A stretch of DNA of 64,000 nucleotides, from contig NZ_CP108054.1 of NCBI RefSeq assembly GCF_036173125.1, forward strand, positions 8,873,501 through 8,937,500. Direction: 5' to 3'. The stretch is from Streptomyces sp. NBC_00286. Its GTDB lineage: Bacteria; Actinomycetota; Actinomycetes; Streptomycetales; Streptomycetaceae. The notes under the pieces were generated by a model. The model made no database searches. It was not told the DNA's origin and worked only from the letters and a program-made list of their open reading frames with translations. Each line of letters starts with the position of its first letter. The first letter of the stretch is position 1. A program made the translations under genes and the position numbers. Positions 1-64,000 of the stretch are shown here, in pieces.

Positions 1-1549
1 TGGTGCGGTCGGTGCTGGTGTGGGGTTGGGCGAGCAGGCCGCGGGAGACGATCTGGCGGGCGGCCGCGTGGTCCCGGTCCTGTGACAGCCCGCACCCTGC
101 GCAGTGCGCCCAGGTCCAGCCGCGCTCGGCAAGCCGGTCCGGCGCCGGGTGATGGCCCAGCGGCCCCAGGCATTGCGGGCAGCGTGCGGAGGTGCCCCGG
201 GCGGGGACGGTGACCACGGTGATGCCCGCCTTCGCGGCCAGGTGCCGGATCGCCTCGGCGACCCTGCCGCGGACCTGCCCGGACAGCCGGGCGTTGCCGC
301 GCCGTTTGCCGCGGGCCTCCAGGGTGGCCAGGTCCTCCAGGTAGATGACGCTGGCGCCGAGTGCGAGGCTCTGGTCGACGGCCCAGCGGGCCGCCGCCCA
401 GGCCAGCGCGTCGTTGAGGTGGCGGATGCGGGCACACACCCGCGCGTGCTCCACTTCCAGCACCGCGGCCCGCCGGTGCAGGTCGTCCCAGGCCAGCAGG
501 GGGGCGCCGAGCCCGTCCGCCAACTGCTGGTAGTGGTCGCGTCGGGCGGCGAGGTGTTCGCGGTGGCCGCGCAGCCGGTGCAGTTTCGCGCTGATGGCGG
601 TGGCGTCGAAGAGCAGAGGGCGGCCGTCGGTGACCACCCGCCGGGCAGTTTTGGGGCCGGTCAGACGGCCCACCGTTCCGGTCAGCAGGGTGTTTACACC
701 CCAGTCGAAGCCGACCGCCACGGTGTGCCCGGACGCCTTGGTGGCCGGGGCGGGCCGGGAGTGCGGCAGGTCCACCGCGATCCGGCCACCGCGGGTGGGG
801 CGCAGGGTCGGGGTGTGCAGCACCGCCTCCGGGCCGACGGTGGCGGGCAGCCGCAGGTCGATCACATGCCAGGCCCACTCCCGGCCCGAGGCGGGGGCCG
901 GGCACAGCGGGAGCTTCACCCGCAGCCGGGCCAGCCCCGCATCCACCCGCTGCAGGGTGACCTGCTGGCGGTCCATCGCCGCCAGCAGCACCTGCGCGGC
1001 GATCTGGGGCGGCTCCTCCAGCTCACACAGCCCTGCGGGCAGGCGCCCGTGCTCGGCCACATAGGCGCGGACCTGCCGGGTGCGGTTGCGGATCTCCGCA
1101 TGGCCGACCCCGCTCGGCAGCAGCGCCTGCAACGCCTCCCACTCCGCCTGGGTGCGCCGGTGGGGGTCGGCGGGCCAGGTGGCCAGCACCGCCGCCACCA
1201 CAGTGCGCCGATGCAGCGCCAGCCGCAGGGTGCGCGCCGCGTACTCCTCCGCACCCCGCCGCACCCGGTCCGACACATACACCCCCTCGGCGAAACTCGC
1301 CGTGTGCTGCCAGTTGAGGCGGCGCAGCGCCATCCAGCCCTTGGACGGCAACGGCTCACCCCGCCCGTCGACCCCGGCGGCCAGCACCTCCAGCGAACCC
1401 TCGTCCCACCGGGAAGCCACCAGGGCCCGGGTCAGCTCGCGGCTCAACTGGGCGAGAAAACCCACCCGCTCGTACAGCACCGCTTGACCGACCCGCTCGC
1501 CGCTGCCCTCGACCACGCCACCGAAGGCGGTACACGGCGCCGTCGCCAT
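1..1549 (-). CDS. TnpB-like RNA-guided nuclease / IS605-type transposase (3' end cut by window)
   Basis: The reverse strand encodes a protein of at least 516 residues that runs off the left edge. It has the three RuvC-like acidic positions of TnpB/IS1341 proteins: Asp in VGFDWGVNT, Glu in VIYLEDLA and Asp in LSQDRDHAAARQI, with a four-cysteine zinc ribbon (CPQC ... CAGC) between the last two. In the family this is an RNA-guided endonuclease carried by IS200/IS605 elements. No tnpA lies on the visible side, and the 3' end, where a guide RNA would be expected, is outside the window. The start is uncertain: ATG at 1549 is used, but in-frame GTG codons at 1561, 1567 and 1570 lie closer to a GGGGGG purine run. 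All catalytic residues look intact, so it is not an obvious pseudogene. Confidence 0.8.
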   Translation of the reverse strand, partial: MATAPCTAFGGVVEGSGERVGQAVLYERVGFLAQLSRELTRALVASRWDEGSLEVLAAGVDGRGEPLPSKGWMALRRLNWQHTASFAEGVYVSDRVRRGAEEYAARTLRLALHRRTVVAAVLATWPADPHRRTQAEWEALQALLPSGVGHAEIRNRTRQVRAYVAEHGRLPAGLCELEEPPQIAAQVLLAAMDRQQVTLQRVDAGLARLRVKLPLCPAPASGREWAWHVIDLRLPATVGPEAVLHTPTLRPTRGGRIAVDLPHSRPAPATKASGHTVAVGFDWGVNTLLTGTVGRLTGPKTARRVVTDGRPLLFDATAISAKLHRLRGHREHLAARRDHYQQLADGLGAPLLAWDDLHRRAAVLEVEHARVCARIRHLNDALAWAAARWAVDQSLALGASVIYLEDLATLEARGKRRGNARLSGQVRGRVAEAIRHLAAKAGITVVTVPARGTSARCPQCLGPLGHHPAPDRLAERGWTWAHCAGCGLSQDRDHAAARQIVSRGLLAQPHTSTDRT

Positions 1550-1709
1550 CAACCGGCCCACACCCACCACCCCCCTGCTCGGTCCCGAATCGGGCACATC
1601 CGTGCACCCGATCGGCCTAACGACCGACCCCCGCACAAAGACACGGCAGCCGACCGGCACCGCCCGAATCGCACAGGAAAACGCAGCAAAACCGCCAACA
1701 GTTGAAGAC

Positions 1710-1744
1710 CCTCCCCGGGCCGGTTCTGAACCGGTCCGGGGAGG
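1710..1744 (-). terminator. Strong hairpin after the 52-aa membrane gene
   Basis: CCTCCCCGG-CCGGTT pairs with AACCGG-CCGGGGAGG around a three-base loop, with single mismatches. It starts 15 bases after the stop of the small gene at 1759 and closes the kinase transcription unit. It has no clear T tract, which is usual for Streptomyces terminators. Confidence 0.6.
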
Positions 1745-1758
1745 ATGCGCGAAGGGCA

Positions 1759-1917
1759 TCAGGTGCTGCGTGAGGCCACCATCGCCAGAGTGATCAGGCC
1801 GAGTACCACCCAGCCGAACCACAGCCAGCCATTGCTGCCGAGCGCCACCGTGTAGGCCGTGACCATCACCAGGCCACCGACGGTGAGCACCCCCATGGTC
1901 TTCGTAGAACCGGGCAT
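1759..1917 (-). CDS. Small membrane protein (52 aa)
   Basis: A 52-residue frame begins MPGSTKTMGVLTVGG and ends MVASRST. Its start is preceded by a very good ribosome site (AAGGAGGG, 7 bases before ATG). It has two hydrophobic stretches, about residues 8-25 and 32-46, the second rich in Trp and Leu, so a hairpin membrane protein is likely. It lies only 13 bases after the stop of the kinase gene and before a strong hairpin, so it is probably co-transcribed with the kinase. I do not recognise the family. Function is unknown; a small partner of the membrane-anchored kinase is possible but unsupported. Confidence 0.7.
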   Translation of the reverse strand: MPGSTKTMGVLTVGGLVMVTAYTVALGSNGWLWFGWVVLGLITLAMVASRST

Positions 1918-1930
1918 CGCAACACCCTCC

Positions 1931-3802
1931 TTATGGTTCGTCCCTCTCCATGGTGCCCCCGTCCTGCCTTTTCACGGTGCATACGACGAAATGGGTGCCT
2001 GTTTTCCAGCCGCTCTCCCCGGCCCAGGCCGCCGATTCGTAGCGGCCGGGGTCGTAGCCGTACTGGATCGGCGGCACATCCGCCGCGCAGGCCTCGACGG
2101 ATTCCCGCTTCGCGTCTTCGAGCGTGGTGTCGGGGCCGAGTCGGGTGAAGCCGAGCACCCGCTGGTCGTGCGGCTCGTCGCAGGAGGTCAGCCGGGCGTC
2201 CCGGTCGGACCGTTCGTCCAGGCAGTCCTGCTTCTGCATATTGGCCGTGTCGATGAACGTCAGCCCCGTCTCCCGGTGGTCCCCGAGCGGCCCGTACACC
2301 CCACCGTTCGCCCCGAGCAGCAGACATACGGTGCGCCGGCCTGCGGCCTCGAAGCCCGCTTCGGTGGGCAGCACGGCGTAGCCGCGTACGTCCGCGAGCT
2401 TCTTACGGGTCTCCTCGGTGCGCGACTCGCAGTGGACGGGCCCGTACGTACGCGCCTCATCGACGGATCCGGCCTCGACCACCGCCATGACCTGCCCGTC
2501 CGGGGACCCTTTGAGGCAGTCCTCGAGCTTCAGCCGCGGCGTGCCCTCGAAACGCCTCTCGGGCCAGTCGGCGATGACGCAGTCGCCGTCCTTGAGCGGC
2601 TCGGCGAGCCCGACGGCCCCGCCGTACGGCTGCGCAGCCCCGCCCTCGTCCGCCTGCCGGCCCATCGCGTACCAGACCCCGCCGAGCGTCAGGCCCACGC
2701 CGAGGAGGCACGCGATCACGGACTGCAGGACGTTCGAGCGTTTGCGACGCCGGCTGCCGGGCGGCGGCGGCGCGTACGTCGGCGATTTGGGCGGGACGGG
2801 TGACTGCAGCGCGATAGGTGGCCCGAATCCGGGACCTGGCGCAGGCCCTGGCGTCCGTACGGCTGATACCTCCGTCTCGGCGTGCGCCCACTGCGGCTGC
2901 GACCCCGGATCGACGTGGGTGCGCTGCGGGGGCTGTGGCGTGACGATCGCGGACAGCGCGGCCTGCGTCTGCTCCGCCGTGGCGCGGTGGACGGGGTCCT
3001 TGGTGAGCAGGGCGGCCAGGATCGGTTCCAGCGCGCCCGCGCGCAGAGGCGGCCGGGGCTCCTCCAGGACGACCGCGGTGAGCGCGGCCAGGTCGGTGTC
3101 GCGGTCGAACGGGCCGCAGCCCTCGACCGCGTAGTAGAGCGTGCAGCCCAGTGAGAACAGATCGGCGGCCGCGGTGGGCGGCCCGCCCTGGGCCCGCTCG
3201 GGCGCCAGATATCCGGCCGTGCCCACGAGCATGGACGTCATCGTCCAGCGCGGCTCGGCGGAGTCCGGCTGCACGGAGATCCCGTAGTCCGTGAGCAGGA
3301 CACGTGCGTACGGGGAACCCGAACGGTCCGGCGCCAGCAGGATGTTGGCGGGCTTCACATCGCGGTGCATGACGCCCCGCTCGTGGCCCGCGGTCAGCGC
3401 GTCCAGCACGGCGAGACCGATCCGGGCGCACTCGGCGGGCGCCGCCGGGCCCCGCTGGGTGACCAGGTCGCGCAGGTCGAGGGCGCCCGCGACGTACTCC
3501 ATTACGATCCACGGCAGGCCCTCGTGTTCCAGTACGTCGTGCACGGTCACCACATGCGGATGGCCGCGCAGCCCCGCCGCGTTCCGGGCCTCCGCACGGG
3601 CCCGGGCGACCCGGGCCGCCCGCTGCCGACCGGCCTCGGCGGGATCGCGGAAAACGATCTCCTTGAGCGCGACCTCACAGGCGAGCTGCTGGTCGTGGGC
3701 GAGCCATACGTGTCCCATGCCACCGGTACCGAGCCGGTTCAGCAGCAGATACCGACCCGCGATGACCCGGCCCACTCCCGACTGCGATGTCCCTGGTGCC
3801 AT
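1931..3802 (-). CDS. Membrane-anchored Ser/Thr protein kinase
   Basis: The 623-residue protein has an N-terminal Hanks-type kinase domain (about 15-290): glycine loop GTGGMG, VAIK-type lysine in VALKEI, catalytic HRDVKPAN and a DFG-position motif that reads DYG. A Pro-rich linker follows, then a single transmembrane segment at about 360-380. The C-terminal part of about 240 residues should lie outside the cell and contains several cysteines. This layout matches bacterial PknB-type receptor kinases, but there are no PASTA repeats, so the sensed signal is unknown. The start is ATG at 3802, preceded by GGGAGGG. The lipoprotein gene upstream ends 28 bases away on the same strand, so the two and the small membrane gene downstream may form one operon. 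Confidence 0.93.
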   Translation of the reverse strand: MAPGTSQSGVGRVIAGRYLLLNRLGTGGMGHVWLAHDQQLACEVALKEIVFRDPAEAGRQRAARVARARAEARNAAGLRGHPHVVTVHDVLEHEGLPWIVMEYVAGALDLRDLVTQRGPAAPAECARIGLAVLDALTAGHERGVMHRDVKPANILLAPDRSGSPYARVLLTDYGISVQPDSAEPRWTMTSMLVGTAGYLAPERAQGGPPTAAADLFSLGCTLYYAVEGCGPFDRDTDLAALTAVVLEEPRPPLRAGALEPILAALLTKDPVHRATAEQTQAALSAIVTPQPPQRTHVDPGSQPQWAHAETEVSAVRTPGPAPGPGFGPPIALQSPVPPKSPTYAPPPPGSRRRKRSNVLQSVIACLLGVGLTLGGVWYAMGRQADEGGAAQPYGGAVGLAEPLKDGDCVIADWPERRFEGTPRLKLEDCLKGSPDGQVMAVVEAGSVDEARTYGPVHCESRTEETRKKLADVRGYAVLPTEAGFEAAGRRTVCLLLGANGGVYGPLGDHRETGLTFIDTANMQKQDCLDERSDRDARLTSCDEPHDQRVLGFTRLGPDTTLEDAKRESVEACAADVPPIQYGYDPGRYESAAWAGESGWKTGTHFVVCTVKRQDGGTMERDEP

Positions 3803-3830
3803 CCGGTCCCTCCCTGGGTGCTGTCGTGGC

Positions 3831-5021
3831 TCAGACCGCGCTCGCGGCGGGCTCGCCGCTCACGGGGGCGTCGGTCGCCGGGTCACTCGTTACGGGTGCG
3901 CTGGTAGCGGGTTCGCTGGTGACCGGCTCGCTCGTCGGGGGCGATGAGCTCGTACGGGGCGGATCGTCGCTCGGCGGAGTCGCGCTGTCTGTCGACGGAG
4001 GCGGTGAGGCCCCTACGGGCTCCGTGTCGGTCGGCGTCGGCGTGGGAGGGGTGTCGGTGGGCGGCGTCGAGGTCTGCGTCGGATCGGGCGTCGTGGGATC
4101 AGGCTCCGTGGGATCGGGCTCTGTCGGATCGCTGGGGTCCGTCGGATCGGGTTCCGTCGGATCGGCCGGAGTCGGAGTGTCCGTCGACGTCTCGGTGGGT
4201 GAGGCCGAACCCGGCTCCCCGGGGGTGCCCGGCTCTCCCGTGGCCTCGCCGTCGCGCCGTGCGTCGAAGGTCCGGTCCTCCGAGCCGTCGGTGCCGACGG
4301 GCCGTTCGATGCCCTTGTCCGGGTCGGTCACATCCACGAGAGCGATCCGGTCGAGCTTCGTGGGCGACGGTTCGACCGACACCACCGAGTCATCGCGGAA
4401 ACTCGGCCACTTCTCGTTGCCGCCCTCGAAGCGCACCGAGATGTCTTCGCGGTCCCCCTCGAAAGTACGAAGTGGATTACCGCACGAGCACTTGACGACG
4501 GGCAATCCCTGATCGTTCACGAGAACCGCGATTCCCGCCTCCAGCAAGGCGTCGTAGGCAACCGCCCTGCCCTTCTTGTAGTCATGGTTCCGCACGAGAG
4601 TGTCGTGACGCAGGAGAACCGGTGTGAGTTGATCGACGTACTCCTCGATCGCATCCGGAGAAATTCCGGCAACGCGTGCCCATTCTTTGGCCTTGCGGCG
4701 GTTCTCGGGATCGATGAGGAATTCCTTGAGCCGGTCGACGTCACAGGCGCCCTGCTTACGCGAACCCCCGTACAGCCCAGGCGTGTTGCCCTGCTGCAAG
4801 CCGCCCCGAGGCCGCTCCCCACGCACCTCGGCGTCCACACCGAGCCCACTTTTCTCGTCGAAAAAAGGATCGAGAGCCGGAACTCCGGCCGACACCGCCT
4901 TCACGATGACGAGACGGTCGGCCTGAGTGCAGCCGCTGAGGATCAGCAAAGCGACCAGCAGAAATGCGGTCCTGCGGACCGAAGATTGAATGCCCTTGTA
5001 CATGGGCGCGCGAAATGTCAT
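3831..5021 (-). CDS. Secreted lipoprotein with Pro/Thr/Asp-rich C-terminal tail (DUF6777-like)
   Basis: Starting at the ATG at 5021 (GGGGGGAG just upstream) the protein has 396 residues. A lysine/arginine N-terminus and a hydrophobic stretch end in the lipobox LSGC, so it should be a lipid-anchored exported protein. A globular domain of about 220 residues includes a CSCGNP motif and resembles actinobacterial DUF6777 proteins; that name is from memory of the family. The last 130 residues are low-complexity, with repeated DPTEPDP-type units followed by TSEPVTSEPATS-type units, probably a cell-wall-spanning stalk. It lies immediately upstream of the Ser/Thr kinase gene on the same strand, so a link to that receptor is plausible. 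Confidence 0.75.
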   Translation of the reverse strand: MTFRAPMYKGIQSSVRRTAFLLVALLILSGCTQADRLVIVKAVSAGVPALDPFFDEKSGLGVDAEVRGERPRGGLQQGNTPGLYGGSRKQGACDVDRLKEFLIDPENRRKAKEWARVAGISPDAIEEYVDQLTPVLLRHDTLVRNHDYKKGRAVAYDALLEAGIAVLVNDQGLPVVKCSCGNPLRTFEGDREDISVRFEGGNEKWPSFRDDSVVSVEPSPTKLDRIALVDVTDPDKGIERPVGTDGSEDRTFDARRDGEATGEPGTPGEPGSASPTETSTDTPTPADPTEPDPTDPSDPTEPDPTEPDPTTPDPTQTSTPPTDTPPTPTPTDTEPVGASPPPSTDSATPPSDDPPRTSSSPPTSEPVTSEPATSAPVTSDPATDAPVSGEPAASAV

Positions 5022-5196
5022 TACCGCTCCCCCCGGCGGTTCCCCCGTCACCCTGCAAGAGCGGAAGCAGGGCTTGCGCGCCATGCTACTGAATAGAAAA
5101 GCCTTTCAGTCAAGTTTAATTGGAAGAGGCATTAATGAGGGGAAGTGCCCAGAGTGGCGGAGGGACACTCAGTGGCCTTGCGTGGGAATTGTTATC

Positions 5197-6150
5197 TCAG
5201 CGGGTACGCGCGTTCAATGAGGCCAGATAGGCGTTGTACGCCTCCAGCTCCTTGTCCCCGTCGCGATCCGCGGCCCGGTCCGTGCGCCGGGCCTGACGCT
5301 GCTCGGAGCGGTACCACTGGAAGAGCAGCGCGAGCAGCACGAGTACGGACGGGATCTCGCTGAACGCCCAGGCGATACCGCCCGCCGCGTTCTGATCCGA
5401 GAGCGCGTCGATGCCGAGCGACGCGGGAGGGTTCTTGTACGTCTCGACCATCGGGCCGGACGCCATCATCAGCGCGATGCCGAAGAACGCGTGGAACGGC
5501 ATGCCCGCGAACAGCTCCAGCATCCGCAGCAGATAGCCAGGCCGGTGCGGACCGGGATCCACGCCCATGATCGGCCAGAAGAAGGCGAGGCCGACGGCGA
5601 GGAAGTGGCACATCATCACGGTGTGGCCCGTCTTCGAACCCATCAGGAAGTCGAAGATAGGGGTGAAATACAGCGCGTACAGGCTCGCGATGAACAGCGG
5701 GATCGTGAACGCCGGGTGCGAGATCAGCCGCATGAACCGGCTGTGCAACAGCGCCAGCAGCAGCTCACGCGGCCCCTTGTGGCCCCGGCGCGCGGCCACC
5801 GGCAGGGCACGCAGCGCCAGCGTGATCGGCGCGCCGAGCAGGATCAGGATCGGCGTCAGCATGCTGATGATCATGTGCTGCACCATGTGCACGCTGAACA
5901 TGACCATGCCGTAGTCATTGAGCCCGGTACACATCACGAGCATCACGGTCAGCACGCCCACGACAAACGCCACGGTCCGCCCGACCGGCCACTTGTCCCC
6001 ACGCCGCACCAGCCGCACGACGCCCCACCCGTACAGGGCGAGCCCCACCAGACAGGCGACGAGAAAGAACGGGTCCGCGGACCACTCGAGCCCTCGCCCC
6101 AGCGTGAACGGCGGCAGATCCATGGTCGTGCCGTGCCCGCTGTGATCCAT
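5197..6150 (-). CDS. CtaG-type cytochrome c oxidase assembly protein
   Basis: A 317-residue integral membrane protein with seven or so hydrophobic segments and conserved histidines, among them HMVQHM in the middle and a second set near GHTVMMCHF. These features match the Caa3-CtaG family (named for a Bacillus factor needed for copper loading of the caa3 oxidase). The N-terminus MDHSGHGTT is His-rich, fitting a copper role. It stands alone between the lipoprotein gene and pfkA; a strong hairpin separates it from pfkA. Similar proteins in actinobacteria are often named only as assembly proteins, and the exact oxidase served cannot be told from here. Confidence 0.88.
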   Translation of the reverse strand: MDHSGHGTTMDLPPFTLGRGLEWSADPFFLVACLVGLALYGWGVVRLVRRGDKWPVGRTVAFVVGVLTVMLVMCTGLNDYGMVMFSVHMVQHMIISMLTPILILLGAPITLALRALPVAARRGHKGPRELLLALLHSRFMRLISHPAFTIPLFIASLYALYFTPIFDFLMGSKTGHTVMMCHFLAVGLAFFWPIMGVDPGPHRPGYLLRMLELFAGMPFHAFFGIALMMASGPMVETYKNPPASLGIDALSDQNAAGGIAWAFSEIPSVLVLLALLFQWYRSEQRQARRTDRAADRDGDKELEAYNAYLASLNARTR

Positions 6151-6206
6151 CCGCCGGCTCCTGATTAGTACGGGATTGTGCGCTGTCCGTCCGCACCAGA
6201 GTAGAA

Positions 6207-6238
6207 CCGCCCCCGGTCACTGTTACGACCGGGGGCGG
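6207..6238 (-). terminator. Perfect 12-bp hairpin downstream of pfkA
   Basis: CCGCCCCCGGTC pairs perfectly with GACCGGGGGCGG around an eight-base loop, 120 bases after the pfkA stop and before ctaG on the same strand. It probably ends the pfkA transcript. Confidence 0.65.
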
Positions 6239-6245
6239 GACAAGC

Positions 6246-6322
6246 GCCTCTTTAGGGGCGCGGGGCTGTATCAATATGCGGCTCCGCCGCGTGGGCGCGA
6301 GCAACCACACACAGCCTGCAGT
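6246..6322. repeat. Dispersed intergenic repeat copy
   Basis: This holds TTTAGGGGCGCGGGGCTGT, then a ATGCGGCTCCGCCGC stem and ACCACACACAGCCTGCAG. The same blocks occur inverted at 14858-14968 and in part at 17150-17196 and 17548-17590, so it belongs to a repeat family spread through this chromosome. Confidence 0.6.
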
Positions 6323-6358
6323 CGGCAGACAACCGGGAGTCTTACGGCGCTGCCCCGG

Positions 6359-7384
6359 CTAAAGCACACACTCCGCCTCGGCGTACCGCGCATCCGGCAC
6401 CGTCTTCAGCGTCTCGACCGCCTCCGCGAGCGACACCATCGCGATTTCGGTGCCGCGCAGCGCCGTCATCCGGCCGAACTCCCCGCGGTGCACCGCCTCC
6501 ACCGCGTGCCAGCCGAACCGGGTCGCGAGGACGCGGTCGTACGCCGTCGGGGTACCGCCACGCTGCACATGCCCGAGGATCACCGGACGGGCCTCCTTGC
6601 CGAGCCGGTGCTCCAGCTCAAGGGAGAGCTGGCGGGCGATACCCGCGAACCGCTCGTGCCCGTAGATGTCCTTGCCGCCCTCGTCGAACTCCATCGAGCC
6701 CTCGCGAGGCTTCGCGCCCTCCGCGGCCACGACGATGGCGAACTTCTTGCCCGCCGAGAAGCGTTCGCCGACCTTGGCGGTCAACTCCTCGATGTCGAAG
6801 GGGCGTTCCGGCACGACGATTGCGTGTGCGCCGGCCGCCATGCCCGAGTGCAGCGCGATCCAGCCGGTGTGGCGGCCCATGACCTCCACGATCAGCACAC
6901 GCTGATGGGACTCGGCGGTGGTCTTGAGGCGGTCAAGCGCCTCGGTCGCCACGCCCACGGCGGTGTCGAAGCCGAAGGTGACGTCCGTCACCGCGATGTC
7001 GTTGTCGATGGTCTTCGGCACGCCGACGATCGGCAGGCCGCCGTCCGACAGGAGACGGGCCGCCTTGAGGGTGCCCTCCCCGCCGATCGGGATGATCGCG
7101 TCGAGCCCGAGTTCCTCGACATGCCCCTTGGCCCGCTCCACGCCGTCCCTGAGGTGCTCGGGTCGTACGCGGGATGAGCCGAGGATGGTGCCGCCGCGAG
7201 CCAGGATTCCGCTCACCGCGTCGAGGTCGAGCTTGAGGTAGTCGCACTCCAGAAGGCCTTTCCAGCCGTCCCGGAAGCCGATGACCTCGTCGCCGTGGTC
7301 GACGACGGCGCGGTGTACGACGGACCGGATGACGGCGTTCAGGCCGGGGCAGTCGCCGCCGGACGTGAGGACACCAATGCGCAT
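6359..7384 (-). CDS. pfkA: 6-phosphofructokinase
   Basis: The 341-residue protein begins MRIGVLTSGGDCPGLNAV, the phosphate-binding loop of phosphofructokinases, and has PKTIDNDI with the catalytic TIDND motif and the MGRHTGWIAL substrate loop. Residue 104 is Gly (GGEG) and residue 124 is Lys. In the family Gly at 104 points to ATP rather than pyrophosphate as phosphoryl donor, while Lys124 is shared by both kinds in actinobacteria. It makes fructose 1,6-bisphosphate in glycolysis in the cytoplasm. Length is normal. It is transcribed alone; the 225-base gap upstream separates it from gatD. Streptomyces genomes usually have more than one paralogue, so which one this is remains open. Confidence 0.95.
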   Translation of the reverse strand: MRIGVLTSGGDCPGLNAVIRSVVHRAVVDHGDEVIGFRDGWKGLLECDYLKLDLDAVSGILARGGTILGSSRVRPEHLRDGVERAKGHVEELGLDAIIPIGGEGTLKAARLLSDGGLPIVGVPKTIDNDIAVTDVTFGFDTAVGVATEALDRLKTTAESHQRVLIVEVMGRHTGWIALHSGMAAGAHAIVVPERPFDIEELTAKVGERFSAGKKFAIVVAAEGAKPREGSMEFDEGGKDIYGHERFAGIARQLSLELEHRLGKEARPVILGHVQRGGTPTAYDRVLATRFGWHAVEAVHRGEFGRMTALRGTEIAMVSLAEAVETLKTVPDARYAEAECVL

Positions 7385-7609
7385 AGCCCGAAATACCTTC
7401 TCAACGTGGGCCGGGTACCGGACCGCGCTGTCCGGCTGGACCCGGCAAGCGTACCGGCGGCAGGGGGCGGGCCCGCATCATGCGTCCGCCTGCTGGACGC
7501 CCCCGCACAGGTGAGCGGCCGGGCCGCCAGAAGGGCTGTGAACCATCTCTCGGACTGTCCCGGACGGGCTGTGGGCCGTGTTTTCGGCGTATCCGCGTAT
7601 CAGCGTGGC

Positions 7610-8338
7610 TCAGGCAGGCTGCTGGGCGGCCGCGATGCGCTCGGCGCGCAGCGCCTCGTACCACCGGTCGTCGATCGGCGGCAGCGCGTTGACGTCCAGC
7701 GCGAGCTTGAGCAGCAGATCCGCGATCAGCGGGTTGCGGGCGAGCACGGGCCCGTGCATGTACGTCCCGAAGACCGTGTCGTTGTACGCGCCCTCCGTGC
7801 CGTCTCCCGTGCCGTTGCCCTTGCCGAGCCGGACCTGGGCGAACGGGCGCGCGGTGGGGCCGAGGTGGGTGATGCCCTGGTGGTTCTCGAAGCCCGTGAG
7901 CTGCGGCAGGCCGAGGGGCGGGTCGATGTCCCCGAGTACGTCCCCGACGCAGCGCTCGCCCTCGCCGCGCGTGGAGACCACGTCGAGCAGGCCGAGGCCC
8001 GGCTCGCGCTGCCCGAGGTCGTTGATGAACTCATGGCCGAGGATCTGGTAGCCGGCGCACACGGAGAAGACGATCGCGCCGTTGCCGACCGCGCGGTGCA
8101 GACCGCCGTCGCGGCGCAGCCGCTCGGCCGCGAGCCGCTGCGGCCGGTCCTCACCGCCGCCGATCAGGTAGATGTCGCCGGAGGTGGGGATCGGCTGGTC
8201 GCTGCGTACGTCGAGCCGGGCCACGTCCAGGCCGCGCTGCCGGGCCCGGCGCTCCACCACGAGCGCGTTGCCCTGGTCGCCGTAGGTGCTCAGCAGGTCC
8301 GGGTAGATCCACACCAGACGCAGGCTGTTGTCACTCAT
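7610..8338 (-). CDS. gatD: Lipid II isoglutaminyl synthase, glutaminase subunit GatD
   Basis: This 242-residue class I glutamine amidotransferase of the CobQ-like type has its nucleophile at Cys94 (FSVCAGYQ) and the partner His at about 195 (GTYMHGP). With MurT it amidates the D-Glu of the peptidoglycan stem peptide using ammonia from glutamine. The murT gene lies 53 bases upstream on the same strand, the usual operon for this enzyme. Both catalytic residues are present and the length fits. It acts in the cytoplasm at the inner face of the membrane, where lipid II is made. Confidence 0.92.
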   Translation of the reverse strand: MSDNSLRLVWIYPDLLSTYGDQGNALVVERRARQRGLDVARLDVRSDQPIPTSGDIYLIGGGEDRPQRLAAERLRRDGGLHRAVGNGAIVFSVCAGYQILGHEFINDLGQREPGLGLLDVVSTRGEGERCVGDVLGDIDPPLGLPQLTGFENHQGITHLGPTARPFAQVRLGKGNGTGDGTEGAYNDTVFGTYMHGPVLARNPLIADLLLKLALDVNALPPIDDRWYEALRAERIAAAQQPA

Positions 8339-8391
8339 TGATGATCGTCCTCTGTGGTCAGTTGCCGACGCGGATCACGTGCCGACGCCGG

Positions 8392-9633
8392 TCAATTGCC
8401 GACACGGCGGCGCAGGTCCTGGAACGCGGTGTAGTTCGCGATGACCTCGATCCGCCCCGGCGGCGCGATCTGCACGGCCTGGTCGAGGTTCTCGCAGACC
8501 TGGAAGGTCTGGTTCGCGACCTCCAGACGCACCGCGAGGTCCAGCTTCCGGTCGCCGATGACGAAGATCGGGTGCCCGCTCAGCCGCGTGTAGTCGACGT
8601 CCCACAGCCAGGAGGTGTCGGTGCCGTCGGCGCCGCGCGCGTTCACGGACAGGATGACCGGCGTAGGCGGCGGGTCGATCAGCGAGAACGTCTCCAGCCA
8701 GCCCGCCGGGTTCTTGGCGAGCAGCAGCCGAAGGTCACGCTGCATGAACTGCACGACGTCGTAGCGCCCGGCCACCGCCTGGACCTGGTACATACGTTCC
8801 AGGGCGACCTGCGGCGGCACACCGAAGACGGCGGCCACGGCGGCCGACGATGCGGCGTTGGCTTTATTGGCGCGGCCCGGTAGCTGGAGGTGGATCGGCC
8901 AGGCGGAACCGTGCGGGTCGAGGACATGGTCGCCGTCCAGCGCCCAACTCGGCGTCGGACGGCGGAAACCGCACTCGCCGCAGAACCAGTCGTCGCCCGG
9001 CCGCTGCATCACACCGCCGCAGGACGGGCAGGACCAGGCGTCGTCCTTCCACATCTGCCCGGCGGCCACCCACACGACGTTCGGCGAGGAGGACGCGGCC
9101 CACACGACCAGCGGGTCGTCCGCGTTGGCGATCACGACGGACTTCGAACCGGCCAGACCCTCGCGCCAGTGCTCGGCGAGCATGCGGGTCTCGGCGGCGC
9201 GGTCGAGCTGGTCACGGGAGAGGTTGAGGAGCGCGATGGCCTTCGGGTCGGTGTCACGTGCCACACCTGCGAGGTACTTCTCGTCGACCTCGATGACCGC
9301 GTACCGCGCGTCCGAGCCGCCGGCCAGCGCGGAGGTGATGCCTGCGGGCATGTTCGCGCCCAGGGCGTTCGAGACGACGGGGCCCGCGGCGCGCAGCGCC
9401 TCCGCGATCAGCCGTGTCGTGGTGGTCTTGCCGTTGGTTGCCGACACCAGGATGACGTCCAAGTGCTCGGCCAGCCGGGCCAGCAGGTCGGGGTCGAGTT
9501 TGAGCGCCACCCGGCCGCCGATCACCGATCCGCTGCCGCGGCCCGCGGCCCGCGACGCCGCCGCGACCGCCTTGCCCGCCGTCACGGCCAGCTTGGCCCG
9601 CGGCGACAGCGGGTCCGAGTTGCCTGCCATCAA
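8392..9633 (-). CDS. murT: Lipid II isoglutaminyl synthase, Mur-ligase-like subunit MurT
   Basis: The 413-residue protein has a Mur-ligase ATP-binding loop (ATNGKTTTTRL, about 63-73), a central Mur ligase domain carrying a four-cysteine zinc ribbon (CPSCG ... CGECG, about 195-215) and the DUF1727 C-terminal domain. The ribbon and the C-terminal domain separate MurT from true Mur ligases. It activates the stem-peptide carboxylate for amidation by ammonia from GatD, whose gene follows. The start is MMAGN at 9633; the second Met is an equal choice. The gene is divergent from def with 144 bases between. Just beyond the stop the last codons are echoed by two degenerate GCCGAC copies. Confidence 0.93.
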   Translation of the reverse strand: MMAGNSDPLSPRAKLAVTAGKAVAAASRAAGRGSGSVIGGRVALKLDPDLLARLAEHLDVILVSATNGKTTTTRLIAEALRAAGPVVSNALGANMPAGITSALAGGSDARYAVIEVDEKYLAGVARDTDPKAIALLNLSRDQLDRAAETRMLAEHWREGLAGSKSVVIANADDPLVVWAASSSPNVVWVAAGQMWKDDAWSCPSCGGVMQRPGDDWFCGECGFRRPTPSWALDGDHVLDPHGSAWPIHLQLPGRANKANAASSAAVAAVFGVPPQVALERMYQVQAVAGRYDVVQFMQRDLRLLLAKNPAGWLETFSLIDPPPTPVILSVNARGADGTDTSWLWDVDYTRLSGHPIFVIGDRKLDLAVRLEVANQTFQVCENLDQAVQIAPPGRIEVIANYTAFQDLRRRVGN

Positions 9634-9777
9634 GTCTCGATCCTCCTTGCGTACGACGCCGCGCCCTGCCCTGCTGCCGGCAACGTGTGGCCCTCAGCCT
9701 ATCGAGATCCACGACCGGCCCGGTTCGCGGCACCACCCCGGCGCCCGCGCGACATTGAGGACCGTACCCTTGCGGCC

Positions 9778-10317
9778 ATGCGACACGGCTCGATCCCGGG
9801 CGCCCAAGGGCGCGTCCTCACGCTGTCCCTCCTCGGCGACCCCGTGTTGCACACACCATGCGAGGAAGTCACCGACTTCGGCCCACAACTGGGGCGTCTC
9901 GTCGAGGACATGTTCGCCACCATGTACGCGGCTCAGGGCGTCGGACTCGCCGCGAACCAGGTCGGTCAGTCGTTGCGGGTCTTCGTGTACGACTGCCCTG
10001 ACGACGAGGAACGACGCCATGTGGGGCACTTGGTGAACCCGCGTCTGGTCGAGGCGGACGGGCTGCTGCTGCGCGGTCCCGAGGGGTGTCTGTCGCTGCC
10101 GGGCCTCGAGGCGGGGACGGAGCGGTACGACCACGCGATCGTCGAAGGCTCCACACTGGACGGTGAGTTGGTGCGGGTCCATGGCACCGGGTTCTTCGCC
10201 CGGTGCCTACAGCACGAGTGTGATCACCTTGACGGTGGGGTGTACGTGGACCGGCTCCGTGGGTGGCGCCACCGGCGGGTTATGCGTCAGGCGGCGCGGG
10301 CATCCTGGGGGCGCTAG
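9778..10317 (+). CDS. def: Peptide deformylase
   Basis: The 179-residue protein has all three deformylase motifs in order: GVGLAANQ, EGCLSLPG with the metal-binding Cys, and HECDHLDG with the catalytic Glu and two metal-binding His. It removes the formyl group from the first Met of new proteins. The ATG at 9778 gives the normal length; the same frame is open far upstream but has no homology there. It is convergent with the TetR gene, and the two stop codons overlap by four bases. Streptomyces usually carry several deformylases; which paralogue this is cannot be decided here. Confidence 0.95.
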   Translation: MRHGSIPGAQGRVLTLSLLGDPVLHTPCEEVTDFGPQLGRLVEDMFATMYAAQGVGLAANQVGQSLRVFVYDCPDDEERRHVGHLVNPRLVEADGLLLRGPEGCLSLPGLEAGTERYDHAIVEGSTLDGELVRVHGTGFFARCLQHECDHLDGGVYVDRLRGWRHRRVMRQAARASWGR

Positions 10318-10958
10318 AAGCTGGGCCCGCCCACCTTGTCGCCCGCCGCCGCCAAGCGGCCCCACAGCAAGTCCGCCAGACTGCGTACCAACTCTGCGCG
10401 TGAGCAGGGCCGTTCGCCCAGCCACCAGTCGCCGGCCGCGTGCATCATGCCGACGATGCCGTGGCCCCACACCCGCGCGAGCTGCGCGCTGTCGGGGCCG
10501 AGGTCGACGCGTTCCTCGATGACTTTGCCGAGTTCCTCGCCCATGCGGCGCAGCAGGGGAGCGGAGTGCAGCCCGACGTCGAAGCCCTGGTCGCTCTGCG
10601 GGCCGCCCTCCGACGGATGCATCAGGAAGCGGTACACCTGCGGACGTGCCTCGATCGCCGCGAGGTACGTGTCGAGGGTGGCCTCGACCCGCTCGCGACG
10701 CTCGGCAGGCGCATCCAGCGCGGCCCGCAGCGCTTCGAGCAGGGCGTCCGTGTGCCGCTTGGCGAGAGCCGCGTACAGTCCACCCTTGTCACCGAAGTGC
10801 CGGTACAGAATGGGCTTGGTGATGCCGGCCTCGGCGGCGATGGCGTTCATCGAGGCGCCGGGGCCGTCGCGGAGCACCACCCGGTCGGCGGCTTCCAGCA
10901 GCTCTCGCCGACGGCGGTCGGCGGACCGCTGCTGCTCGGTCCGCTGTGTGGTGTCCAT
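10314..10958 (-). CDS. TetR-family regulator
   Basis: A 214-residue TetR protein starting MDTTQRTEQQ at the ATG at 10958, preceded by GGGGAGAG. The helix-turn-helix lies at about 35-60 (SMNAIAAEAGITKPILYRHFGDKGGLY region), and the rest is an all-alpha ligand domain that fits the TetR_C family found with lipid genes. It is divergent from the acyl-CoA dehydrogenase gene at 11129, and the 170-base gap holds a perfect palindrome (11075-11094). By analogy with such pairs it probably represses that gene and itself until an acyl-CoA or fatty acid is present. The ligand is inferred only. Confidence 0.9.
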   Translation of the reverse strand: MDTTQRTEQQRSADRRRRELLEAADRVVLRDGPGASMNAIAAEAGITKPILYRHFGDKGGLYAALAKRHTDALLEALRAALDAPAERRERVEATLDTYLAAIEARPQVYRFLMHPSEGGPQSDQGFDVGLHSAPLLRRMGEELGKVIEERVDLGPDSAQLARVWGHGIVGMMHAAGDWWLGERPCSRAELVRSLADLLWGRLAAAGDKVGGPSF

Positions 10959-11055
10959 GAGCTCTCCCCACCCGTTCTGATTCGGCGACGCCCTGCGCAA
11001 CGTAACACCCTGCTGTGATTCTGCATCGAACGGGCTGCCGGAGGGGAACCGGGAG

Positions 11056-11103
11056 TTGACTTTTCCTACCGGCGGGTAACAGGCTACTGTTACCGCAAGT
11101 AAC
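11056..11103 (+). promoter_or_regulatory. Putative promoter and TetR operator for the acyl-CoA dehydrogenase gene
   Basis: TTGACT at 11056-11061 looks like a -35 box. Just downstream lies a perfect 8-bp inverted repeat, GGTAACAG-GCTA-CTGTTACC (11075-11094), overlapped by a second one, GTTAC-CGCAA-GTAAC (11089-11103). The overlapping arms would let a TetR dimer or pair of dimers block the promoter. The -10 box is not clear. Confidence 0.65.
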
Positions 11104-11128
11104 ATGCGAGTGCTTAGCTGGAGGGAAC

Positions 11129-12355
11129 ATGGCCGAGTTCACCATGGAGCTCAACGACGAGCAGAAGGAGGTCCGGGACTGGCTCCACGGCTTCGCCGCC
11201 GACGTGATCCGACCCGCGGCAGCCGAATGGGACGAGCGCGAAGAGACTCCCTGGCCGGTCATCCAGGAGGCCGCGAAAGTCGGTATCTACTCCCTGGACT
11301 TCTACGCCCAGCAGTACTTCGACCCCACAGGCCTCGGCATCCCCATGGCCATGGAGGAGCTGTTCTGGGGTGACGCGGGCATCGCCCTCTCCATCGTCGG
11401 CACCGGCCTCGCCGCCGTGGGCGTCCTCGCCAACGGCACCGAGGAGCAGATCGGCACCTGGATCCCCCAGATGTACGGCGACGCGGGCGACGTCAAGGTC
11501 GCCGCCTTCTGCTCCTCCGAGCCCGACGCCGGCTCCGACGTGGCCTCCATGCGCACCCGCGCGGTCTACGACGAGGCCAAGGACGAGTGGGTCATCAACG
11601 GCACCAAGACCTGGGCGACGAACGGCGGTATCGCCAACGTCCACGTCGTGGTCGCCGTCGTCGACCCGGAGCTCGGCTCCAAGGGCCACGCCTCCTTCAT
11701 CATCCCGCCGGACACACCCGGCCTGTCCCAGGGCCAGAAGTTCAAGAAGCACGGCATCCGTGCCTCGCACACCGCCGAGGTCGTACTGGAGGACGTCCGC
11801 GTCCCCGGCTCCTGCCTGCTCGGCGGCAAGGAGAAGCTGGACGAGCGGCTGGCCCGGGCACGGGAGCGGGCGAAGGCCGGCGGCGAGCGCGTGAAGAACG
11901 CCGCGATGGCCACGTTCGAGGCCTCGCGCCCGGCGGTGGGCGCCATGGCCGTGGGCACGGCCCGGGCCGCGTACGAGGTGGCCCTCGATTACGCCCGGAC
12001 GCGTGAGCAGTTCGGCCGCCCGATCATCGACAACCAGGGTGTCGCCTTCCAGCTCGCCGACATGCGTACATCCATCGACGCGGCCCGGCTGCTGGTGTGG
12101 CGCGCCTCGTGGATGGCGGTCAACGGGAAGCCGTTCACCGCCGCTGAGGGCTCCATGTCGAAGCTCTTCGCGAGTGAGACCGCGAAGAAGGTGACGGCCG
12201 AGGCGATCCAGATCCTCGGCGGAAACGGCTACACACGTGAGTACCCGGTCGAGCGGATGCATCGCGATGCCGCGATCTACACGATCTTCGAAGGTACGAG
12301 TGAGATCCAGCGGCTGGTGATCGCGCGCACCCTCGCGGGTATGCCGATCCGCTGA
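11129..12355 (+). CDS. Acyl-CoA dehydrogenase
   Basis: The 408-residue flavoprotein has the family's ordered landmarks: an N-terminal helical domain, the [11 protein letters not shown] flavin and substrate segment, [10 protein letters not shown] in the beta domain, [23 protein letters not shown] and the C-terminal [11 protein letters not shown] that carries the usual catalytic Glu. It oxidises an acyl-CoA at the alpha-beta bond during beta-oxidation. The ATG at 11129 has GGAGGG seven bases upstream. It is divergent from a TetR gene with a palindromic operator between, so substrate-induced control is likely. The chain-length preference is not readable from sequence. Confidence 0.94.
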
Positions 12356-12435
12356 CGTCACTGAGCGGTGCGCGGTGCCGTGAGAGCCTGGGGAGTACGG
12401 GAAAGGCAGCGCAGTCGAGCCGAAGGAGTGCGGCG

Positions 12436-13110
12436 ATGGCGCGGACAGCCAGGGAACTGCTGGACACCACCACCGGAAAGCTCGCCCCCGACCCGCAGGC
12501 CAACCGGCTGCTGCCCCTGATCGGCCGGGGCGCGGCACGGCGCGACACCCTCGCCACTCTCGCGCTGGAACAGCGGTATGTGATCGCCGCGGACCGCCGG
12601 GCGTTCCAGCATCTCGCGGATCGGTCGGCCGCCGAGCCCGAGTGCGCCGCCTTCTTCACCATGCTCGCGGAGGGTGAGGCCCTCGCCCATGACCGGCTCG
12701 GCCCGCTGCTCACCGCCTGCGGCGCGGACGAGGCGCGGGTGGCGGGGTACGAGCCGCTGGCGGGGGCCCAGGCGTATCCCGCGTACGTCGCCTGGCTCGC
12801 CCTGAACGGTGCGCCGACCGACGTGGTGCTGGCGCTGAGCGCCAACTTCTCGGCGTGGGGCGGCTATTGCGCCACCATCGCCGAGGCGCTGCGCCGCCAG
12901 TACGGCTTCGACGACGAGGCCTGCGGCTTCTTCGATCTGTTCGCTGAACCCGCGCCTGACTTGGAGCAGAAGGCGATGGCCGCCGTACAGGCCGGACTGG
13001 ACGCGGGGTTGATCAGCGAGGAGGCGGTCCATCGCTACGGACGCCTGCTGCAGCGCTACGAGGAGATGTTCTGGCACACGCTGTGGGAGCTGGACCGGGG
13101 CGAGTCCTAG
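12436..13110 (+). CDS. TenA/PqqC-family helical protein
   Basis: A 224-residue, largely helical protein with the fold signature of the TENA/THI-4/PQQC family: repeated Glu/His/Tyr-bearing helices, YVIAADRRAF, a long ALSANFSAWGGYC helix and a C-terminal FWHTLWELD. Members include thiaminase II and PQQ synthase, but many actinobacterial ones have no known role. The nucleophilic Cys of thiaminase II is not evident, though a Cys follows GGY in the ALSANFSAWGGYC helix. The gene follows the acyl-CoA dehydrogenase by 80 bases on the same strand and may be read from the same promoter. Its end carries a short tandem copy of GCGAGTCCTA. Confidence 0.7.
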   Translation: MARTARELLDTTTGKLAPDPQANRLLPLIGRGAARRDTLATLALEQRYVIAADRRAFQHLADRSAAEPECAAFFTMLAEGEALAHDRLGPLLTACGADEARVAGYEPLAGAQAYPAYVAWLALNGAPTDVVLALSANFSAWGGYCATIAEALRRQYGFDDEACGFFDLFAEPAPDLEQKAMAAVQAGLDAGLISEEAVHRYGRLLQRYEEMFWHTLWELDRGES

Positions 13111-13116
13111 CGAGTC

Positions 13117-13132
13117 CTAGGGCCTGCCCTAG
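13117..13132. terminator. Palindrome between convergent genes
   Basis: CTAGGGC-CT-GCCCTAG is a perfect palindrome that overlaps the last bases of the reverse-strand gene and follows the TenA-like stop. It may serve as a weak bidirectional terminator; no T tract is seen. Confidence 0.35.
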
Positions 13133-13368
13133 TCGGACGACGTCCCGCTGCTGTGCGCGATGCAGGCCACGTCGATACGGTCGGCCAGCTTGGCGAGTTC
13201 GATCGTGAGGGTCGCCACCGTGTCCTCGTCGAGGCCCTCCTGACCGGCCTCCACCAGATGCAGCCACCGGCCGCCGACGTTGCGCAGCAGCTTGCTGACA
13301 TCGGCGGCCGCCACCTGCAAAGTGCCGCGGTCGTCGACGATCAGAGGGAGGGTCACTTCGCGGTTCAC
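13129..13368 (-). CDS. Small conserved hypothetical protein (DUF6213-like)
   Basis: A 79-residue soluble protein beginning MNREVTLPLIVDD. It is acidic, with no membrane segment or signal, and has a two-part look: a short beta region ending in GTLQVAAADV, then a helical region with conserved-looking GGRWLHLVEAG. I believe it belongs to a Streptomyces family numbered DUF6213, but that is from memory and not checked. It lies 25 bases downstream of the gabD-like gene's stop on the opposite side and reads towards the TenA-like gene. Function unknown. Confidence 0.6.
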   Translation of the reverse strand: MNREVTLPLIVDDRGTLQVAAADVSKLLRNVGGRWLHLVEAGQEGLDEDTVATLTIELAKLADRIDVACIAHSSGTSSD

Positions 13369-13393
13369 ACAGGCGATCGTAACTGCGGAACGC

Positions 13394-14779
13394 TCACGCT
13401 CCGTGCCATACGGTGGTGATGTTGCAGAACTCGCGGATTCCGTGGCCCGCCAGCTCCCGCCCGTAGCCGGACCGCTTGACCCCGCCGAAGGGGAACGCCG
13501 GGTGGGACGCCGTCATCCCATTGACGTAGACACCGCCCGCTTCCAGATCGCGTACGAAGCGGTCGATGTCGGCCTCGTCGCGGGTCCAGACGTTGGAACT
13601 CAGCCCGAACGGCGAGTCGTTGGCGATCGTCACTGCCTCGTCGAGGCCGTCGGCGCGATAGAGCGTGGCGACCGGGCCGAAGGTCTCCTCGTGGTGGATC
13701 CGCATGGCCGGGGTGATGTCGGCGAGGACGGTCGGCGGGTAATACCAGCCGGGCCGGTCGGGCCGTTCGCCGCCGCACAGCACCGTCGCGCCGCTCTCCA
13801 CCGCCTCGTCCACCAGCTCCGCCAGACCGTCGCGGCCCTGCTCGCTGGAGAGCGGGCCGACCTCCGTGTCCTCGTCCATCGGGTCGCCGACGTTCAGCGC
13901 CTTCATGCCCGCCGTGAAGCGCTCGGCGAAGGCGTCGAACACGTCCGTGTGCACGATGAACCGCTTGGCGGCGATGCAGGACTGCCCGGTGTTCTGCACC
14001 CGGGCCGTCACCGCGGTTTTTGCCGCCCGGTCGAGGTCGGCCGACGGCATCACCACGTACGGATCGCTGCCGCCCAGCTCAAGGACCGTCTTCTTGACCT
14101 CGTCACCGGCGACCGAGGCGACCGCGCGGCCGGCCGGTTCGCTGCCGGTGAGCGTCGCCGCCTTGACCCGCTCGTCGCGCAGGATGCCCTCGACCTCGCC
14201 GGTGCCGATGATCAGCGTCTGGAAGCAGCCCTCGGGGAAGCCCGCGCGGTGGAACAGATCCTCCAGGTAGAGGGCGGTCTGCGGCACGTTCGAGGCGTGC
14301 TTGAGGAGTCCTACGTTGCCTGCCATCAGGGCGGGCGCGGCGAATCGGATCACCTGCCAGAGCGGGAAGTTCCAGGGCATCACCGCGAGTACGGGGCCGA
14401 GCGGGCGGTAGCGGACGATCACCCTGGAGGCGCCGGAGTCACGCGCCTCCGACTCCGGGCCCTCCTCGTCGGCGAGCAGTTCCTCGGCATGGTCGGCATA
14501 CCAGCGCATCGCCTTCGCGCACTTCGCGACCTCCGCGCGGGCCTGTTTGATGGGCTTGCCCATCTCCGTGGTCATGACGCGGGCGGTGTCCTGCGTGTCT
14601 GCTTCCAGCAGGTCGGCGGCTCGGTGTAGCCGCTGGGCGCGCTCGGCGAATGAGGTGGTGCGGTACGTACTGAACGCTGCGTCGGCGGTTGCGAGCCTGC
14701 GCTCGATCTCCTCGGCGCCGAGGGCGTCGTAGGTTTTGAGTGTCTCGCCGGTTGCCGGGTTCACGGTTGCTATGGGCAT
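13394..14779 (-). CDS. gabD: NADP-dependent succinate-semialdehyde dehydrogenase (aldehyde dehydrogenase family)
   Basis: The 461-residue enzyme begins MPIATVNPATGETLKTY and has the family's key sites: MPWNFPLWQ, LELGGSDP with the general-base Glu, and NTGQSCIAAKR with the nucleophilic Cys, plus EETFGPV. The close resemblance to GabD2-type enzymes points to oxidation of succinate semialdehyde to succinate in GABA breakdown, though other aldehydes are possible. The start is ATG at 14779, preceded by AGGAGG. No GABA transaminase lies nearby. A dispersed repeat follows 80 bases upstream of the start. Confidence 0.9.
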   Translation of the reverse strand: MPIATVNPATGETLKTYDALGAEEIERRLATADAAFSTYRTTSFAERAQRLHRAADLLEADTQDTARVMTTEMGKPIKQARAEVAKCAKAMRWYADHAEELLADEEGPESEARDSGASRVIVRYRPLGPVLAVMPWNFPLWQVIRFAAPALMAGNVGLLKHASNVPQTALYLEDLFHRAGFPEGCFQTLIIGTGEVEGILRDERVKAATLTGSEPAGRAVASVAGDEVKKTVLELGGSDPYVVMPSADLDRAAKTAVTARVQNTGQSCIAAKRFIVHTDVFDAFAERFTAGMKALNVGDPMDEDTEVGPLSSEQGRDGLAELVDEAVESGATVLCGGERPDRPGWYYPPTVLADITPAMRIHHEETFGPVATLYRADGLDEAVTIANDSPFGLSSNVWTRDEADIDRFVRDLEAGGVYVNGMTASHPAFPFGGVKRSGYGRELAGHGIREFCNITTVWHGA

Positions 14780-14857
14780 GGCTGACCTCCTGATACGGGC
14801 GCGCTTCGATGGGGGCGCCAGAACTGGAAGCGCCGTTCATTGAAGCGCCGTCCAGGT

Positions 14858-14968
14858 CTGCGGGTTGTGTGTGGCTGGTCGCTCCCCCACTCTCGGCTGC
14901 GCTCGAGCGGGGGACCCCCATCGCGGCGGAGCCGCATATGTCACAGCGCCGCGCCCCTTCGGGGCACC
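14858..14968. repeat. Composite of two dispersed repeat types
   Basis: It starts with CTGCGGGTTGTGTGTGGCTGG, also seen at 17156-17176 without the last base. It then switches to GCTCCCCCACTCTCGGCT ... CTCGAGCGGGG ... CCCCCATC (14881-14922) and ends with GGCGGAGCCGCATATG ... CGCCGCGCCCC, the inverse of the copy at 6246-6322. The middle block recurs inside a coding region at 20822-20866. Confidence 0.7.
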
Positions 14969-15001
14969 TTGTCGGCATCCGCGTACCCAGGTGTCGGCCT
15001 T

Positions 15002-15469
15002 CTAGCCGACGTGCTCCTCGAGGCGGTCCAGGAACTCTGCCTGAGCCTTGACGATCACGGCTCTCGCTCGGTCGAGCCCGAGCCACTCCACCCGGCTCAG
15101 TTCCGGGAACTCCTGGCGCCGGCCCGAGCCCCTCGGCCACTCCATCTCGAACGTTCCCGGGACCACCGTCGTCGGGTCGAGGTCGGCCTCGATCGCCCAT
15201 GCGGTGACGATCTTGCCGTTCGCCTGCCGGACCTCGCCGAGCGGTACGGCCTCGCCGTCGGGCGGCTCCAGGCCCAGTTCCTCGCGGAACTCCCGGCGGG
15301 CCGCGTCCCAGGCCGGCTCGTCGGGCTCGTACTCACCCTTCGGTACGGTCCACGCGCCGGCGTCGCGCCGCTCCCAGAACGGGCCGCCCATATGGCCGAG
15401 CAGTACCTCCAGGCCGTCGCCGGTGCGGTGGAACAGCAGCAGGCCCGCGCTGCGGCGTGAGGGCTTCAC
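15002..15469 (-). CDS. Nudix hydrolase
   Basis: A 155-residue protein with a perfect Nudix box, G-x5-E-x7-REFREELGL, at about residues 50-72. Such enzymes cleave a nucleoside diphosphate linked to another group; the substrate is unknown. The start is a GTG at 15469 that overlaps the TGA of the upstream DNA ligase gene (GTGA), so the two are translationally coupled. In many actinobacteria an ATP-dependent ligase and a small Nudix protein sit together, which suggests a shared role in nucleotide hygiene or repair. Confidence 0.88.
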   Translation of the reverse strand: MKPSRRSAGLLLFHRTGDGLEVLLGHMGGPFWERRDAGAWTVPKGEYEPDEPAWDAARREFREELGLEPPDGEAVPLGEVRQANGKIVTAWAIEADLDPTTVVPGTFEMEWPRGSGRRQEFPELSRVEWLGLDRARAVIVKAQAEFLDRLEEHVG

Positions 15470-17013
15470 CGGGTCACCTCCGGGTGCGCGGCGAGTAGCG
15501 TCTCGACGGTGTCGGCCTCTGCCGGGGTCTTGTCCTCGCGGTAGCGGAGTACGCGGGCGAAGCGGAGCGTGACGCCGGCCGGGTAGCGGGTGGACTTCTG
15601 CAGGCCGTCGTAGGCGATCTCGACGACGAGCTCGGGCCGTACGGTGACCACGTGGCCGTCGTCCTTGACGGCGAGCTTGCGCAGCCGCTCGGTCTGCCAG
15701 GCCAGCATCGCGTCCGTCATGCCCTTGAACGTCTTGCCCAGCATGGCGAACGAGCCGTCCGGATTCCGTGCCCCGAGGTGCAGGTTGGACAGCTTGCCGG
15801 TACGCCGTCCATGGCCCCACTCGGCGGCCAGTACCACCAGGTCCAGCGTGTGTACGGGTTTGACCTTGAGCCAGGAGGCACCGCGCCGGCCCGCGCTGTA
15901 GGGGGCGTCGAGGCCTTTCAGTACGACGCCCTCGTGGCCGCGCTTCAGCGTGTCCGCGAGGAACCGTTCCGCGGCCTGGCGCGCCTCGCCGTCCGCCGGA
16001 TCCGCCACGAGCGTGCGCCGCACTCGCATCGGCTCGGGCACCAGTCGGGCCAGTTCCGCGTGGCGGTCGGCGAAGGGCAGGTCGAGCAGGTCGTGACCGT
16101 CCACGGACAGTGCGTCGAAGAAGACGGGGGACACGGGCAGGGCTTTGGCCGCTGTGCCGACGTCCGTGCGGGAGCCGACCCGTCCGGCGATGTCCTGGAA
16201 GGACTTCGGTCGTCCTTCCTCGTCGAATGCGATTACCTCGCCGTCCAGGATGAATCGCTCGCCCTTCAACTCCCTTGCCGCAGAGGTGAGTTCGGGCAGG
16301 CGGTCGGTGATGTCGTCCAGGGTGCGGGTGTAGAGGCGTATGGCGTCGCCGTCGCGGTGGACCTGGACGCGGATGCCGTCCAGTTTCTCCTCGACGGCGC
16401 AGGCGCCGAGCTTGTCGATCGCCTCCGCCACGGATGTGGCGCTGTGCGCCAGCATGGGCAGGACCGGGCGGCCTACGGTGAGCCTGAACTCGGCGAGGGC
16501 CTGCGGGCCGTCCGCCAGCAGGCGCTGCGCCACGGTCTGCAGCGAACCGGCCAGCATCACCGCCCGTCGTACGTCCGCGGAGGGTGCGCCGGTCGCCTCG
16601 GCCAGCCCCTCTACGGCTACGGCGTCGAGGGCGCCCTGTCGTACCTCTCCGCTGAGCAGGCCGAACAGGAACCGCTGCTCGTCCGCGGTGGCCGCGGCCA
16701 GCAGGTCGCCGACCAGGCGTTGGCGTTCGGCCTGGGAGCCGGGGCCGGAGACCTTTGCGAGCGCGGTCAGCCGGGCGTCCACGTCTCGCATGCTGAGCGT
16801 GGGCTCTTCGGCCGGGGCGACGGGGCGACTGAGGACCTTCCAGCCGATGCCGATCCGTCCCTGCGGGAGGCGTCCCGCCAGGTACGGGATCACGATCGGG
16901 GCCTCCTCGGCTTCCGCGTCCCGGAACAGCTCGGCCAGGAGGCCGATCTTCCGGGACCGGGCCGAGGTGGCGGCGACCTCTTGCGATACGCGGGCTAGCC
17001 GGGCGAACAGCAT
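15466..17013 (-). CDS. ATP-dependent DNA ligase
   Basis: The 515-residue protein has a helical N-terminal DNA-binding domain, then the adenylation domain with the active-site lysine in EEKLDGIRVQ (about residue 212), GEVIAFDEEG, the FFDALSVDG region, EGVVLKG and WLKVKPVH, and a C-terminal OB fold. This set of motifs marks the ATP-dependent class related to archaeal and eukaryal ligase I; bacteria use it in repair beside the NAD-dependent LigA. It is not fused to polymerase or nuclease domains, so it is not LigD. The stop overlaps the start of the Nudix gene. Upstream lies the 700-bp repeat-rich gap. Confidence 0.93.
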   Translation of the reverse strand: MLFARLARVSQEVAATSARSRKIGLLAELFRDAEAEEAPIVIPYLAGRLPQGRIGIGWKVLSRPVAPAEEPTLSMRDVDARLTALAKVSGPGSQAERQRLVGDLLAAATADEQRFLFGLLSGEVRQGALDAVAVEGLAEATGAPSADVRRAVMLAGSLQTVAQRLLADGPQALAEFRLTVGRPVLPMLAHSATSVAEAIDKLGACAVEEKLDGIRVQVHRDGDAIRLYTRTLDDITDRLPELTSAARELKGERFILDGEVIAFDEEGRPKSFQDIAGRVGSRTDVGTAAKALPVSPVFFDALSVDGHDLLDLPFADRHAELARLVPEPMRVRRTLVADPADGEARQAAERFLADTLKRGHEGVVLKGLDAPYSAGRRGASWLKVKPVHTLDLVVLAAEWGHGRRTGKLSNLHLGARNPDGSFAMLGKTFKGMTDAMLAWQTERLRKLAVKDDGHVVTVRPELVVEIAYDGLQKSTRYPAGVTLRFARVLRYREDKTPAEADTVETLLAAHPEVTR

Positions 17014-17062
17014 GTGGCCATGGTGCTACGGCGACGCGCTCCGCGTGCGGCGGAGCCGGGGG

Positions 17063-17196
17063 GTTTCTTTCCCCAGCCCCGCCCCTTCCCGAAACTGGGG
17101 GCTGCGCCCCCGGGCCCCCGCCAGGGGGTGGTGGGTGACACTTCGTGTCGCGGCTGCGGGTTGTGTGTGGCTGGTCGCGCAGTTCCCCGCGCCCCT
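17063..17196. repeat. Left arm of a long inverted repeat
   Basis: Blocks TTTCTTTCCCCAGCCCCGCC, CCCGAAACTGGGGGCTGCGC, GTGACAC ... GTGTCGCGGCTGCGGG and GTGGCTGGTCGCGCAGTTCC follow in this order. The same blocks return in inverse orientation and reverse order at 17548-17728. Confidence 0.8.
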
Positions 17197-17547
17197 AGGT
17201 GGTCGGTGGTGCGGGGCCGCGGGCCGGTGCGTCAGCCCGTCGCCAACGGGGCATACGGCCCCTTGCTTCCACAGGGTTCTGGTGTGCCCAGACCGAAGCT
17301 AAGCGACGGGCATAGGACGCACCGGCCCACGTCCCCTCCCGCCGGTGGAAAGCTGCGGGTAGCAGGGGGTCCGGGCTCCCTCCGGCGGATGGCTTTTCTG
17401 GGCCGCGGGCTTGTTCGGGGCGCGGGCTCCCACCAGGGGCGAGCCTGTCCGGGGGCTGGCGCCCGGGCCGTGGCCGCCTTCCGGGGCGCGGGCTTGCTCT
17501 GGGCGCCGACGCCTTCTCCGTGCACGGGCAGCCGCAGGCTTCTTTAG

Positions 17548-17728
17548 GGGCGCGGGGAACTGCGCGACCAGCCACGACCCACCCGCAGCCGCGACACAAC
17601 GTGTCACCCCCACCCCGGTAGGCACCCCACCCAGACCCTCCCACCCGCGGTAGGTGCCCCACCCGCCGATGAAAGGGGGTCTGGGGCGCAGCCCCAGTTT
17701 CGGGGAGGGGCGGGGCTGGGGAAAAGAA
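17548..17728. repeat. Right arm of a long inverted repeat
   Basis: It holds AGGGGCGCGGGGAACTGCGC, GACCAGCCACGACCC, CGCAGCCGCGACAC and, after an inserted stretch with a duplicated TAGG(C/T)(A/G)CCCCACCC element, CTGGGGCGCAGCCCCAG and GGGGCGGGGCTGGGGAAAAG. All are inverse copies of the left arm. Confidence 0.8.
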
Positions 17729-17735
17729 CCCCCCT

Positions 17736-18668
17736 TCAGGCGGAGGCAGCCGCGATGTCGCTGAACAGCAAGTCCCCGTTGATCATGGCCCCTGCCCGAT
17801 ACCCCAACGCAGCCGCGTTGATCACCTGCTCCGAGAACCCCACGGCATTGCCCGCCGCCCAAACCCCCGGCACACTCGTCCGCCCCGACTCGTCCACGTC
17901 CGCGTACACGCCGAACGGCGTCTCCTTGAGCGCGGCGCCCAGCCGCTCAAGGAGCCCCGTGCGCGGGACCGGTCGCGGGGCGACGAAGAGCACGGAGCGC
18001 TCGTGCACGGACCCGTCCACGAGACGCACCCCGGTGAGCCGGTCGTCCGAGACGACGAGCCCCGCCACCTCGCCGGGAACCACGTTCACGCCAGCCGTGG
18101 CCAGGTGCCGCAGATCCTCGTCCGAGAGCTCGGACTCGGCGACCGTGTGCAGGAACAGGGTGACGTCCTTGGACCACTGCGTGACTATGAGCGCCTGGTG
18201 GGCGCTCATGGCGGACGTCGCGAGCACCCCGAACGCCTGGTCCCGGACCTCCCAGCCGTGGCAGTACGGACAGTGCAGCACATCGCGCCCGAACCGCTCC
18301 GCGACCCCGGGCACCGACGGCAACTCGTCCGCGAGCCCGGTGGCGACGACCAGTCGGCGAGCGTGCACCGAACGCCCGGACTCCAGCGTCACGTCGAATT
18401 CCTCGGCGTCGTCCCGCGCGACGTCCACCGCCCGGTCCCGGACCAGATCAACCCCGTACGCCTGAATCTCCCGCCGCCCCTCGGCCAGGAACTCGGCGGG
18501 TGACATCCCGTCCCGCGACAGATAGCCCTGCATATGCGCGGCAGGCGCGTTGCGCGGCTCGCCCGCGTCGACGACGAGGACCTGGCGCCGCGCGCGTCCC
18601 AGTACGAGTGCGGCGGACAGGCCGGCCGCGCCGCCTCCGACGACGACCACTTCGTAACGATCGGTCAT
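17736..18668 (-). CDS. Thioredoxin-reductase-like FAD/NAD(P) oxidoreductase
   Basis: The 310-residue protein starts MTDRYEVVVVGGGAAGLSAA, a Rossmann FAD site, and has the redox pair in CPYCHGWEV (about 134-137) and a second dinucleotide site. The GVWAAGNAV motif near the end is the second FAD contact. This matches the thioredoxin reductase family, but the redox motif differs from the CATC of true TrxB and there is no thioredoxin gene beside it, so the partner is unknown. The ATG at 18668 is chosen since homology starts there. It is divergent from an XRE-cupin regulator gene only 77 bases away, which likely controls it. Confidence 0.88.
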   Translation of the reverse strand: MTDRYEVVVVGGGAAGLSAALVLGRARRQVLVVDAGEPRNAPAAHMQGYLSRDGMSPAEFLAEGRREIQAYGVDLVRDRAVDVARDDAEEFDVTLESGRSVHARRLVVATGLADELPSVPGVAERFGRDVLHCPYCHGWEVRDQAFGVLATSAMSAHQALIVTQWSKDVTLFLHTVAESELSDEDLRHLATAGVNVVPGEVAGLVVSDDRLTGVRLVDGSVHERSVLFVAPRPVPRTGLLERLGAALKETPFGVYADVDESGRTSVPGVWAAGNAVGFSEQVINAAALGYRAGAMINGDLLFSDIAAASA

Positions 18669-18710
18669 GGTGACCACCTCCACGGACAAGGTCGCCCCGC
18701 GGCTGCGGCA

Positions 18711-18745
18711 TTGACAAATGTCTTTGCCGAAACTGCAATGTGCTC
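18711..18745 (+). promoter_or_regulatory. Promoter of the XRE-cupin gene, possibly leaderless
   Basis: TTGACA (18711-18716) and TGCAAT (18734-18739) are 17 bases apart, and the expected start point falls at the ATG at 18746. A GACA-AA-TGTC palindrome overlaps the -35 box and could be an autoregulatory site. Confidence 0.5.
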
Positions 18746-19360
18746 ATGAGTGAGCACGAGACGGATCGGAATGAGCGGGACGCCGACACCGACACCGACG
18801 AGGTGCTGGCGGGAGTCGGCCCCCGGCTGCGAAGGATCCGGAAGGAGCGGGGTGCGACGCTCGCCGGGCTGTCGGAGGTGACCGGTATCTCGGTGAGCAC
18901 CCTGTCCCGGCTGGAGTCCGGGCTGCGCAAGCCCAGCCTGGAACTGCTGCTGCCGATCGCCCGGGCTCACGAGGTGGCTCTGGACGAGCTCGTGGGGGCT
19001 CCGCCGGTGCGGGACCCGCGGGTTCGGTCCCAGCCGATCGAGCGGCACGGGCGCACTTACTGGCCGCTCACCCGCCAGCCCGGCGGACTTCAGGCGTTCA
19101 AGGTGCTCGTACCGCAGGGGAACGAGGAGCCGGAACCCCGTGTCCACGAGGGGTATGAATGGCTCTACGTCCTCTCCGGGCGGCTGCGGTTCGTGCTGGG
19201 TGAGCATGACGTGGTGTTCACGGCGGGGGAGGCCGCCGAGTTCGACACGCGCGTGCCGCACTGGTTCGGGTCGACGGGGGAGGGGCCGGTGGAGTTCCTC
19301 AGCCTGTTCGGGCCACAGGGGGAGCGGATGCATGTACGGGCGCGGCCGAAGCGGTCTTGA
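18746..19360 (+). CDS. XRE-family regulator with cupin sensor domain
   Basis: A 204-residue two-domain regulator. Residues about 23-80 form an XRE helix-turn-helix (GATLAGLSEVTGISVSTLSR), and residues about 110-190 a cupin barrel (HEGYEWLYVLSGRLRFVLGE) that would bind a small ligand or metal. Start choice: ATG at 18746, because a good promoter ends right there; GTG at 18740 is in frame but falls in the -10 box. No ribosome site precedes it, in line with a leaderless message. It is divergent from the thioredoxin-reductase-like gene and probably regulates it and itself. Confidence 0.88.
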   Translation: MSEHETDRNERDADTDTDEVLAGVGPRLRRIRKERGATLAGLSEVTGISVSTLSRLESGLRKPSLELLLPIARAHEVALDELVGAPPVRDPRVRSQPIERHGRTYWPLTRQPGGLQAFKVLVPQGNEEPEPRVHEGYEWLYVLSGRLRFVLGEHDVVFTAGEAAEFDTRVPHWFGSTGEGPVEFLSLFGPQGERMHVRARPKRS

Positions 19361-19385
19361 TGTGCGTGACGCTGGCCTGATCGGC

Positions 19386-19397
19386 AAGCGACCGCTT
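19386..19397. promoter_or_regulatory. Palindrome before the quinone oxidoreductase operon
   Basis: AAGCG-AC-CGCTT is a perfect 12-bp palindrome 52 bases before the start at 19449. Motifs of this type are bound by TetR-family regulators of fatty-acid and branched-chain acyl-CoA genes; no regulator gene for it is obvious next door. Confidence 0.45.
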
Positions 19398-19448
19398 AGT
19401 ATGCGGACCAGTACCGCTCAGACTACGCAGTCCTGTGGAGGCCCCCGC

Positions 19449-20426
19449 ATGCAGGCATGGCAAGTGCACCAGAACGGTGAGCCGGGCGAGGTGATGCGGC
19501 TCGAGGAGGTGGAGCGGCCGGTGCCCGGCGAGGGGCAGGTGCTGATCAAGGTGCGTGCCGCGAACATCAACTTCCCGGATGCTCTGCTGTGCCGCGGGCA
19601 GTACCAGGTCAGGCCGCCGCTGCCGTTCACGCCCGGCGTGGAGATCTGCGGTGAGACCGAGGACGGGCGGCGGGTCATCGGCAATCCCGCCCTGCCGTAC
19701 GGCGGCTTCGCCGAGTACGCGATCGTGGACGCCGCGGCCGTACTGCCCGCCCCCGAGGCGCTCGACGACGCCGAGGCCGCGGCGCTGCACATCGGCTACC
19801 AGACGGGATGGTTCGGTCTGCACCGCCGGGCAGGTCTTGAGGCCGGCGAGACGCTGCTCGTCCACGCTGCCGCAGGAGGGGTCGGCAGCGCGGCCGTACA
19901 GCTCGGCAAGGCCGCGGGCGCCACGGTCATCGGGGTCGTCGGAGGGTCCGACAAGGCGGACGTGGCACGGGAGTTGGGGTGCGACGTCGTCATCGACCGG
20001 CGTGCCGAGGACGTCGTCGGCGCCGTGAAGGAGGCGACCGGCGGCCGGGGCGCGGACGTGATCTACGACCCGGTCGGCGGCGAGGCGTACGCGCAGTCCG
20101 CCAAGGTCGTCGCCTTCGAAGGGCGAATCGTGGTGGTCGGCTTCGCGAGCGGGTCCATTCCCAGTCCGGCCCTGAACCACGCCCTGGTGAAGAACTACTC
20201 GATCATGGGCCTGCACTGGGGCCTCTACAACACCAAGAACCCCAAGCTCGTCCAGCGCTGCCACGAGCAGCTCACCGAACTGGCCGCCCGGGGCGCGATC
20301 AAGCCGCTGGTCAGCGAGCGCGTGGCGATGGGCGGTGCGGCCGCCGCCGTGCAGCGGGTCGCCGATGGGGTCACCACCGGGCGCGTCGCCGTCATCCCTG
20401 GTCACACTGAAGGAGGAGCGGCATGA
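19449..20426 (+). CDS. NADPH:quinone oxidoreductase family protein (zinc-independent MDR)
   Basis: The 325-residue protein begins MQAWQVHQNGEPGEVMRLEE and has the GroES-like N-domain, the quinone reductase signature around LVHAAAGGVGSAAVQLGKAAGA (NADPH-binding AxxGGVG) and no zinc-binding cysteines. It is thus a quinone/enoyl reductase-type enzyme and not an alcohol dehydrogenase. The start is ATG at 19449, near GGAGG. Its stop overlaps the start of the next acyl-CoA dehydrogenase (ATGA), and that in turn overlaps a second one, so the three form one translationally coupled operon. The role is probably reduction of an enoyl or quinone intermediate in breakdown of an acyl-CoA. Confidence 0.9.
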   Translation: MQAWQVHQNGEPGEVMRLEEVERPVPGEGQVLIKVRAANINFPDALLCRGQYQVRPPLPFTPGVEICGETEDGRRVIGNPALPYGGFAEYAIVDAAAVLPAPEALDDAEAAALHIGYQTGWFGLHRRAGLEAGETLLVHAAAGGVGSAAVQLGKAAGATVIGVVGGSDKADVARELGCDVVIDRRAEDVVGAVKEATGGRGADVIYDPVGGEAYAQSAKVVAFEGRIVVVGFASGSIPSPALNHALVKNYSIMGLHWGLYNTKNPKLVQRCHEQLTELAARGAIKPLVSERVAMGGAAAAVQRVADGVTTGRVAVIPGHTEGGAA

Positions 20427-21640
20427 CCGACGCCACCGAACTGCGGGATCGTACGCAGGAACTGCTGGCCGCCCACCCTCCCGCCACCACCGACCGCCTC
20501 GACTTCCTCAAGGCCCGCTTCGACGCCGGACTCGCCTGGGTGCACTACCCGGAAGGCCTCGGCGGACTCGGCGCGCCCCGCTCTCTCCAGGCCGTCGTGG
20601 ACGCCGAGTTGGAGGCCGCGGGCGCTCCCGACAACGACCCGCGGCGTATCGGTATCGGCCTCGGCATGGCGGCGCCCACGATTCTCGGTTTCGGTACGGA
20701 GGAGCAGAAGCGCCGTTTCCTCAGGCCTCTTTGGGTGGGGGAGGAGGTCTGGTGCCAGCTGTTCAGCGAACCGGGTGCGGGGTCCGACCTCGCCGCGCTC
20801 GGCACGCGGGCCGTACGGGACGATGGGGGTACCTCCCGCTCGAGCGAAGCCGAGAGTGGGGGAAGCTGGGTCGTCAACGGGCAGAAGGTGTGGACGTCCA
20901 GCGCCCATGTCGCCCGGTGGGCCATCCTCATCGCCCGTACCGACCCGGATGTGCCCAAGCACCGCGGGATCACCTACTTCATCCTCGACATGACCGACCC
21001 AGGCGTCGAGGTGCGGCCGCTGCGCCAGATCACCGGCGAGGCCGAGTTCAACGAGGTGTTCCTCACCGACGTCCGCATCCCCGACAGCCACCGACTCGGG
21101 GAGATCGGCGACGGCTGGCGGGTCGCGCAGACGACGCTGATGAATGAGCGCGTGTCCATCGGCGGTATGCGCATCCCGCGCGAGGGCGGCATGATCGGCC
21201 CGATCGCGAAGACCTGGCGTGAGCGCCCCGAACTGCGCACCCACGACCTCCACCAGCGGCTCCTCACCCTGTGGGTGGAGGCCGAGGTCGCCCGTCTCAC
21301 CGGCGAACGGCTGCGCCAGCAGCTCGTCGCGGGCCAGCCCGGCCCCGAGGGCTCCGGGCTGAAGCTCGCGTTCGCCCGTCTCAACCAGGAGATCAGCGGC
21401 CTGGAGGTCGAACTCCTCGGCGAGGAAGGCCTGTTGTACGACGACTGGACGATGCGGCGGCCCGAACTCGTCGACTTCACCGGGCGCGAGGCCGGATACC
21501 GCTACCTCCGTTCCAAGGGCAACAGCATCGAGGGCGGGACCAACGAGGTCCTGCTGAACATCGTCGCAGAGCGCGTCCTGGGCCTGCCCGCCGAGCCGCG
21601 CACCGACAAGGACGTCGCCTGGAAGGACCTCGCGCGATGA
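20423..21640 (+). CDS. Acyl-CoA dehydrogenase, large FadE-type subunit, with a repeat-derived insert
   Basis: The 405-residue flavoprotein has the family motifs QLFSEPGAGSDLA, SWVVNGQKVWTSSAH, EVFLTDVRIPD and near the end SIEGGTNEVLLNIVAERVLG. It pairs with the shorter dehydrogenase that follows. Such alpha/beta pairs act on CoA esters of sterol side chains and branched acids in actinobacteria; that substrate is inference. Residues about 134-148 (DGGTSRSSEAESGGS) fall exactly on a 45-bp copy of a dispersed intergenic repeat and interrupt the usual RAVRDG-SWVVNGQK stretch. The insert is in frame and lies at a surface loop of the beta domain, so the enzyme may still work. Confidence 0.92.
   Translation: MTDATELRDRTQELLAAHPPATTDRLDFLKARFDAGLAWVHYPEGLGGLGAPRSLQAVVDAELEAAGAPDNDPRRIGIGLGMAAPTILGFGTEEQKRRFLRPLWVGEEVWCQLFSEPGAGSDLAALGTRAVRDDGGTSRSSEAESGGSWVVNGQKVWTSSAHVARWAILIARTDPDVPKHRGITYFILDMTDPGVEVRPLRQITGEAEFNEVFLTDVRIPDSHRLGEIGDGWRVAQTTLMNERVSIGGMRIPREGGMIGPIAKTWRERPELRTHDLHQRLLTLWVEAEVARLTGERLRQQLVAGQPGPEGSGLKLAFARLNQEISGLEVELLGEEGLLYDDWTMRRPELVDFTGREAGYRYLRSKGNSIEGGTNEVLLNIVAERVLGLPAEPRTDKDVAWKDLAR
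20822..20866 (+). repeat. Dispersed repeat inserted in frame within the acyl-CoA dehydrogenase gene
   Basis: The 45 bases contain GATGGGGGTACCTCCCGCTC, GAGCGAAGCCGAGAG and TGGGGG. They are the inverse of the intergenic block at 14881-14922 with three extra bases. Length is a multiple of three and no stop is introduced. Confidence 0.85.
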
Positions 21641-22713
21641 CGGATCTGCTGTACTCGGAGGAGGAAGAGGCGCTGCGCGCGGCGGTACGCGACCTCCTCG
21701 CCGACCACTGCGACCCGGCGGACGTGCTCGCCCGCGCGGAGTCCGGCACGCCGTACGACCCCGAGCTGTGGAAGGCCCTCGCCGACAGCATGGGCCTTGC
21801 CGGCCTCCTGGTCCCCGAGGCGCTGGGAGGCCAGGGCGCCACGCACCGCGAAGTCGCCGTGGTGCTGGAGGAGTTGGGCCGCGCGGTCGCTCCCGCGCCC
21901 TATCTGACGAGTGCGGTAGTTGCCACGGAGGCGCTGCTCGCCTGCGAGGCCGACGACCTCCTCGGCGAGCTGGCGTCCGGGCGGAGAATCGGCGCCCTCG
22001 CCGTTGCGCTGAACGTCGCTCCCGGCGCCGCCTATCGGCTCGTACGGCATGAGAACGGCGCCCTGCACGGGGAGTTGACCGGCATCGCGGACGCGGCCGT
22101 CGCCGACGTACTGTTCGTGCCCGCGGACGACGGCGGCCTGTACGTGGTGGAGGCCGACGCCGTGACCGTCCGCCCTCAGGTGTCCCTGGACCTGACCCGG
22201 CCGGTGGCGACGGTGGTACTGGACGGCGCGGCCGGCCGGCTGCTGGGGGATGCCGAACCCGCCGTACGACGCGGTCTGCGGGCCGGAGCCGGGCTGCTCG
22301 CCTCCGAGCAACTGGGCCTCGCCGACTGGTGTTTGACCGAGACGGTCCGCTATCTGAAGGACCGTAAGCAGTTCAACCGGCCCGTCGGCGGCTTCCAGGC
22401 CCTCAAGCACCGGCTCGCCCAGCTGTGGCTGGAGGTCGTCAACACGCGTGCCGCGGTTCGCAACGCCGCCGACGCGCTGGCCACCGGGAGCACGGACGCG
22501 GATCTGGCGGTCGCGCTCGCCCAGGCGTACGCGGCACCCGTCGCGGTCCATGCCGCCGAGGAGGCGGTGCAGTTGCACGGCGGCATCGGCATGACGTGGG
22601 AGCACCCCGTGCACCTCTACCTGAAGCGGTCCAAGGCCGACTCGATCGCGTACGGAACGGCCGGCCGCCATCGCGAGGCGCTGGCTGAACTGGTTGACCT
22701 GCCAGCACCCTGA
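21637..22713 (+). CDS. Acyl-CoA dehydrogenase, second (short) FadE-type subunit
   Basis: A 358-residue member of the acyl-CoA dehydrogenase family that is shorter and more divergent than its partner. It keeps the helical N-domain (GLAGLLVPEALGGQGA), YLKDRKQFNRPVGGFQALKHRLA and QLHGGIGMTWEHPVHLYLKR. The start ATG at 21637 overlaps the stop of the previous gene. The C-terminal FEGTSEI-type catalytic segment of classical enzymes is absent, which fits heteromeric enzymes where only one subunit is catalytic at each site. It ends the operon; a good terminator follows 25 bases later. Confidence 0.91.
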   Translation: MTDLLYSEEEEALRAAVRDLLADHCDPADVLARAESGTPYDPELWKALADSMGLAGLLVPEALGGQGATHREVAVVLEELGRAVAPAPYLTSAVVATEALLACEADDLLGELASGRRIGALAVALNVAPGAAYRLVRHENGALHGELTGIADAAVADVLFVPADDGGLYVVEADAVTVRPQVSLDLTRPVATVVLDGAAGRLLGDAEPAVRRGLRAGAGLLASEQLGLADWCLTETVRYLKDRKQFNRPVGGFQALKHRLAQLWLEVVNTRAAVRNAADALATGSTDADLAVALAQAYAAPVAVHAAEEAVQLHGGIGMTWEHPVHLYLKRSKADSIAYGTAGRHREALAELVDLPAP

Positions 22714-22737
22714 CGTACACCTGTCTTACACCCGTGA

Positions 22738-22770
22738 GAAGCCCGTCCCACCTGGGGCGGGCTTTTTTGT
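22738..22770 (+). terminator. Rho-independent terminator
   Basis: AGCCCG ... CGGGCT forms a stem, extended inside by CC ... GG pairs, and is followed by six T residues. It ends the quinone oxidoreductase/acyl-CoA dehydrogenase operon. Confidence 0.85.
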
Positions 22771-22902
22771 GTGCTCTGCACGGAGGAAGTAAACGCGCAG
22801 CGGCAGTCCGGCCAACTCCCCGCACGCCACTGCTCTTTGGCCCCACCAGGACCGCATACTCGCTGAGGTTGCACAGATGGCAGACCCTCAGGGAGGCAGA
22901 GC

Positions 22903-23763
22903 ATGGCCCTCACCACCCGTCGCAGAGCGCTCACCACCTTCGCCGCCGCCCTCGCCGGCTCGGTCGCCGTGCCCGCGTACGCGCAGGCGAGTGAGCGGAA
23001 GCACGGACCGCGCCCGCTGTGGCGTGCCCACGCGCACAACGACTACCTGCACCCCAGGCCCCTGTTCGACGCCCTGGGCCACCGGTTCGGCAGCCTTGAG
23101 GCCGATATCTTCCTCGTCGGCGATCAGCTTCTGGTGGCCCACGACGCGGTCGATCTCGACCCGGCCCGCACTCTCGAGTCGCTGTACCTCGAGCCGCTCG
23201 CCCGCCGTGTGAAGGCCAACCACGGCTCGGTGTACCGGGGTTACCGCAAGCCGATCCAGCTCCTGATCGACCTCAAGACCGAGGGCTCCTCGACGTACCT
23301 CGAACGCGACCGCCATCTGCGCCGCTACAAGCACCTGTTCACGACGTACGCGTACGGGCGGGTCTTCCCCGGCCCGGTCACCGCCGTGATCTCCGGCGAC
23401 CGTGCGGCCCGTATACCGATGGAGGCCCAAAGGGTGCGGCGCGCCTTCTACGACGGCCGTCTCGCCGACCTCGGCGGCCCGGCGCCCGCCTCCTTCATCC
23501 CGCTGATCAGCGACAACTGGAACCTCAACTTCACCTGGCAGGGCACCGGTCCCTTCCCCGAAGCCGAGCGCCAGAAGCTGCGGAGCATCATCGCCACGGC
23601 CCACCAGCGCCGCCAGAAGGTCCGCTTCTGGGCCACGCCCGACCTGGCGGGCCCGCCCCGCGACGCGCTCTGGGGCGAACTCCTCGCGGCCGACGTCGAC
23701 TACATCAACACCGATGACCTCGCGGGACTTGAGAAGTTCCTGGACGCCAACAGGCGGGCCTAG
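22903..23763 (+). CDS. Exported PLC/GDPD-fold phosphodiesterase
   Basis: The 286-residue protein has an N-terminal export signal (MALTTRRRALTTFAAALAGS ... VPAYA) with an Arg-rich start that could use the Tat route. The mature part begins with WRAHAHNDYLHPRP, EADIFLVGDQLLVAHD and LLIDLKTEG, the metal-binding and catalytic pattern of the glycerophosphodiester phosphodiesterase/PI-PLC barrel. It probably splits a phosphodiester of a lipid headgroup or wall polymer outside the cell. The start is ATG at 22903 with GGAGG upstream. Gene stands alone between a terminator and a small membrane gene. Confidence 0.85.
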   Translation: MALTTRRRALTTFAAALAGSVAVPAYAQASERKHGPRPLWRAHAHNDYLHPRPLFDALGHRFGSLEADIFLVGDQLLVAHDAVDLDPARTLESLYLEPLARRVKANHGSVYRGYRKPIQLLIDLKTEGSSTYLERDRHLRRYKHLFTTYAYGRVFPGPVTAVISGDRAARIPMEAQRVRRAFYDGRLADLGGPAPASFIPLISDNWNLNFTWQGTGPFPEAERQKLRSIIATAHQRRQKVRFWATPDLAGPPRDALWGELLAADVDYINTDDLAGLEKFLDANRRA

Positions 23764-23886
23764 CCCAGCGCTTGCACAAGCAGTCAACACACGATCGGCG
23801 GACACGTCAGCCGCCTGGACGAACCTCCCGCTACGCCACACTTGCGGCCGAAAGCCGCGATGTGGGCGTGGCGGAGGAGGTTGACG

Positions 23887-24081
23887 ATGGCCATTTCCAT
23901 CTCTGTGGTGCTGCTGCTCTTCGTGCTGGCGGTGATCTTCATGCGCACCGGTGCGCTGAAGATCCCGCACGCTCTGGTCTGCATCCTGCTCGGTTTCTAT
24001 CTCGCGAGCACGAGCATGGCGCCGACCATCCACGATGGCATCTCGGCGACAACGGACATGGTCAGCAGCCTGAGGCCCTGA
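23887..24081 (+). CDS. Small membrane protein (64 aa)
   Basis: The ATG at 23887 has a strong ribosome site (GGAGGAGG). The 64-residue product begins MAISISVVLLLFVLAVIFMR and has two hydrophobic helices (about 4-20 and 28-44) followed by a polar end with APTIHDGISATTDMV. Such proteins are widespread in Streptomyces, often near plasmid-transfer-like genes, but I do not recognise a named family with certainty. It lies 120 bases after the phosphodiesterase gene and converges with the next gene. Confidence 0.7.
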   Translation: MAISISVVLLLFVLAVIFMRTGALKIPHALVCILLGFYLASTSMAPTIHDGISATTDMVSSLRP

Positions 24082-24120
24082 GCCCTTGAGCCCTGAGGCC
24101 CCGGCAGGGCTTGCAGCCGC

Positions 24121-25362
24121 CTACCGCAGGGAGAACACGCCGATCCCGTTCGGCACCGGGCGCTCGGCTCCGGCGCTGGGATGGTTGCGTACGCTCACCG
24201 CGGCCGCACCGGGCTCCCGGGCGACCAGCGTCGAGGACCCGCCGCCGTCCAGACTGAAGGCGTCGATCGAGCCCAACTGCCGCATGACGGCGGCCACTTC
24301 GGCGATGGTGAGACCGGTACGGAACTCCGGCGCACCGTCCAGCGCGAGCAGCGTCAGGCGTTTGCCGCCATCCGAGATGCCCGCCGCGGTACGCACCGCC
24401 GCGGTCGCGTTGTCGAGACCGGCGAGCGGCTGACCACCCCTCAGGACCGGGTAGCCGCCCACCACGAACCGGTACGGAATCCTGGACGCGGCCGCGACGA
24501 GGCGATGTGTCACCGCGACCCGTTCGCCCAGCGACAGCTTCCGCAACTGCTGGGCTCCCGCCTCCCGGCCGACCAGGACCGTCGTGCCGGCCGCGATGGG
24601 ACCGCTGCCGGGCATGTCGGCATGGGACACGACGCGGCCGTCCTTGACCGTCACCTCATGGGTGTCCGCACTGCAGGGCGCCGCCCGTTCGGTGTCGGTG
24701 CCGCAGGTGGCCCGCACCCGGGAGACACGGCCCCAGTCCGAGGTGAACGCGCCGACGGAACCGACCGGCAGGGCGTACTGGTTGAGCCCGCCGAGCGGCA
24801 GCCGTGCCCCACTCGTACGGACCGAACCGTCCAGAGCCATGCTGTCGAGGCGGGCCCGCCCGTCGATGCCCACGCCCAGCACGTCCTTCGTGCTCGTACC
24901 AGGCGGGAGAGCGGGACCGAACCGCTGACCGTCCGGAACCGCCGCCTTGAGTGTCCGCCCGCTCGCGATCGCCGGGCCGACGGACGCGCCCGTCGCCTCG
25001 ACACCCGGATGCTGGGTCTCGGTGATGTTGAAGAAGTCGCCGTTGACACCCGCGACGGCGCCGCGCGCGTCGGCCAGTTGAGAGATGGGGGCGCGGGCCG
25101 CCACCGCGCCGGGGTACATGAGGTCGACACCCACTCGGGGATCGCGGAGATCGACGCTCAGCACATGTGCGTGAGCCGGCCCCTTGGCTGCTGGAATGTC
25201 GAATTCCGAGTACGTCACGCCCGGCGCGATCGCGACCCGGGCCACCGAGGGCGTGGCGCCCTCGACGCCGCCGGCCGGTGCTGCCCCCACCAGGGCGGCA
25301 CCGGCCAGCACACTCCATACCGCGAGAACCGTCAGTACGGTTCTGTACCGTCCACGTTCCAT
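24121..25362 (-). CDS. Secreted phosphodiester glycosidase (NAGPA-type domain)
   Basis: The 413-residue protein has a signal peptide (about 1-30, with the likely cut near GAAPAGG). Its C-terminal half carries the phosphodiester alpha-GlcNAcase (DUF2233) pattern: GVNGDFFNI, YRFVVGGYPVLRGG, LLALDGAPEFRTGLT, SLDGGGSSTLV and NHPSAGAERPVPNGIGVF. The human relative uncovers mannose-6-phosphate; bacterial ones are thought to act on sugar-phosphodiesters of the wall or exopolysaccharide. It is convergent with the small membrane gene and lies near another exported phosphodiesterase gene, so both may act on wall polymers; this is inference. Confidence 0.88.
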   Translation of the reverse strand: MERGRYRTVLTVLAVWSVLAGAALVGAAPAGGVEGATPSVARVAIAPGVTYSEFDIPAAKGPAHAHVLSVDLRDPRVGVDLMYPGAVAARAPISQLADARGAVAGVNGDFFNITETQHPGVEATGASVGPAIASGRTLKAAVPDGQRFGPALPPGTSTKDVLGVGIDGRARLDSMALDGSVRTSGARLPLGGLNQYALPVGSVGAFTSDWGRVSRVRATCGTDTERAAPCSADTHEVTVKDGRVVSHADMPGSGPIAAGTTVLVGREAGAQQLRKLSLGERVAVTHRLVAAASRIPYRFVVGGYPVLRGGQPLAGLDNATAAVRTAAGISDGGKRLTLLALDGAPEFRTGLTIAEVAAVMRQLGSIDAFSLDGGGSSTLVAREPGAAAVSVRNHPSAGAERPVPNGIGVFSLR

Positions 25363-25444
25363 ACCGCCCCCTGATGTCTCTGTCGTCTCCTCAGAAAGCC
25401 GAGGACACGGCGGAGTTCACCACAAGGCGGTTGACGTGACGATG

Positions 25445-25804
25445 CTACGTACCGACCAGACGCGAACGGATCAGAAAACGCACCCCTTCGGGCGCCTCCA
25501 GCGAGAAGCCGCTGCCCCGCCCCTCCACCACGTCGACGATCAGCCGGGTGTGACTCCACACCTCGTACTGGCTCTTTGACATCCAGAACGACACAGGCTC
25601 GTCGACGCCGTCCACGGTGAGCGAGGCCAGCAGCACATCGGAGTCACCGGTCCGGAACTCGCCCTCCGGGTAACACATGGGCGCACTGCCGTCGCAGCAG
25701 CCACCGGACTGATGGAACATCAGCGGGCCATGAGCGGCACGGAGGCGTCGCAGCAGCTGGGCAGCGGCGGGCGTCAACTCCACACGCGCGGCGGGTGAGT
25801 TCAC
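25445..25804 (-). CDS. DUF779 protein
   Basis: A 119-residue protein with the DUF779 signature HQSGGCCDGSAPMCYPEGEF near residues 31-50, a Cys-rich loop that may bind metal, and FWMSKSQYEVWSHT. In other bacteria this small protein is linked with aldehyde or alcohol dehydrogenase genes, but none is next to it here. The start at 25804 gives the normal length. Nothing is known of its biochemistry, so no function is given. Confidence 0.85.
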   Translation of the reverse strand: MNSPAARVELTPAAAQLLRRLRAAHGPLMFHQSGGCCDGSAPMCYPEGEFRTGDSDVLLASLTVDGVDEPVSFWMSKSQYEVWSHTRLIVDVVEGRGSGFSLEAPEGVRFLIRSRLVGT

Positions 25805-25933
25805 CGTGCATCACTCCTCAGCGCTTGCCGGTGCGGGGGCGGTGACTGAAGTCAACCACCGGTCCCGTTGCAAGAAGGTTGCACGCGGAGAAGTGACGTA
25901 CGGGGGAGTGGCCGTTCTCTCGGACCGGCGTAG

Positions 25934-26761
25934 TCAGGGCAGTTGGAGCAGGGTCATCCAGTACTCGTCCACCGCGGGCAGCCGCTGTTCGGCGAGACCG
26001 GCCAGCATCTCCTGGTACGCGGAGGGCAGCTCCTCGTGCAGCCGCGGCGGCAGGCTGGTGAGCCGGTGGGAGGCGAGGACACTGGACCCCGGCCGCCAGT
26101 CGGCGAGTTCGGCCGGGTCCGCGCAGGCCCAGCGCATCCGGGCCTCGACCTTGCTCAGCGCGTCATGCTCGTCCTGGGCGCCGACGATGCCGGGCCCGGC
26201 GGTGTCCAGGGCCAGCAGCGAACCGGGGAACCGGTCGGCGATCAGGTCCACGACATGCCGTACGTCCCGCTCGTCCAGGAACGGCAGCATGGCTTCGGCC
26301 GCGAAGAAGTACGGGCCCGTGGACCCGGCGGTAACGGTATTGGCCCACGTGGCGTCGGTGACCGAGGCGGCGATCATCGTCCGGCGCGGGGTGTCCGTGA
26401 AGAGGGTGCGGCGCAGTTCGATCACGTCGGGCAGATCGAGGTCGAACCAGCGGGCTTTGTCGTTGTCGACTCGTTCGTAGCGGGTGTTGAGGCCGACGCC
26501 GAGCTCCACCACCGTGCCGGTGGGGTTTTCGGCGAGGAAGTCCGTCACCCATCGGTCGAAGAGGGAGGTGCGCAGTACGGTGCCGACCAGGCTGGGCAGG
26601 TTCTCGAAGCGCGTGAAGTCGTAGTCGATCGACGCGACGATCTCCTCGGCCCGCGCGTCCCGCAGGGCCACTTCCTTTTTGCGGTTCTCCACCGCCCGGC
26701 CGTACAGCGGGATCAGCAGGGTCTCCTGGACCGTGCCCAGGCGTACATCACGCTCGGTCAT
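25934..26761 (-). CDS. Class I SAM-dependent methyltransferase (LCMT/TcmP-like)
   Basis: Starting at ATG 26761 (GGGAGG upstream), 275 residues. The protein has TVVELGVGLNTRYERVDN, the SAM-binding loop of the leucine carboxyl methyltransferase-like family, then WFDLDLPDVIELRR and FFAAEAMLPFLDERDVR. Relatives methylate carboxyl or hydroxyl groups of natural products such as polyketides. The COG0523 GTPase gene ends 72 bases upstream on the same strand, so it might be carried on the zinc-regulated transcript, though it may also have its own promoter. Its substrate is unknown. Confidence 0.85.
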   Translation of the reverse strand: MTERDVRLGTVQETLLIPLYGRAVENRKKEVALRDARAEEIVASIDYDFTRFENLPSLVGTVLRTSLFDRWVTDFLAENPTGTVVELGVGLNTRYERVDNDKARWFDLDLPDVIELRRTLFTDTPRRTMIAASVTDATWANTVTAGSTGPYFFAAEAMLPFLDERDVRHVVDLIADRFPGSLLALDTAGPGIVGAQDEHDALSKVEARMRWACADPAELADWRPGSSVLASHRLTSLPPRLHEELPSAYQEMLAGLAEQRLPAVDEYWMTLLQLP

Positions 26762-26833
26762 GCCAACCTCCCAGATCACTGTCCGAACCGGGCCGGGCGG
26801 CGCCGTGGCCGACCACCGCCCGACCCGGAATCT

Positions 26834-28027
26834 TCAGGCTCCTGCTACGAGTTCAGAGTGCTCGTGCTCGTGCTCGCAGGCATCGTCGATGCCGTACGTG
26901 TCCCAGGCGGGGAACGGATCGACGGGCGGCGTACTCTCGCCGTCCCTCATCAGGCAGTCGGCCAGCGCCGCCCGCAGCGCCTCGGCGCGCAGCCCGGTGC
27001 CGATGAACACCAGCTCCTGACCGGAGGGGCTCTCCGCGCCGAGGGCACCGGAGGGCTCGAAGCGGGCGACGGAGCCGGCCTGCGACCACAGGCCCGTCAC
27101 CTGCGGGCGGCTCGCCAGCCAGAAGAAGCCCTTGGACCGCAGGACCTGCCCGAAGGCCCCGCTGTCCAGCTCCTCGGTGACGAAGGTCCACAACCGCCCC
27201 GGATGGAACGGCACTTGGGAGCGGAAGACCGTGGAGGAGATGCCGTACTCCTCGGTCTCCGGGACATGGTCGCCGTTCAGCTCCATGACCCAGCCCGGCG
27301 CCTGCTGGGCGCGATCGAGGTCGAACAGCCCGGTGCCGAGCACCTCGCCGACGTTCACCCGGCCGTGCGCGACGGGAACGATCCTCGCCAGGGGGTTGAG
27401 GCGGGTGAGGGCCGCGCGGAGCCGGGCCGCGCTCTCGTCGTCGACCAGGTCGAGCTTGTTCAGCACGATGACGTCGGCGAACTCGATCTGGTCCGTCAGC
27501 AGATCGCTGACGGTGCGTTCGTCGTTCTCGTACTGGTCGAGGCCCCGCTCGGCGAGCTCGTCGCCGTTCGCCAGCTCCGGCAGGAAATTGGCGGCGTCGA
27601 CGACCGTGACCATGGTGTCGAGCCGGGCCAGATCGCCGAGTACGGCTCCGTCGTCGCGGGCGAAGGCGAAGGTGGCGGCGACCGGCATCGGCTCGGAGAT
27701 GCCGCTGGACTCGATGAGGAGATAGTCGAAGCGGCCTTCGCGGGCCAGCCGGTCGACCTCCTCCAGCAGATCGTCGCGCAGCGTGCAGCAGATGCAGCCG
27801 TTGGTCAGCTCGACCAGACGTTCCTCGGTGCGCGAGAGGGCGGCCTCGCCGCCGCGCACGAGGGCGGCGTCGATGTTGATCTCGCTCATGTCGTTGACGA
27901 TGACCGCGACGCGCAGTCCCTCACGGTTGCCGAGGACATGGTTGAGCAGGGTGGTCTTGCCCGCGCCGAGAAATCCGGACAGCACGGTCACGGGCAGCCG
28001 GTCGTCGGCCATGCCGCGGAGATCCAT
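26834..28027 (-). CDS. COG0523 (CobW/ZNG1-type) GTPase, probable zinc metallochaperone
   Basis: The 397-residue G3E GTPase has the Walker A loop [14 protein letters not shown], the metal-binding CxCC motif in [16 protein letters not shown], and NKLDL of the GTP-binding set. The C-terminal CobW_C domain ends in a His/Glu run (CEHEHEHSE) that could hold metal. In zinc-starved bacteria such GTPases insert zinc into client proteins. Here the gene starts 10 bases after that of a cysteine-free ribosomal protein L32 downstream of a Zur-like box, which makes the zinc role much more likely than cobalamin synthesis. The start is ATG at 28027, or the in-frame ATG at 28012. Confidence 0.9.
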
Positions 28028-28037
28028 CAGAAGCGCC

Positions 28038-28208
28038 TTAGTCCTCGGGGTGCAGCAGACCGCGTTCGTACGCCTTCACCAGCCGCTGCGGCACGTGGTG
28101 GACGGTCCCCTCGATCGTGACCGGCACGAGCTGTGGGGTGCTGGCCTTCCACTGGGCGCGACGGTGACGGGTGTTGCTGCGGGACATCTTCCGCTTGGGA
28201 ACGGCCAT
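28038..28208 (-). CDS. rpmF: 50S ribosomal protein L32, zinc-free (cysteine-less) form
   Basis: A 56-residue protein starting [20 protein letters not shown], the L32 signature, and ending GLLHPED. The two CxxC pairs of the zinc-binding form are absent; it has no cysteine at all. Bacteria express such forms under zinc limitation so that zinc can be freed from ribosomes. The start has AAGGAGGA upstream. It precedes a COG0523 GTPase gene by 10 bases, and a Zur-like palindrome lies 39 bases before its start. A zinc-binding L32 paralogue should exist elsewhere in the genome. Confidence 0.93.
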
Positions 28209-28246
28209 GGGGTCCTCCTTGGTGAGCGAGCGACCCAGACGCTACA

Positions 28247-28267
28247 TGAAAATGGATCCCATTACGA
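28247..28267 (-). promoter_or_regulatory. Zur-like operator
   Basis: The core AATGG-ATC-CCATT is a perfect palindrome flanked by TGAA and ACGA. It fits the actinobacterial Zur box (TGAAAATG ... CATTTTCA) in size, symmetry and AT-content, and stands out from the GC-rich surroundings. It lies right before the zinc-free L32 gene. Confidence 0.75.
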
Positions 28268-28311
28268 AATGTTCCGCCAGGAAGGGCGGGCGGGCGCAGT
28301 GAAAGGGCGCC

Positions 28312-28881
28312 TCAGCCCGAGACGAGGCGGAGGATCGCGGTGTTGCCGGGGCCCGGCAGCATTTGCAGCGCGACCGTGCCGGCCTCCTTCTCGGGCCGCC
28401 CCGCGGCCCCTCCGCACCGGGTGCCGTTGCCGTTCTCGTAGAAGTAGGTGATGCAGCCGCTGCCCTTGCCGCTCGCCGAACCGCGGGCCGAGCCGCCGTT
28501 CTTGCTGGTGCCGTGGGTCACCTTGTAGCCGACCTCGTACTCGCCGACCTTGGTCACGGACAGCTTGGCGGGACCGTCCGGGATCTTGATGTCGAACGTC
28601 ACCGGCTTGGACACCGCGATCTCGCAGTTGCCGTCGGCACACGCGCCCGTGTCGGTGCCGTCCGCCGCCGTCACCGTCGGGGACGGAGACGGAGACGGCT
28701 TCTTCGGGGAGCTGTCGGCGGGGGAGGCCTCGGACTCGGTGCGGCTCGCCCCCGCGGCTGCATCACCGGACTCCTCACCGGAGCCGCCACCACAACCGGC
28801 CACGGTCAGCAGGGCGAGCGTCGCCAGCAGCGCAGAGCCCGCCAGCCGTCCCGTACGTCCTGCTGTGGTCAGCCTCGTCAT
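28312..28881 (-). CDS. Small exported lipoprotein
   Basis: The 189-residue protein has an N-terminal signal ending in the lipobox VAGC, a Ser/Pro/Thr-rich linker (about 35-75) and a compact domain of about 110 residues with four cysteines (ACADGNC near the start; GSGC and TRCGG later), probably two disulfides. I do not recognise the domain. The gene is next to the zinc-starvation unit on the same strand but upstream of its operator, so it is a separate unit. A lipid-anchored binding or sensing role is possible. Confidence 0.75.
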   Translation of the reverse strand: MTRLTTAGRTGRLAGSALLATLALLTVAGCGGGSGEESGDAAAGASRTESEASPADSSPKKPSPSPSPTVTAADGTDTGACADGNCEIAVSKPVTFDIKIPDGPAKLSVTKVGEYEVGYKVTHGTSKNGGSARGSASGKGSGCITYFYENGNGTRCGGAAGRPEKEAGTVALQMLPGPGNTAILRLVSG

Positions 28882-29210
28882 GGTGTCCCCATCCCTTTCG
28901 CGTCTCGTCCGAGAGCAGGCGGCGAGTCTATTGAGGGGCCACGGGGAGGGGTCCCGAACGGCCGCTCGGGCGACCAGTATTGGGGCCGTTTGTTCCTTTC
29001 CCTTACTCCGGGTGGTATGTCTGTGCCGCTGTGGCTCGGGTGCCTGAGCGATGGTGCCCGCGAGTGATCTGGGTCACGTCAGCTTTCTGTCAGGGGACTG
29101 TCCGGAAGGTGTCAGTTCGGTCCGCTTCCATGTGGGCATCGAGGTCTGCGGCCACCGTGTCCCGGGTCTTCGATCCGATCCCTTCGGAGCCCCCACCACC
29201 GAGGAGAGAC
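28882..29210. other. Intergenic region between lipoprotein and P450 genes
   Basis: This 329-bp divergent region has no credible gene. It should hold both promoters. A short stem, CCCGA-N8-TCGGG, lies near 28954. I see no clear operator; the P450 ribosome site is GAGGAGAG just before 29211. Confidence 0.5.
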
Positions 29211-30452
29211 ATGGCCGACACCGCGACCGGCTGTCCCGTGCAGGCGAGCGGGCCGCTTCCCGAGTATCCGATGGCCCGGGCCGCGGAATGCCCGCTGGCG
29301 CCTCCTCCCGCCGTGGAGCCACTGCGGGCGGAGAAGGGGATCAGCAAGGTACGGATCTGGAACGGCGGCACGCCCTGGCTGGTGACCCGGCACGCCGACC
29401 AGCGTGCCCTGATGACCGACCCCCGAGTCAGCAACGACGACTGTCAGCCTGGCTTCCCGCACGTCAGCGCGCACCGGGCGCAGATTGCGCCGTACACCCC
29501 GAAGCTGATCACGAACACCGACGCTCCGGAGCACACGCGGCTGCGCCGCTCGGTCAACGGGCCGTTCGTCGTCAGGCGGATCAGGGCCATGCGGCCCGCC
29601 ATCCAGAAGATGGTCGACGGCATGATCGACGACATGCTGGCCGGGCCGAACCCGGTCGACCTGCTCACCGCGCTCGCACTGCCGGTGCCGTCGCTGGTCA
29701 TCGCCGAACTGCTCGGAGTTCCGTACCAGGACCACGCGTTCTTCCAGCGCAACGCCGGCCTTGTCCTCGACGGCTCTCTCTCGGCCGAGGAGGCGATGGC
29801 GGCGAGCCGCGAGCTGGGCCAGTATCTGGACACCCTGTTCCGGGAGAAGCTCGAGATTCCGGGCGACGACGTGCTCTCCGAGATGGCCGACCGGGTGAAG
29901 GCCGACGAGATGGCCCACGACGAGGCCGTCAACATGGGCGTCGCCATGCTCATCGCGGGCCACGAGACCACCGCGACGATGATCAGCCTCGGCACGCTCG
30001 CCCTGCTGCAGAGCCCCGACCAACTCGCCGTGCTGCGCGAGACGGACGACCCCAAGGTGATCGCGAACGCGGTGGAGGAACTGCTGCGCTACCTGAGCAT
30101 CGTCCAGACGGGCGTGCGCCGGGTCGCCAAGGAGGACATCGAGATCGGCGGCGTGGTGATCCGCGCCGGGGACGGCATCATCTTCGATCTGCACGCCGCG
30201 AACTGGGACCCGGAGGCGTTCCCCGAAAGTGAGCGACTGGATCTGAGCCGCCCAGCCCGTCAGCACCAGGGATTCGGCTACGGCCCCCACCAGTGCCTGG
30301 GCCAGAACCTCGCCCGCCTGGAGCTCCAGGTCGTCTACGGCACCCTCTACCGCCGTATCCCCACCCTCCAACTGGCCACGAACATCGATCAGTTGGAGTT
30401 CGACCACACGGGCACCACCTATGGCGTCCACGCCCTGCCCGTCACCTGGTGA
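29211..30452 (+). CDS. Cytochrome P450
   Basis: The 413-residue protein has the P450 landmarks in order: oxygen-binding helix LIAGHETTATM (about 245-255), ExxR in EELLR, and the heme loop GFGYGPHQCLGQ with the thiolate Cys at residue 362. It is soluble, with no membrane anchor, as is normal for bacterial P450s. A 3Fe-4S-type ferredoxin gene follows 53 bases later and is the likely electron donor. The start is ATG at 29211 with GAGGAGAG. Further down are a Baeyer-Villiger-type monooxygenase and a lactonase-like protein, so it probably hydroxylates a terpenoid, steroid or cyclic ketone precursor; the substrate is unknown. Confidence 0.95.
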   Translation: MADTATGCPVQASGPLPEYPMARAAECPLAPPPAVEPLRAEKGISKVRIWNGGTPWLVTRHADQRALMTDPRVSNDDCQPGFPHVSAHRAQIAPYTPKLITNTDAPEHTRLRRSVNGPFVVRRIRAMRPAIQKMVDGMIDDMLAGPNPVDLLTALALPVPSLVIAELLGVPYQDHAFFQRNAGLVLDGSLSAEEAMAASRELGQYLDTLFREKLEIPGDDVLSEMADRVKADEMAHDEAVNMGVAMLIAGHETTATMISLGTLALLQSPDQLAVLRETDDPKVIANAVEELLRYLSIVQTGVRRVAKEDIEIGGVVIRAGDGIIFDLHAANWDPEAFPESERLDLSRPARQHQGFGYGPHQCLGQNLARLELQVVYGTLYRRIPTLQLATNIDQLEFDHTGTTYGVHALPVTW

Positions 30453-30505
30453 CCCGCCCCGCACCGCCGTACCGCTGTATCGCCGTACCGCAGAAGGAAG
30501 CAACC

Positions 30506-30703
30506 ATGCGTGTGGAACTGGACGAGCCGAAATGCGTGGCGTCGGGGCAGTGCGTGATGGCTTCGCCGGATGTGTTCGACCAGAGGGACGAGGATGGCGT
30601 CGCCGTCGTGTTGGCCGAGACGCCTGATGACGACCTCCTGGGCGAGGTGCGCGAGGCTGTGGCGATCTGCCCGGCGGCGGCCATTCGGCTGGTGGAGGAG
30701 TGA
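30506..30703 (+). CDS. Ferredoxin, 3Fe-4S type
   Basis: A 65-residue acidic protein with Cys10, Cys16 and Cys55-Pro. The usual fourth ligand position is replaced (Cys-x5-Cys with Ala/Ser between), which marks a 3Fe-4S cluster of the kind that serves bacterial P450s. The gene is directly downstream of the P450 gene with AGAAGGAAG before its start. A ferredoxin reductase is not encoded in the cluster and must come from elsewhere. Confidence 0.93.
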   Translation: MRVELDEPKCVASGQCVMASPDVFDQRDEDGVAVVLAETPDDDLLGEVREAVAICPAAAIRLVEE

Positions 30704-30810
30704 GGCAGTTCCTGGCCGCAACAGACGGTCGGATATCGGCCAACGGCCCACCGTACAACGGTAATTGCACACGGATAGCACGGATAGCACGGACAGCAGA
30801 GAGGACCCGG

Positions 30811-32655
<1,845 letters not shown>

Positions 32656-32688
32656 ATCGGGCCTGAGGACAGGGGAGTGGGAGTGAGC

Positions 32689-34332
32689 ATGCAGCCCAGC
32701 CGCTACGACGACACCGGCCGCCGGTCCGCCACCAGCAGCCGGTGGGACATGAGACGGCTCAACCGGCCGAGCCGGCTGTGGGGTTCGAACGGGGTGACCT
32801 TCGGCCCCGACGGGCGGCTGTACGTCGCGCAGTTCATCGCCGGGCAGATCAGCGCCGTGGACCCTGCCACGGGGGATGTCGACGTGGTCGTGCCGCTCGA
32901 CGGTCCGGTCCAGGCGCCGGACGACCTGGCCTTCGGAGCGGACGGTTCGATGTACATCGCGGATCTGACGCCGGGCCGGGTGTGGCGTCGCAGTCCCGAG
33001 GGCGAGTACACCCTGGTCTCCGACGAGGTGAAGGTGCCCAACGGCATCACCTGCGTCGGCGACCGCCTCTTCGTCAACGAGATGAAGATGGACGGCCGCC
33101 TGCTGGAGCTGTTCCCAGACGGCGGCGACCCGGTGGTGCTCACCGACGGGCTGGTCTTCGGCAACGCGATGCAACTAGGCCCGGACGGTCACCTCTATTA
33201 CCCGCACATGCTCACCAACGAGGTCTGGCGGATACCTCCCGACGGCGGCGCCCCGGAGCGGGTCGCGGAGGACGTGCACGAGCCCGTCGCGGTGCGCTTC
33301 GACCAGGGCGGGGTGCTGACGGTGCTGTCCCGCGGCGAGGCCGGCATCGTGACCCGTATCGACCTCTTCGGCAGTGGCGACACGTCGATCGTCACCAGCG
33401 GTGTCGTCGGCCTGGACAACGCGGCCTTCGACGCCGAGAACCGCATGTTCGTCTCCAGCTTCGCCAGCGGCGGTGTCACGGAGATGCACCCCGACGGCCG
33501 GATCCGCGAGATCGTGCCCCGCGGACTCGACGGCCCCTACGGTGTGACGATCGACCTCGGCGGCACGGTCTACGCCGCCGACCACTACCGCGTGGCACGC
33601 CCGGAGCCCACCGCCGACGGCGAACCGGGCGACGTGACCACACAGGAGCTGCTCGTCTTCACCCATGGCATCACCGCCGCGGACGGGCTCCTGCACCTCA
33701 CCTCCCAGTACGGCAACGTCGAAACCTACGACCCCGTCGAGAAGACCAGGCGGCTACGGGCGGCCGGGCTGAACCAGCCGCTCGGCATCGCGGTGGGGCC
33801 GGACGGTTCGCTCGTGGTCGCGGAGGCGGGCGCCGGCCGAGTCGTACGGATCGACGAGCGGGACGACTCCGTCACCGTGCTCGCGGAAGGGCTCGAGCAC
33901 CCCGTGGATGTGGCCTTCGACGCGGAGGGGCGCTGCTATGTCAGCGACGACCGGCGTGGGGCGGTTCTCCGGATCAACAACCGGATCGACAAGGGGACAG
34001 ATGAGGGCGAGGCGGTGGCCGTCGCGGAGGGGCTGGGCGCACCGCAAGGGCTGGCCGTCCTGGGCGCCGAACTGTTCACGGTGGACACCGAGCACCGCAG
34101 GCTGCTGGCGATCTCCCTCAGCACGGGCGAGACCAGAGTCGACGCCGAGGACCTGGCGGTCGGCCTGCCTCCGGGGACCGGACCCACCGAACAGCCCGCG
34201 CTGTTCGCCCACGGCATGCCCGGCTCGCCCGGCCAGTTCGCCGGTCTCGCCGTCACTCCGGAGGGCTCCCTGCTCCTCTCGGCCAACGGCGAGGGCAGCG
34301 TGCTCCGGTTGTCGCCCAGGCCCGCGCCCTGA
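32689..34332 (+). CDS. SMP-30/gluconolactonase-like double propeller protein
   Basis: About 547 residues made of two sets of NHL/SMP-30-type repeats, each with GPDG, AFGADGSMYIAD or DAEGRCYVSDD signatures, so two beta-propellers in tandem are likely. No signal peptide is visible, so it is cytoplasmic. Single-propeller relatives are metal-dependent lactonases. Right after a Baeyer-Villiger-type enzyme it would fit as the hydrolase that opens the lactone product; this is inference. Start at ATG 32689; GTG codons at 32683 and 32677 are alternatives near AGGGGAG. Confidence 0.82.
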   Translation: MQPSRYDDTGRRSATSSRWDMRRLNRPSRLWGSNGVTFGPDGRLYVAQFIAGQISAVDPATGDVDVVVPLDGPVQAPDDLAFGADGSMYIADLTPGRVWRRSPEGEYTLVSDEVKVPNGITCVGDRLFVNEMKMDGRLLELFPDGGDPVVLTDGLVFGNAMQLGPDGHLYYPHMLTNEVWRIPPDGGAPERVAEDVHEPVAVRFDQGGVLTVLSRGEAGIVTRIDLFGSGDTSIVTSGVVGLDNAAFDAENRMFVSSFASGGVTEMHPDGRIREIVPRGLDGPYGVTIDLGGTVYAADHYRVARPEPTADGEPGDVTTQELLVFTHGITAADGLLHLTSQYGNVETYDPVEKTRRLRAAGLNQPLGIAVGPDGSLVVAEAGAGRVVRIDERDDSVTVLAEGLEHPVDVAFDAEGRCYVSDDRRGAVLRINNRIDKGTDEGEAVAVAEGLGAPQGLAVLGAELFTVDTEHRRLLAISLSTGETRVDAEDLAVGLPPGTGPTEQPALFAHGMPGSPGQFAGLAVTPEGSLLLSANGEGSVLRLSPRPAP

Positions 34333-34378
34333 GGGGGAGTACCGGAGCGCGAGCAACCGGCGGGCGACGGGCGGATTT

Positions 34379-34407
34379 AGTTGAGTTAGGCAAGAAGCTG
34401 GTAAAGT
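34379..34407 (+). promoter_or_regulatory. Possible promoter/operator of the MarR gene
   Basis: TTGAGT at 34381 and TAAAGT at 34402 lie 15 bases apart, right before the start. The imperfect dyad TTG-AGTTAGG-CAA (34381-34393) overlaps the -35 box and could be the autoregulatory site. Confidence 0.35.
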
Positions 34408-34414
34408 GATCCGT

Positions 34415-34939
34415 ATGTCCACACCAACTCCGGCCCCCACCACCCCCGCCTCCACGGAAGTGATCGAGATCGAGCGGGCGCTCACGCGCATCGCGTATCT
34501 CATGGGCCGAACGCGTCAGCACGACCGGCTCATGGCGCTGGCCGGAGTGCCGCTGGACCGCGCCGCCGTGGCACTCCTGCGGCAGATCGGCGACTCCGAA
34601 CCGATGCGCCCGGGCGAGTTGGCGAACCGGCTGGCCGTGGAGGCCTCCCACGTGACCCGTCAGGTGCAGCAGCTGGAGAAGGGCGGTTACGTCACCCGCG
34701 TACCCGACCCCGACGACCGCCGTGCCCAGCGCATCCAGATCACCGAGGCCGGCCGGCAAGCGGTCGATCGCATCCGAGAGATGAGCGCCCGCGGTATGCA
34801 GCTGGCCCTGTCCGACTGGTCCCCCGAGGAACTTCAGAAGCTCGCCACGCTCTTCCACCGCATGGTCGACGACTTCCTCTCCTACGCCGCCGAGATCGGC
34901 GCGGGCGAGGAAGCGGGACCGGTGGCACGCAAGCCCTGA
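34415..34939 (+). CDS. MarR-family regulator
   Basis: A 174-residue winged-helix protein: RPGELANRLAVEASHVTRQVQQLEKGGYV is the recognition region, followed by the wing VPDPDDRRAQRIQITEAG. These are the MarR hallmarks. The start is ATG at 34415; a GTG at 34406 is in frame. It ends the P450-monooxygenase gene run, 82 bases after the propeller gene, and is the most likely regulator of that cluster, perhaps responding to its substrate. Confidence 0.9.
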   Translation: MSTPTPAPTTPASTEVIEIERALTRIAYLMGRTRQHDRLMALAGVPLDRAAVALLRQIGDSEPMRPGELANRLAVEASHVTRQVQQLEKGGYVTRVPDPDDRRAQRIQITEAGRQAVDRIREMSARGMQLALSDWSPEELQKLATLFHRMVDDFLSYAAEIGAGEEAGPVARKP

Positions 34940-34998
34940 CCTGCGGGCTGGAGTTCCGCGTGTGACAGCCGGTTGAGGGCCGGCGACAGTCGGTTGAG

Positions 34999-37395
34999 AT
35001 GCCGGTGGCAGCCGGGTTGTTGGGAAGCCACGAAGCCCTCATTCTGGGGCGTATGGAGCATGTCGCCGCTTCGGCGATCCTTGATGCACAGGGCACCGTG
35101 ACGGGGTGGAGCGAGGGTGCCCGGAGGCTGACGGGATACGCGGCCGAGGAGGCCGTGGGCCGGACGGCGGGGGAGTTGCTCGCCGAGCACGCGCCGCCCG
35201 AACTCGTCGCCGCGCTGACGGGCAGCGTCGTACTGCGGCACCGGGACGGATCCCGGCTCGCGCTTGCCCTGAACGCGAGCCCCCTGCTGGGCGCGGACGG
35301 CGCGGCCACCGGATTCGTGGTCACCGCCGAGCCGTCCGACGGGCAGCGGCCCAGCCTCGCGGCGCAGGCCTTCGACCAGGCGTCGATGTCGATGTCGATC
35401 TTCGATGCTCGGCAGCACTACCTGCGGCTCAACAACGTGGCCTGCCAGGTGATGGGCGTCCCGGAGGACACCCTCATCGGCCGGTACTACCCGGACACCG
35501 TGGAGGACGCCGACCACAGCCGGGGCTTCCTGCAGCATCTGCGCCAGGTCGCCGAGACCGGCGAACCCGTCCAGTACGAGAGCTTCACTCGCGCACCCTC
35601 CGGCACCCGCTACCACGCGTGGAACATCGAGATGTGGCCGGTACGGGACCCCTCCGGCGAGCTGATCGGCACCGCCCTGGCGGCGTTCGACAGCAGCGAG
35701 CAGCACTGGGCTCGGCAGCGCCTTGCCCTGCTGAACGAGGCCGCGGCCTCCATCGGCACCACCCTGGACGTGGTGCGCACCGCCGAGGAACTCGTCGGGC
35801 TCGTCGTCCCGCGCTTCGCCGACTTCGCCACCGTCGACCTGCTCGACTGGGTCCTCGGAGCGGACGAACCGCCGACGACGCAGCACCCCGAGGTCGTGCT
35901 GCGCAGGGCCGCCCATCGGTCCGTCACCACAGGCACACCGGAAGCGGCCGTCGAACTGGGCGAGGCGGACACCTATCCGCCGTTCTCGCCGCCCGCGCGA
36001 GCACTGCTGGACGGACAGGCGTTGCTGAGCGGGGCCGGCGCGCCGGACTTCGACCGGTGGCTGAGCGGGCACGAGGCGCATGACGCCAAGGACCGTGAGT
36101 ACGGCGTGCGGGCCCACTCCATGCTGGCGGTGCCATTGCGGGCCCGCGGCACGACACTCGGCGTCGCGGTCTTCGTACGGGCCGCCAACCCGGACGCGTA
36201 CGCCGGAGACGATGTCGTCCTCTCCGAGGAGCTGGCGAGCCGGGCCGCCGTCTGTGTGGACAACGCCCGCCGCTTCGGCCGTGAGCGGTCGACCGCGCTG
36301 GCCCTTCAGCACAGCCTGCTGCCACGGGGGCTGCCCGGGCAGGCGGCCGTGGAGGTGGCCCACCGTTACCTGCCGAGCGGGGCGGTGGCCGGTATCGGCG
36401 GCGACTGGTTCGATGTGATCCCGCTGTCCGGCGGCCGGGTCGCCTTGGTCGTCGGGGACGTGGTCGGGCACGGACTTCAGTCGTCCGCGACCATGGGACG
36501 GCTGCGTACGGCCGTACGGACGCTCGCCGACGTGGATCTGCCGCCGGACGAACTCCTCACCCACCTCGACGACTTGGTCTCGCACCTGGCGACGGACGAG
36601 AGCACCACCGACGATGTCGCGGAGCTGGGAGCGACCTGTCTGTACGCGGTCTACGATCCCGTTTCGCGCCGGCTGACCGTCGCCGGTGCCGGGCATCCGC
36701 CGCCCGCCGTCCTGCTGCCCGACAGCACCACGCGGCTCGTCGAGATGACCGCCGGGCCGCCGCTCGGGGTGGGCGGCCTGCCCTTCGAGGCGACCGAACT
36801 GGAGCTGCCCGAGGGCTCGTTGATCGCCCTCTACACGGACGGGCTGATCGAGGGACGGGACCGCGACCTCGACGAGGGCACCGCCGAGCTGTGCCGTGCG
36901 CTGACCGTGCCGGCAGACTCGCTGGACGCCCTGTGCGACGCGGTGCTGAAGTCCGTACTCCCGCCGCAGCCCGCCGACGACGTGGCCCTGCTGCTGGCCC
37001 GCACCCGTGCGCTCGGCGCCGACCAGGTGGCCACCTGGGACATCGAGCCCGACCCCGAAATCGTGGCCGCCACCCGGCGGTACGCCACCGACCAGCTCAC
37101 CGAATGGGGCCTGGACGAGACAGCCTTCGTCACCGAACTCGTCGTCAGCGAACTGGTCACCAACGCGATCCGCTACGGCGAACCGCCCATCCAGCTGCGC
37201 CTGATCCGCGACCGCGCGCTGATCTGCGAGGTCTCCGACGGCAGCTCCACCTCGCCGCATCTGCGCCGGGCGCACGTCTACGACGAGGGCGGCCGCGGTC
37301 TGCTGCTCGTCGCCCAGCTCACCCAGCGCTGGGGCAGCCGCCAGACCGTCAACGGCAAGACGATCTGGGCACAGCAGCCGCTGCCGCCGGGGTGA
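34999..37395 (+). CDS. PAS-PAS-GAF-SpoIIE phosphatase-HATPase regulator
   Basis: The 798-residue cytoplasmic protein has two PAS domains (about 20-115 and 125-235), a GAF domain (about 245-430), a PP2C/SpoIIE phosphatase (about 440-665, with GGDWFDVIPLSGGRVALVVGDVVGHG covering the metal-binding Asp) and a C-terminal Ser/Thr-kinase-like ATPase (about 690-795, ELVTNAIRYGE). This layout is that of Streptomyces partner-switching regulators: the phosphatase acts on an anti-sigma-factor antagonist, and the ATPase is an anti-sigma kinase. Both outputs in one protein allow opposing actions on one sigma pathway. No sigma factor or antagonist gene is nearby, so the target is unknown. An in-frame ATG at 35053 is a possible alternative start. 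Confidence 0.92.
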   Translation: MPVAAGLLGSHEALILGRMEHVAASAILDAQGTVTGWSEGARRLTGYAAEEAVGRTAGELLAEHAPPELVAALTGSVVLRHRDGSRLALALNASPLLGADGAATGFVVTAEPSDGQRPSLAAQAFDQASMSMSIFDARQHYLRLNNVACQVMGVPEDTLIGRYYPDTVEDADHSRGFLQHLRQVAETGEPVQYESFTRAPSGTRYHAWNIEMWPVRDPSGELIGTALAAFDSSEQHWARQRLALLNEAAASIGTTLDVVRTAEELVGLVVPRFADFATVDLLDWVLGADEPPTTQHPEVVLRRAAHRSVTTGTPEAAVELGEADTYPPFSPPARALLDGQALLSGAGAPDFDRWLSGHEAHDAKDREYGVRAHSMLAVPLRARGTTLGVAVFVRAANPDAYAGDDVVLSEELASRAAVCVDNARRFGRERSTALALQHSLLPRGLPGQAAVEVAHRYLPSGAVAGIGGDWFDVIPLSGGRVALVVGDVVGHGLQSSATMGRLRTAVRTLADVDLPPDELLTHLDDLVSHLATDESTTDDVAELGATCLYAVYDPVSRRLTVAGAGHPPPAVLLPDSTTRLVEMTAGPPLGVGGLPFEATELELPEGSLIALYTDGLIEGRDRDLDEGTAELCRALTVPADSLDALCDAVLKSVLPPQPADDVALLLARTRALGADQVATWDIEPDPEIVAATRRYATDQLTEWGLDETAFVTELVVSELVTNAIRYGEPPIQLRLIRDRALICEVSDGSSTSPHLRRAHVYDEGGRGLLLVAQLTQRWGSRQTVNGKTIWAQQPLPPG

Positions 37396-37437
37396 CTCGC
37401 CCGCGTCGGCCGACAAGGGGCGTGTTGTACTGGCCGC

Positions 37438-38397
37438 GTGAATTCCCACTGCTGCGCACCCGGCCGGTCCTCCGAAACGGCACCCGCCGCGTCCGAGCCG
37501 CAGCCGCCCGTTCCCGTTCCCGGCAGCGGTGCGGCGCCCGGCGGCTCCAGAGTGGCGCTGCCCGGCGGCACGTTCCGTATGGGCGGTGAGGACGCCGACG
37601 CCAACCCCGGTGACGGCGAGGGGCCCATCCGCGAAGTGACCGTCGGGCCGTTCGAGATCGACACCCGCTGCGTCACCAACGAACGCTTCGCCGCCTTCGT
37701 GGACGCCACGGGCTACCGCACCGACGCCGAGCGGTTCGGCTGGTCGTACGTCTTCGCCAGGTTCCTGCCGGGGGAGTTGCGCAAGGTGTCGCCGCGGCCG
37801 GAGGGCACGCCCTGGTGGTGCGGGGTCCAGGGCGCGTACTGGGCGGCGCCCGAAGGGCCCGGCAGCGAACTCGACGGCCGCTGGGATCACCCCGTCGTCC
37901 ATGTGTCCTGGGGCGACGCCCTCGCGTTCTGCCGGTGGGAGGGCTCCCGGCTGCCGACCGAGGCCGAATGGGAGTACGCGGCCCGCGGCGGCCTCGACCA
38001 GAAGCGCTTCCCGTGGGGAGACGAGCTCACGCCGGGCGGCGAACACCGCTGCAACATCTGGCAGGGCCGCTTCCCGTTCCGCAACACCGCCGAGGACGGC
38101 TACAAAGGCACCGCCCCCGTCGACGCCTTCCCGCCCAACGGGTTCGGCCTGTTCAACACCTCCGGCAACGTCTGGGAGTGGTGCGCCGACTGGTGGGGCA
38201 CCGACCACGGCACCGGGCCCCACACCGACCCCACGGGACCGGAGCAGGGCACGGCCCGCGTGATGCGCGGCGGCTCCTACCTGTGCCACGACTCCTACTG
38301 CAACCGCTACCGCGTCGCCGCGCGCACCAGCAACACCCCGGACAGCTCGGTGGGCAACCTGGGCTTCCGCTGTGTACGGGACCCGGCGAAGAGCTGA
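37438..38397 (+). CDS. Formylglycine-generating enzyme family protein
   Basis: The 319-residue protein starts with a GTG at 37438 and has the SUMF1/FGE fold: GGTFRMGGEDADANP, VTNERFAAFV, HPVVHVSWGDALAFCRW, RLPTEAEWEYAARGG, NVWEWCADWW and RGGSYLCHDSYCNRYR. Cys283 and Cys288 match the two active-site cysteines of true formylglycine-generating enzymes, so it should turn a sulfatase Cys into formylglycine, with copper as cofactor in the bacterial enzymes studied. No sulfatase gene lies in this window. Its stop is one base from the stop of the sugar permease gene on the other strand. Confidence 0.92.
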   Translation: MNSHCCAPGRSSETAPAASEPQPPVPVPGSGAAPGGSRVALPGGTFRMGGEDADANPGDGEGPIREVTVGPFEIDTRCVTNERFAAFVDATGYRTDAERFGWSYVFARFLPGELRKVSPRPEGTPWWCGVQGAYWAAPEGPGSELDGRWDHPVVHVSWGDALAFCRWEGSRLPTEAEWEYAARGGLDQKRFPWGDELTPGGEHRCNIWQGRFPFRNTAEDGYKGTAPVDAFPPNGFGLFNTSGNVWEWCADWWGTDHGTGPHTDPTGPEQGTARVMRGGSYLCHDSYCNRYRVAARTSNTPDSSVGNLGFRCVRDPAKS

Positions 38398-38398
38398 C

Positions 38399-39253
38399 TC
38401 AGCCTTTGACGGCCGAGCTGGCGACGCCCTGCACGAACCACCGCTGGAAGAACAAGAAGACGATCAGCACGGGCAGCACCAGGAGCACGCCGAAGGCAAG
38501 GATCTGACCCCAGTCCGGGGGCAGTTGGGCCTGGAACACGCTCATCTCCAGCGGCAGCGGCCGTACCGACGGGTCGGAGACCATCAGCACCGGCCACAGG
38601 AACGAGCCCCACTGGATGAGGAAGGTCAGGATCGCGACCGAGGCGAAGGCCGGCTTCGACATCGGGACGATGATGGCGAAGAAGGTGCGCCACGGGCCCG
38701 CGCCGTCGATGCGGGCGGCCTCCTCGATGCTCGGCGGGATCGTGCGGAAGAACGTGTGGAACTGGTAGACCGAGAAGGCGTTGGCGATGAACGGCAGCGC
38801 CAGGATCGGGAGCGTGTTCCGCTGGTCGTTGAACATGTAGAACAGCGGCACGGCCACCGACTCGAACGGGATCAGCATCAGCAATAGGACGAGGGTGAAG
38901 ACGGCGTTCTGCCCGCGCCACTTCAGCCGTGAAAGCCCGTATGCGGCCATGGAGTTGACGAAGAGACCGCCCGTCACGACCACGAAGGCCAGCAGCAGCG
39001 AGACGCCCATGAAGCGCCAGAAGTAGCCGGTGCTGTCGGAGTTGAGGCTGTCGAGGACGGCTGTGTAGTTGTCGAACGACAGGTTGGTGGGCAGGAAGCC
39101 GGACAGACCGTTGAGGACTTCGTCGGACGGCTTGAGGCTGCCGACCAGCAGGTAGATGGCGGGCAGCGCGAAGACGAACGCCAGCACGGAGAGGACGGCG
39201 TAGTCGAGGAAGCGGCGCAGGGGGGTGCGGGTGAGGCCCGGGTTCATGCTCAT
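38399..39253 (-). CDS. Sugar ABC transporter permease (MalG type)
   Basis: A 284-residue membrane protein with six predicted segments and the inner-membrane EAA loop (EAARIDGAGPWRTFFAIIVPMSKP) that touches the ATPase. It is the second permease of a carbohydrate importer with the gene upstream at 39260 and the binding protein at 40320. No ATPase gene is included; Streptomyces sugar importers usually share the MsiK ATPase coded elsewhere. Confidence 0.94.
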   Translation of the reverse strand: MSMNPGLTRTPLRRFLDYAVLSVLAFVFALPAIYLLVGSLKPSDEVLNGLSGFLPTNLSFDNYTAVLDSLNSDSTGYFWRFMGVSLLLAFVVVTGGLFVNSMAAYGLSRLKWRGQNAVFTLVLLLMLIPFESVAVPLFYMFNDQRNTLPILALPFIANAFSVYQFHTFFRTIPPSIEEAARIDGAGPWRTFFAIIVPMSKPAFASVAILTFLIQWGSFLWPVLMVSDPSVRPLPLEMSVFQAQLPPDWGQILAFGVLLVLPVLIVFLFFQRWFVQGVASSAVKG

Positions 39254-39259
39254 GGATGC

Positions 39260-40258
39260 TCAGTCCTCGTTGTCGGGCCGGACGACGCGGCGCTGGATGA
39301 GGGACAGGACGAGGACGATCAGGAAGAAGACGACGGTGATCGCGGACGCCTGGCCGATGTTGTTCTGGTCGAAGGCGGTGGTGACCGCCTGGTACATCAC
39401 GGTGCGGGCCGCGTCCTCGTTGAGGCCGCCGCCCTTGACGAGGACGTAGATCTGGTCGAAGACGCGGAAGGAGAGCACCGAGGTGAGCATGGCGACGAAT
39501 ACGAGGGTGCCGCGGATGCCGGGCAGGGTGACATGGCGGAACTGCTGCCAGCGGGAGGCGCGGTCGAGCTCGGCGGCCTCGTAGAGCTCGCTCGGGATGC
39601 TCTGGAGTCCGGCGAGCAGGATGACCATCTGGAAGCCGACGCCCTGCCAGATGGAGAGGATGATGATCGAGATCATCGCGGTGGCTGAGTCGCCGAGCCA
39701 GTCGAAGGCGCCCCAGTTGCCGAAACTCACCGCGTCCAGCGCGGAGTTGAGCATGCCCTGATCGCTGCGGGCGAGGATGAGCCGCCAGATCACGGCGACC
39801 AGTGCCATCGGGAAGACGACCGGCATGAAGAACAGGGACCGGAACAGGCCGATCGCCTTGAGCTTGCGGTTGAGCAGGATCGCCAGACCGAGCGCCAGAC
39901 CGGTCTGCACGGGTACGACGACCGCGGCGAAGGTCAGGTTGTTGAACAGGGACCTGAGGAACGGGCCGGACTGGTCGGGGTCGGTGAACAGCCGCCGGTA
40001 GTGCTCGATGCCGAACCAGGTCGGTTCCAGCGGGGAGCCGAGGCGGACGTTGTAGAAGGAGAGGACGACGGCGTAGCCGAACGGGATACCGACGAAGGCG
40101 ATGAGTCCGACGACGGCGGGCGTGGACATGAGCAGTCCGTGCAACCAGTCGCGGTTCTTGCGCACAGAACGCGCGGGTCGCGCGGGTTCGACGGAGGTCA
40201 CGGGTGGGGCCTGCTCCCGGGCATGGGGCGCGGCGTGCGCGGGTTCGACGGATTTCAC
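39260..40258 (-). CDS. Sugar ABC transporter permease (MalF type)
   Basis: A 332-residue permease with a Pro/Arg-rich N-terminal tail of about 35 residues before the first membrane segment. The EAA loop reads EAAELDRASRWQQFRHVTLP. It ends six bases before the next permease gene. It forms the channel with the MalG-type partner; the operon also has the binding protein gene 60 bases upstream. Confidence 0.94.
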   Translation of the reverse strand: MKSVEPAHAAPHAREQAPPVTSVEPARPARSVRKNRDWLHGLLMSTPAVVGLIAFVGIPFGYAVVLSFYNVRLGSPLEPTWFGIEHYRRLFTDPDQSGPFLRSLFNNLTFAAVVVPVQTGLALGLAILLNRKLKAIGLFRSLFFMPVVFPMALVAVIWRLILARSDQGMLNSALDAVSFGNWGAFDWLGDSATAMISIIILSIWQGVGFQMVILLAGLQSIPSELYEAAELDRASRWQQFRHVTLPGIRGTLVFVAMLTSVLSFRVFDQIYVLVKGGGLNEDAARTVMYQAVTTAFDQNNIGQASAITVVFFLIVLVLSLIQRRVVRPDNED

Positions 40259-40319
40259 GGGGGGTCCTGTTCCCGGCGGGGCGGGCGCGGTGTGCGCGGC
40301 CCGCCCCGGCCGATGGGTC

Positions 40320-41663
40320 CTACGGGATCTCGTAGCCGGCGTTGTCGGAGAAGTCCTGGTCGATGGCCTTGGCGGCCTTGGCCAGGGCGTCCTTCGGGTC
40401 GGCGCCGCTGTAGACCGAGTTGAGGGCCTCCGCGAACTTCGCGGTGACCGTGGGGTACCCGGCGGTCAGCGGGCGGGTCACGGCGACGCAGGACTTGGCG
40501 ATGTCGGTGTCACCGCAGGGCTTGGCGAGCTGGTCGGAGAACAGCTGGAGCGGGCCGCCCTGCTTGTAGAGGTCGCTCGCGGCGAGCGCGGACTTCGTGG
40601 CGGGCGGGGCGCCGTTGGCCGTCGTCATCGCGGCGACGTTCTCGTCGTTCAGGAGAGTGTCCAGGAACGTGCCGGCGGCCTTGGCGTTCTTGGAGTCGGC
40701 GCCGATGCCCCAGGCCCAGGAGCCCTGGCCGGTCTTGGGGCCGTTGCCGAAGTCGGGCAGCGGCAGGACGACGAGGTCGTCACCGAGGGCCTCGCTGTAC
40801 GCGGGGTACATCCAGTGGCCGACCCAGCTGAGCGGGACGCGGCCCTTGGCGAACGCGTTGCCGTCGGTGTTGGGGTCGACGCTGGACTTCCAGGACTGGA
40901 AGGTCTTCAGGGCAGACACGGCTTCCGGCGAGTCGAGGGCGCCTTCCGCCTTGCCGTCCTTGAGGAGCGAACCGCCGGCCGACCAGACGATGGGGGAGAA
41001 GCCGTAGGTGCCCCACTCGGTGGTGAGCCCGTTGTTCTCCTGGATGTCGAGGACCTTGCCGTCGGAGTCCTTGGCCTTGAGCGCCTCGAGCGCGGCGGTG
41101 AACTCGTCCGCCGTCCAGGCGTCGTCCACGCTCGTCGGGTACTTCACACCGGCCGCGTCCAGCAGCTTCTTGTTGCCGTAGATGCCCAGGCCCGAGTCGT
41201 ACTGGCCCAGACCGTAGTGCTTGCCGTCGATCTCGCCCTGCGCCTTGATGGCGTCGGTGGCGTTGCTCAGCGTCTTGGGGGAGACGTAGTCGTCGATCGG
41301 GGCGAGCTTCTGGTTGAAGACGAAGTTCGCCATGGTCGGGCCGTCGAACTCCATCACGTCCGGCAGCGCCGAGGCGTCCGTCGTCGTGATGGTCTTCGTG
41401 TAGTCGTTGCCGGGGATCAGCTTCAGCTCGACCTTGATGTCCTTCTGCGAGGAGTTGAAGGACTTCACCGCGTTCTGTATGGCGGTGTCCTCGCTCTTCT
41501 GACCCTGGTGGGCCCAAACGCTGATGGTGCCCTTTCCGCTGCCCGCCTCCGCGGACGTATCGGTGGTTCCGCCCCCGCCACAGGCGGCCAGCGCCGCCAG
41601 GGGCAGGACGAGGGCCAGGCCCGTACTGGCAGTGCGGCGGACATTTCTGCTGGACGAACTCAT
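40320..41663 (-). CDS. Sugar ABC transporter substrate-binding lipoprotein
   Basis: The 447-residue protein starts at the ATG at 41663 and has a signal peptide with lipobox LAAC. The mature part is a family 1 sugar-binding protein: GTISVWAHQGQKSEDTAIQN, VELKLIPGNDYTKTITTTDASALPDV and WAWGIGADSKN. It delivers a sugar or oligosaccharide to the two permeases. The neighbouring LacI regulator and the clan GH-J glycosidase point to a fructan, sucrose or similar sugar, by context only. Confidence 0.93.
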   Translation of the reverse strand: MSSSSRNVRRTASTGLALVLPLAALAACGGGGTTDTSAEAGSGKGTISVWAHQGQKSEDTAIQNAVKSFNSSQKDIKVELKLIPGNDYTKTITTTDASALPDVMEFDGPTMANFVFNQKLAPIDDYVSPKTLSNATDAIKAQGEIDGKHYGLGQYDSGLGIYGNKKLLDAAGVKYPTSVDDAWTADEFTAALEALKAKDSDGKVLDIQENNGLTTEWGTYGFSPIVWSAGGSLLKDGKAEGALDSPEAVSALKTFQSWKSSVDPNTDGNAFAKGRVPLSWVGHWMYPAYSEALGDDLVVLPLPDFGNGPKTGQGSWAWGIGADSKNAKAAGTFLDTLLNDENVAAMTTANGAPPATKSALAASDLYKQGGPLQLFSDQLAKPCGDTDIAKSCVAVTRPLTAGYPTVTAKFAEALNSVYSGADPKDALAKAAKAIDQDFSDNAGYEIP

Positions 41664-41769
41664 GTGCTGTGCCTTCCGTGCTGTGGCGAGGGTTGGTCTT
41701 GCTGACGTGCTGAAGTGCTGTCCGGTCGTGGGGCTGTGGGGCTCGAGGGGTCTCAAGGGGTGTGGCGGG

Positions 41770-42792
41770 TTACTGCGGTCCGCGCGGGCGGGGCGGGGCG
41801 GTCGTCTCGCGCAGGACGAGACGGATGGGCATCTGCACCTGCGCAGCGGGTGGTTCGGCGCCGGGCTCGTCCAACTGCCGCAGCAGCAGCCGGGCGGCCT
41901 CGGCGCCCTGGTCGGCGACCGGCTGGGCGACGGTGGTCAGGCCGACCACATCGGCGAGTTCGTGATCGTCGAAGCCGACCACCGACACGTCCTCCGGGAC
42001 CCTGAGCCGGTGGCGGCGCAGGGCGCGCAGGGCACCCATCGCCATCTCGTCGGACTGCGCGTACACGGCCGTCGGCGGGCGGGCGATGGCCAGCAGCTCG
42101 GTCATGGCCCGCTCACCGCCCTCGACCGTGTAGTCGCCGTCCGCCTCCAACGCCGGATCGTGCTCGATTCCGGCACCGGCCAAGACGTCCAGGTAGGCGT
42201 TGCGCCGCTCGATCGGGGTGGTCCAGTGCAGCGGTCCGCTGGCCCCGCTGATCATGCCGATCCGGCGGTGGCCGAGGTTCACCAGATGCCGTACGGCGCT
42301 CTCCGTGCCGGCCCGGTCGTCGATGCCGACGACGGTGAAGCCGGGCCGGGATCCGCCGACCGTGGTGGCCAGCGGTACCCCCAGCGAGCGCAGGGCGGCC
42401 GACTCCTCCTCGTCCGGGATGAGCAGCGTGAGCACCGCGTCCACCCGCTTGCGCACCGGAAGCCTGGTGAAGAAACGCTTGCGTATCTCCGGCGAGCCGA
42501 GGTTGTAGAGCAGCACGTCGTATCCGGCGGCGCTGAACACGCGCTCGGCGGCGTCCAGCACGGTGCCGAAGAACCAGCGGCCCACGTACGGAACCAGGAC
42601 GCCGATGGTGTACGTACGGCCGCTGGCCAGGCTGGCGGCGGAACGGGACGCGGTGTAGCCGAGCTGGGCGGCGACGGCCGTGATCTTGTCCCGCACCTCG
42701 TCGGAAACGCCCGGCCGGCCGCGCAGAGCGCGGGACACGGTGGACGCTGAGACGCCGGCGGCGCGGGCGACGTCGTTGATGCTGGCCGTCAC
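41770..42792 (-). CDS. LacI-family regulator of the first sugar cluster
   Basis: The 340-residue protein has the N-terminal LacI helix-turn-helix (INDVARAAGVSASTVSRALRG) and a periplasmic-binding-type ligand domain (YTIGVLVPYVGRWFFGTVLD). It lies between the importer genes and the glycosidase gene and is divergent from the latter. A LacI-type palindrome is found in the gap (42869-42880). It should repress the cluster when no substrate is present. Confidence 0.93.
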   Translation of the reverse strand: MTASINDVARAAGVSASTVSRALRGRPGVSDEVRDKITAVAAQLGYTASRSAASLASGRTYTIGVLVPYVGRWFFGTVLDAAERVFSAAGYDVLLYNLGSPEIRKRFFTRLPVRKRVDAVLTLLIPDEEESAALRSLGVPLATTVGGSRPGFTVVGIDDRAGTESAVRHLVNLGHRRIGMISGASGPLHWTTPIERRNAYLDVLAGAGIEHDPALEADGDYTVEGGERAMTELLAIARPPTAVYAQSDEMAMGALRALRRHRLRVPEDVSVVGFDDHELADVVGLTTVAQPVADQGAEAARLLLRQLDEPGAEPPAAQVQMPIRLVLRETTAPPRPRGPQ

Positions 42793-42868
42793 GGCGCAGT
42801 TCCTCCCGTTGATTTCACGTCGGTGTGATGTGGGGGTGACGAGACCGTAAACCCGGCCTCGTTGTTGC

Positions 42869-42880
42869 GCAAGCGTTTGC
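42869..42880. promoter_or_regulatory. LacI-type operator
   Basis: GCAAGCGTTTGC is an almost perfect palindrome with the central CG typical of LacI sites; one extra TTGC half lies on each side. It is in the divergent gap between the LacI and glycosidase genes. Confidence 0.65.
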
Positions 42881-42932
42881 GTTCAGATTTACTTGGGCCG
42901 ATTCCAAACTGAGTCCGTTTTAACTCGATGGT

Positions 42933-42954
42933 CAGCGCACGCGTTTGGGCGCTG
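42933..42954. promoter_or_regulatory. Inverted repeat before the glycosidase start
   Basis: CAGCGC-N10-GCGCTG forms perfect 6-bp arms just upstream of the ATG at 42975, with CGCGTTTG inside. It may be a second, weaker regulator site or an mRNA hairpin. Confidence 0.35.
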
Positions 42955-42974
42955 TGAGCCGACAGGAACTGCGC

Positions 42975-44324
42975 ATGCGATACGCCCCGCCAGGCCTCTG
43001 CTTGAACGACTTCGCCCTGCTCCGGGACGAGGACGGCACCTACTCGGTGCTGCACCTTCAGGGGCCCTGGACGGCCGAATTCGATCACCTGCGGATGGAG
43101 ACCTCGTACGGCCGGGCGACTTCCACCGACCTGGTCCACTGGCAGCCGCAGGGACCCGCCTTCGGCAACGGGCTGCCCGACCGCTTCGACGCGCAGGCGG
43201 TGTGGACGATGCATCCGTTCCGGTACGGCGAGGGAATGGCGATGTTCTACACCGGGGTGAGCGGGCTGACTTCGGCCGGCTGGCCGCTCCAGTCCGTCGG
43301 CCTCGCGTACTCCGACCGCACCGACGGCACCGGCTGGCGCCGCCATGGCACCGGGCCGGTCGTCGAGGCGGACCCGCGCTGGTACCGCACCGGCGAGCAG
43401 ATGGGCTGGCGCGACCCCTTCGTCGTACGCGACGACGAGGGTGACGGCTGGGTCATGGTCGTCTGCGCGAGCGACGCCTCCCTCCCGGTGGAGGTCAGCG
43501 GCTGCGTGGCCCTCGCCACCTCCGACGACCTGGAGCACTGGACCGTCCACCCGCCGCTCATCTCACCGGGCGACGTCAACGAGTTGGAGTGCCCGGTCCT
43601 GGAACGCCTCGACGACGGCAGTTGGCTGCTGCTCGGCTCCATCGGCTCCACCCGGGGCTTCGAGGCGTGGACAGCGCCGGCCCTGCGAGGGCCGTGGACC
43701 CGCCGCGGACCGCTCGGCCCGACCGGTTCGTACGCCCCACGCGTCATCGCCGCGCCCGACGGCTCCCGCGTCGTCCTGCACACCACACCTCGCCAGGTCG
43801 GTCTCAGCGATGCCGGGGAGCGCTGCCGCGGCATGCTCGCCCAGCCCAAGTCCCTTGTGGTGCAAGGCGATTCAGCACCTCGTCTGGAATGGTGGCCCGG
43901 CCTGAACGCCTGGCTCGGCGAGGAGACGGACCGCCCCACCCTGCACGCGGTCGGCGACATCGGCATTTCCGGGCCCGTCGAGATCACCCTGCGCACCGAC
44001 GCACCAGGCACCGACCGTGCCGCCCTCGCCGTCGGCTGCGACGGCAAGAACCTCTGGGTCACCGGCCCGGACGGCACCCGGCTCGGCGAGACCATCCTGA
44101 GCGAACCCGCGGCCTCGCTGCGCATCCTCACCATCGGCGAGTACGTCGAGGTCTACGCCGACGGAGTCTTCGCCCTGACGACCCTGTGCTACTCCGGCCA
44201 CCCAACCCCGTGGACAGCCTTCACCGAAGGACGCGAACGCACCGTCCCCGTCCGCCCGATCCGGCTGCCCGACCCCCACCGCGACGACGCCTCGGCGATC
44301 TGGCCCGGGCCCGCGCCGCGGTGA
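42975..44324 (+). CDS. Glycoside hydrolase of clan GH-J (GH32-like)
   Basis: The protein of 449 residues has a five-bladed propeller with the three clan GH-J acids: Asp in LNDFALL (nucleophile), Asp in WRDPFV (transition-state stabiliser) and Glu in ELECPVLE (acid/base). A C-terminal beta-sandwich follows from about residue 330 (VEITLRTDAPGT ... LRILTIGEYVEVYADG). This is the GH32 layout, so beta-fructosides such as sucrose, inulin or levan are the likely substrates. There is no signal peptide, so imported sugars would be cut inside the cell. Start: ATG at 42975 with AGGA nine bases upstream; a GTG at 42954 is possible. Confidence 0.85.
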   Translation: MRYAPPGLCLNDFALLRDEDGTYSVLHLQGPWTAEFDHLRMETSYGRATSTDLVHWQPQGPAFGNGLPDRFDAQAVWTMHPFRYGEGMAMFYTGVSGLTSAGWPLQSVGLAYSDRTDGTGWRRHGTGPVVEADPRWYRTGEQMGWRDPFVVRDDEGDGWVMVVCASDASLPVEVSGCVALATSDDLEHWTVHPPLISPGDVNELECPVLERLDDGSWLLLGSIGSTRGFEAWTAPALRGPWTRRGPLGPTGSYAPRVIAAPDGSRVVLHTTPRQVGLSDAGERCRGMLAQPKSLVVQGDSAPRLEWWPGLNAWLGEETDRPTLHAVGDIGISGPVEITLRTDAPGTDRAALAVGCDGKNLWVTGPDGTRLGETILSEPAASLRILTIGEYVEVYADGVFALTTLCYSGHPTPWTAFTEGRERTVPVRPIRLPDPHRDDASAIWPGPAPR

Positions 44325-44355
44325 CGCGCGGGAACCGCCCTTGGTCCGACTGACG

Positions 44356-45284
44356 ATGCGTGACGACATCACACGGATGCTCGTCAGCCGCGCCCAGTTC
44401 GACTACTCCGCCGAGGCGCGAGAGAAGATCCGCGAACGTACCCCTGCCGTCCGCGCGATCGAGCACACCATCGAGTACCTCGACCCGGTCGGCTCCTGCC
44501 ACAGCTTCGTGCCCACCCTGGGCCGGCTGGTCCCGCAACTGCCGGGCAGGAGTTCACCGAGAACGAGCGGGAGACCGTCCGCCGGCAGATCGGCCGTGTC
44601 CGCGCTGCGGCGGGCTGGCTCGAAGGCACTCTCGACCACGGCGAGTTCACCCTGGACGAGCAACTCGTCCGGCTCCTCGTGGGCACGAACGGCCAGGAGT
44701 TCGGCAACGCCCTCGCCGACGTCCTGCTGGGCCTCGTCGAACCGGGCGGCCGGCTGCCCACCACCTGGCCCGACAACGAACACGCTCTACCGTCCACACA
44801 ACCCACCGACGGCGCGCTGCGCTACGACGAGGGACTTCACGTCGGATACCGCAGGTACCGGGCCGGCGCCCCAGCACCCCGGTACCCCTTCGGACACGGA
44901 CTGGGCTACACGACGTGGGACTACCTCTCGATCGACGCACCGACCAGCGTGGACCTGGACAGGGAGGTGGACATCACCGTCCACCTACGCAACAGCGGCC
45001 GGCGCCCCGGCCGGGAGGTTGTGCAGGTCTACCTGCGCCGGCCCGGCAGCGCCATCGAACGACCGGCCCGCTGGCTGGCCGGGTTCACCGCCATCAGCGC
45101 CGCACCGGGCGAAGAGGTCACCGCGACGGTGCCGCTGACAACGCGAGCGTTCCAACACTGGAACACCACAGACGGCCGTTGGAGCCTCGAGCCGGGTACG
45201 TTCCACCTCGACGTCGGCTCCTCCGCCGGCGCCGTACCCCTCACAGCCGATCTCACCGTCCGCATACCGAGCGAGCCGGCGTGA
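44356..45284 (+). pseudogene. Broken gene: unknown N-terminal part joined to a GH3 beta-glucosidase C-terminal domain
   Basis: From about 44679 to 45284 the third frame reads GQEFGNALADVLLGLVEPGG, LPTTWPDNE, YRRYRAGAPAPRYPFGHGLGYTTWDY and an FnIII-like end: the C-terminal domains of a GH3 enzyme. The whole N-terminal catalytic barrel is missing. The preceding 300 bases give a different, helical sequence (MRDDITRMLVSRAQFDYSAE at 44356 in another frame; NERETVRRQIGRVRAAAGWL in the GH3 frame) that does not look like GH3. A frameshift near 44545 separates the two. So this is a decayed fusion, not a working glucosidase. Confidence 0.7.
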
Positions 45285-45377
45285 ATCCGTCGCCGGGGAT
45301 CAGCGACGTTGTTCCACAACTCCGTGGTCGACTTCGTGAGCGGCGTGGCTGCGAACGGCGCGAGGCCCCCTCGGGCG

Positions 45378-46280
45378 TCAACTCCGGGTCAGATCCCGTG
45401 CGCTGCGGCTGATTCGGGCGAGCGCGACGCGGGCAGCAACGACGGCCGGGTGATCGTGGCTGCCAGTGCGGGTAGCGATGAGGACGCGCCGAGTGTTCGG
45501 CGGCGTCAGTTCGGAAAGTGTCACCGTAGGAGCGTGGACGCCCCAGGCAAGTTTGGGGAGAAATCCGACCGCCTGCCCGGCTTCGATCAATCTCACATGG
45601 AAGGTGAGGTCGGTCGACTGGTAGCGAACGTGGGGTTCAAAGCCGGCTTGGCGGCAGACAGCGCTGGCCCAGCGCCTGGCGGCATTGCCCTCGGGCTCCA
45701 TGACCCAGGGCAGGTGTGCGAGAGCTGCGAGTTGCGGCGGCTCGCCGTCCGGTGGGGTGGCTAGAAGAAGAGGATCCTCGAGGAGAAGCTGAGTGTGCAG
45801 GCCGGTCAGAGCCGACGGCGGCTCTCCTGGGTACTCCTCGGCGATGACCAGGTCGTATTCGTGCGCGACAAGCGCCCGCAGCGGTGTGCGTTCGTTCTCC
45901 TGATGCACGTGGACGCGAAGCTGCGGATGCTCGCGCTGAAGCAGTTCTACGGCAGGCAGGACCAGAGTCTTGGCAGCAGTCTGAAAGGTTGCAATCCGCA
46001 GGTCCCCCTCGAGCACGGTTTTGGCCCGGGCGATATCGGCCTCGGCCTGCTCGAGCCGGTCCAGGATCACCTCGATATGCCCGACCAGCATCTCCGCCGC
46101 GGGCGTCAGACGGACCCGACGTCCCATTGGTTCCAGGAGCGGGACGCCCACCTCGGCCTCCAGCTGCGAAAGCTGCGAGGAGATGGTCGAAGGACTGTAC
46201 GAGAGGGCCGAAGCCACAGCTGCAAGGGTGCCGCGGTGCTTGAGTTCGCGCAGCAACCGGAGCCGGTGAAGGTCGTACAT
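45378..46280 (-). CDS. LysR-family regulator
   Basis: The 300-residue protein starts MYDLHRLRLLRELKHRGTLA at the ATG at 46280; the helix-turn-helix is AVASALSYSPSTISSQLSQLE. The C-terminal co-inducer domain covers residues about 90-300. It is divergent from the amino-acid ABC operon and separated from it by 511 bases that hold an 8-bp inverted repeat. In the family, LysR genes usually control the divergent operon, so it should activate uptake when the transported compound or its product is present. Confidence 0.9.
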   Translation of the reverse strand: MYDLHRLRLLRELKHRGTLAAVASALSYSPSTISSQLSQLEAEVGVPLLEPMGRRVRLTPAAEMLVGHIEVILDRLEQAEADIARAKTVLEGDLRIATFQTAAKTLVLPAVELLQREHPQLRVHVHQENERTPLRALVAHEYDLVIAEEYPGEPPSALTGLHTQLLLEDPLLLATPPDGEPPQLAALAHLPWVMEPEGNAARRWASAVCRQAGFEPHVRYQSTDLTFHVRLIEAGQAVGFLPKLAWGVHAPTVTLSELTPPNTRRVLIATRTGSHDHPAVVAARVALARISRSARDLTRS

Positions 46281-46791
46281 CACGCACCAATCGCCGCCCG
46301 CGACCACCGATTCGTCACGTGGGACAACCAATCGTACGCGAAAGCATTTGCTGCCCCGCATTGAGGCACCGCGAGACTGCCGGCGCCGTTGACTTCCTGC
46401 CGGCTTGGGGAGGGCCGCTCCCAGCGGCCGCGGTGGGGCAGCCGTGCGGTGCCTGATCACATCGCGCACGGTGTCCTCGTCGCCCTGCACCAGCTGGGCG
46501 ATACCGGAACCGGTTCCCGCCCGCCGAGGCCGGCAGCATCATCGCGCGCCGTTGATTGGTCGAAAATATCGATGAGTGCGCATCGATAACAACGACTGGA
46601 CCGGACAATGCGGGGCCGCCTAGCATTCCAGGACCGCGAGAATCGGCCACCCCGAGATCCGCGCCACGGCCGCCGCAGCCCGCGGCGCCTTGTACTGGTC
46701 GTCAGTCTCCCCACGCTGTCGTCGCTGCCTGCCGGCTCGCCCGTCCGCCGTAGGCCGATCAGATATCACGCCATGCAACCTCGGAGAGGCC
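46281..46791. other. 511-bp divergent regulatory region
   Basis: No credible gene is present. It holds the promoters of the LysR gene and the ABC operon. The region near 46556-46590 is clearly richer in A and T than its surroundings and carries the inverted repeat listed at 46567-46588. Confidence 0.6.
46567..46588. promoter_or_regulatory. Candidate LysR operator
   Basis: TATCGATG-AGTGCG-CATCGATA has perfect 8-bp arms. It includes the T-N11-A spacing of LysR sites and lies about 205 bases from livH and 290 from the LysR gene. Confidence 0.55.
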
Positions 46792-48114
46792 ATGACACCA
46801 CCCCGTGCACGTTGGCGCGTACGCCGCCATCCTGCTCGCCTGTCACCACTGCTGGGAGCGGTCATGATCCTGGTCGCCCTGCTCGGCGTCGTGGCAGCGA
46901 GCGCTCCGACGTACGCGGCCGGCGATCGGACCGTGCAGGGAACGCTGCGCAACTCTGCAGACAACAACGCACCGGTCGCCGGGGTGAAGGTCAGTGTCCA
47001 GACCAGTACGGGGAAGACCTACACGGGCGCCAGCGACGACCAAGGCCGGTTCGCGATCACTGTGCCCGGCAGTGACTCCGGCACTCTGGCCGTCATCCTG
47101 GACACCAAAACGCTTCCTGATGACGTGCAGATCCGCGACGGAACGTCGAACACCTTGCGGCCAACGGGCACCTTGAGCACGATCACCGTCAACTTCCCCC
47201 TCGGTCCCGACACGCGTCAAGTGTCGACGGTGTGGGACCAGGTCCCCCAACTGCTCTACAACGGTCTGTTGTTCGGCCTGGTGCTGTCGTTGGGGGCTCT
47301 TGGCCTGTCCATGGTGTTCGGCACGACGGGACTGTCGAACTTCTCCCACGGCGAGCTGGTGACCTTCGGGGCGTTCGCCACCTATCTCGGCAACCGGGTC
47401 GTAGGGCTGCCCATCGTCGTGGCCGTGGCGGTGGCGGTAGGGCTGTCGGCATTCTTCGGCTACCTGAACGAAAAGGGTTTGTGGAGGCCACTCAGACGCC
47501 GGGGAACGGGACTGATCGCCATGATGATCGTCTCGATCGGTCTGCAGTTCTTTCTCCGGAACTTCTACCAGTACTTCACAGGTGGCCGCGCCTTGACCTA
47601 CCGCGACTACGTCACGCCCGTCGGCCGGGATGCCTTCGGCTTGTTCACCTACACCATGCGGGATGTCGTCGTCTTCTCCATCAGCGGGCTTGCGCTCGTG
47701 GCGGTCACTCTTGCTTTGCAGTACACCCGGCTCGGTCGCGCCACACGCGCGGTGTCGGACAATCCGGCCCTGGCCTCTGCGACGGGGATCAACGTCGGTC
47801 GTGTCATAGCCACGGTGTGGATCGTGGGCACCGCGCTGGCGGGACTGAGCGGAGCGTTCCTGGGATTCTCCCAGTCGGTGAGCTACCAACTGGGCGCGCA
47901 GGTACTGCTGTTGATCTTCGCCGCTACCTGCGTCGGAGGTCTGGGATCAGTGTGGGGCGCGCTGATCGGCTCGATCATCATCGGGCTGTTCGTCGAGACC
48001 TCAACCTTGGTCATCCCATCGGAACTCAAGTTCGCAGGCGCGATGGTTCTGCTGGTGCTGGTCCTGCTCGTCCGACCACAAGGCCTGCTCGGCCGTGCCG
48101 AGAGGATCGGGTGA
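46792..48114 (+). CDS. Branched-chain-type ABC permease (LivH) with an extra exported N-terminal domain
   Basis: The 440-residue protein begins with a signal-like segment (about 10-42, ASAPTYA) and a carboxypeptidase-regulatory-like beta domain (about 45-140, GVKVSVQTSTGKTYTGASDD and FAITVPGSD). Only then comes the LivH permease (about 155-440; LSLGALGLSMVFGTTGLSNF, RATRAVSDNPALASATGIN). The extra domain should face outwards and might dock the binding protein. The start is ATG at 46792 with GAGAGG. The next permease gene begins four bases after its stop. Confidence 0.9.
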   Translation: MTPPRARWRVRRHPARLSPLLGAVMILVALLGVVAASAPTYAAGDRTVQGTLRNSADNNAPVAGVKVSVQTSTGKTYTGASDDQGRFAITVPGSDSGTLAVILDTKTLPDDVQIRDGTSNTLRPTGTLSTITVNFPLGPDTRQVSTVWDQVPQLLYNGLLFGLVLSLGALGLSMVFGTTGLSNFSHGELVTFGAFATYLGNRVVGLPIVVAVAVAVGLSAFFGYLNEKGLWRPLRRRGTGLIAMMIVSIGLQFFLRNFYQYFTGGRALTYRDYVTPVGRDAFGLFTYTMRDVVVFSISGLALVAVTLALQYTRLGRATRAVSDNPALASATGINVGRVIATVWIVGTALAGLSGAFLGFSQSVSYQLGAQVLLLIFAATCVGGLGSVWGALIGSIIIGLFVETSTLVIPSELKFAGAMVLLVLVLLVRPQGLLGRAERIG

Positions 48115-48118
48115 GGAC

Positions 48119-49099
48119 ATGGACATCATCGGCGCCGTCACGGGGGCACTGCACGACGGCTTCGGCTATCTCGCCGTCTCGTTCTGCCTGGCTGCGATCG
48201 GTTTGAACATTCAGTTCGGCTACGCCGGGTTGGTCAACTTCGGTCAGGCCGCCTTCTTGTCGGTAGGCGGTTACATCATGGGCGCGGCGATCGCCACCAG
48301 CGGAGTTCCCACCGTCCTGGCGATCCTGCTCGCGATCGCCTTCAGCGTGGCGTTGGCGTTGATATTGGGTATCCCCACCCTGCGTCTTCGGGCGGATTAC
48401 CTGGCGATCGTCACCATCGCGGCGGCAGAGATCCTACGACTTGTGTTCGGGACGTCGTTCCGGACGTACTTTCACGGCAAGGACGGTGTGACCGGCTTCA
48501 CCGCCGGGTTCCGAAGCCTCAACCCGCTGCCGAACTACGACGGCTTCTTCCTGACCTACAGCCGGGAGGAACTGTGGACAGTCCTCGTCGGCTGGGGCCT
48601 GGTCATCATGATCAGTCTGCTCACCTGGGCCCTGATGCGATCACCGTGGGGAAGGGTTCTTCGGGGCATCCGTGAAGACGAGGACGCGATGCGGTCTCTG
48701 GGCAAGAACGTCTACGGCTACAAGATCCAGGCCCTCATCCTCGGTGGAGTGGTCGGATGCGCCGGAGGCTTCGTGGGCGCGTTCGGGGCCGCTTCCGTCC
48801 AGGCCGACACGTTCAACCTGGACTTCACCTTCATCGCCTTGACCATGCTCATCCTCGGTGGCGCCGCTCGGATCCTTGGTCCGGTCGTCGGCGCGGTGAT
48901 GTTCTGGGCGATCCTGTCGTTCCTCGGATCGGTCCTGACGCAGTTGGCCGGCTACCCGGTCGTGGCGCAGTTCATGAACGCCGACCAAGCGTCAATCATC
49001 CGGCTGATGTTGGTCGGACTGGTGCTGATGCTGCTGATGATCTACCGGCCGCAAGGCATCTTCGGTGATCGAAGGGAGCTCGCGCTCGATGCCCACTGA
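48119..49099 (+). CDS. Branched-chain-type ABC permease (LivM)
   Basis: A 326-residue permease with about eight to nine membrane segments and the LivM hallmarks GLNIQFGYAGLVNFGQAAF and GRVLRGIREDEDAMRSLGKN. It is the second channel subunit of the importer. The end overlaps the start of the livG gene by 11 bases, a sign of translational coupling. Confidence 0.93.
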   Translation: MDIIGAVTGALHDGFGYLAVSFCLAAIGLNIQFGYAGLVNFGQAAFLSVGGYIMGAAIATSGVPTVLAILLAIAFSVALALILGIPTLRLRADYLAIVTIAAAEILRLVFGTSFRTYFHGKDGVTGFTAGFRSLNPLPNYDGFFLTYSREELWTVLVGWGLVIMISLLTWALMRSPWGRVLRGIREDEDAMRSLGKNVYGYKIQALILGGVVGCAGGFVGAFGAASVQADTFNLDFTFIALTMLILGGAARILGPVVGAVMFWAILSFLGSVLTQLAGYPVVAQFMNADQASIIRLMLVGLVLMLLMIYRPQGIFGDRRELALDAH

Positions 49100-50120
49100 C
49101 AACTTCCCCACCGACCACCCCTCCTCGGGCACCGCACCCAAGGACGTCTACGCTGCCGGTGACACGTCCCAGGCAAGGGTGCCCGACCCCGGCGCCGCGG
49201 AGAACAAGTCGATGCGCGAGTGCCGGACTGCTTTGCAGTCGGTGCCGCATGAGCCCGGCGCTGCCAAACCCGACCCCGTTGTGGTCGTGAACGGAATCCG
49301 CCGCACCTTCGGAGGCCTCACCGCGGTCGACGTGGAACATCTCGAAATCCAACGCGGGGTCATCACCGCCTTGATCGGACCCAACGGTGCAGGCAAGACC
49401 ACGTTCTTCAACCTGCTCACCGGTTTCGATCAACCCGATGCCGGTTCATGGTCCTTCGACGGGACACCGCTCAAAGGCAAAGCAGCCTACAAAGTGGCAC
49501 GCCTCGGCATGGTCCGGACCTTCCAGCTGACCAGAGTGCTCTCGAAACTGACAGTGCTGGAGAACATGCGGATGGGTGCCACAGGTCAGCGTGGCGAACG
49601 CTTGTGGGCCGCCGCGCTCCCCGCCCTGTGGCGGGCGCAGGAACGAGACATCACCGACCGGGCCCGAGACCTGCTCAAGCGGTTCAAGCTCGACGCCAAG
49701 GAGGAAGACTTCGCCGGATCCCTGTCAGGCGGTCAGAGAAAGCTGCTCGAGATGGCGCGAGCGCTCATGGTCGAACCGAAGCTGGTCATGCTCGACGAAC
49801 CCATGGCCGGCGTCAACCCAGCGCTGAAGCAGTCCCTGCTCGGACATGTGAAGTCGCTGCGGGATCAGGGGATGAGCGTCCTGTTCGTCGAACACGACAT
49901 GGACATGGTGCGAGAGATCTCCGACTGGGTGGTGGTCATGGCCCAGGGCAAGGTAATCGCCGAGGGACCCCCCGCATCCATCATGTCCGACGAACGTGTG
50001 ATCGACGCCTACCTCGGTGCTCGCCACGACACCGACATCAGCGAGCTCGAACACGTGCTCAAGGTCGAGCACGCGCACGACCACGCCGAGCAGAAGGTCG
50101 ACCGGGAGGTCCCGAGATGA
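49089..50120 (+). CDS. Branched-chain-type ABC ATPase (LivG)
   Basis: The 343-residue ATPase has Walker A (GPNGAGKTT), signature LSGGQRK, Walker B (LVMLDEP) and the H-loop (FVEHDMDM). Compared with usual LivG proteins of about 255 residues it has some 60 extra residues at the N-terminus and a His/Glu-rich tail. The start at 49089 is supported by GGGAG upstream. It overlaps both neighbours, so the operon is tightly coupled. Confidence 0.93.
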   Translation: MPTDNFPTDHPSSGTAPKDVYAAGDTSQARVPDPGAAENKSMRECRTALQSVPHEPGAAKPDPVVVVNGIRRTFGGLTAVDVEHLEIQRGVITALIGPNGAGKTTFFNLLTGFDQPDAGSWSFDGTPLKGKAAYKVARLGMVRTFQLTRVLSKLTVLENMRMGATGQRGERLWAAALPALWRAQERDITDRARDLLKRFKLDAKEEDFAGSLSGGQRKLLEMARALMVEPKLVMLDEPMAGVNPALKQSLLGHVKSLRDQGMSVLFVEHDMDMVREISDWVVVMAQGKVIAEGPPASIMSDERVIDAYLGARHDTDISELEHVLKVEHAHDHAEQKVDREVPR

Positions 50121-51001
50121 CTACTGCCCATCACGGCCCATCGGACTCCCAGGTCACCGATCAGGGCGAGATCGTGGCTGACACCGATCCCAACGCCCCG
50201 AAGATCGACCAGGCAGCGCGGACAAGGCATCTGCAGGCGGCCGAGGGCGCAACCCTTCGCGCCGACAATCTGATCGCCGGGTACCTCCCCGGAGTCAACA
50301 TCTTGAATGGCGCCGATCTGTACTGCCAACCCGGCGAGTTGGTCGGCATCATCGGACCCAACGGCGCCGGCAAGTCGACACTGCTCAAAGCACTCTTCGG
50401 GCTGGTCAGGGTCACGACCGGGACGGTTCGCCTGCGGGGCGAGGAGGTCACGAACCAGCGCGCCGACGCACTGGTATCCCAAGGGATCGGCTTCGTACCG
50501 CAGACCAACAACATTTTCCCCTCGCTCACCATCGAGGAAAACCTGCAGATGGGGTGCTATCAGTCCCCCAAGAAGTTCGCCCCCCGGTTTACGTTCGTGA
50601 CCGATCTGTTCCCTGCGCTGGGCCGGCGCCGCAAGCAGCGGGCCGGACAACTGTCAGGCGGTGAGCGGCAAATGGTGGCTATGGGCCGGGCTCTGATGAT
50701 GGAACCCTCCGTGTTGTTGCTCGACGAACCCTCAGCGGGCCTGTCCCCGGCGATGCAGGACGAGGTGTTCGTCCAGACCCGAGCCATCAACCGCACCGGT
50801 GTATCGGTCGTCATGGTCGAGCAGAACGCACGCCGCTGCCTGCAGATCTGCGACCGCGGATACGTCCTCGACCAAGGACGCAACGCCTACACCGGGTCCG
50901 GACAGTCGCTGGCCCGTGACCCCAGGGTGATCGAGCTGTATCTCGGCACCTTGGCCAAGGCCGCCCAGGCAGAAGGCACGCCTGGCGGCAGGCGGAACTA
51001 G
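50117..51001 (+). CDS. Branched-chain-type ABC ATPase (LivF)
   Basis: The 294-residue ATPase has GPNGAGKSTLLKALFGL, LSGGERQMVAMGRALM and LLLDEPSAGLSP. An N-terminal tail of about 45 acidic residues is longer than usual. The start ATG overlaps the livG stop (ATGA). It completes the ATPase pair; the binding protein gene follows 117 bases later. Confidence 0.93.
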   Translation: MTTAHHGPSDSQVTDQGEIVADTDPNAPKIDQAARTRHLQAAEGATLRADNLIAGYLPGVNILNGADLYCQPGELVGIIGPNGAGKSTLLKALFGLVRVTTGTVRLRGEEVTNQRADALVSQGIGFVPQTNNIFPSLTIEENLQMGCYQSPKKFAPRFTFVTDLFPALGRRRKQRAGQLSGGERQMVAMGRALMMEPSVLLLDEPSAGLSPAMQDEVFVQTRAINRTGVSVVMVEQNARRCLQICDRGYVLDQGRNAYTGSGQSLARDPRVIELYLGTLAKAAQAEGTPGGRRN

Positions 51002-51118
51002 GAACACGACCCCACATGCCGGTCGAACCGTCCCCTCGCGTTCGATCCTGACACCCGCCACGGCACGGTCGTGCACCACACCAATACCGCAGCAGTCCTC
51101 ACCCACCCTGGAGGTCCC

Positions 51119-52429
51119 ATGTCGCTCCCGAGACGCATCCCCTGTATCGCCGTTCTGGCCTCCGCCGCGCTGGCAACCGCCGCCTGCAGCTCTAACAGCA
51201 GCCCCACCGCAGCCGGCAGCGAGCCGCCAGCCAAGGCGGGCACCCAGCTCTACTTCGTGGACGGCAACACCGCCGACTACTCCGGTGATTTCGAGCCCGG
51301 CACTCTCAAGGGTGTGCGCGCCACCCTCCCCGGCGGCAAGATCGGCGACGAGTTCCGGCAGAGGATCCTCAAGATCAACAGCAAGGTGAAGGACTTCACC
51401 TACGCTCCGGAGGCCTACGACGCCACGATCCTCTCAGCCCTGGCCGCGGTCGCCGCCAAGAACGACTCCGGCAAGGCGATCGCCGGGAAGGAGATCGGCG
51501 TCACCAGGGATGGGACAAAATGCACCAGCTTCAAGCAGTGCGCTGACCTACTCGCCGACGGAACGGACATCGACTACGACGGCCCCTCCGGCCCGATCGA
51601 GATGAACTCGACAGGAAGCCCCTCCGCGGCGACCGTCGGCATCTACCAATTCGGGCAGGACAACAACTACAAGAATGTCGGCTACGTCAACGGCACCACC
51701 CCGGACCAGGCCAACATCCGAGCCGATCAGAAGGTCAGCGGCCCCATCCCCAAGGGGGACGGGACCCTTACGTTCGGCACCCTGCTCCCAGGCACCGGGG
51801 ACAGCTCCTTCCTCGGCGCCCCGCAGTTCGCCGGCGTGGACCTGGCCATTGACGAAATCAACAAGGCCGGGGGTGTTCTGGGCAAGAAGGTGAAGCAGTT
51901 GAAGGGCGACTCCGGTGACGGGTCGCCGAACATCGCGCCATCCGAGACCGACAAACTGCTCCGCGGTGGTGCCGACGTCATCATCGGCGCCGCTTCCTCG
52001 TCGGTGTCGCTGTCGGTCATCGACAAGATCACCGGGGCCGGCGTCGTCCAGATATCGGCCGGGAACACCTCGACCGCATTCGACACCTACCCCGACCACG
52101 GCATGTACTTCCGCACGGCCCCCTCCGACGTCCTGCAGGGGCAGGTGATGGCCCAGACCATCAGCGAGGACGGGCACAGCAACATCGCAATCCTCGCCCG
52201 GCAGGACGCCTACGGAGAGGCATTGGCGAAGAACGTCCGCTCCTTCTACGAAGAGTCCGGCGGCAAAGTCGTCTCCTATGCCCTCTACGACGCGAACGCA
52301 GCCAACTACACGGCCGAGGTGGAGAAGGTGAAGGCCCAGCACCCGGACGCCATCGTGCTGATCTCGTTCGACGAGAGCAAGAAGATCGTCCCGGAACTCA
52401 TCAAAGCCGGCATCGGGCAGAACGGCTGA
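51119..52429 (+). CDS. Amino-acid-type ABC binding lipoprotein with circularly permuted order
   Basis: The 436-residue protein has a signal peptide with lipobox TAAC and a short linker. Then, at residue 42, comes TQLYFVDGNTADYSGDFEPG, followed by KDFTYAPEAYDATILSALAA and IDYDGPSGPIEMN: the part that normally forms the C-terminal end of this family. Only from about residue 213 does the usual N-terminal part start (TLTFGTLLPGTGDSSFLGAP, VDLAIDEINKAGGV, VIIGAASSSVSLSVIDKITG), and the protein stops at KKIVPELIKAGIGQNG, exactly where relatives continue with the YFVDGN segment. The halves are thus swapped with no residues lost. The gene lies in place as the last ABC gene of the operon. It could be a real working permutation or a rearranged gene. 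Confidence 0.85.
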   Translation: MSLPRRIPCIAVLASAALATAACSSNSSPTAAGSEPPAKAGTQLYFVDGNTADYSGDFEPGTLKGVRATLPGGKIGDEFRQRILKINSKVKDFTYAPEAYDATILSALAAVAAKNDSGKAIAGKEIGVTRDGTKCTSFKQCADLLADGTDIDYDGPSGPIEMNSTGSPSAATVGIYQFGQDNNYKNVGYVNGTTPDQANIRADQKVSGPIPKGDGTLTFGTLLPGTGDSSFLGAPQFAGVDLAIDEINKAGGVLGKKVKQLKGDSGDGSPNIAPSETDKLLRGGADVIIGAASSSVSLSVIDKITGAGVVQISAGNTSTAFDTYPDHGMYFRTAPSDVLQGQVMAQTISEDGHSNIAILARQDAYGEALAKNVRSFYEESGGKVVSYALYDANAANYTAEVEKVKAQHPDAIVLISFDESKKIVPELIKAGIGQNG

Positions 52430-52521
52430 GCCCCTGCCTGGCCGGTGGTCGTGGCTCCGGATCCGCCCCGCAGCCACGACCACCCGGACTGCAGTATCGC
52501 CCGTGGAGTGAAGGGTTTCGC

Positions 52522-53754
52522 ATGACCACCAGACCAACAAAAGCCATGCCCACCGCCACCGCAGCGTACGGTGCCGACCCCGATTTTGACACGGTGTACG
52601 ACCGCGCCCCTTTCGGGTCAGCCAAATGGGCAAACCAATGGGACGAATTCTCCCCGCGTGTCCAGGGCGAGGGTCTGCTGTCGCTGTGGACGGCCGACAT
52701 GGATTTCCGGGCGCCAACGACCGTCATCGACCGCCTGCGCGCCGCTGCGGACCACGGTATCTACGGCTACACCCTGCGAGACCCGGAACACTTCCAGATC
52801 GTGCAGAACTGGTTCACCGTCAGGCACGGCTGGACACCACCGGTGGAAACCCTCCTTCCGGCCCCTGCGATCATGTCCTCGGTCGCAGCAATTTTGCGCA
52901 CCTTCACCGCCCCTGGAGATGGGGTGATCGTCCAATCACCGGTCTACTCGCCGAACTTCGAGGCTATTACCGGTAACGAGCGGCGGCTGCTCGTGAACCG
53001 GCTGCGGCTCATCGACAACCGATACGAGTTCGACCTCGACAACCTGGCCGAGCTGGCCGCATCCGGCGCGAAGGTGCTGTTGCTCTGCAACCCGCACAAT
53101 CCCTCGGGCCGGAGCTGGACGGCCGAGGAGTTGCTCGCCGTGAACGACATCTGTGCGCGCTACGACCTTCTGGTGATTTCCGACGAGATTCACTGTGACA
53201 TCCGACTGAACGGTCGGCCCCACGTGGTCTACGCCTCGATCAGCAGCGATGCCGCCCGCCGAGCATTCATCTGCACTGCCCCCACGAAGACGTTCAACCT
53301 AGCCGGCCTGCCATCGGCCACGCTCTCGGTTGCCGATCCATCCCTACGCTCGGAACTGCTGAACGTCATGCGGGCATCGTTCATGATCAACGCGCACTAC
53401 TTCGGTCGTCTGGCCTTGGAGACCGCCTACACGACGGGTGGTCCCTGGCTCGACAGGCTGACCGACTATCTCAAGGGCAACGTGGCCTTCGTGCACGAGT
53501 TCGTCCAAGAGCGCCTGCCCGAGATCACGCCGATGCCGCCGGACGCATCGTTCCTGGTCTGGCTGGAGGCTCGTGAACTTGACGCTCGTGTGGGCGGGCT
53601 GCATCAGTTCCTTGTCGACCGTGCGGCTGTCAATCTCTACGACGGCCGGGTCTACGGCCCCGGAGGAGAGGGGTACGTCCGACTCAACGTCGGCTGCCCC
53701 CGGAAGGTGCTGACTGAGGCGCTCGAACGCATCGATCGTGCGCTGTCGCGATAG
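52522..53754 (+). CDS. PLP-dependent C-S lyase (MalY/PatB family)
   Basis: The 410-residue aminotransferase-fold protein starts MTTRPTKAMPTATAAYG and has LSLWTADMDFRAP, YGYTLRD, LLLCNPHNPSGRSWT, LVISDEIHCDI and the PLP-binding Lys in APTKTFNLAGL. These are marks of the MalY/PatB cystathionine beta-lyase group, which split C-S bonds of cystathionine and S-substituted cysteines to give a thiol, pyruvate and ammonia. The gene directly follows the ABC importer, so the imported compound may be a sulfur amino acid. Start at 52522, after GTGAAGGG. Confidence 0.88.
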   Translation: MTTRPTKAMPTATAAYGADPDFDTVYDRAPFGSAKWANQWDEFSPRVQGEGLLSLWTADMDFRAPTTVIDRLRAAADHGIYGYTLRDPEHFQIVQNWFTVRHGWTPPVETLLPAPAIMSSVAAILRTFTAPGDGVIVQSPVYSPNFEAITGNERRLLVNRLRLIDNRYEFDLDNLAELAASGAKVLLLCNPHNPSGRSWTAEELLAVNDICARYDLLVISDEIHCDIRLNGRPHVVYASISSDAARRAFICTAPTKTFNLAGLPSATLSVADPSLRSELLNVMRASFMINAHYFGRLALETAYTTGGPWLDRLTDYLKGNVAFVHEFVQERLPEITPMPPDASFLVWLEARELDARVGGLHQFLVDRAAVNLYDGRVYGPGGEGYVRLNVGCPRKVLTEALERIDRALSR

Positions 53755-53921
53755 CGCTCCTCGACCTCACCGCCACGAGCGACTGCTCGCAGCGGTACCA
53801 GCGGTGGTACGAAGACGTGTCGGCCTTCGACACCAGTGACGATCAAGCCGTCACATCCGCCCGCGTCTTCGTCGACACAGTCACCACGCGGGCACAGGGG
53901 TCCGCTCCCACCGGCAGCTGA
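53754..53921 (+). pseudogene. Short gene remnant after the lyase gene
   Basis: From 53754 to a TGA at 53919 an open stretch without start reads ALLDLTATSDCSQRYQRWYE and ends RAQGSAPTGS. It has coding-like codon use but no start or ribosome site. It may be the tail of a lost gene; the family is not recognised. Confidence 0.35.
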
Positions 53922-54132
53922 TTTCCCAGCGAAAGTTTCGAATAGAGCTGCTCACGCGACGGAAACGTTGACCCGATAGCAACCGGTTCCTACACTGAAC
54001 GTGCTCAAGCTGATCATCTTCCTTCTGCTGTCGAAGTAGATCGTCGCCGGGGGATGCAGGGCGCCGTCAAGGGCTGACCCCACCCCAGCAACAGCCACTT
54101 GAGTCACCTGAGTCATCTGTGAAAGGACCGGC
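53922..54132 (+). promoter_or_regulatory. Control region of the GH43 gene with two operator-like palindromes
   Basis: CGAAA-G-TTTCG (53930-53940) is a perfect palindrome, and AGCAACCGGTTCC (53979-53991) contains the perfect core AACCGGTT. Both kinds are typical of LacI-family regulators. A weaker GGAAACGTT lies between. The ribosome site GAAAGGA precedes the ATG at 54133. Confidence 0.6.
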
Positions 54133-55761
54133 ATGACCTCGGGCCACCTCCGAAACCCCGTGCTGCGCGGTTTCCATCCGGACCCGAGCATCCTGCGCGT
54201 CGGCGCGGACTACTACATCGCCACCTCGACCTTCGAGTGGTACCCGGGCGTGCCCGTGCACCGCTCCAAGGATCTCGTCCACTGGGAGCCGGCCGGCCAC
54301 ATCCTGGACCGCCCGGATCTGCTCGACCTGCGCGGAGTCGCCGACTCGGCCGGCGTCTGGGCGCCTTCACTGTCGTACCACGACGGGCAGTTCTGGCTGG
54401 TCTACACGATCGTCCGCACCATCGGGAGCCCCTTCAAGGACCTCGACAACTACCTGATCACGGCCCCGTCGATCGAGGGCCCGTGGTCCGAGCCGGTGTT
54501 CCTGAACTCCTCCGGCTTCGACCCGTCCTTCTTCCACGACGAGGACGGCCGCAGCTGGCTGCTGAACATCCAGTGGGACCCGCGCGACGACCGTCCGTCC
54601 TTCGCCGGGATCCTGCTCCAGGAGTACGACTCCGACAAGCGGGCCCTGATCGGACAGCCCCGCACGATCCTCCAGCACGACGAGCTGATCGAGGGCCCCA
54701 ACGTCTACCGTCGGGGCGGCTGGTACCACCTGATGCTCGCCGAGGGCGGCACCGGCTGGAACCACGGCATCCTCATGGCCCGCTCACGCGAGCTGACCGG
54801 ACCGTACGAACTCGACCCGCTCGGCTCGCTGTTGACCACCCGGGACACCCCGGACTGGCCACTGCAGAAGGCCGGTCACGGCGAGCTGGTCGAGACGCCG
54901 GCGGGGGAGTGGTACCTCGCGCACCTCGCCTCCCGCCCCGTAAAGACGCCCGACGGGCCGCGCTGCGTTCTCGGCAGGGAGACCTGCCTGCAGCGCGTGT
55001 CCTGGACGGACGACGGCTGGCTGCGGCTGGCCGATGAGGGTCGGCTGCCGAGTCTGGAGGTTCTGGCACCCACGGGGGTGGAGCCGGGACCGCCGGGCCC
55101 GGTCGCCGGGTCTCCGGCCCGGGACGACTTCAACTCGCCATCTCTGGACGGGGGTTGGAGCACTCTGCGGGCCCCCGCGACTTCCGAGTGGCTGACGCTC
55201 GGCGAACGCCCAGGACATCTGCGGCTGCGCGGCCGGCAGAGTCCGCACTCGCTCTTCGACCAGAGCCTGGTCGCACGGCGGCTCACTTCGGTGCGGTGCG
55301 AGGTGACGACGGTCGTCGACTTCCGCCCCTCCCACTTCAGCCAGCGCGCGGGCCTCATCTGCTGGTACGACACGTCGACGCACTACTACCTGCGCCTCAC
55401 CCACACCGAGGGCAGGGGACGCGTCCTGGGCGTGGTGCTCACCGACGACGGGGCGTACGAGGAAGTCCAGGAGTCCGAACTCGACGTCGACGACTGGCCG
55501 TTGGCGTACCTGCGGGCCCGCTTCGACGGCACGGAACTGCGCTTCTTCGCCTCACCCGACGGGACGGACTGGCAGGCCGTGGGCCCGGTCCTGGACGCGA
55601 GCAAGCTCTCCGACGACTACGGGAACCGGTTGCGGTTCACCGGCACGTTCGTCGGAATCTGCGCACAGGACCTGAGCGGGACACGAACCCCGGCCGACTT
55701 CGACTGGTTCGAGGTGCGGGATCTCGACGGTGGGGATGACGGGGACGGCGAGCAGGAGTAG
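54133..55761 (+). CDS. Glycoside hydrolase family 43 (beta-xylosidase/arabinofuranosidase type)
   Basis: The 542-residue protein starts MTSGHLRNPVLRGFHPDPSI and has the three GH43 acids: Asp17 in HPDPS (base), Asp in SSGFDPSFFHDEDG (pKa modulator) and Glu in ELIEGPNVY (acid). The C-terminal beta-sandwich (about 340-535, with FSQRAGLICWYDTSTHYYLR) is the one seen in XynB-type enzymes. There is no signal peptide, so short xylo- or arabino-oligosaccharides would be cut inside the cell. It is convergent with an ABC importer operon that would bring them in. Operators lie upstream. Confidence 0.93.
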   Translation: MTSGHLRNPVLRGFHPDPSILRVGADYYIATSTFEWYPGVPVHRSKDLVHWEPAGHILDRPDLLDLRGVADSAGVWAPSLSYHDGQFWLVYTIVRTIGSPFKDLDNYLITAPSIEGPWSEPVFLNSSGFDPSFFHDEDGRSWLLNIQWDPRDDRPSFAGILLQEYDSDKRALIGQPRTILQHDELIEGPNVYRRGGWYHLMLAEGGTGWNHGILMARSRELTGPYELDPLGSLLTTRDTPDWPLQKAGHGELVETPAGEWYLAHLASRPVKTPDGPRCVLGRETCLQRVSWTDDGWLRLADEGRLPSLEVLAPTGVEPGPPGPVAGSPARDDFNSPSLDGGWSTLRAPATSEWLTLGERPGHLRLRGRQSPHSLFDQSLVARRLTSVRCEVTTVVDFRPSHFSQRAGLICWYDTSTHYYLRLTHTEGRGRVLGVVLTDDGAYEEVQESELDVDDWPLAYLRARFDGTELRFFASPDGTDWQAVGPVLDASKLSDDYGNRLRFTGTFVGICAQDLSGTRTPADFDWFEVRDLDGGDDGDGEQE

Positions 55762-55880
55762 GGGTGCTCCGCCAGTAGTGCCCGGCGAACGCCTCGGCGT
55801 CAGTAGCGCCTGGCGAAGCGCCTCGGCGGTCAGCGACGAAGTTACGTCGCTGACCGCCGAGTTGCGTTCCAAAGGCTTGG

Positions 55881-56819
55881 CTACTTGAGCGCGCCCAGGG
55901 TGACGCCGCTCCGCCAGTAACGCCGCATCGCGACCATCATGATCGCCATCGGGATGATGGACAGCAGCGCGCCCGTCAGGACGAGGCTGGTCACGTCGAT
56001 GCCCGACTCCAGGCGCTTGCCGGACCAGTTGTACAGGCCCAAGTTGAGCGTCCAGTTCTCCTCGCCGCGCAGCACGGTCAGCGGGAGGAAGAAGGCGTTC
56101 CAGGTGTTGACGAAGGCGAGCAGGAACACCGTCGCGCCGCCCGTGGTCATCATCCGCAGCACGATGCTGAAGAAGATCCGCAGCTCCCCGGCGCCGTCGA
56201 TCCGGGCCGCCTCAAGCAGCTCGAACGGGATCGTGGCCTCCGTGTAGACCTTGGCCAGGTACACGCTGAACGGGTTGATCAGGCAGGGGATCAGCATCGC
56301 CCAGGGGGTGTCGACCAGGCCGATCTCCGAGAACATCAGGTACAGCGGCAGGGTGAGCAGCGCGATCGGGATGAGGAAGGAGCCCACCACGGCCGCGAAC
56401 ACCACGCCGCGCCCGGGGAAGTCGAAGCGGGCAAGCCCGTAGCCTGTGAGGAGGGCGATGAGGGTGCCGCCGAGGGAGCCGACTCCCGCGTACAGGAACG
56501 AGTTGGCGGTCCAGCGCAGGAAGATGCCGTCCTCGTAAGTGAACACCTGCTGCAGGTTCTCCCACAGATGGAAGCCGGAGAACCACAACCCGTTGCTCTG
56601 GTACAGCCCCACGCGATCCTTGGTCGCGGCGATGATCAGCCAGTACACCGGGAACAGGCTGTAAGCGCTGGCCAGGACCAGACCGACGAGGATGAACCGC
56701 TGCCCACCCCGTGAACGGGCAGCGGGGTCGGGGCGGGTGCGCCGCCGGACGGCGGGCCCGTTGGGTGGCACGGCGGCGGTTTCCGCGCCCTTTTCCTTAC
56801 GGTTTTCCGTCAGCGCCAT
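55881..56819 (-). CDS. Sugar ABC transporter permease (MalG type), second importer
   Basis: The 312-residue permease has an Arg/Pro-rich N-terminal tail, six membrane segments and the EAA loop LLEAARIDGAGELRIFFSIV. Its start overlaps the stop of the other permease (TGATG). It belongs to the importer whose binding protein gene is at 57714 and faces the GH43 gene. Confidence 0.94.
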   Translation of the reverse strand: MALTENRKEKGAETAAVPPNGPAVRRRTRPDPAARSRGGQRFILVGLVLASAYSLFPVYWLIIAATKDRVGLYQSNGLWFSGFHLWENLQQVFTYEDGIFLRWTANSFLYAGVGSLGGTLIALLTGYGLARFDFPGRGVVFAAVVGSFLIPIALLTLPLYLMFSEIGLVDTPWAMLIPCLINPFSVYLAKVYTEATIPFELLEAARIDGAGELRIFFSIVLRMMTTGGATVFLLAFVNTWNAFFLPLTVLRGEENWTLNLGLYNWSGKRLESGIDVTSLVLTGALLSIIPMAIMMVAMRRYWRSGVTLGALK

Positions 56820-57703
56820 CAGTCCACCTCCCTCGAGGTCAGTCGGTAGAAGACGAAGGACGCCACACCGAGGATCAGGGCGAGCAGCACCGACAGGGCC
56901 GCGGCGTAGTGGTAGTTGCCGGCGTTGAACGCCTGGTTGTAGATGATCATGATCGGGGTGAAGCTGTCGCTGACCGTCTGCGGCGTCACGTTCCTGAACA
57001 GCGCGGGCTCGTTGAAGATCTGCAGCATCTGGATGATCGACAGCAGAGCGGTCAGGACGAGCGCCCCACGTACGAACGGGATCTTGATGCTCAGCGCGAT
57101 CCGCATCTCGGAGGCGCCGTCGAGCCGCGCGGCCTCGAAGAGCTCACGGGGTACGCCCTGCAGCGCCGCGTAGATGATCACCATGTTGTAGCCGATGCCG
57201 TGCCAGGTCAGCAGATTGCCGATGGCCGGCCACACCATCGAGGGCGCGAAGAAGTTCCAGTCGAAGCCGAACAGCTCGCCGAGCGGCGTCAGCGGGCCCA
57301 CCTCGGGGCTGTACAGGTTGACCCACACGATGGCCGCGACCACGCCGGGGATCATGTACGGGACCAGCAGCAGGATCCGGAACCGGCCGGCCACCTTCGA
57401 GGTGACCGCGTCCAGGAGGAGCGCCAGCACCAGGCTGATCAACAGCATGAACGGGATCTGCACGCAGGCGAACAGCACCACCCTGAGGATGGACGTCATG
57501 AACGCCGAGTCGGTCAGGCCCTGCTGGTAGTTCTCCAGCCCGACGAACTCCCTGGTCGCGCCGCCGAGACCGAGCCCGGACTGCTTCTGCAGATACAGCG
57601 ACTGGTAGACCGCGTAGCCGATCGGAAGCAGATAGAGGAAGACGAAGCCGAGCTGGAAGGGCACCGTGAACGCGGCACCCTTCCAGCGCAGTGAGCGAAT
57701 CAT
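56819..57703 (-). CDS. Sugar ABC transporter permease (MalF type), second importer
   Basis: A 294-residue permease with the EAA loop ELFEAARLDGASEMRIALSI. The binding protein gene ends 10 bases upstream, and its own stop overlaps the next permease start, so the three are one unit. The ATPase is not encoded here, as is usual for such systems in Streptomyces. Confidence 0.94.
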   Translation of the reverse strand: MIRSLRWKGAAFTVPFQLGFVFLYLLPIGYAVYQSLYLQKQSGLGLGGATREFVGLENYQQGLTDSAFMTSILRVVLFACVQIPFMLLISLVLALLLDAVTSKVAGRFRILLLVPYMIPGVVAAIVWVNLYSPEVGPLTPLGELFGFDWNFFAPSMVWPAIGNLLTWHGIGYNMVIIYAALQGVPRELFEAARLDGASEMRIALSIKIPFVRGALVLTALLSIIQMLQIFNEPALFRNVTPQTVSDSFTPIMIIYNQAFNAGNYHYAAALSVLLALILGVASFVFYRLTSREVD

Positions 57704-57713
57704 GAAGTGTGCC

Positions 57714-59048
57714 TCAGCCCTTGACGCTGATGCCGCGCTGCTTCAGGTCGTTGACCGTCCACTGCTGCATGTGGTCGAGAAGGTCGGTGACCTTCTGCTC
57801 CTTGTTGACGACCTTGGCCCACTCGTCCTGCATCTCCGTGAACATCGCGGTCCAGTTCGGGCCGAAGGTCCAGTCGGTGTTGATGGTGCTCAGGCTGTCC
57901 GTGACGATCTTCTTGGCGGGCTCGTAGTTCTTGCCGAGCAGCTTCTCGGAGATCGCCTCCGAGACGTACGCGTCGCTGTCGGCCAGCGCCGGCATCACAC
58001 CGCTGCCGGTCTCGGGGCTCGCCATCGTCTTGACCGCGCCGGTGTCGGTGGACATCCACAGCGCCGCCTGGGCGGCCTGCTCCTTGTTCTTGCACTGCTC
58101 GGAGACCAGCGTCAGGTTGCCGCTCTGGTTGGTGCCGGCCGGAGTCTTGGGCGCCTCGCCCTTGAAGGTCGGCCACGGGGACAGCGCCCAGTCGCCGAAG
58201 GACTTGGTGAAGTTCTGCACCATGCCGGACATCTGCCAGGTGGAGATCTGCCGGGTCGCGGTGCCGCCGTTGTCGTAGTTGCGCTGCACGGCCGCGTAGT
58301 CGGCGAAGGAGAGCTTGGAGTTCAGGTCGTTGTCGATGATCTGCTGGATCACGTCGGCGGCCTTGAGCGTGCCCTCGTCCTTGAAGTTCACCGCCCAGGA
58401 GTCGCCCTCGACGGCGTACCACTTGGCTCCGGCCTGCATCGCCAGCACCTCGAGAGTGCTCGGGTCCTCACCGGCGTAGTTGGTGACCTTGATGTCGTGC
58501 TTCTTCAGTTCCTTGCCCGCGGCGATGAAGTCGTCCCAGGTCTGGGGCGGCTCCAGGTCGTACTTCTTGAAGAGGTCGGTGCGGTAGATGGTGAAGGCGG
58601 GCGCCGATGCGGTGGGAACGCCGTAGACCTTGCCCTGCACCTGACCGGTGGCCCACGAGCCGGGGTTGAACTTGTCCTTCTCGCCCTCGACGTACTCGGT
58701 GATGTCGGCGAGCGCGCCCTGGGAGACCCAGCTCGTCACGTACTCGCCGGTGTTCTGCATCAGACAGGGAGCGTTACCGGCCTTGACGGCGTTCGTCAGC
58801 TGCTTCTGCATGGTCAGCTGGTCGGTGACCTTGGTGTACTTCAGCTGGATGTCCTTGTGGCTGGCGTTGAACGCCTTCACGACGGCCTCCTGGCCGTTGG
58901 CCCAGCCCCAGAAGTCGAGGGTGACCGGACCCGAGGACTCGGCGGGCTCGTCGTCTCCGGGTCCGCCGCAGGCGGCGAGCAGACCTGTCAGGGCGATGCC
59001 CGCGACAGCGGCGCGAGCGAACCTTCTCCGGGGGTTGGTGAAGTTCAT
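57714..59048 (-). CDS. Sugar ABC transporter binding lipoprotein, second importer
   Basis: The 444-residue protein starts MNFTNPRRRFARAAVAGIAL at the ATG at 59048 and has lipobox LLAAC. The mature part (VTLDFWGWANGQEAVVKAFN) is a family 1 sugar-binding protein. It probably binds the oligosaccharide cut by the GH43 enzyme. Upstream at 59162-59175 is a box related to the AACCGGTT sites. The open frame extends further upstream, but no signal sequence would result from those starts. Confidence 0.93.
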   Translation of the reverse strand: MNFTNPRRRFARAAVAGIALTGLLAACGGPGDDEPAESSGPVTLDFWGWANGQEAVVKAFNASHKDIQLKYTKVTDQLTMQKQLTNAVKAGNAPCLMQNTGEYVTSWVSQGALADITEYVEGEKDKFNPGSWATGQVQGKVYGVPTASAPAFTIYRTDLFKKYDLEPPQTWDDFIAAGKELKKHDIKVTNYAGEDPSTLEVLAMQAGAKWYAVEGDSWAVNFKDEGTLKAADVIQQIIDNDLNSKLSFADYAAVQRNYDNGGTATRQISTWQMSGMVQNFTKSFGDWALSPWPTFKGEAPKTPAGTNQSGNLTLVSEQCKNKEQAAQAALWMSTDTGAVKTMASPETGSGVMPALADSDAYVSEAISEKLLGKNYEPAKKIVTDSLSTINTDWTFGPNWTAMFTEMQDEWAKVVNKEQKVTDLLDHMQQWTVNDLKQRGISVKG

Positions 59049-59161
59049 CGTACGGTCATCCTTCGAGGCGTAGACGATCGCGGAAGAGGGGTGGCTCGGT
59101 GGGGCGACGGCGAGCGGGGAAGACGTCGGCTCGTGTCTCGGAAACCCTCTGGCGGAAGCTG

Positions 59162-59175
59162 TAGAAAACGGTTGC
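59162..59175 (-). promoter_or_regulatory. LacI-like half-palindromic box before the importer operon
   Basis: Read on the reverse strand it is GCAACCGTTTTCTA, very like the AGCAACCGGTT boxes at 53979 and 63109. It lies about 115 bases before the start of the binding protein gene. Confidence 0.5.
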
Positions 59176-59379
59176 TGTGAAACGTAGGTCGCCCGTTCTG
59201 TTTCACGCAAGAGTCCGACGGCAAATTGTTAAGTTCGGTTGTCGGCGATGTGGCAGGTCGTCGTGGTCGCGTCCTGCCCGCGCATGGCAGCGAAAGCACA
59301 GGTCAGCGGTGCGCAGGCGCGGGCTTGTGGCAGTCTGGAAGCGCCCTCGCGCGCTTTCGATCGACCTAGAAGCCGTTTA

Positions 59380-59407
59380 CGTAACAGCAGTCATCAGACC
59401 TGTTACG
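59380..59407 (-). terminator. Inverted repeat after the LacI gene
   Basis: CGTAACAG pairs with CTGTTACG across 12 bases. Its place, 30 bases past the LacI stop, fits a terminator, but the 12-base loop and AT-rich arms also allow an operator. Confidence 0.4.
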
Positions 59408-59437
59408 GCTGCCGTGCTGGTGGCACCTACCAGGTCC

Positions 59438-60523
59438 TTAAGGCACCGGCGGAGGCTGTACGGACTGCCGTACGACGACATGCGTGCCCAGAACCACATG
59501 GTCGCCGTCGCCGCCCCTGCGGCGGCCCGCACCGCTCTCGCGCCGGTTGGCCACGGCGCGCAGCGCCACGCGGCCCATCTCCTCGTACGGCACGTGGACG
59601 GTGGTCAGTTGGGGGGTGAGCTGGGAGGCCAGCGGGATGTCGTCGTAGCCGACGATCGACACGTCCTCGGGCACCCTGAGCCCACCCGTACGCAGGGCCT
59701 GCATGGCACCCGCGGCGACCACGTCGGTGCCCGCGAGCACCGCCGTGAAGTCAAGGCCGAGACGCAGGCTTTCCTCGACGGCGTCGTACCCGTGCTCGTA
59801 GTCGTACGGGCCGTGCAGCACCAGCTTCGGATCGAAGGGCACCCCGTACGCCTCGAAGGCCCGCCGGGCGCCGTTCAACCGGCCCTGAGCGGTGGTGAGT
59901 TCGGCGTGACCCGGCAGTACCAGGACGCGGCGGTGACCGGCGGACAGGAGGTGGCTGGCCATGGCGTAGGCGCCGCCCTCATTGTCGTAATCGACCGTCG
60001 TCGCCGGTACGTCGCCCTCCAGCGGAGGCCTGCCCACCAGCACGAGGTGCGAGCCGGCCGCGTCCAGCGAGCGGGCGAACCGGGCCATCCTCAGCTGGTA
60101 CTCGTCGTAGTCGTACGCGCCGCCGAGCAGGATCACCGCGGTGACGCCCTGCTGGCGCATCAGGTTGACCAGGGCGAGTTCGCGTTCCGGATCGTCTCCG
60201 GTCGTGCCGACCAGCGAGAGCCAGCCGCGCAACGAGGCCGCGCCCTCGACTCCCTTGGCCACGTGGGTGAAGGCGGCGCCGGTGATGTTGTTGATGAGGA
60301 TGGCCACCGTCGGTGTGCCGCCGCCGGCGAGTGAACGGGCGTGCGCGTTGGTGACGTAGTCCAGGTCCTGGACCACCTTCATCACCCGGCGGCGCAGCTC
60401 TTCGGACACCGGATAGTTGCCGGACAGGACGCGCGAGACGCTGGCCACGGAGACGCCCGCCCGTGCCGCCACGTCCCGGATGGTGGCCCGTCCTGAGTCA
60501 CCCGACGCCGTGCGCTCGCTCAC
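59438..60523 (-). CDS. LacI-family regulator of the GH43 region
   Basis: The 361-residue protein has the helix-turn-helix ATIRDVAARAGVSVASVSRVL and the LacI ligand domain (VAILINNITGAAFTHVAKGV). It lies between the importer operon and the hydroxyacid dehydrogenase gene, all on the same strand. It is the best candidate to bind the AACCGGTT boxes in this region. Start at 60523. Confidence 0.93.
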   Translation of the reverse strand: MSERTASGDSGRATIRDVAARAGVSVASVSRVLSGNYPVSEELRRRVMKVVQDLDYVTNAHARSLAGGGTPTVAILINNITGAAFTHVAKGVEGAASLRGWLSLVGTTGDDPERELALVNLMRQQGVTAVILLGGAYDYDEYQLRMARFARSLDAAGSHLVLVGRPPLEGDVPATTVDYDNEGGAYAMASHLLSAGHRRVLVLPGHAELTTAQGRLNGARRAFEAYGVPFDPKLVLHGPYDYEHGYDAVEESLRLGLDFTAVLAGTDVVAAGAMQALRTGGLRVPEDVSIVGYDDIPLASQLTPQLTTVHVPYEEMGRVALRAVANRRESGAGRRRGGDGDHVVLGTHVVVRQSVQPPPVP

Positions 60524-60643
60524 CGTTGCGGCTCCTTAACCGTAGTGACTCCCCACCGGGCGGTCAGGGCCCCTGCCCCGGGCCGGTGCGGGAACCGTAT
60601 CCCATTGTTTCTCCGGGGCGGTGGCTGGTGCTCGGGGCCGGGC

Positions 60644-61657
60644 TCAGGCGACACGGGACAGATCCGCGTGCCGTACCTCGTGGGCCGGAGGCAGGCCCGC
60701 GGAAACGCGTTCCAGCTCCTCGACGACGATGCCACCGAGGCGGGCCAGCTCATTGCCGAGGGAGCCCGCGATGTGCGGAGTGAGGAAGACGTTGGGGAGC
60801 TTGTACAGCGGGGAGTCGGCGGGCAGCGGTTCGGGTTCGGTGACGTCCAGGATCGCGCTCAGGCGGCCGCTCGTCAGTTCATCGGCGAGCGCGTCGGGGT
60901 CGACCAGGGCTCCGCGGGAGGTGTTGATCACCACTCCGCCGTCCCTGATGAGGGCGAGCTTTTCGCGGTCGAGCATGCGGTGGGTCTCGGGGATGTCGGG
61001 GGCGTGCAGGCTGACGATGTCGCTGCGTCTGAGCAGGTCCTCGAGCGACAGCAACTCGGCGCCCAGCGCCGCCGCCTCGTCCGCGTCCACATAGGGGTCG
61101 TACAACGCGACGGACAGGTCGAAGGGCCGTAGCAGCTCCAGCAGTCGGCGGCCCACGCGTGAGGCGCCGATGATCCCCACGCGGCGGCCGAGATTGCCGG
61201 TGGCCGCGGTCTCGGAGGTGGACGGGTAGGCGTGGGTGTCCCGGAAGCGCTCGCGGTGCGCGAAGGTGTCCTTTCCGGCGAGCAGGATCATGGAGAGGGT
61301 GTACTCCGCGACCGGCAGCGCGTTGCCGGTCACCGCGCTGGAGACGGTGAGCCCTCCTTTCCACAGCGCCTCGCCGACCAGCGAGCGGACGGAGCCCGCG
61401 GCGTGCAGGACGGCGCGCAGGTTCGGGGCCGCGGCGAGGACATCCTCATCGAGGTGGGGGCAGCCCCAGCCCGTGATCAGCACCTCGGTCCTGGCCAGTG
61501 CCGCGGCGGCCTCGGGGGCGGTGAAGTCCTGTACGACGAGCGAGGTGTCGATCTCGGCGACCTGCTGGAGCCGTGCCATGAGCGGCGGAGGAAAGAGCAG
61601 AGGGAGGTGCACCGGATCCATGGCGAACACGGCCCTCGGCGGCTGGGCGCTGGACAT
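60644..61657 (-). CDS. D-isomer-specific 2-hydroxyacid dehydrogenase
   Basis: From the ATG at 61657 (AGGAGAG) the protein has 337 residues. It has the NAD-binding GIIGASRVGRRLLELLRPFD, the LHAPDIPETHRMLD substrate segment, VINTSRGALVD with its Arg, EPLP with the conserved Glu and TPHIAGS with the catalytic His. It reduces or oxidises a 2-keto/2-hydroxy acid with NAD(H). In this sugar cluster it may deal with a sugar acid. A GAAA-CG-TTTTC box lies at 61678-61688, between ribosome site and promoter. Confidence 0.92.
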   Translation of the reverse strand: MSSAQPPRAVFAMDPVHLPLLFPPPLMARLQQVAEIDTSLVVQDFTAPEAAAALARTEVLITGWGCPHLDEDVLAAAPNLRAVLHAAGSVRSLVGEALWKGGLTVSSAVTGNALPVAEYTLSMILLAGKDTFAHRERFRDTHAYPSTSETAATGNLGRRVGIIGASRVGRRLLELLRPFDLSVALYDPYVDADEAAALGAELLSLEDLLRRSDIVSLHAPDIPETHRMLDREKLALIRDGGVVINTSRGALVDPDALADELTSGRLSAILDVTEPEPLPADSPLYKLPNVFLTPHIAGSLGNELARLGGIVVEELERVSAGLPPAHEVRHADLSRVA

Positions 61658-61955
61658 GACTCTCCTGAGGTGCTGGGGAAACGTTTTCTGAAAGCGCCTT
61701 CTACCGTAAGTCTGACGCATTGGGTGGTCAATGCGCAGGGTGATCCCTGGGACCGGTGGGTTTCCGATGCTGTCGGGCGTGTACGCCAGCGTCGCGGCAG
61801 GGCGGCGTCGCAGCTAGTTCGGTGTATCTGCCGCAATAGAGCGGTCAGTTCGCCAGCTGCTGTCGACGGTGACGGGACCATTGAATCCCGTCGTAATCGG
61901 TTACTCCAACCGGTTGGCGCGAGCCGGGCCAGACTCCGCTCGGCTCACCGTTCGG
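61658..61955. promoter_or_regulatory. Control region of the hydroxyacid dehydrogenase gene with two LacI-type boxes
   Basis: GAAACGTTTTC (61678-61688) is centred on AAACGTTT, and CCAACCGGTTGG (61906-61917) is a perfect 12-bp palindrome. Both have the central CG of LacI-family sites. Otherwise the 298 bases show no gene. Confidence 0.6.
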
Positions 61956-62105
61956 CTCACCACTCGGCGAAGGAACCGTCCCCGTGGCGCCAGATCTGGT
62001 TGCGCCAGCGGTGGCCCTCGGATGCGGCCCTGCGCACCGCGGCTTCGTCGATCGCGATACCGAGGCCCGGCCCGGGCGGGGGCGTGACGTGAGGTTCGGA
62101 CCCAC
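61956..62105 (-). pseudogene. C-terminal remnant of an enolase-superfamily (mandelate racemase-like) gene
   Basis: The reverse frame reads EPHVTPPPGPGLGIAIDEAA and GHRWRNQIWRHGDGSFAEW, then a stop at 61956. This is the typical end of sugar-acid dehydratases of the mandelate racemase/muconate lactonizing group. Upstream of about 62105 the similarity stops, so about 330 residues of the protein are missing. The gene is decayed or deleted. Confidence 0.7.
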
Positions 62106-62289
62106 GACGGCGGCACACGGCCACGCCGCGCCCGAAAAGCCTGAACCTTCAGGCACACACAGAGTTCCAGAGACGCTTTGTTCCTGGATGAGGACCCCCT
62201 GACCGCCCGCAGCCCCAACGGCTCCACCATCCCCTCGCCAAGCCACCCGCCGTACCACCGCTCACGCCGTCGCCCCTTTCGCCGCAACC

Positions 62290-63020
62290 CGGGTTCAGTG
62301 CCGCCGCAGGGTCCGGCGTCTCGCTCAGGGCCAGGGCCGCTCCGCCGAGGGCGTGGACTCGGGCACCGAGGCCTGACTCGGGGGGTACGTCGGGGCTCAA
62401 CTCCGCCTGGAACACGTCCACTTCTTGGACCAGGGCGAGAGCGTAGCGGCGGATCGCCGTGTGCATCGGGGCGAGTAGCAGCTCGTCTGCGCGGATCAAC
62501 TCGCCGCCCACGACGATGCGTTCGGGGTGCAGCGACACCCCCCCACCACTCCGGTGTCACGATGGATCGGCCGTTGGACGCGCACGCCGACACCGAGGCC
62601 CCCTCCTCGTTCAGGAGCCGCCCAAGGATCGACGCACCGGCCGCGGTCCGCCGGGTCGGCCCGGTGTCGGGATCCAGAGCCGTGTCGGCGCTCGCGGCCT
62701 CCCGGGCGGCGAGGCCGGCGAGATGCGCCCACACGCCGTCGAAGGTGTGGTTCATCCCGGCCACGGCCGCCGCGTGGATTTGACCGACAAGATCACCGGC
62801 GCGCCTGACGCAATCAGCAATCGGTTTCCCCTCGGCTTCGGCGAACAGGCCGCGCTCCAGCACCTCGTTGGACGATGGTCGAGACCGTTGTACGGGACAC
62901 TCCCGCCAGCCGTGCCAGCGCCGCGCGATGCAGGCACCCTGGTCGAGCAGCAACGTCAGGAGCTGCTGCTCTTGGTGGGTTCGCCGCACTTCGCAGCGGC
63001 CCTCCGGCCTTCCGGCTCAT
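62290..63020 (-). pseudogene. Decayed ROK-family regulator gene
   Basis: Pieces of a ROK regulator lie in several frames: the start MSRKAGGPLR at 63020, EQQLLTLLLDQG in a second frame, the helix-turn-helix HRAALARLAGVSRTTVSTIV back in the first, EVLERGLFAEAEG in the second, and the C-terminal HPERIVVGGELIRADELLLA in a third (62538-62300). The central sugar-kinase-like core with its GDIGG-type motifs is missing. Several frameshifts and a deletion make this a pseudogene. Confidence 0.7.
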
Positions 63021-63108
63021 GTCGTCGAGGTTGCCGAGTCTTTTCGAAAGTTCGTCAAGGCTCTTGACGCAGATTCCAGACAGGAAGAAGCTCTGCCCAC
63101 CTACTCAT

Positions 63109-63121
63109 AGCAACCGGTTGT
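63109..63121 (+). promoter_or_regulatory. LacI-type operator before the last binding protein gene
   Basis: AGCAACCGGTTGT contains the perfect palindrome CAACCGGTTG (63111-63120) and matches the box before the GH43 gene. It lies 80 bases before the start at 63191. Confidence 0.6.
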
Positions 63122-63190
63122 CCAGAGTCGTTCGGCTCCGTGCCGGCTCCCGTCGGCCTGCCCAACTCCCTGCAAGAAGGTGAGGCGTAC

Positions 63191-64000
63191 ATGCACGCAC
63201 ACCCTGGTGCTCCTCCCAGCCGCCGCCGATTCCTCGCCCTCACGGCGGGCGGTGCCGCGGCCGGAGTGGCGGCCCTCAGCGGCTGCGCGCTGTCGACGGC
63301 GGGAGCCGCACCCGGCGGCGGCGAGAGCATCACGATGATGGTCAATCTCGACGATGTCTCCCCTGAGCTGGTCAAGCAGGCTCAGAAGGAGATCGGCATC
63401 AAGATCACCATCGTCGCGTACGACATCACCCGGCTGATCGCGATGCTTACCAACGGCAACCCTCCGGACCTGGTCCGCGGCCTCGGTGCCCTGGACGCGC
63501 CGTACTTCGCCGCCCGGGACGTGGCCGAGAACCTGGACCCGTACTTCGCCAAGTCGACCGTCCTCAAGGTCGACGACCTGGATCCGGCCAACGACCTGTG
63601 GCGGTTCGACGGCACCACCCAGGGCAAGGGCCCCCGCTACGGCATGGCCAAGGACTTCTCCCAGGACGCGATGTTCTGGTACAACACCGCACACTTCGAC
63701 AAGGCGGGCGTCGACTACCCCTCCGACACCGAGCCGATCACCTACGAGGAGTGGCTGGAGAACGCCAAGCGGCTCGTCCAGCGCAAGAACGGGCAGACCA
63801 CCGTCTACGGCGGCAGCTACAACGGCCTGGGCCTCGGCATCCTCTTCACCAACCTGACGGCCGCCGCCGGAGGCGGCCTCTTCTCCGACGACTTCAGCCG
63901 GGTCGACTTCACCAGCCCCGAGGCCCGCAGGGCCCTGACCTGGTACGTGGACTACGCCAAGACCAGGGTCGGGCCGAGCCTCATCCAGCCCAACCCCGAC
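63191..64000 (+). CDS. Sugar ABC transporter binding lipoprotein, N-terminal part (cut by window)
   Basis: The 270 residues present start MHAHPGAPPSRRRFLALTAG, a twin-Arg export signal followed by the lipobox LSGC, so this is a probable Tat-exported lipoprotein. The mature part (ESITMMVNLDDVSPELVKQA, ITYEEWLENAKRLVQRKNGQ) is a family 1 sugar-binding protein. It is a third such protein in the window and likely begins another importer operon to the right. An AACCGGTT operator lies upstream and GAAGGTGAGG precedes the ATG. Confidence 0.9.
   Translation, partial: MHAHPGAPPSRRRFLALTAGGAAAGVAALSGCALSTAGAAPGGGESITMMVNLDDVSPELVKQAQKEIGIKITIVAYDITRLIAMLTNGNPPDLVRGLGALDAPYFAARDVAENLDPYFAKSTVLKVDDLDPANDLWRFDGTTQGKGPRYGMAKDFSQDAMFWYNTAHFDKAGVDYPSDTEPITYEEWLENAKRLVQRKNGQTTVYGGSYNGLGLGILFTNLTAAAGGGLFSDDFSRVDFTSPEARRALTWYVDYAKTRVGPSLIQPNPD

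What the first reader, a model, noticed from the sequence alone, without database searches (positions are those of the whole stretch)
51119..52429. Circularly permuted ABC substrate-binding protein
The canonical C-terminal half (from TQLYFVDGN) sits right after the signal peptide and linker, and the canonical N-terminal half (GTLLPGTG ... IGQNG) forms the end. The new C-terminus IGQNG is exactly the point at which relatives continue into TQLYFVDGN, so no residue seems lost. A tandem duplication followed by loss of both outer halves would give this. The type I binding fold crosses its hinge three times, so a permuted protein could still fold and bind. If real, it is a natural permutation in the periplasmic-binding protein family with lipid anchor moved to a new terminus. 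A genome assembly artefact is the main rival.
Basis: partly seen in the sequence, partly recalled or inferred. Interest (0 to 1): 0.85.

Follow-up and report, generated by a model that had tools for sequence, protein, structure and literature searches.

The report
Repeatedly circularly permuted ABC binding protein
A bacterial nutrient-uptake protein has its two parts in swapped order, and the same kind of swap appears to have arisen several separate times in related bacteria, so it looks like a real and workable alternative build of a very common protein.

Summary
The 436-aa lipoprotein at 51119-52429 is a LivJ-type (Peripla_BP_6) substrate-binding protein whose last third precedes its first two thirds, joined by a new linker; at the cut 0-2 profile columns are missing. 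It is not an assembly artefact: all 120 listed closest homologues share the order, five named Streptomyces/Nonomuraea contigs carry it, and dN/dS is low. AlphaFold predicts a confident model, ordered beyond residue 38, whose C-terminal piece superposes on the N-terminal part of LivJ-type structures. In relatives, canonical and permuted genes usually occupy the same place beside livFGMH, so the permuted gene is the transporter's own binding protein. Permuted forms fall into four groups; AU tests reject joining any two of them. There are two cut sites about 20 residues apart in the C lobe. In one unnamed family 99 of 150 sampled genomes carry it. A single 759-aa tandem fusion is a candidate duplication intermediate. 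Natural permutation of cluster-B binding proteins is in print (Treponema TpMglB-2, different cut). New here, as far as the searches show: the LivJ family, these cuts, recurrence, and replacement in place. Ligand and advantage are untested.

The parts
51119..52429 (+). Circularly permuted LivJ-type substrate-binding lipoprotein, 436 aa
51119..51187 (+). Signal peptide ending in lipobox Cys23 (TAAC); lipoprotein reading is by motif, recalled
   Evidence: sequence; Cys23 invariant in the 38-row alignment
51242..51697 (+). Canonical C-terminal part (profile positions 274-425), now first; holds D48, which by reading of the alignment falls on Asp226 of the 3ipc chain sequence
51698..51760 (+). New linker (residues 194-214) joining the old C-terminus to the old N-terminus; residues 201-214 still get loose profile matches (positions 38 on)
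51761..52426 (+). Canonical N-terminal part (to profile position 271), now last; ends at the new C-terminus IGQNG
46690..48114 (+). LivH-type permease (longest ORF; start uncertain) with N-terminal extension
48095..49099 (+). LivM-type permease
49065..50120 (+). LivG-type ATPase (start uncertain)
50120..51001 (+). LivF-type ATPase (inside ORF 49448-51001; start uncertain); name by position, domain by Pfam ABC_tran
52522..53754 (+). PatB-family C-S lyase, last gene of the cassette
   Evidence: TIGR04350, 382 bits, cut-off 340
45378..46490 (-). LysR-type regulator, divergent (longest ORF; start uncertain)

Best explanation
The gene encodes the lipid-anchored substrate-binding protein of a branched-chain-amino-acid-type (HAAT/Liv) ABC importer, in a naturally circularly permuted form. 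Shown: the order, the cut, conservation, low dN/dS, linkage to livHMGF, and a confident predicted fold. Inferred: it binds an amino-acid-like ligand between the two lobes and hands it to LivHM as its canonical relatives do, but is tethered through the C lobe, 25 residues before D48, instead of through the N lobe. It arose by tandem duplication of a canonical gene, in-frame fusion, and loss of the first N part and the last C part, in place at the transporter locus. The same happened independently at least three more times in Actinomycetota, at two neighbouring C-lobe sites. The window's cassette (LysR, livHMGF, SBP, patB) spread between Streptomyces and Nonomuraea by horizontal transfer; the C-S lyase suggests, no more, an S-containing amino acid as ligand.
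Against: I have no binding, transport or expression data for any member. The C part (residues 42-193) was compared with canonical proteins by sequence only; the structural aligner covered 214-436. P0206 is one protein with copies 99% identical over 317 aligned residues and could be an assembly error. Type B as one clade (p 0.164) and f6+f115 as one clade (p 0.556) are not rejected, so the count is 'at least four', not six. The groups were named after seeing trees, which weakens the AU p-values. In the 110-row tree canonical Streptomyces rows L002 and L015 fell inside type B on long branches. The 90- and 62-row trees leave out the distant outgroups, so the root, and with it the direction of change, is inferred.
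Confidence: 0.87

Rival explanations
1. Assembly or annotation artefact: a misassembled tandem repeat of a canonical gene.
For: Tandem genes of this family exist (L061, L067; P0206), and tandem copies can be misassembled.
Against: Same order in 120 of 120 listed homologues, in 23 of 80 named loci and along the match in 99 of 150 genomes of one family; the window lies in a single 9.85-Mb contig whose nearest canonical paralogue is only 43% and 32% identical; dN/dS well below 1.
Confidence: 0.01
2. One ancient permutation, with canonical order regained several times (or mixed by gene conversion and transfer).
For: The root of the family is not fixed in the trees used; 3 to 6 order changes are needed, which may include reversions. 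A reversion needs the same duplication step. Several permuted groups look deep in the trees.
Against: AU tests reject a single permuted clade and all six pairwise unions; the two cut sites differ; the window's clade sits inside canonical Nocardioidaceae (98*; 100/97); solved relatives matched along most of their length are in canonical order.
Confidence: 0.1
3. The permuted protein is no longer an importer component but a sensor or scavenger that kept the fold.
For: One permuted protein is fused behind an HSP70-like domain and one seems to have an N-terminal membrane segment instead of a lipobox (P0217, read from the sequence), so other uses occur.
Against: At most loci it is the only SBP found beside livFGMH, in the place of the canonical gene; S294, Y365, F417 and D48, at pocket positions by alignment, are invariant in 38 rows.
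Confidence: 0.1
4. Origin by fission and re-fusion of two half-genes rather than by tandem duplication.
For: A recognised second route (PMC3320104, passages read).
Against: Only 6 of 584 classified sequences were fragments, one at a contig end and five distant homologues, but ORFs under 150 residues were not looked at, so a short free C part could have been missed; tandem copies are seen (L061, L067; P0206).
Confidence: 0.1

Closest known systems
TpMglB-2 (Tp0684) of Treponema pallidum, 'Type Ic / cluster Bc' (PMC4990184, abstract and passages read)
   Same: Natural circularly permuted cluster-B (Type I) substrate-binding lipoprotein of an ABC importer; homologues in treponemes and Gram-positives; tethered protein.
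   Different: Sugar (MglB) family; cut in the N lobe so that the first three N-lobe strands move to the end, adding a fourth lobe crossing; moved part poorly conserved (13% reported). Here: LivJ family, cut in the C lobe, both parts 31-66% identical to canonical relatives, several separate groups.
Glycine-betaine- versus molybdate-binding proteins, a circular-permutation relationship found by structure search (PMC2395249, passages read)
   Same: Permuted relationship among ABC-type binding proteins.
   Different: Distant families under 24% identity; detected by structure only; no locus with both orders described in the passages read.
Canonical LivJ/LivK-type binding proteins (2lbp, 3ipc, 4gnr)
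   Same: Fold, family profile, pocket positions by alignment, linkage to livHMGF-type genes.
   Different: Order of the parts and position of the lipid anchor.
Canonical-order Actinomycetota orthologues (e.g. L057, L060 of Aeromicrobium)
   Same: 58-66% identity in both parts, livFGMH next door.
   Different: N part before C part.
Permutation by duplication (e.g. swaposin, DNA methyltransferases; PMC3320104, passages read)
   Same: Mechanism with a tandem-fusion intermediate.
   Different: Other folds.

Membership tests
Peripla_BP_6 / HAAT substrate-binding protein family | Profile match above curated cut-off | tested here: met
   110.3 bits vs 31.7, but only over profile 2-198 of 343; the rest lies upstream
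Peripla_BP_6 / HAAT substrate-binding protein family | Colinear N-to-C order of the family | tested here: not met
   Parts in swapped order; so it is a permuted offshoot, not a standard member
Peripla_BP_6 / HAAT substrate-binding protein family | Two-lobe Type I fold | tested here: inconclusive
   Confident model and residues 215-435 superpose on LivJ-type chains; the C part was not superposed separately
Peripla_BP_6 / HAAT substrate-binding protein family | Amino-acid pocket residues | tested here: met
   In HMMER alignments of the canonical family to 3ipc and 2lbp, read against the window, D48 falls on Asp226, Y365 on the Tyr of YGEGLA, S294 on the Ser after Cys, T317 on the Thr of the ATA motif; that these contact the ligand is recalled
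Liv-type ABC importer component | Encoded with LivH, LivM, LivG, LivF | tested here: met
Liv-type ABC importer component | Binds and delivers substrate | not testable with these tools
   needs biochemistry
Type Ic / cluster Bc (TpMglB-2-like) | Circularly permuted cluster-B SBP | tested here: met
Type Ic / cluster Bc (TpMglB-2-like) | Cut after the third N-lobe strand | tested here: not met
   Cut lies after profile position 271, in the C lobe of the model
Type Ic / cluster Bc (TpMglB-2-like) | Sequence homology to TpMglB-2 | tested here: inconclusive
   No chain of that name among the 57 PDB sequences matched at E 0.001; no direct comparison made

The most novel reading that the evidence does not exclude
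Permutation here is an adaptive, repeatedly selected re-anchoring: at least four lineages of Actinomycetota moved the lipid tether of the same importer's binding protein from the N lobe to the C lobe, cutting one of two loops that flank the VDGN strand, because tethering by that lobe improves docking, release or reach through the cell envelope.
Probability: 0.3. Interest if true: 0.85.

Novelty: new variant of a known kind. Interest (0 to 1): 0.72.

Why it matters
Here one protein family shows several natural circular permutations, with canonical orthologues at the same genomic address, two preferred cut sites and a candidate tandem intermediate. That makes a natural experiment on how permutation arises, whether it is neutral, and what the position of the tether does to a Venus-flytrap protein. 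It also means that profile-based annotation sees only part of these proteins, and it gives ready-made permuted scaffolds for amino-acid biosensors.

Tried and rejected
Assembly artefact: rejected. Remnants of the lost halves beside the gene: own protein searched against 1500 bases on each side in the window and 72 permuted loci; none in the window; 17 of the 72 other loci gave matches, one the true second copy at L061, the rest judged by eye as low-complexity or out-of-frame noise because the stop-to-stop query holds untranslated sequence. Coupling to the LivH N-terminal extension: similar extensions with both orders, so no coupling seen. Plasmid carriage: one of 99 plasmid-collection records covers 80% or more of the query, a chromosome-sized Nonomuraea gerenzanensis record, in 2 pieces whose order I did not check. 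Naming family f6: the plasmid search gave no name. The placing of P0206 beside Nitriliruptoria was not kept: its nearest genome relative is a single canonical gene, 89% identical. Rows left out: 20 of 110 rows for the 90-row tree, among them L002, L015, P0206 and the distant outgroups; for the 62-row tree loci L004-L008 and L016-L037, 13 further named rows, rows with under 320 filled columns and rows 69% or more identical to a kept row, where L015 was back and fell among canonical rows. Outliers: a few of the 359 permuted proteins have other profile boundaries (e.g. starts 264-265 in 5 and end 271 in 1 of the 119 of the L053 search; starts 278, 295, 353 and end 161 in the L055 search), taken as loose local alignment or fragments, not examined singly. 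Foldseek and VIA-align listed no row named TpMglB-2 among those shown; that says nothing either way.

Papers: ten searches gave listings and starts of abstracts, some capped; I opened passages of three papers. In what I saw, permuted binding proteins are PMC4990184 and PMC2395249; none is LivJ-type. The library holds open-licence papers only.

Full report
What is there. The ORF at 51119-52429 (+) encodes 436 aa with a signal peptide and lipobox Cys23. Peripla_BP_6 matches only residues 217-416, to profile positions 2-198. I built a profile from canonical-order relatives (loci L057-L117). On it the window protein splits into residues 42-193 = positions 274-425 and residues 201-434 = positions 38-271. 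So the first two thirds of the family follow the last third, with 0-2 columns missing at the cut.

Real or artefact. The window lies in a 9.85-Mb single-contig genome with one permuted copy and a remote canonical-order paralogue at C1:1820339-1821454. In a sample of 150 genomes of the same genus, among the matches listed, only the own genome matched the full query; two other Streptomyces outside that listing do carry it (L038, L041). The protein search gave 7530 matches, of which the best 120 are listed; all 120 have the permuted order. In three protein searches (queries: window, L053, L055, all permuted) 359 of 360 listed proteins were classed as permuted, a few with odd ends, and one, P0206, is a tandem. 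Five named contigs hold the window's cassette or its end: S. scabichelini, Streptomyces sp. GESEQ-4 and Nonomuraea sp. G32 whole (87-98% protein identity), two further Nonomuraea cut off by contig ends. Pairwise dN/dS is 0.14-0.31 against these five and 0.35-0.36 against L043 and L045; the signal-peptide region changes faster than the two parts. The gene is real and kept.

Transporter. LivH and LivM permeases and LivG- and LivF-type ATPases precede the gene; a PatB-family C-S lyase follows; a LysR-type regulator is divergent. In the other loci the SBP gene, canonical or permuted, usually faces livF-livG-livM-livH. The permuted gene is thus most simply the orthologue in place, not an extra paralogue. 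Nitriliruptoria loci (L054, L056) have another layout, and L061 holds two permuted genes. In alignments of the canonical family to solved structures, read against the window, D48 falls on Asp226 of the 3ipc chain sequence, and S294, T317, Y365 and F417 on residues of the leucine-binding protein that I recall as pocket positions; D48, S294, Y365 and F417 are invariant in 38 rows, T317 nearly so. An amino-acid-like ligand is therefore likely; a sulfur-containing one is only suggested by patB, found in 5 of the 5 window-type loci and in none of the other 75 loci of that call, several of which are cut by contig ends.

How widespread. In 80 named loci, 83 ORFs were classed: 24 permuted in 23 loci, 58 canonical, 1 fragment. 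In a phylum sample of 396 genomes, 52 had a match at E 1e-40 or better. Of these 52, 8 are permuted (window, L118-L123, L132), 41 canonical and 3 (G398, G484, G523) were not classified (G067). In the family of G346 (f6, unnamed), 99 of 150 genomes and 29 of 44 genera have a match along the permuted query; 30 of the 30 loci fetched are permuted. In a class sample of 394 genomes with the L055 query, 68 matched; of 30 loci fetched 10 are permuted (one is the window, one an f6 genome) and 20 canonical.

Recurrence. In the 110-row tree order changes 6 times, but long branches disturb it. In the 90-row tree (20 rows dropped) it changes 3 times; the window's clade of 19 permuted rows (100/97) sits inside canonical Nocardioidaceae. 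In the 62-row tree with more lineages it changes 6 times, 5 forced by starred branches. AU tests in the 62-row tree reject each pairwise union of the four groups: Nocardioidaceae-type + L055 group (p 0.0003), Nocardioidaceae-type + f6/f115 (6e-8), type B + f6/f115 (0.003); L055 group + f6/f115 (3.7e-7); Nocardioidaceae-type + type B (2.8e-32), L055 group + type B (0.00065). In the 90-row tree: type A as one (0.0039), L055 group + type B (0.0175), all permuted (0.00077). Not rejected: type B as one clade (0.164) and f6 + f115 (0.556). So at least four separate groups; the groups were named after seeing trees. Reading them as four origins assumes canonical order is ancestral, which fits the canonical order of solved relatives matched along their length and the nesting of the window's clade.

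Origin. P0206 (759 aa) is an in-frame N-C-N-C' fusion of canonical copies, 99% identical over 317 aligned residues. Six of six permuted proteins tried, of both types, align to its inner stretch in one piece: window residues 4-433 on 238-658, P0223 residues 38-421 on 289-673. Its nearest genome relative is a single canonical gene, 89% identical. Neighbouring copies of the gene occur in L061 and L067. This is the intermediate expected under permutation by duplication (PMC3320104, passages). It is one sequence and may be an assembly error. No remnant of the lost halves was found beside the window gene.

Known or new. PMC4990184 (passages) describes TpMglB-2, a permuted cluster-B binding protein whose first three N-lobe strands moved to the end; the authors propose 'Type Ic / cluster Bc', find the topology in other treponemes and Gram-positives, and wonder about tethering. 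PMC2395249 (passages) reports a permuted relationship between glycine-betaine- and molybdate-binding proteins at under 24% identity. Ours is the same kind of thing in another family, with a different cut, much better conserved moved parts, several separate groups and canonical orthologues at the same locus. The listings of ten paper searches showed no report of it.

Noticed in passing
L061:1031-4000: Acidimicrobiales MAG gene fusing an HSP70-like domain (residues 48-394) to a permuted type-B binding protein (Peripla_BP_6 at 750-985), next to a second permuted SBP and livFGMH.
   Followed up: partly
L132 and L166-L195: An unnamed family (f6) in which 99 of 150 sampled genomes match along a type-A permuted SBP, so it looks like a family-wide trait.
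   Followed up: partly
46690-48114: LivH-type permease with an N-terminal extension and a sub-threshold CarboxypepD_reg match (26.4 bits vs cut-off 32.3); similar extensions in permuted and canonical loci.
   Followed up: partly
44800-54200: The LysR-livHMGF-SBP-patB cassette is 93-96% identical in DNA to loci of two other Streptomyces and a Nonomuraea: suggests recent horizontal transfer.
   Followed up: partly
P0217: A permuted type-B protein with an apparent N-terminal membrane segment behind a hydrophilic stretch instead of a lipobox (sequence).
   Followed up: no
54133-59210: Next to the cassette, a GH43 glycosidase with GH43_C2 domain and, on the other strand, an SBP_bac_1 protein with what read as two sugar-type permease ORFs (permeases not searched).
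   Followed up: no
L067:4896-8022: Two neighbouring canonical copies of the SBP gene in a Nocardioidaceae MAG, one much more diverged from the window than the other.
   Followed up: no
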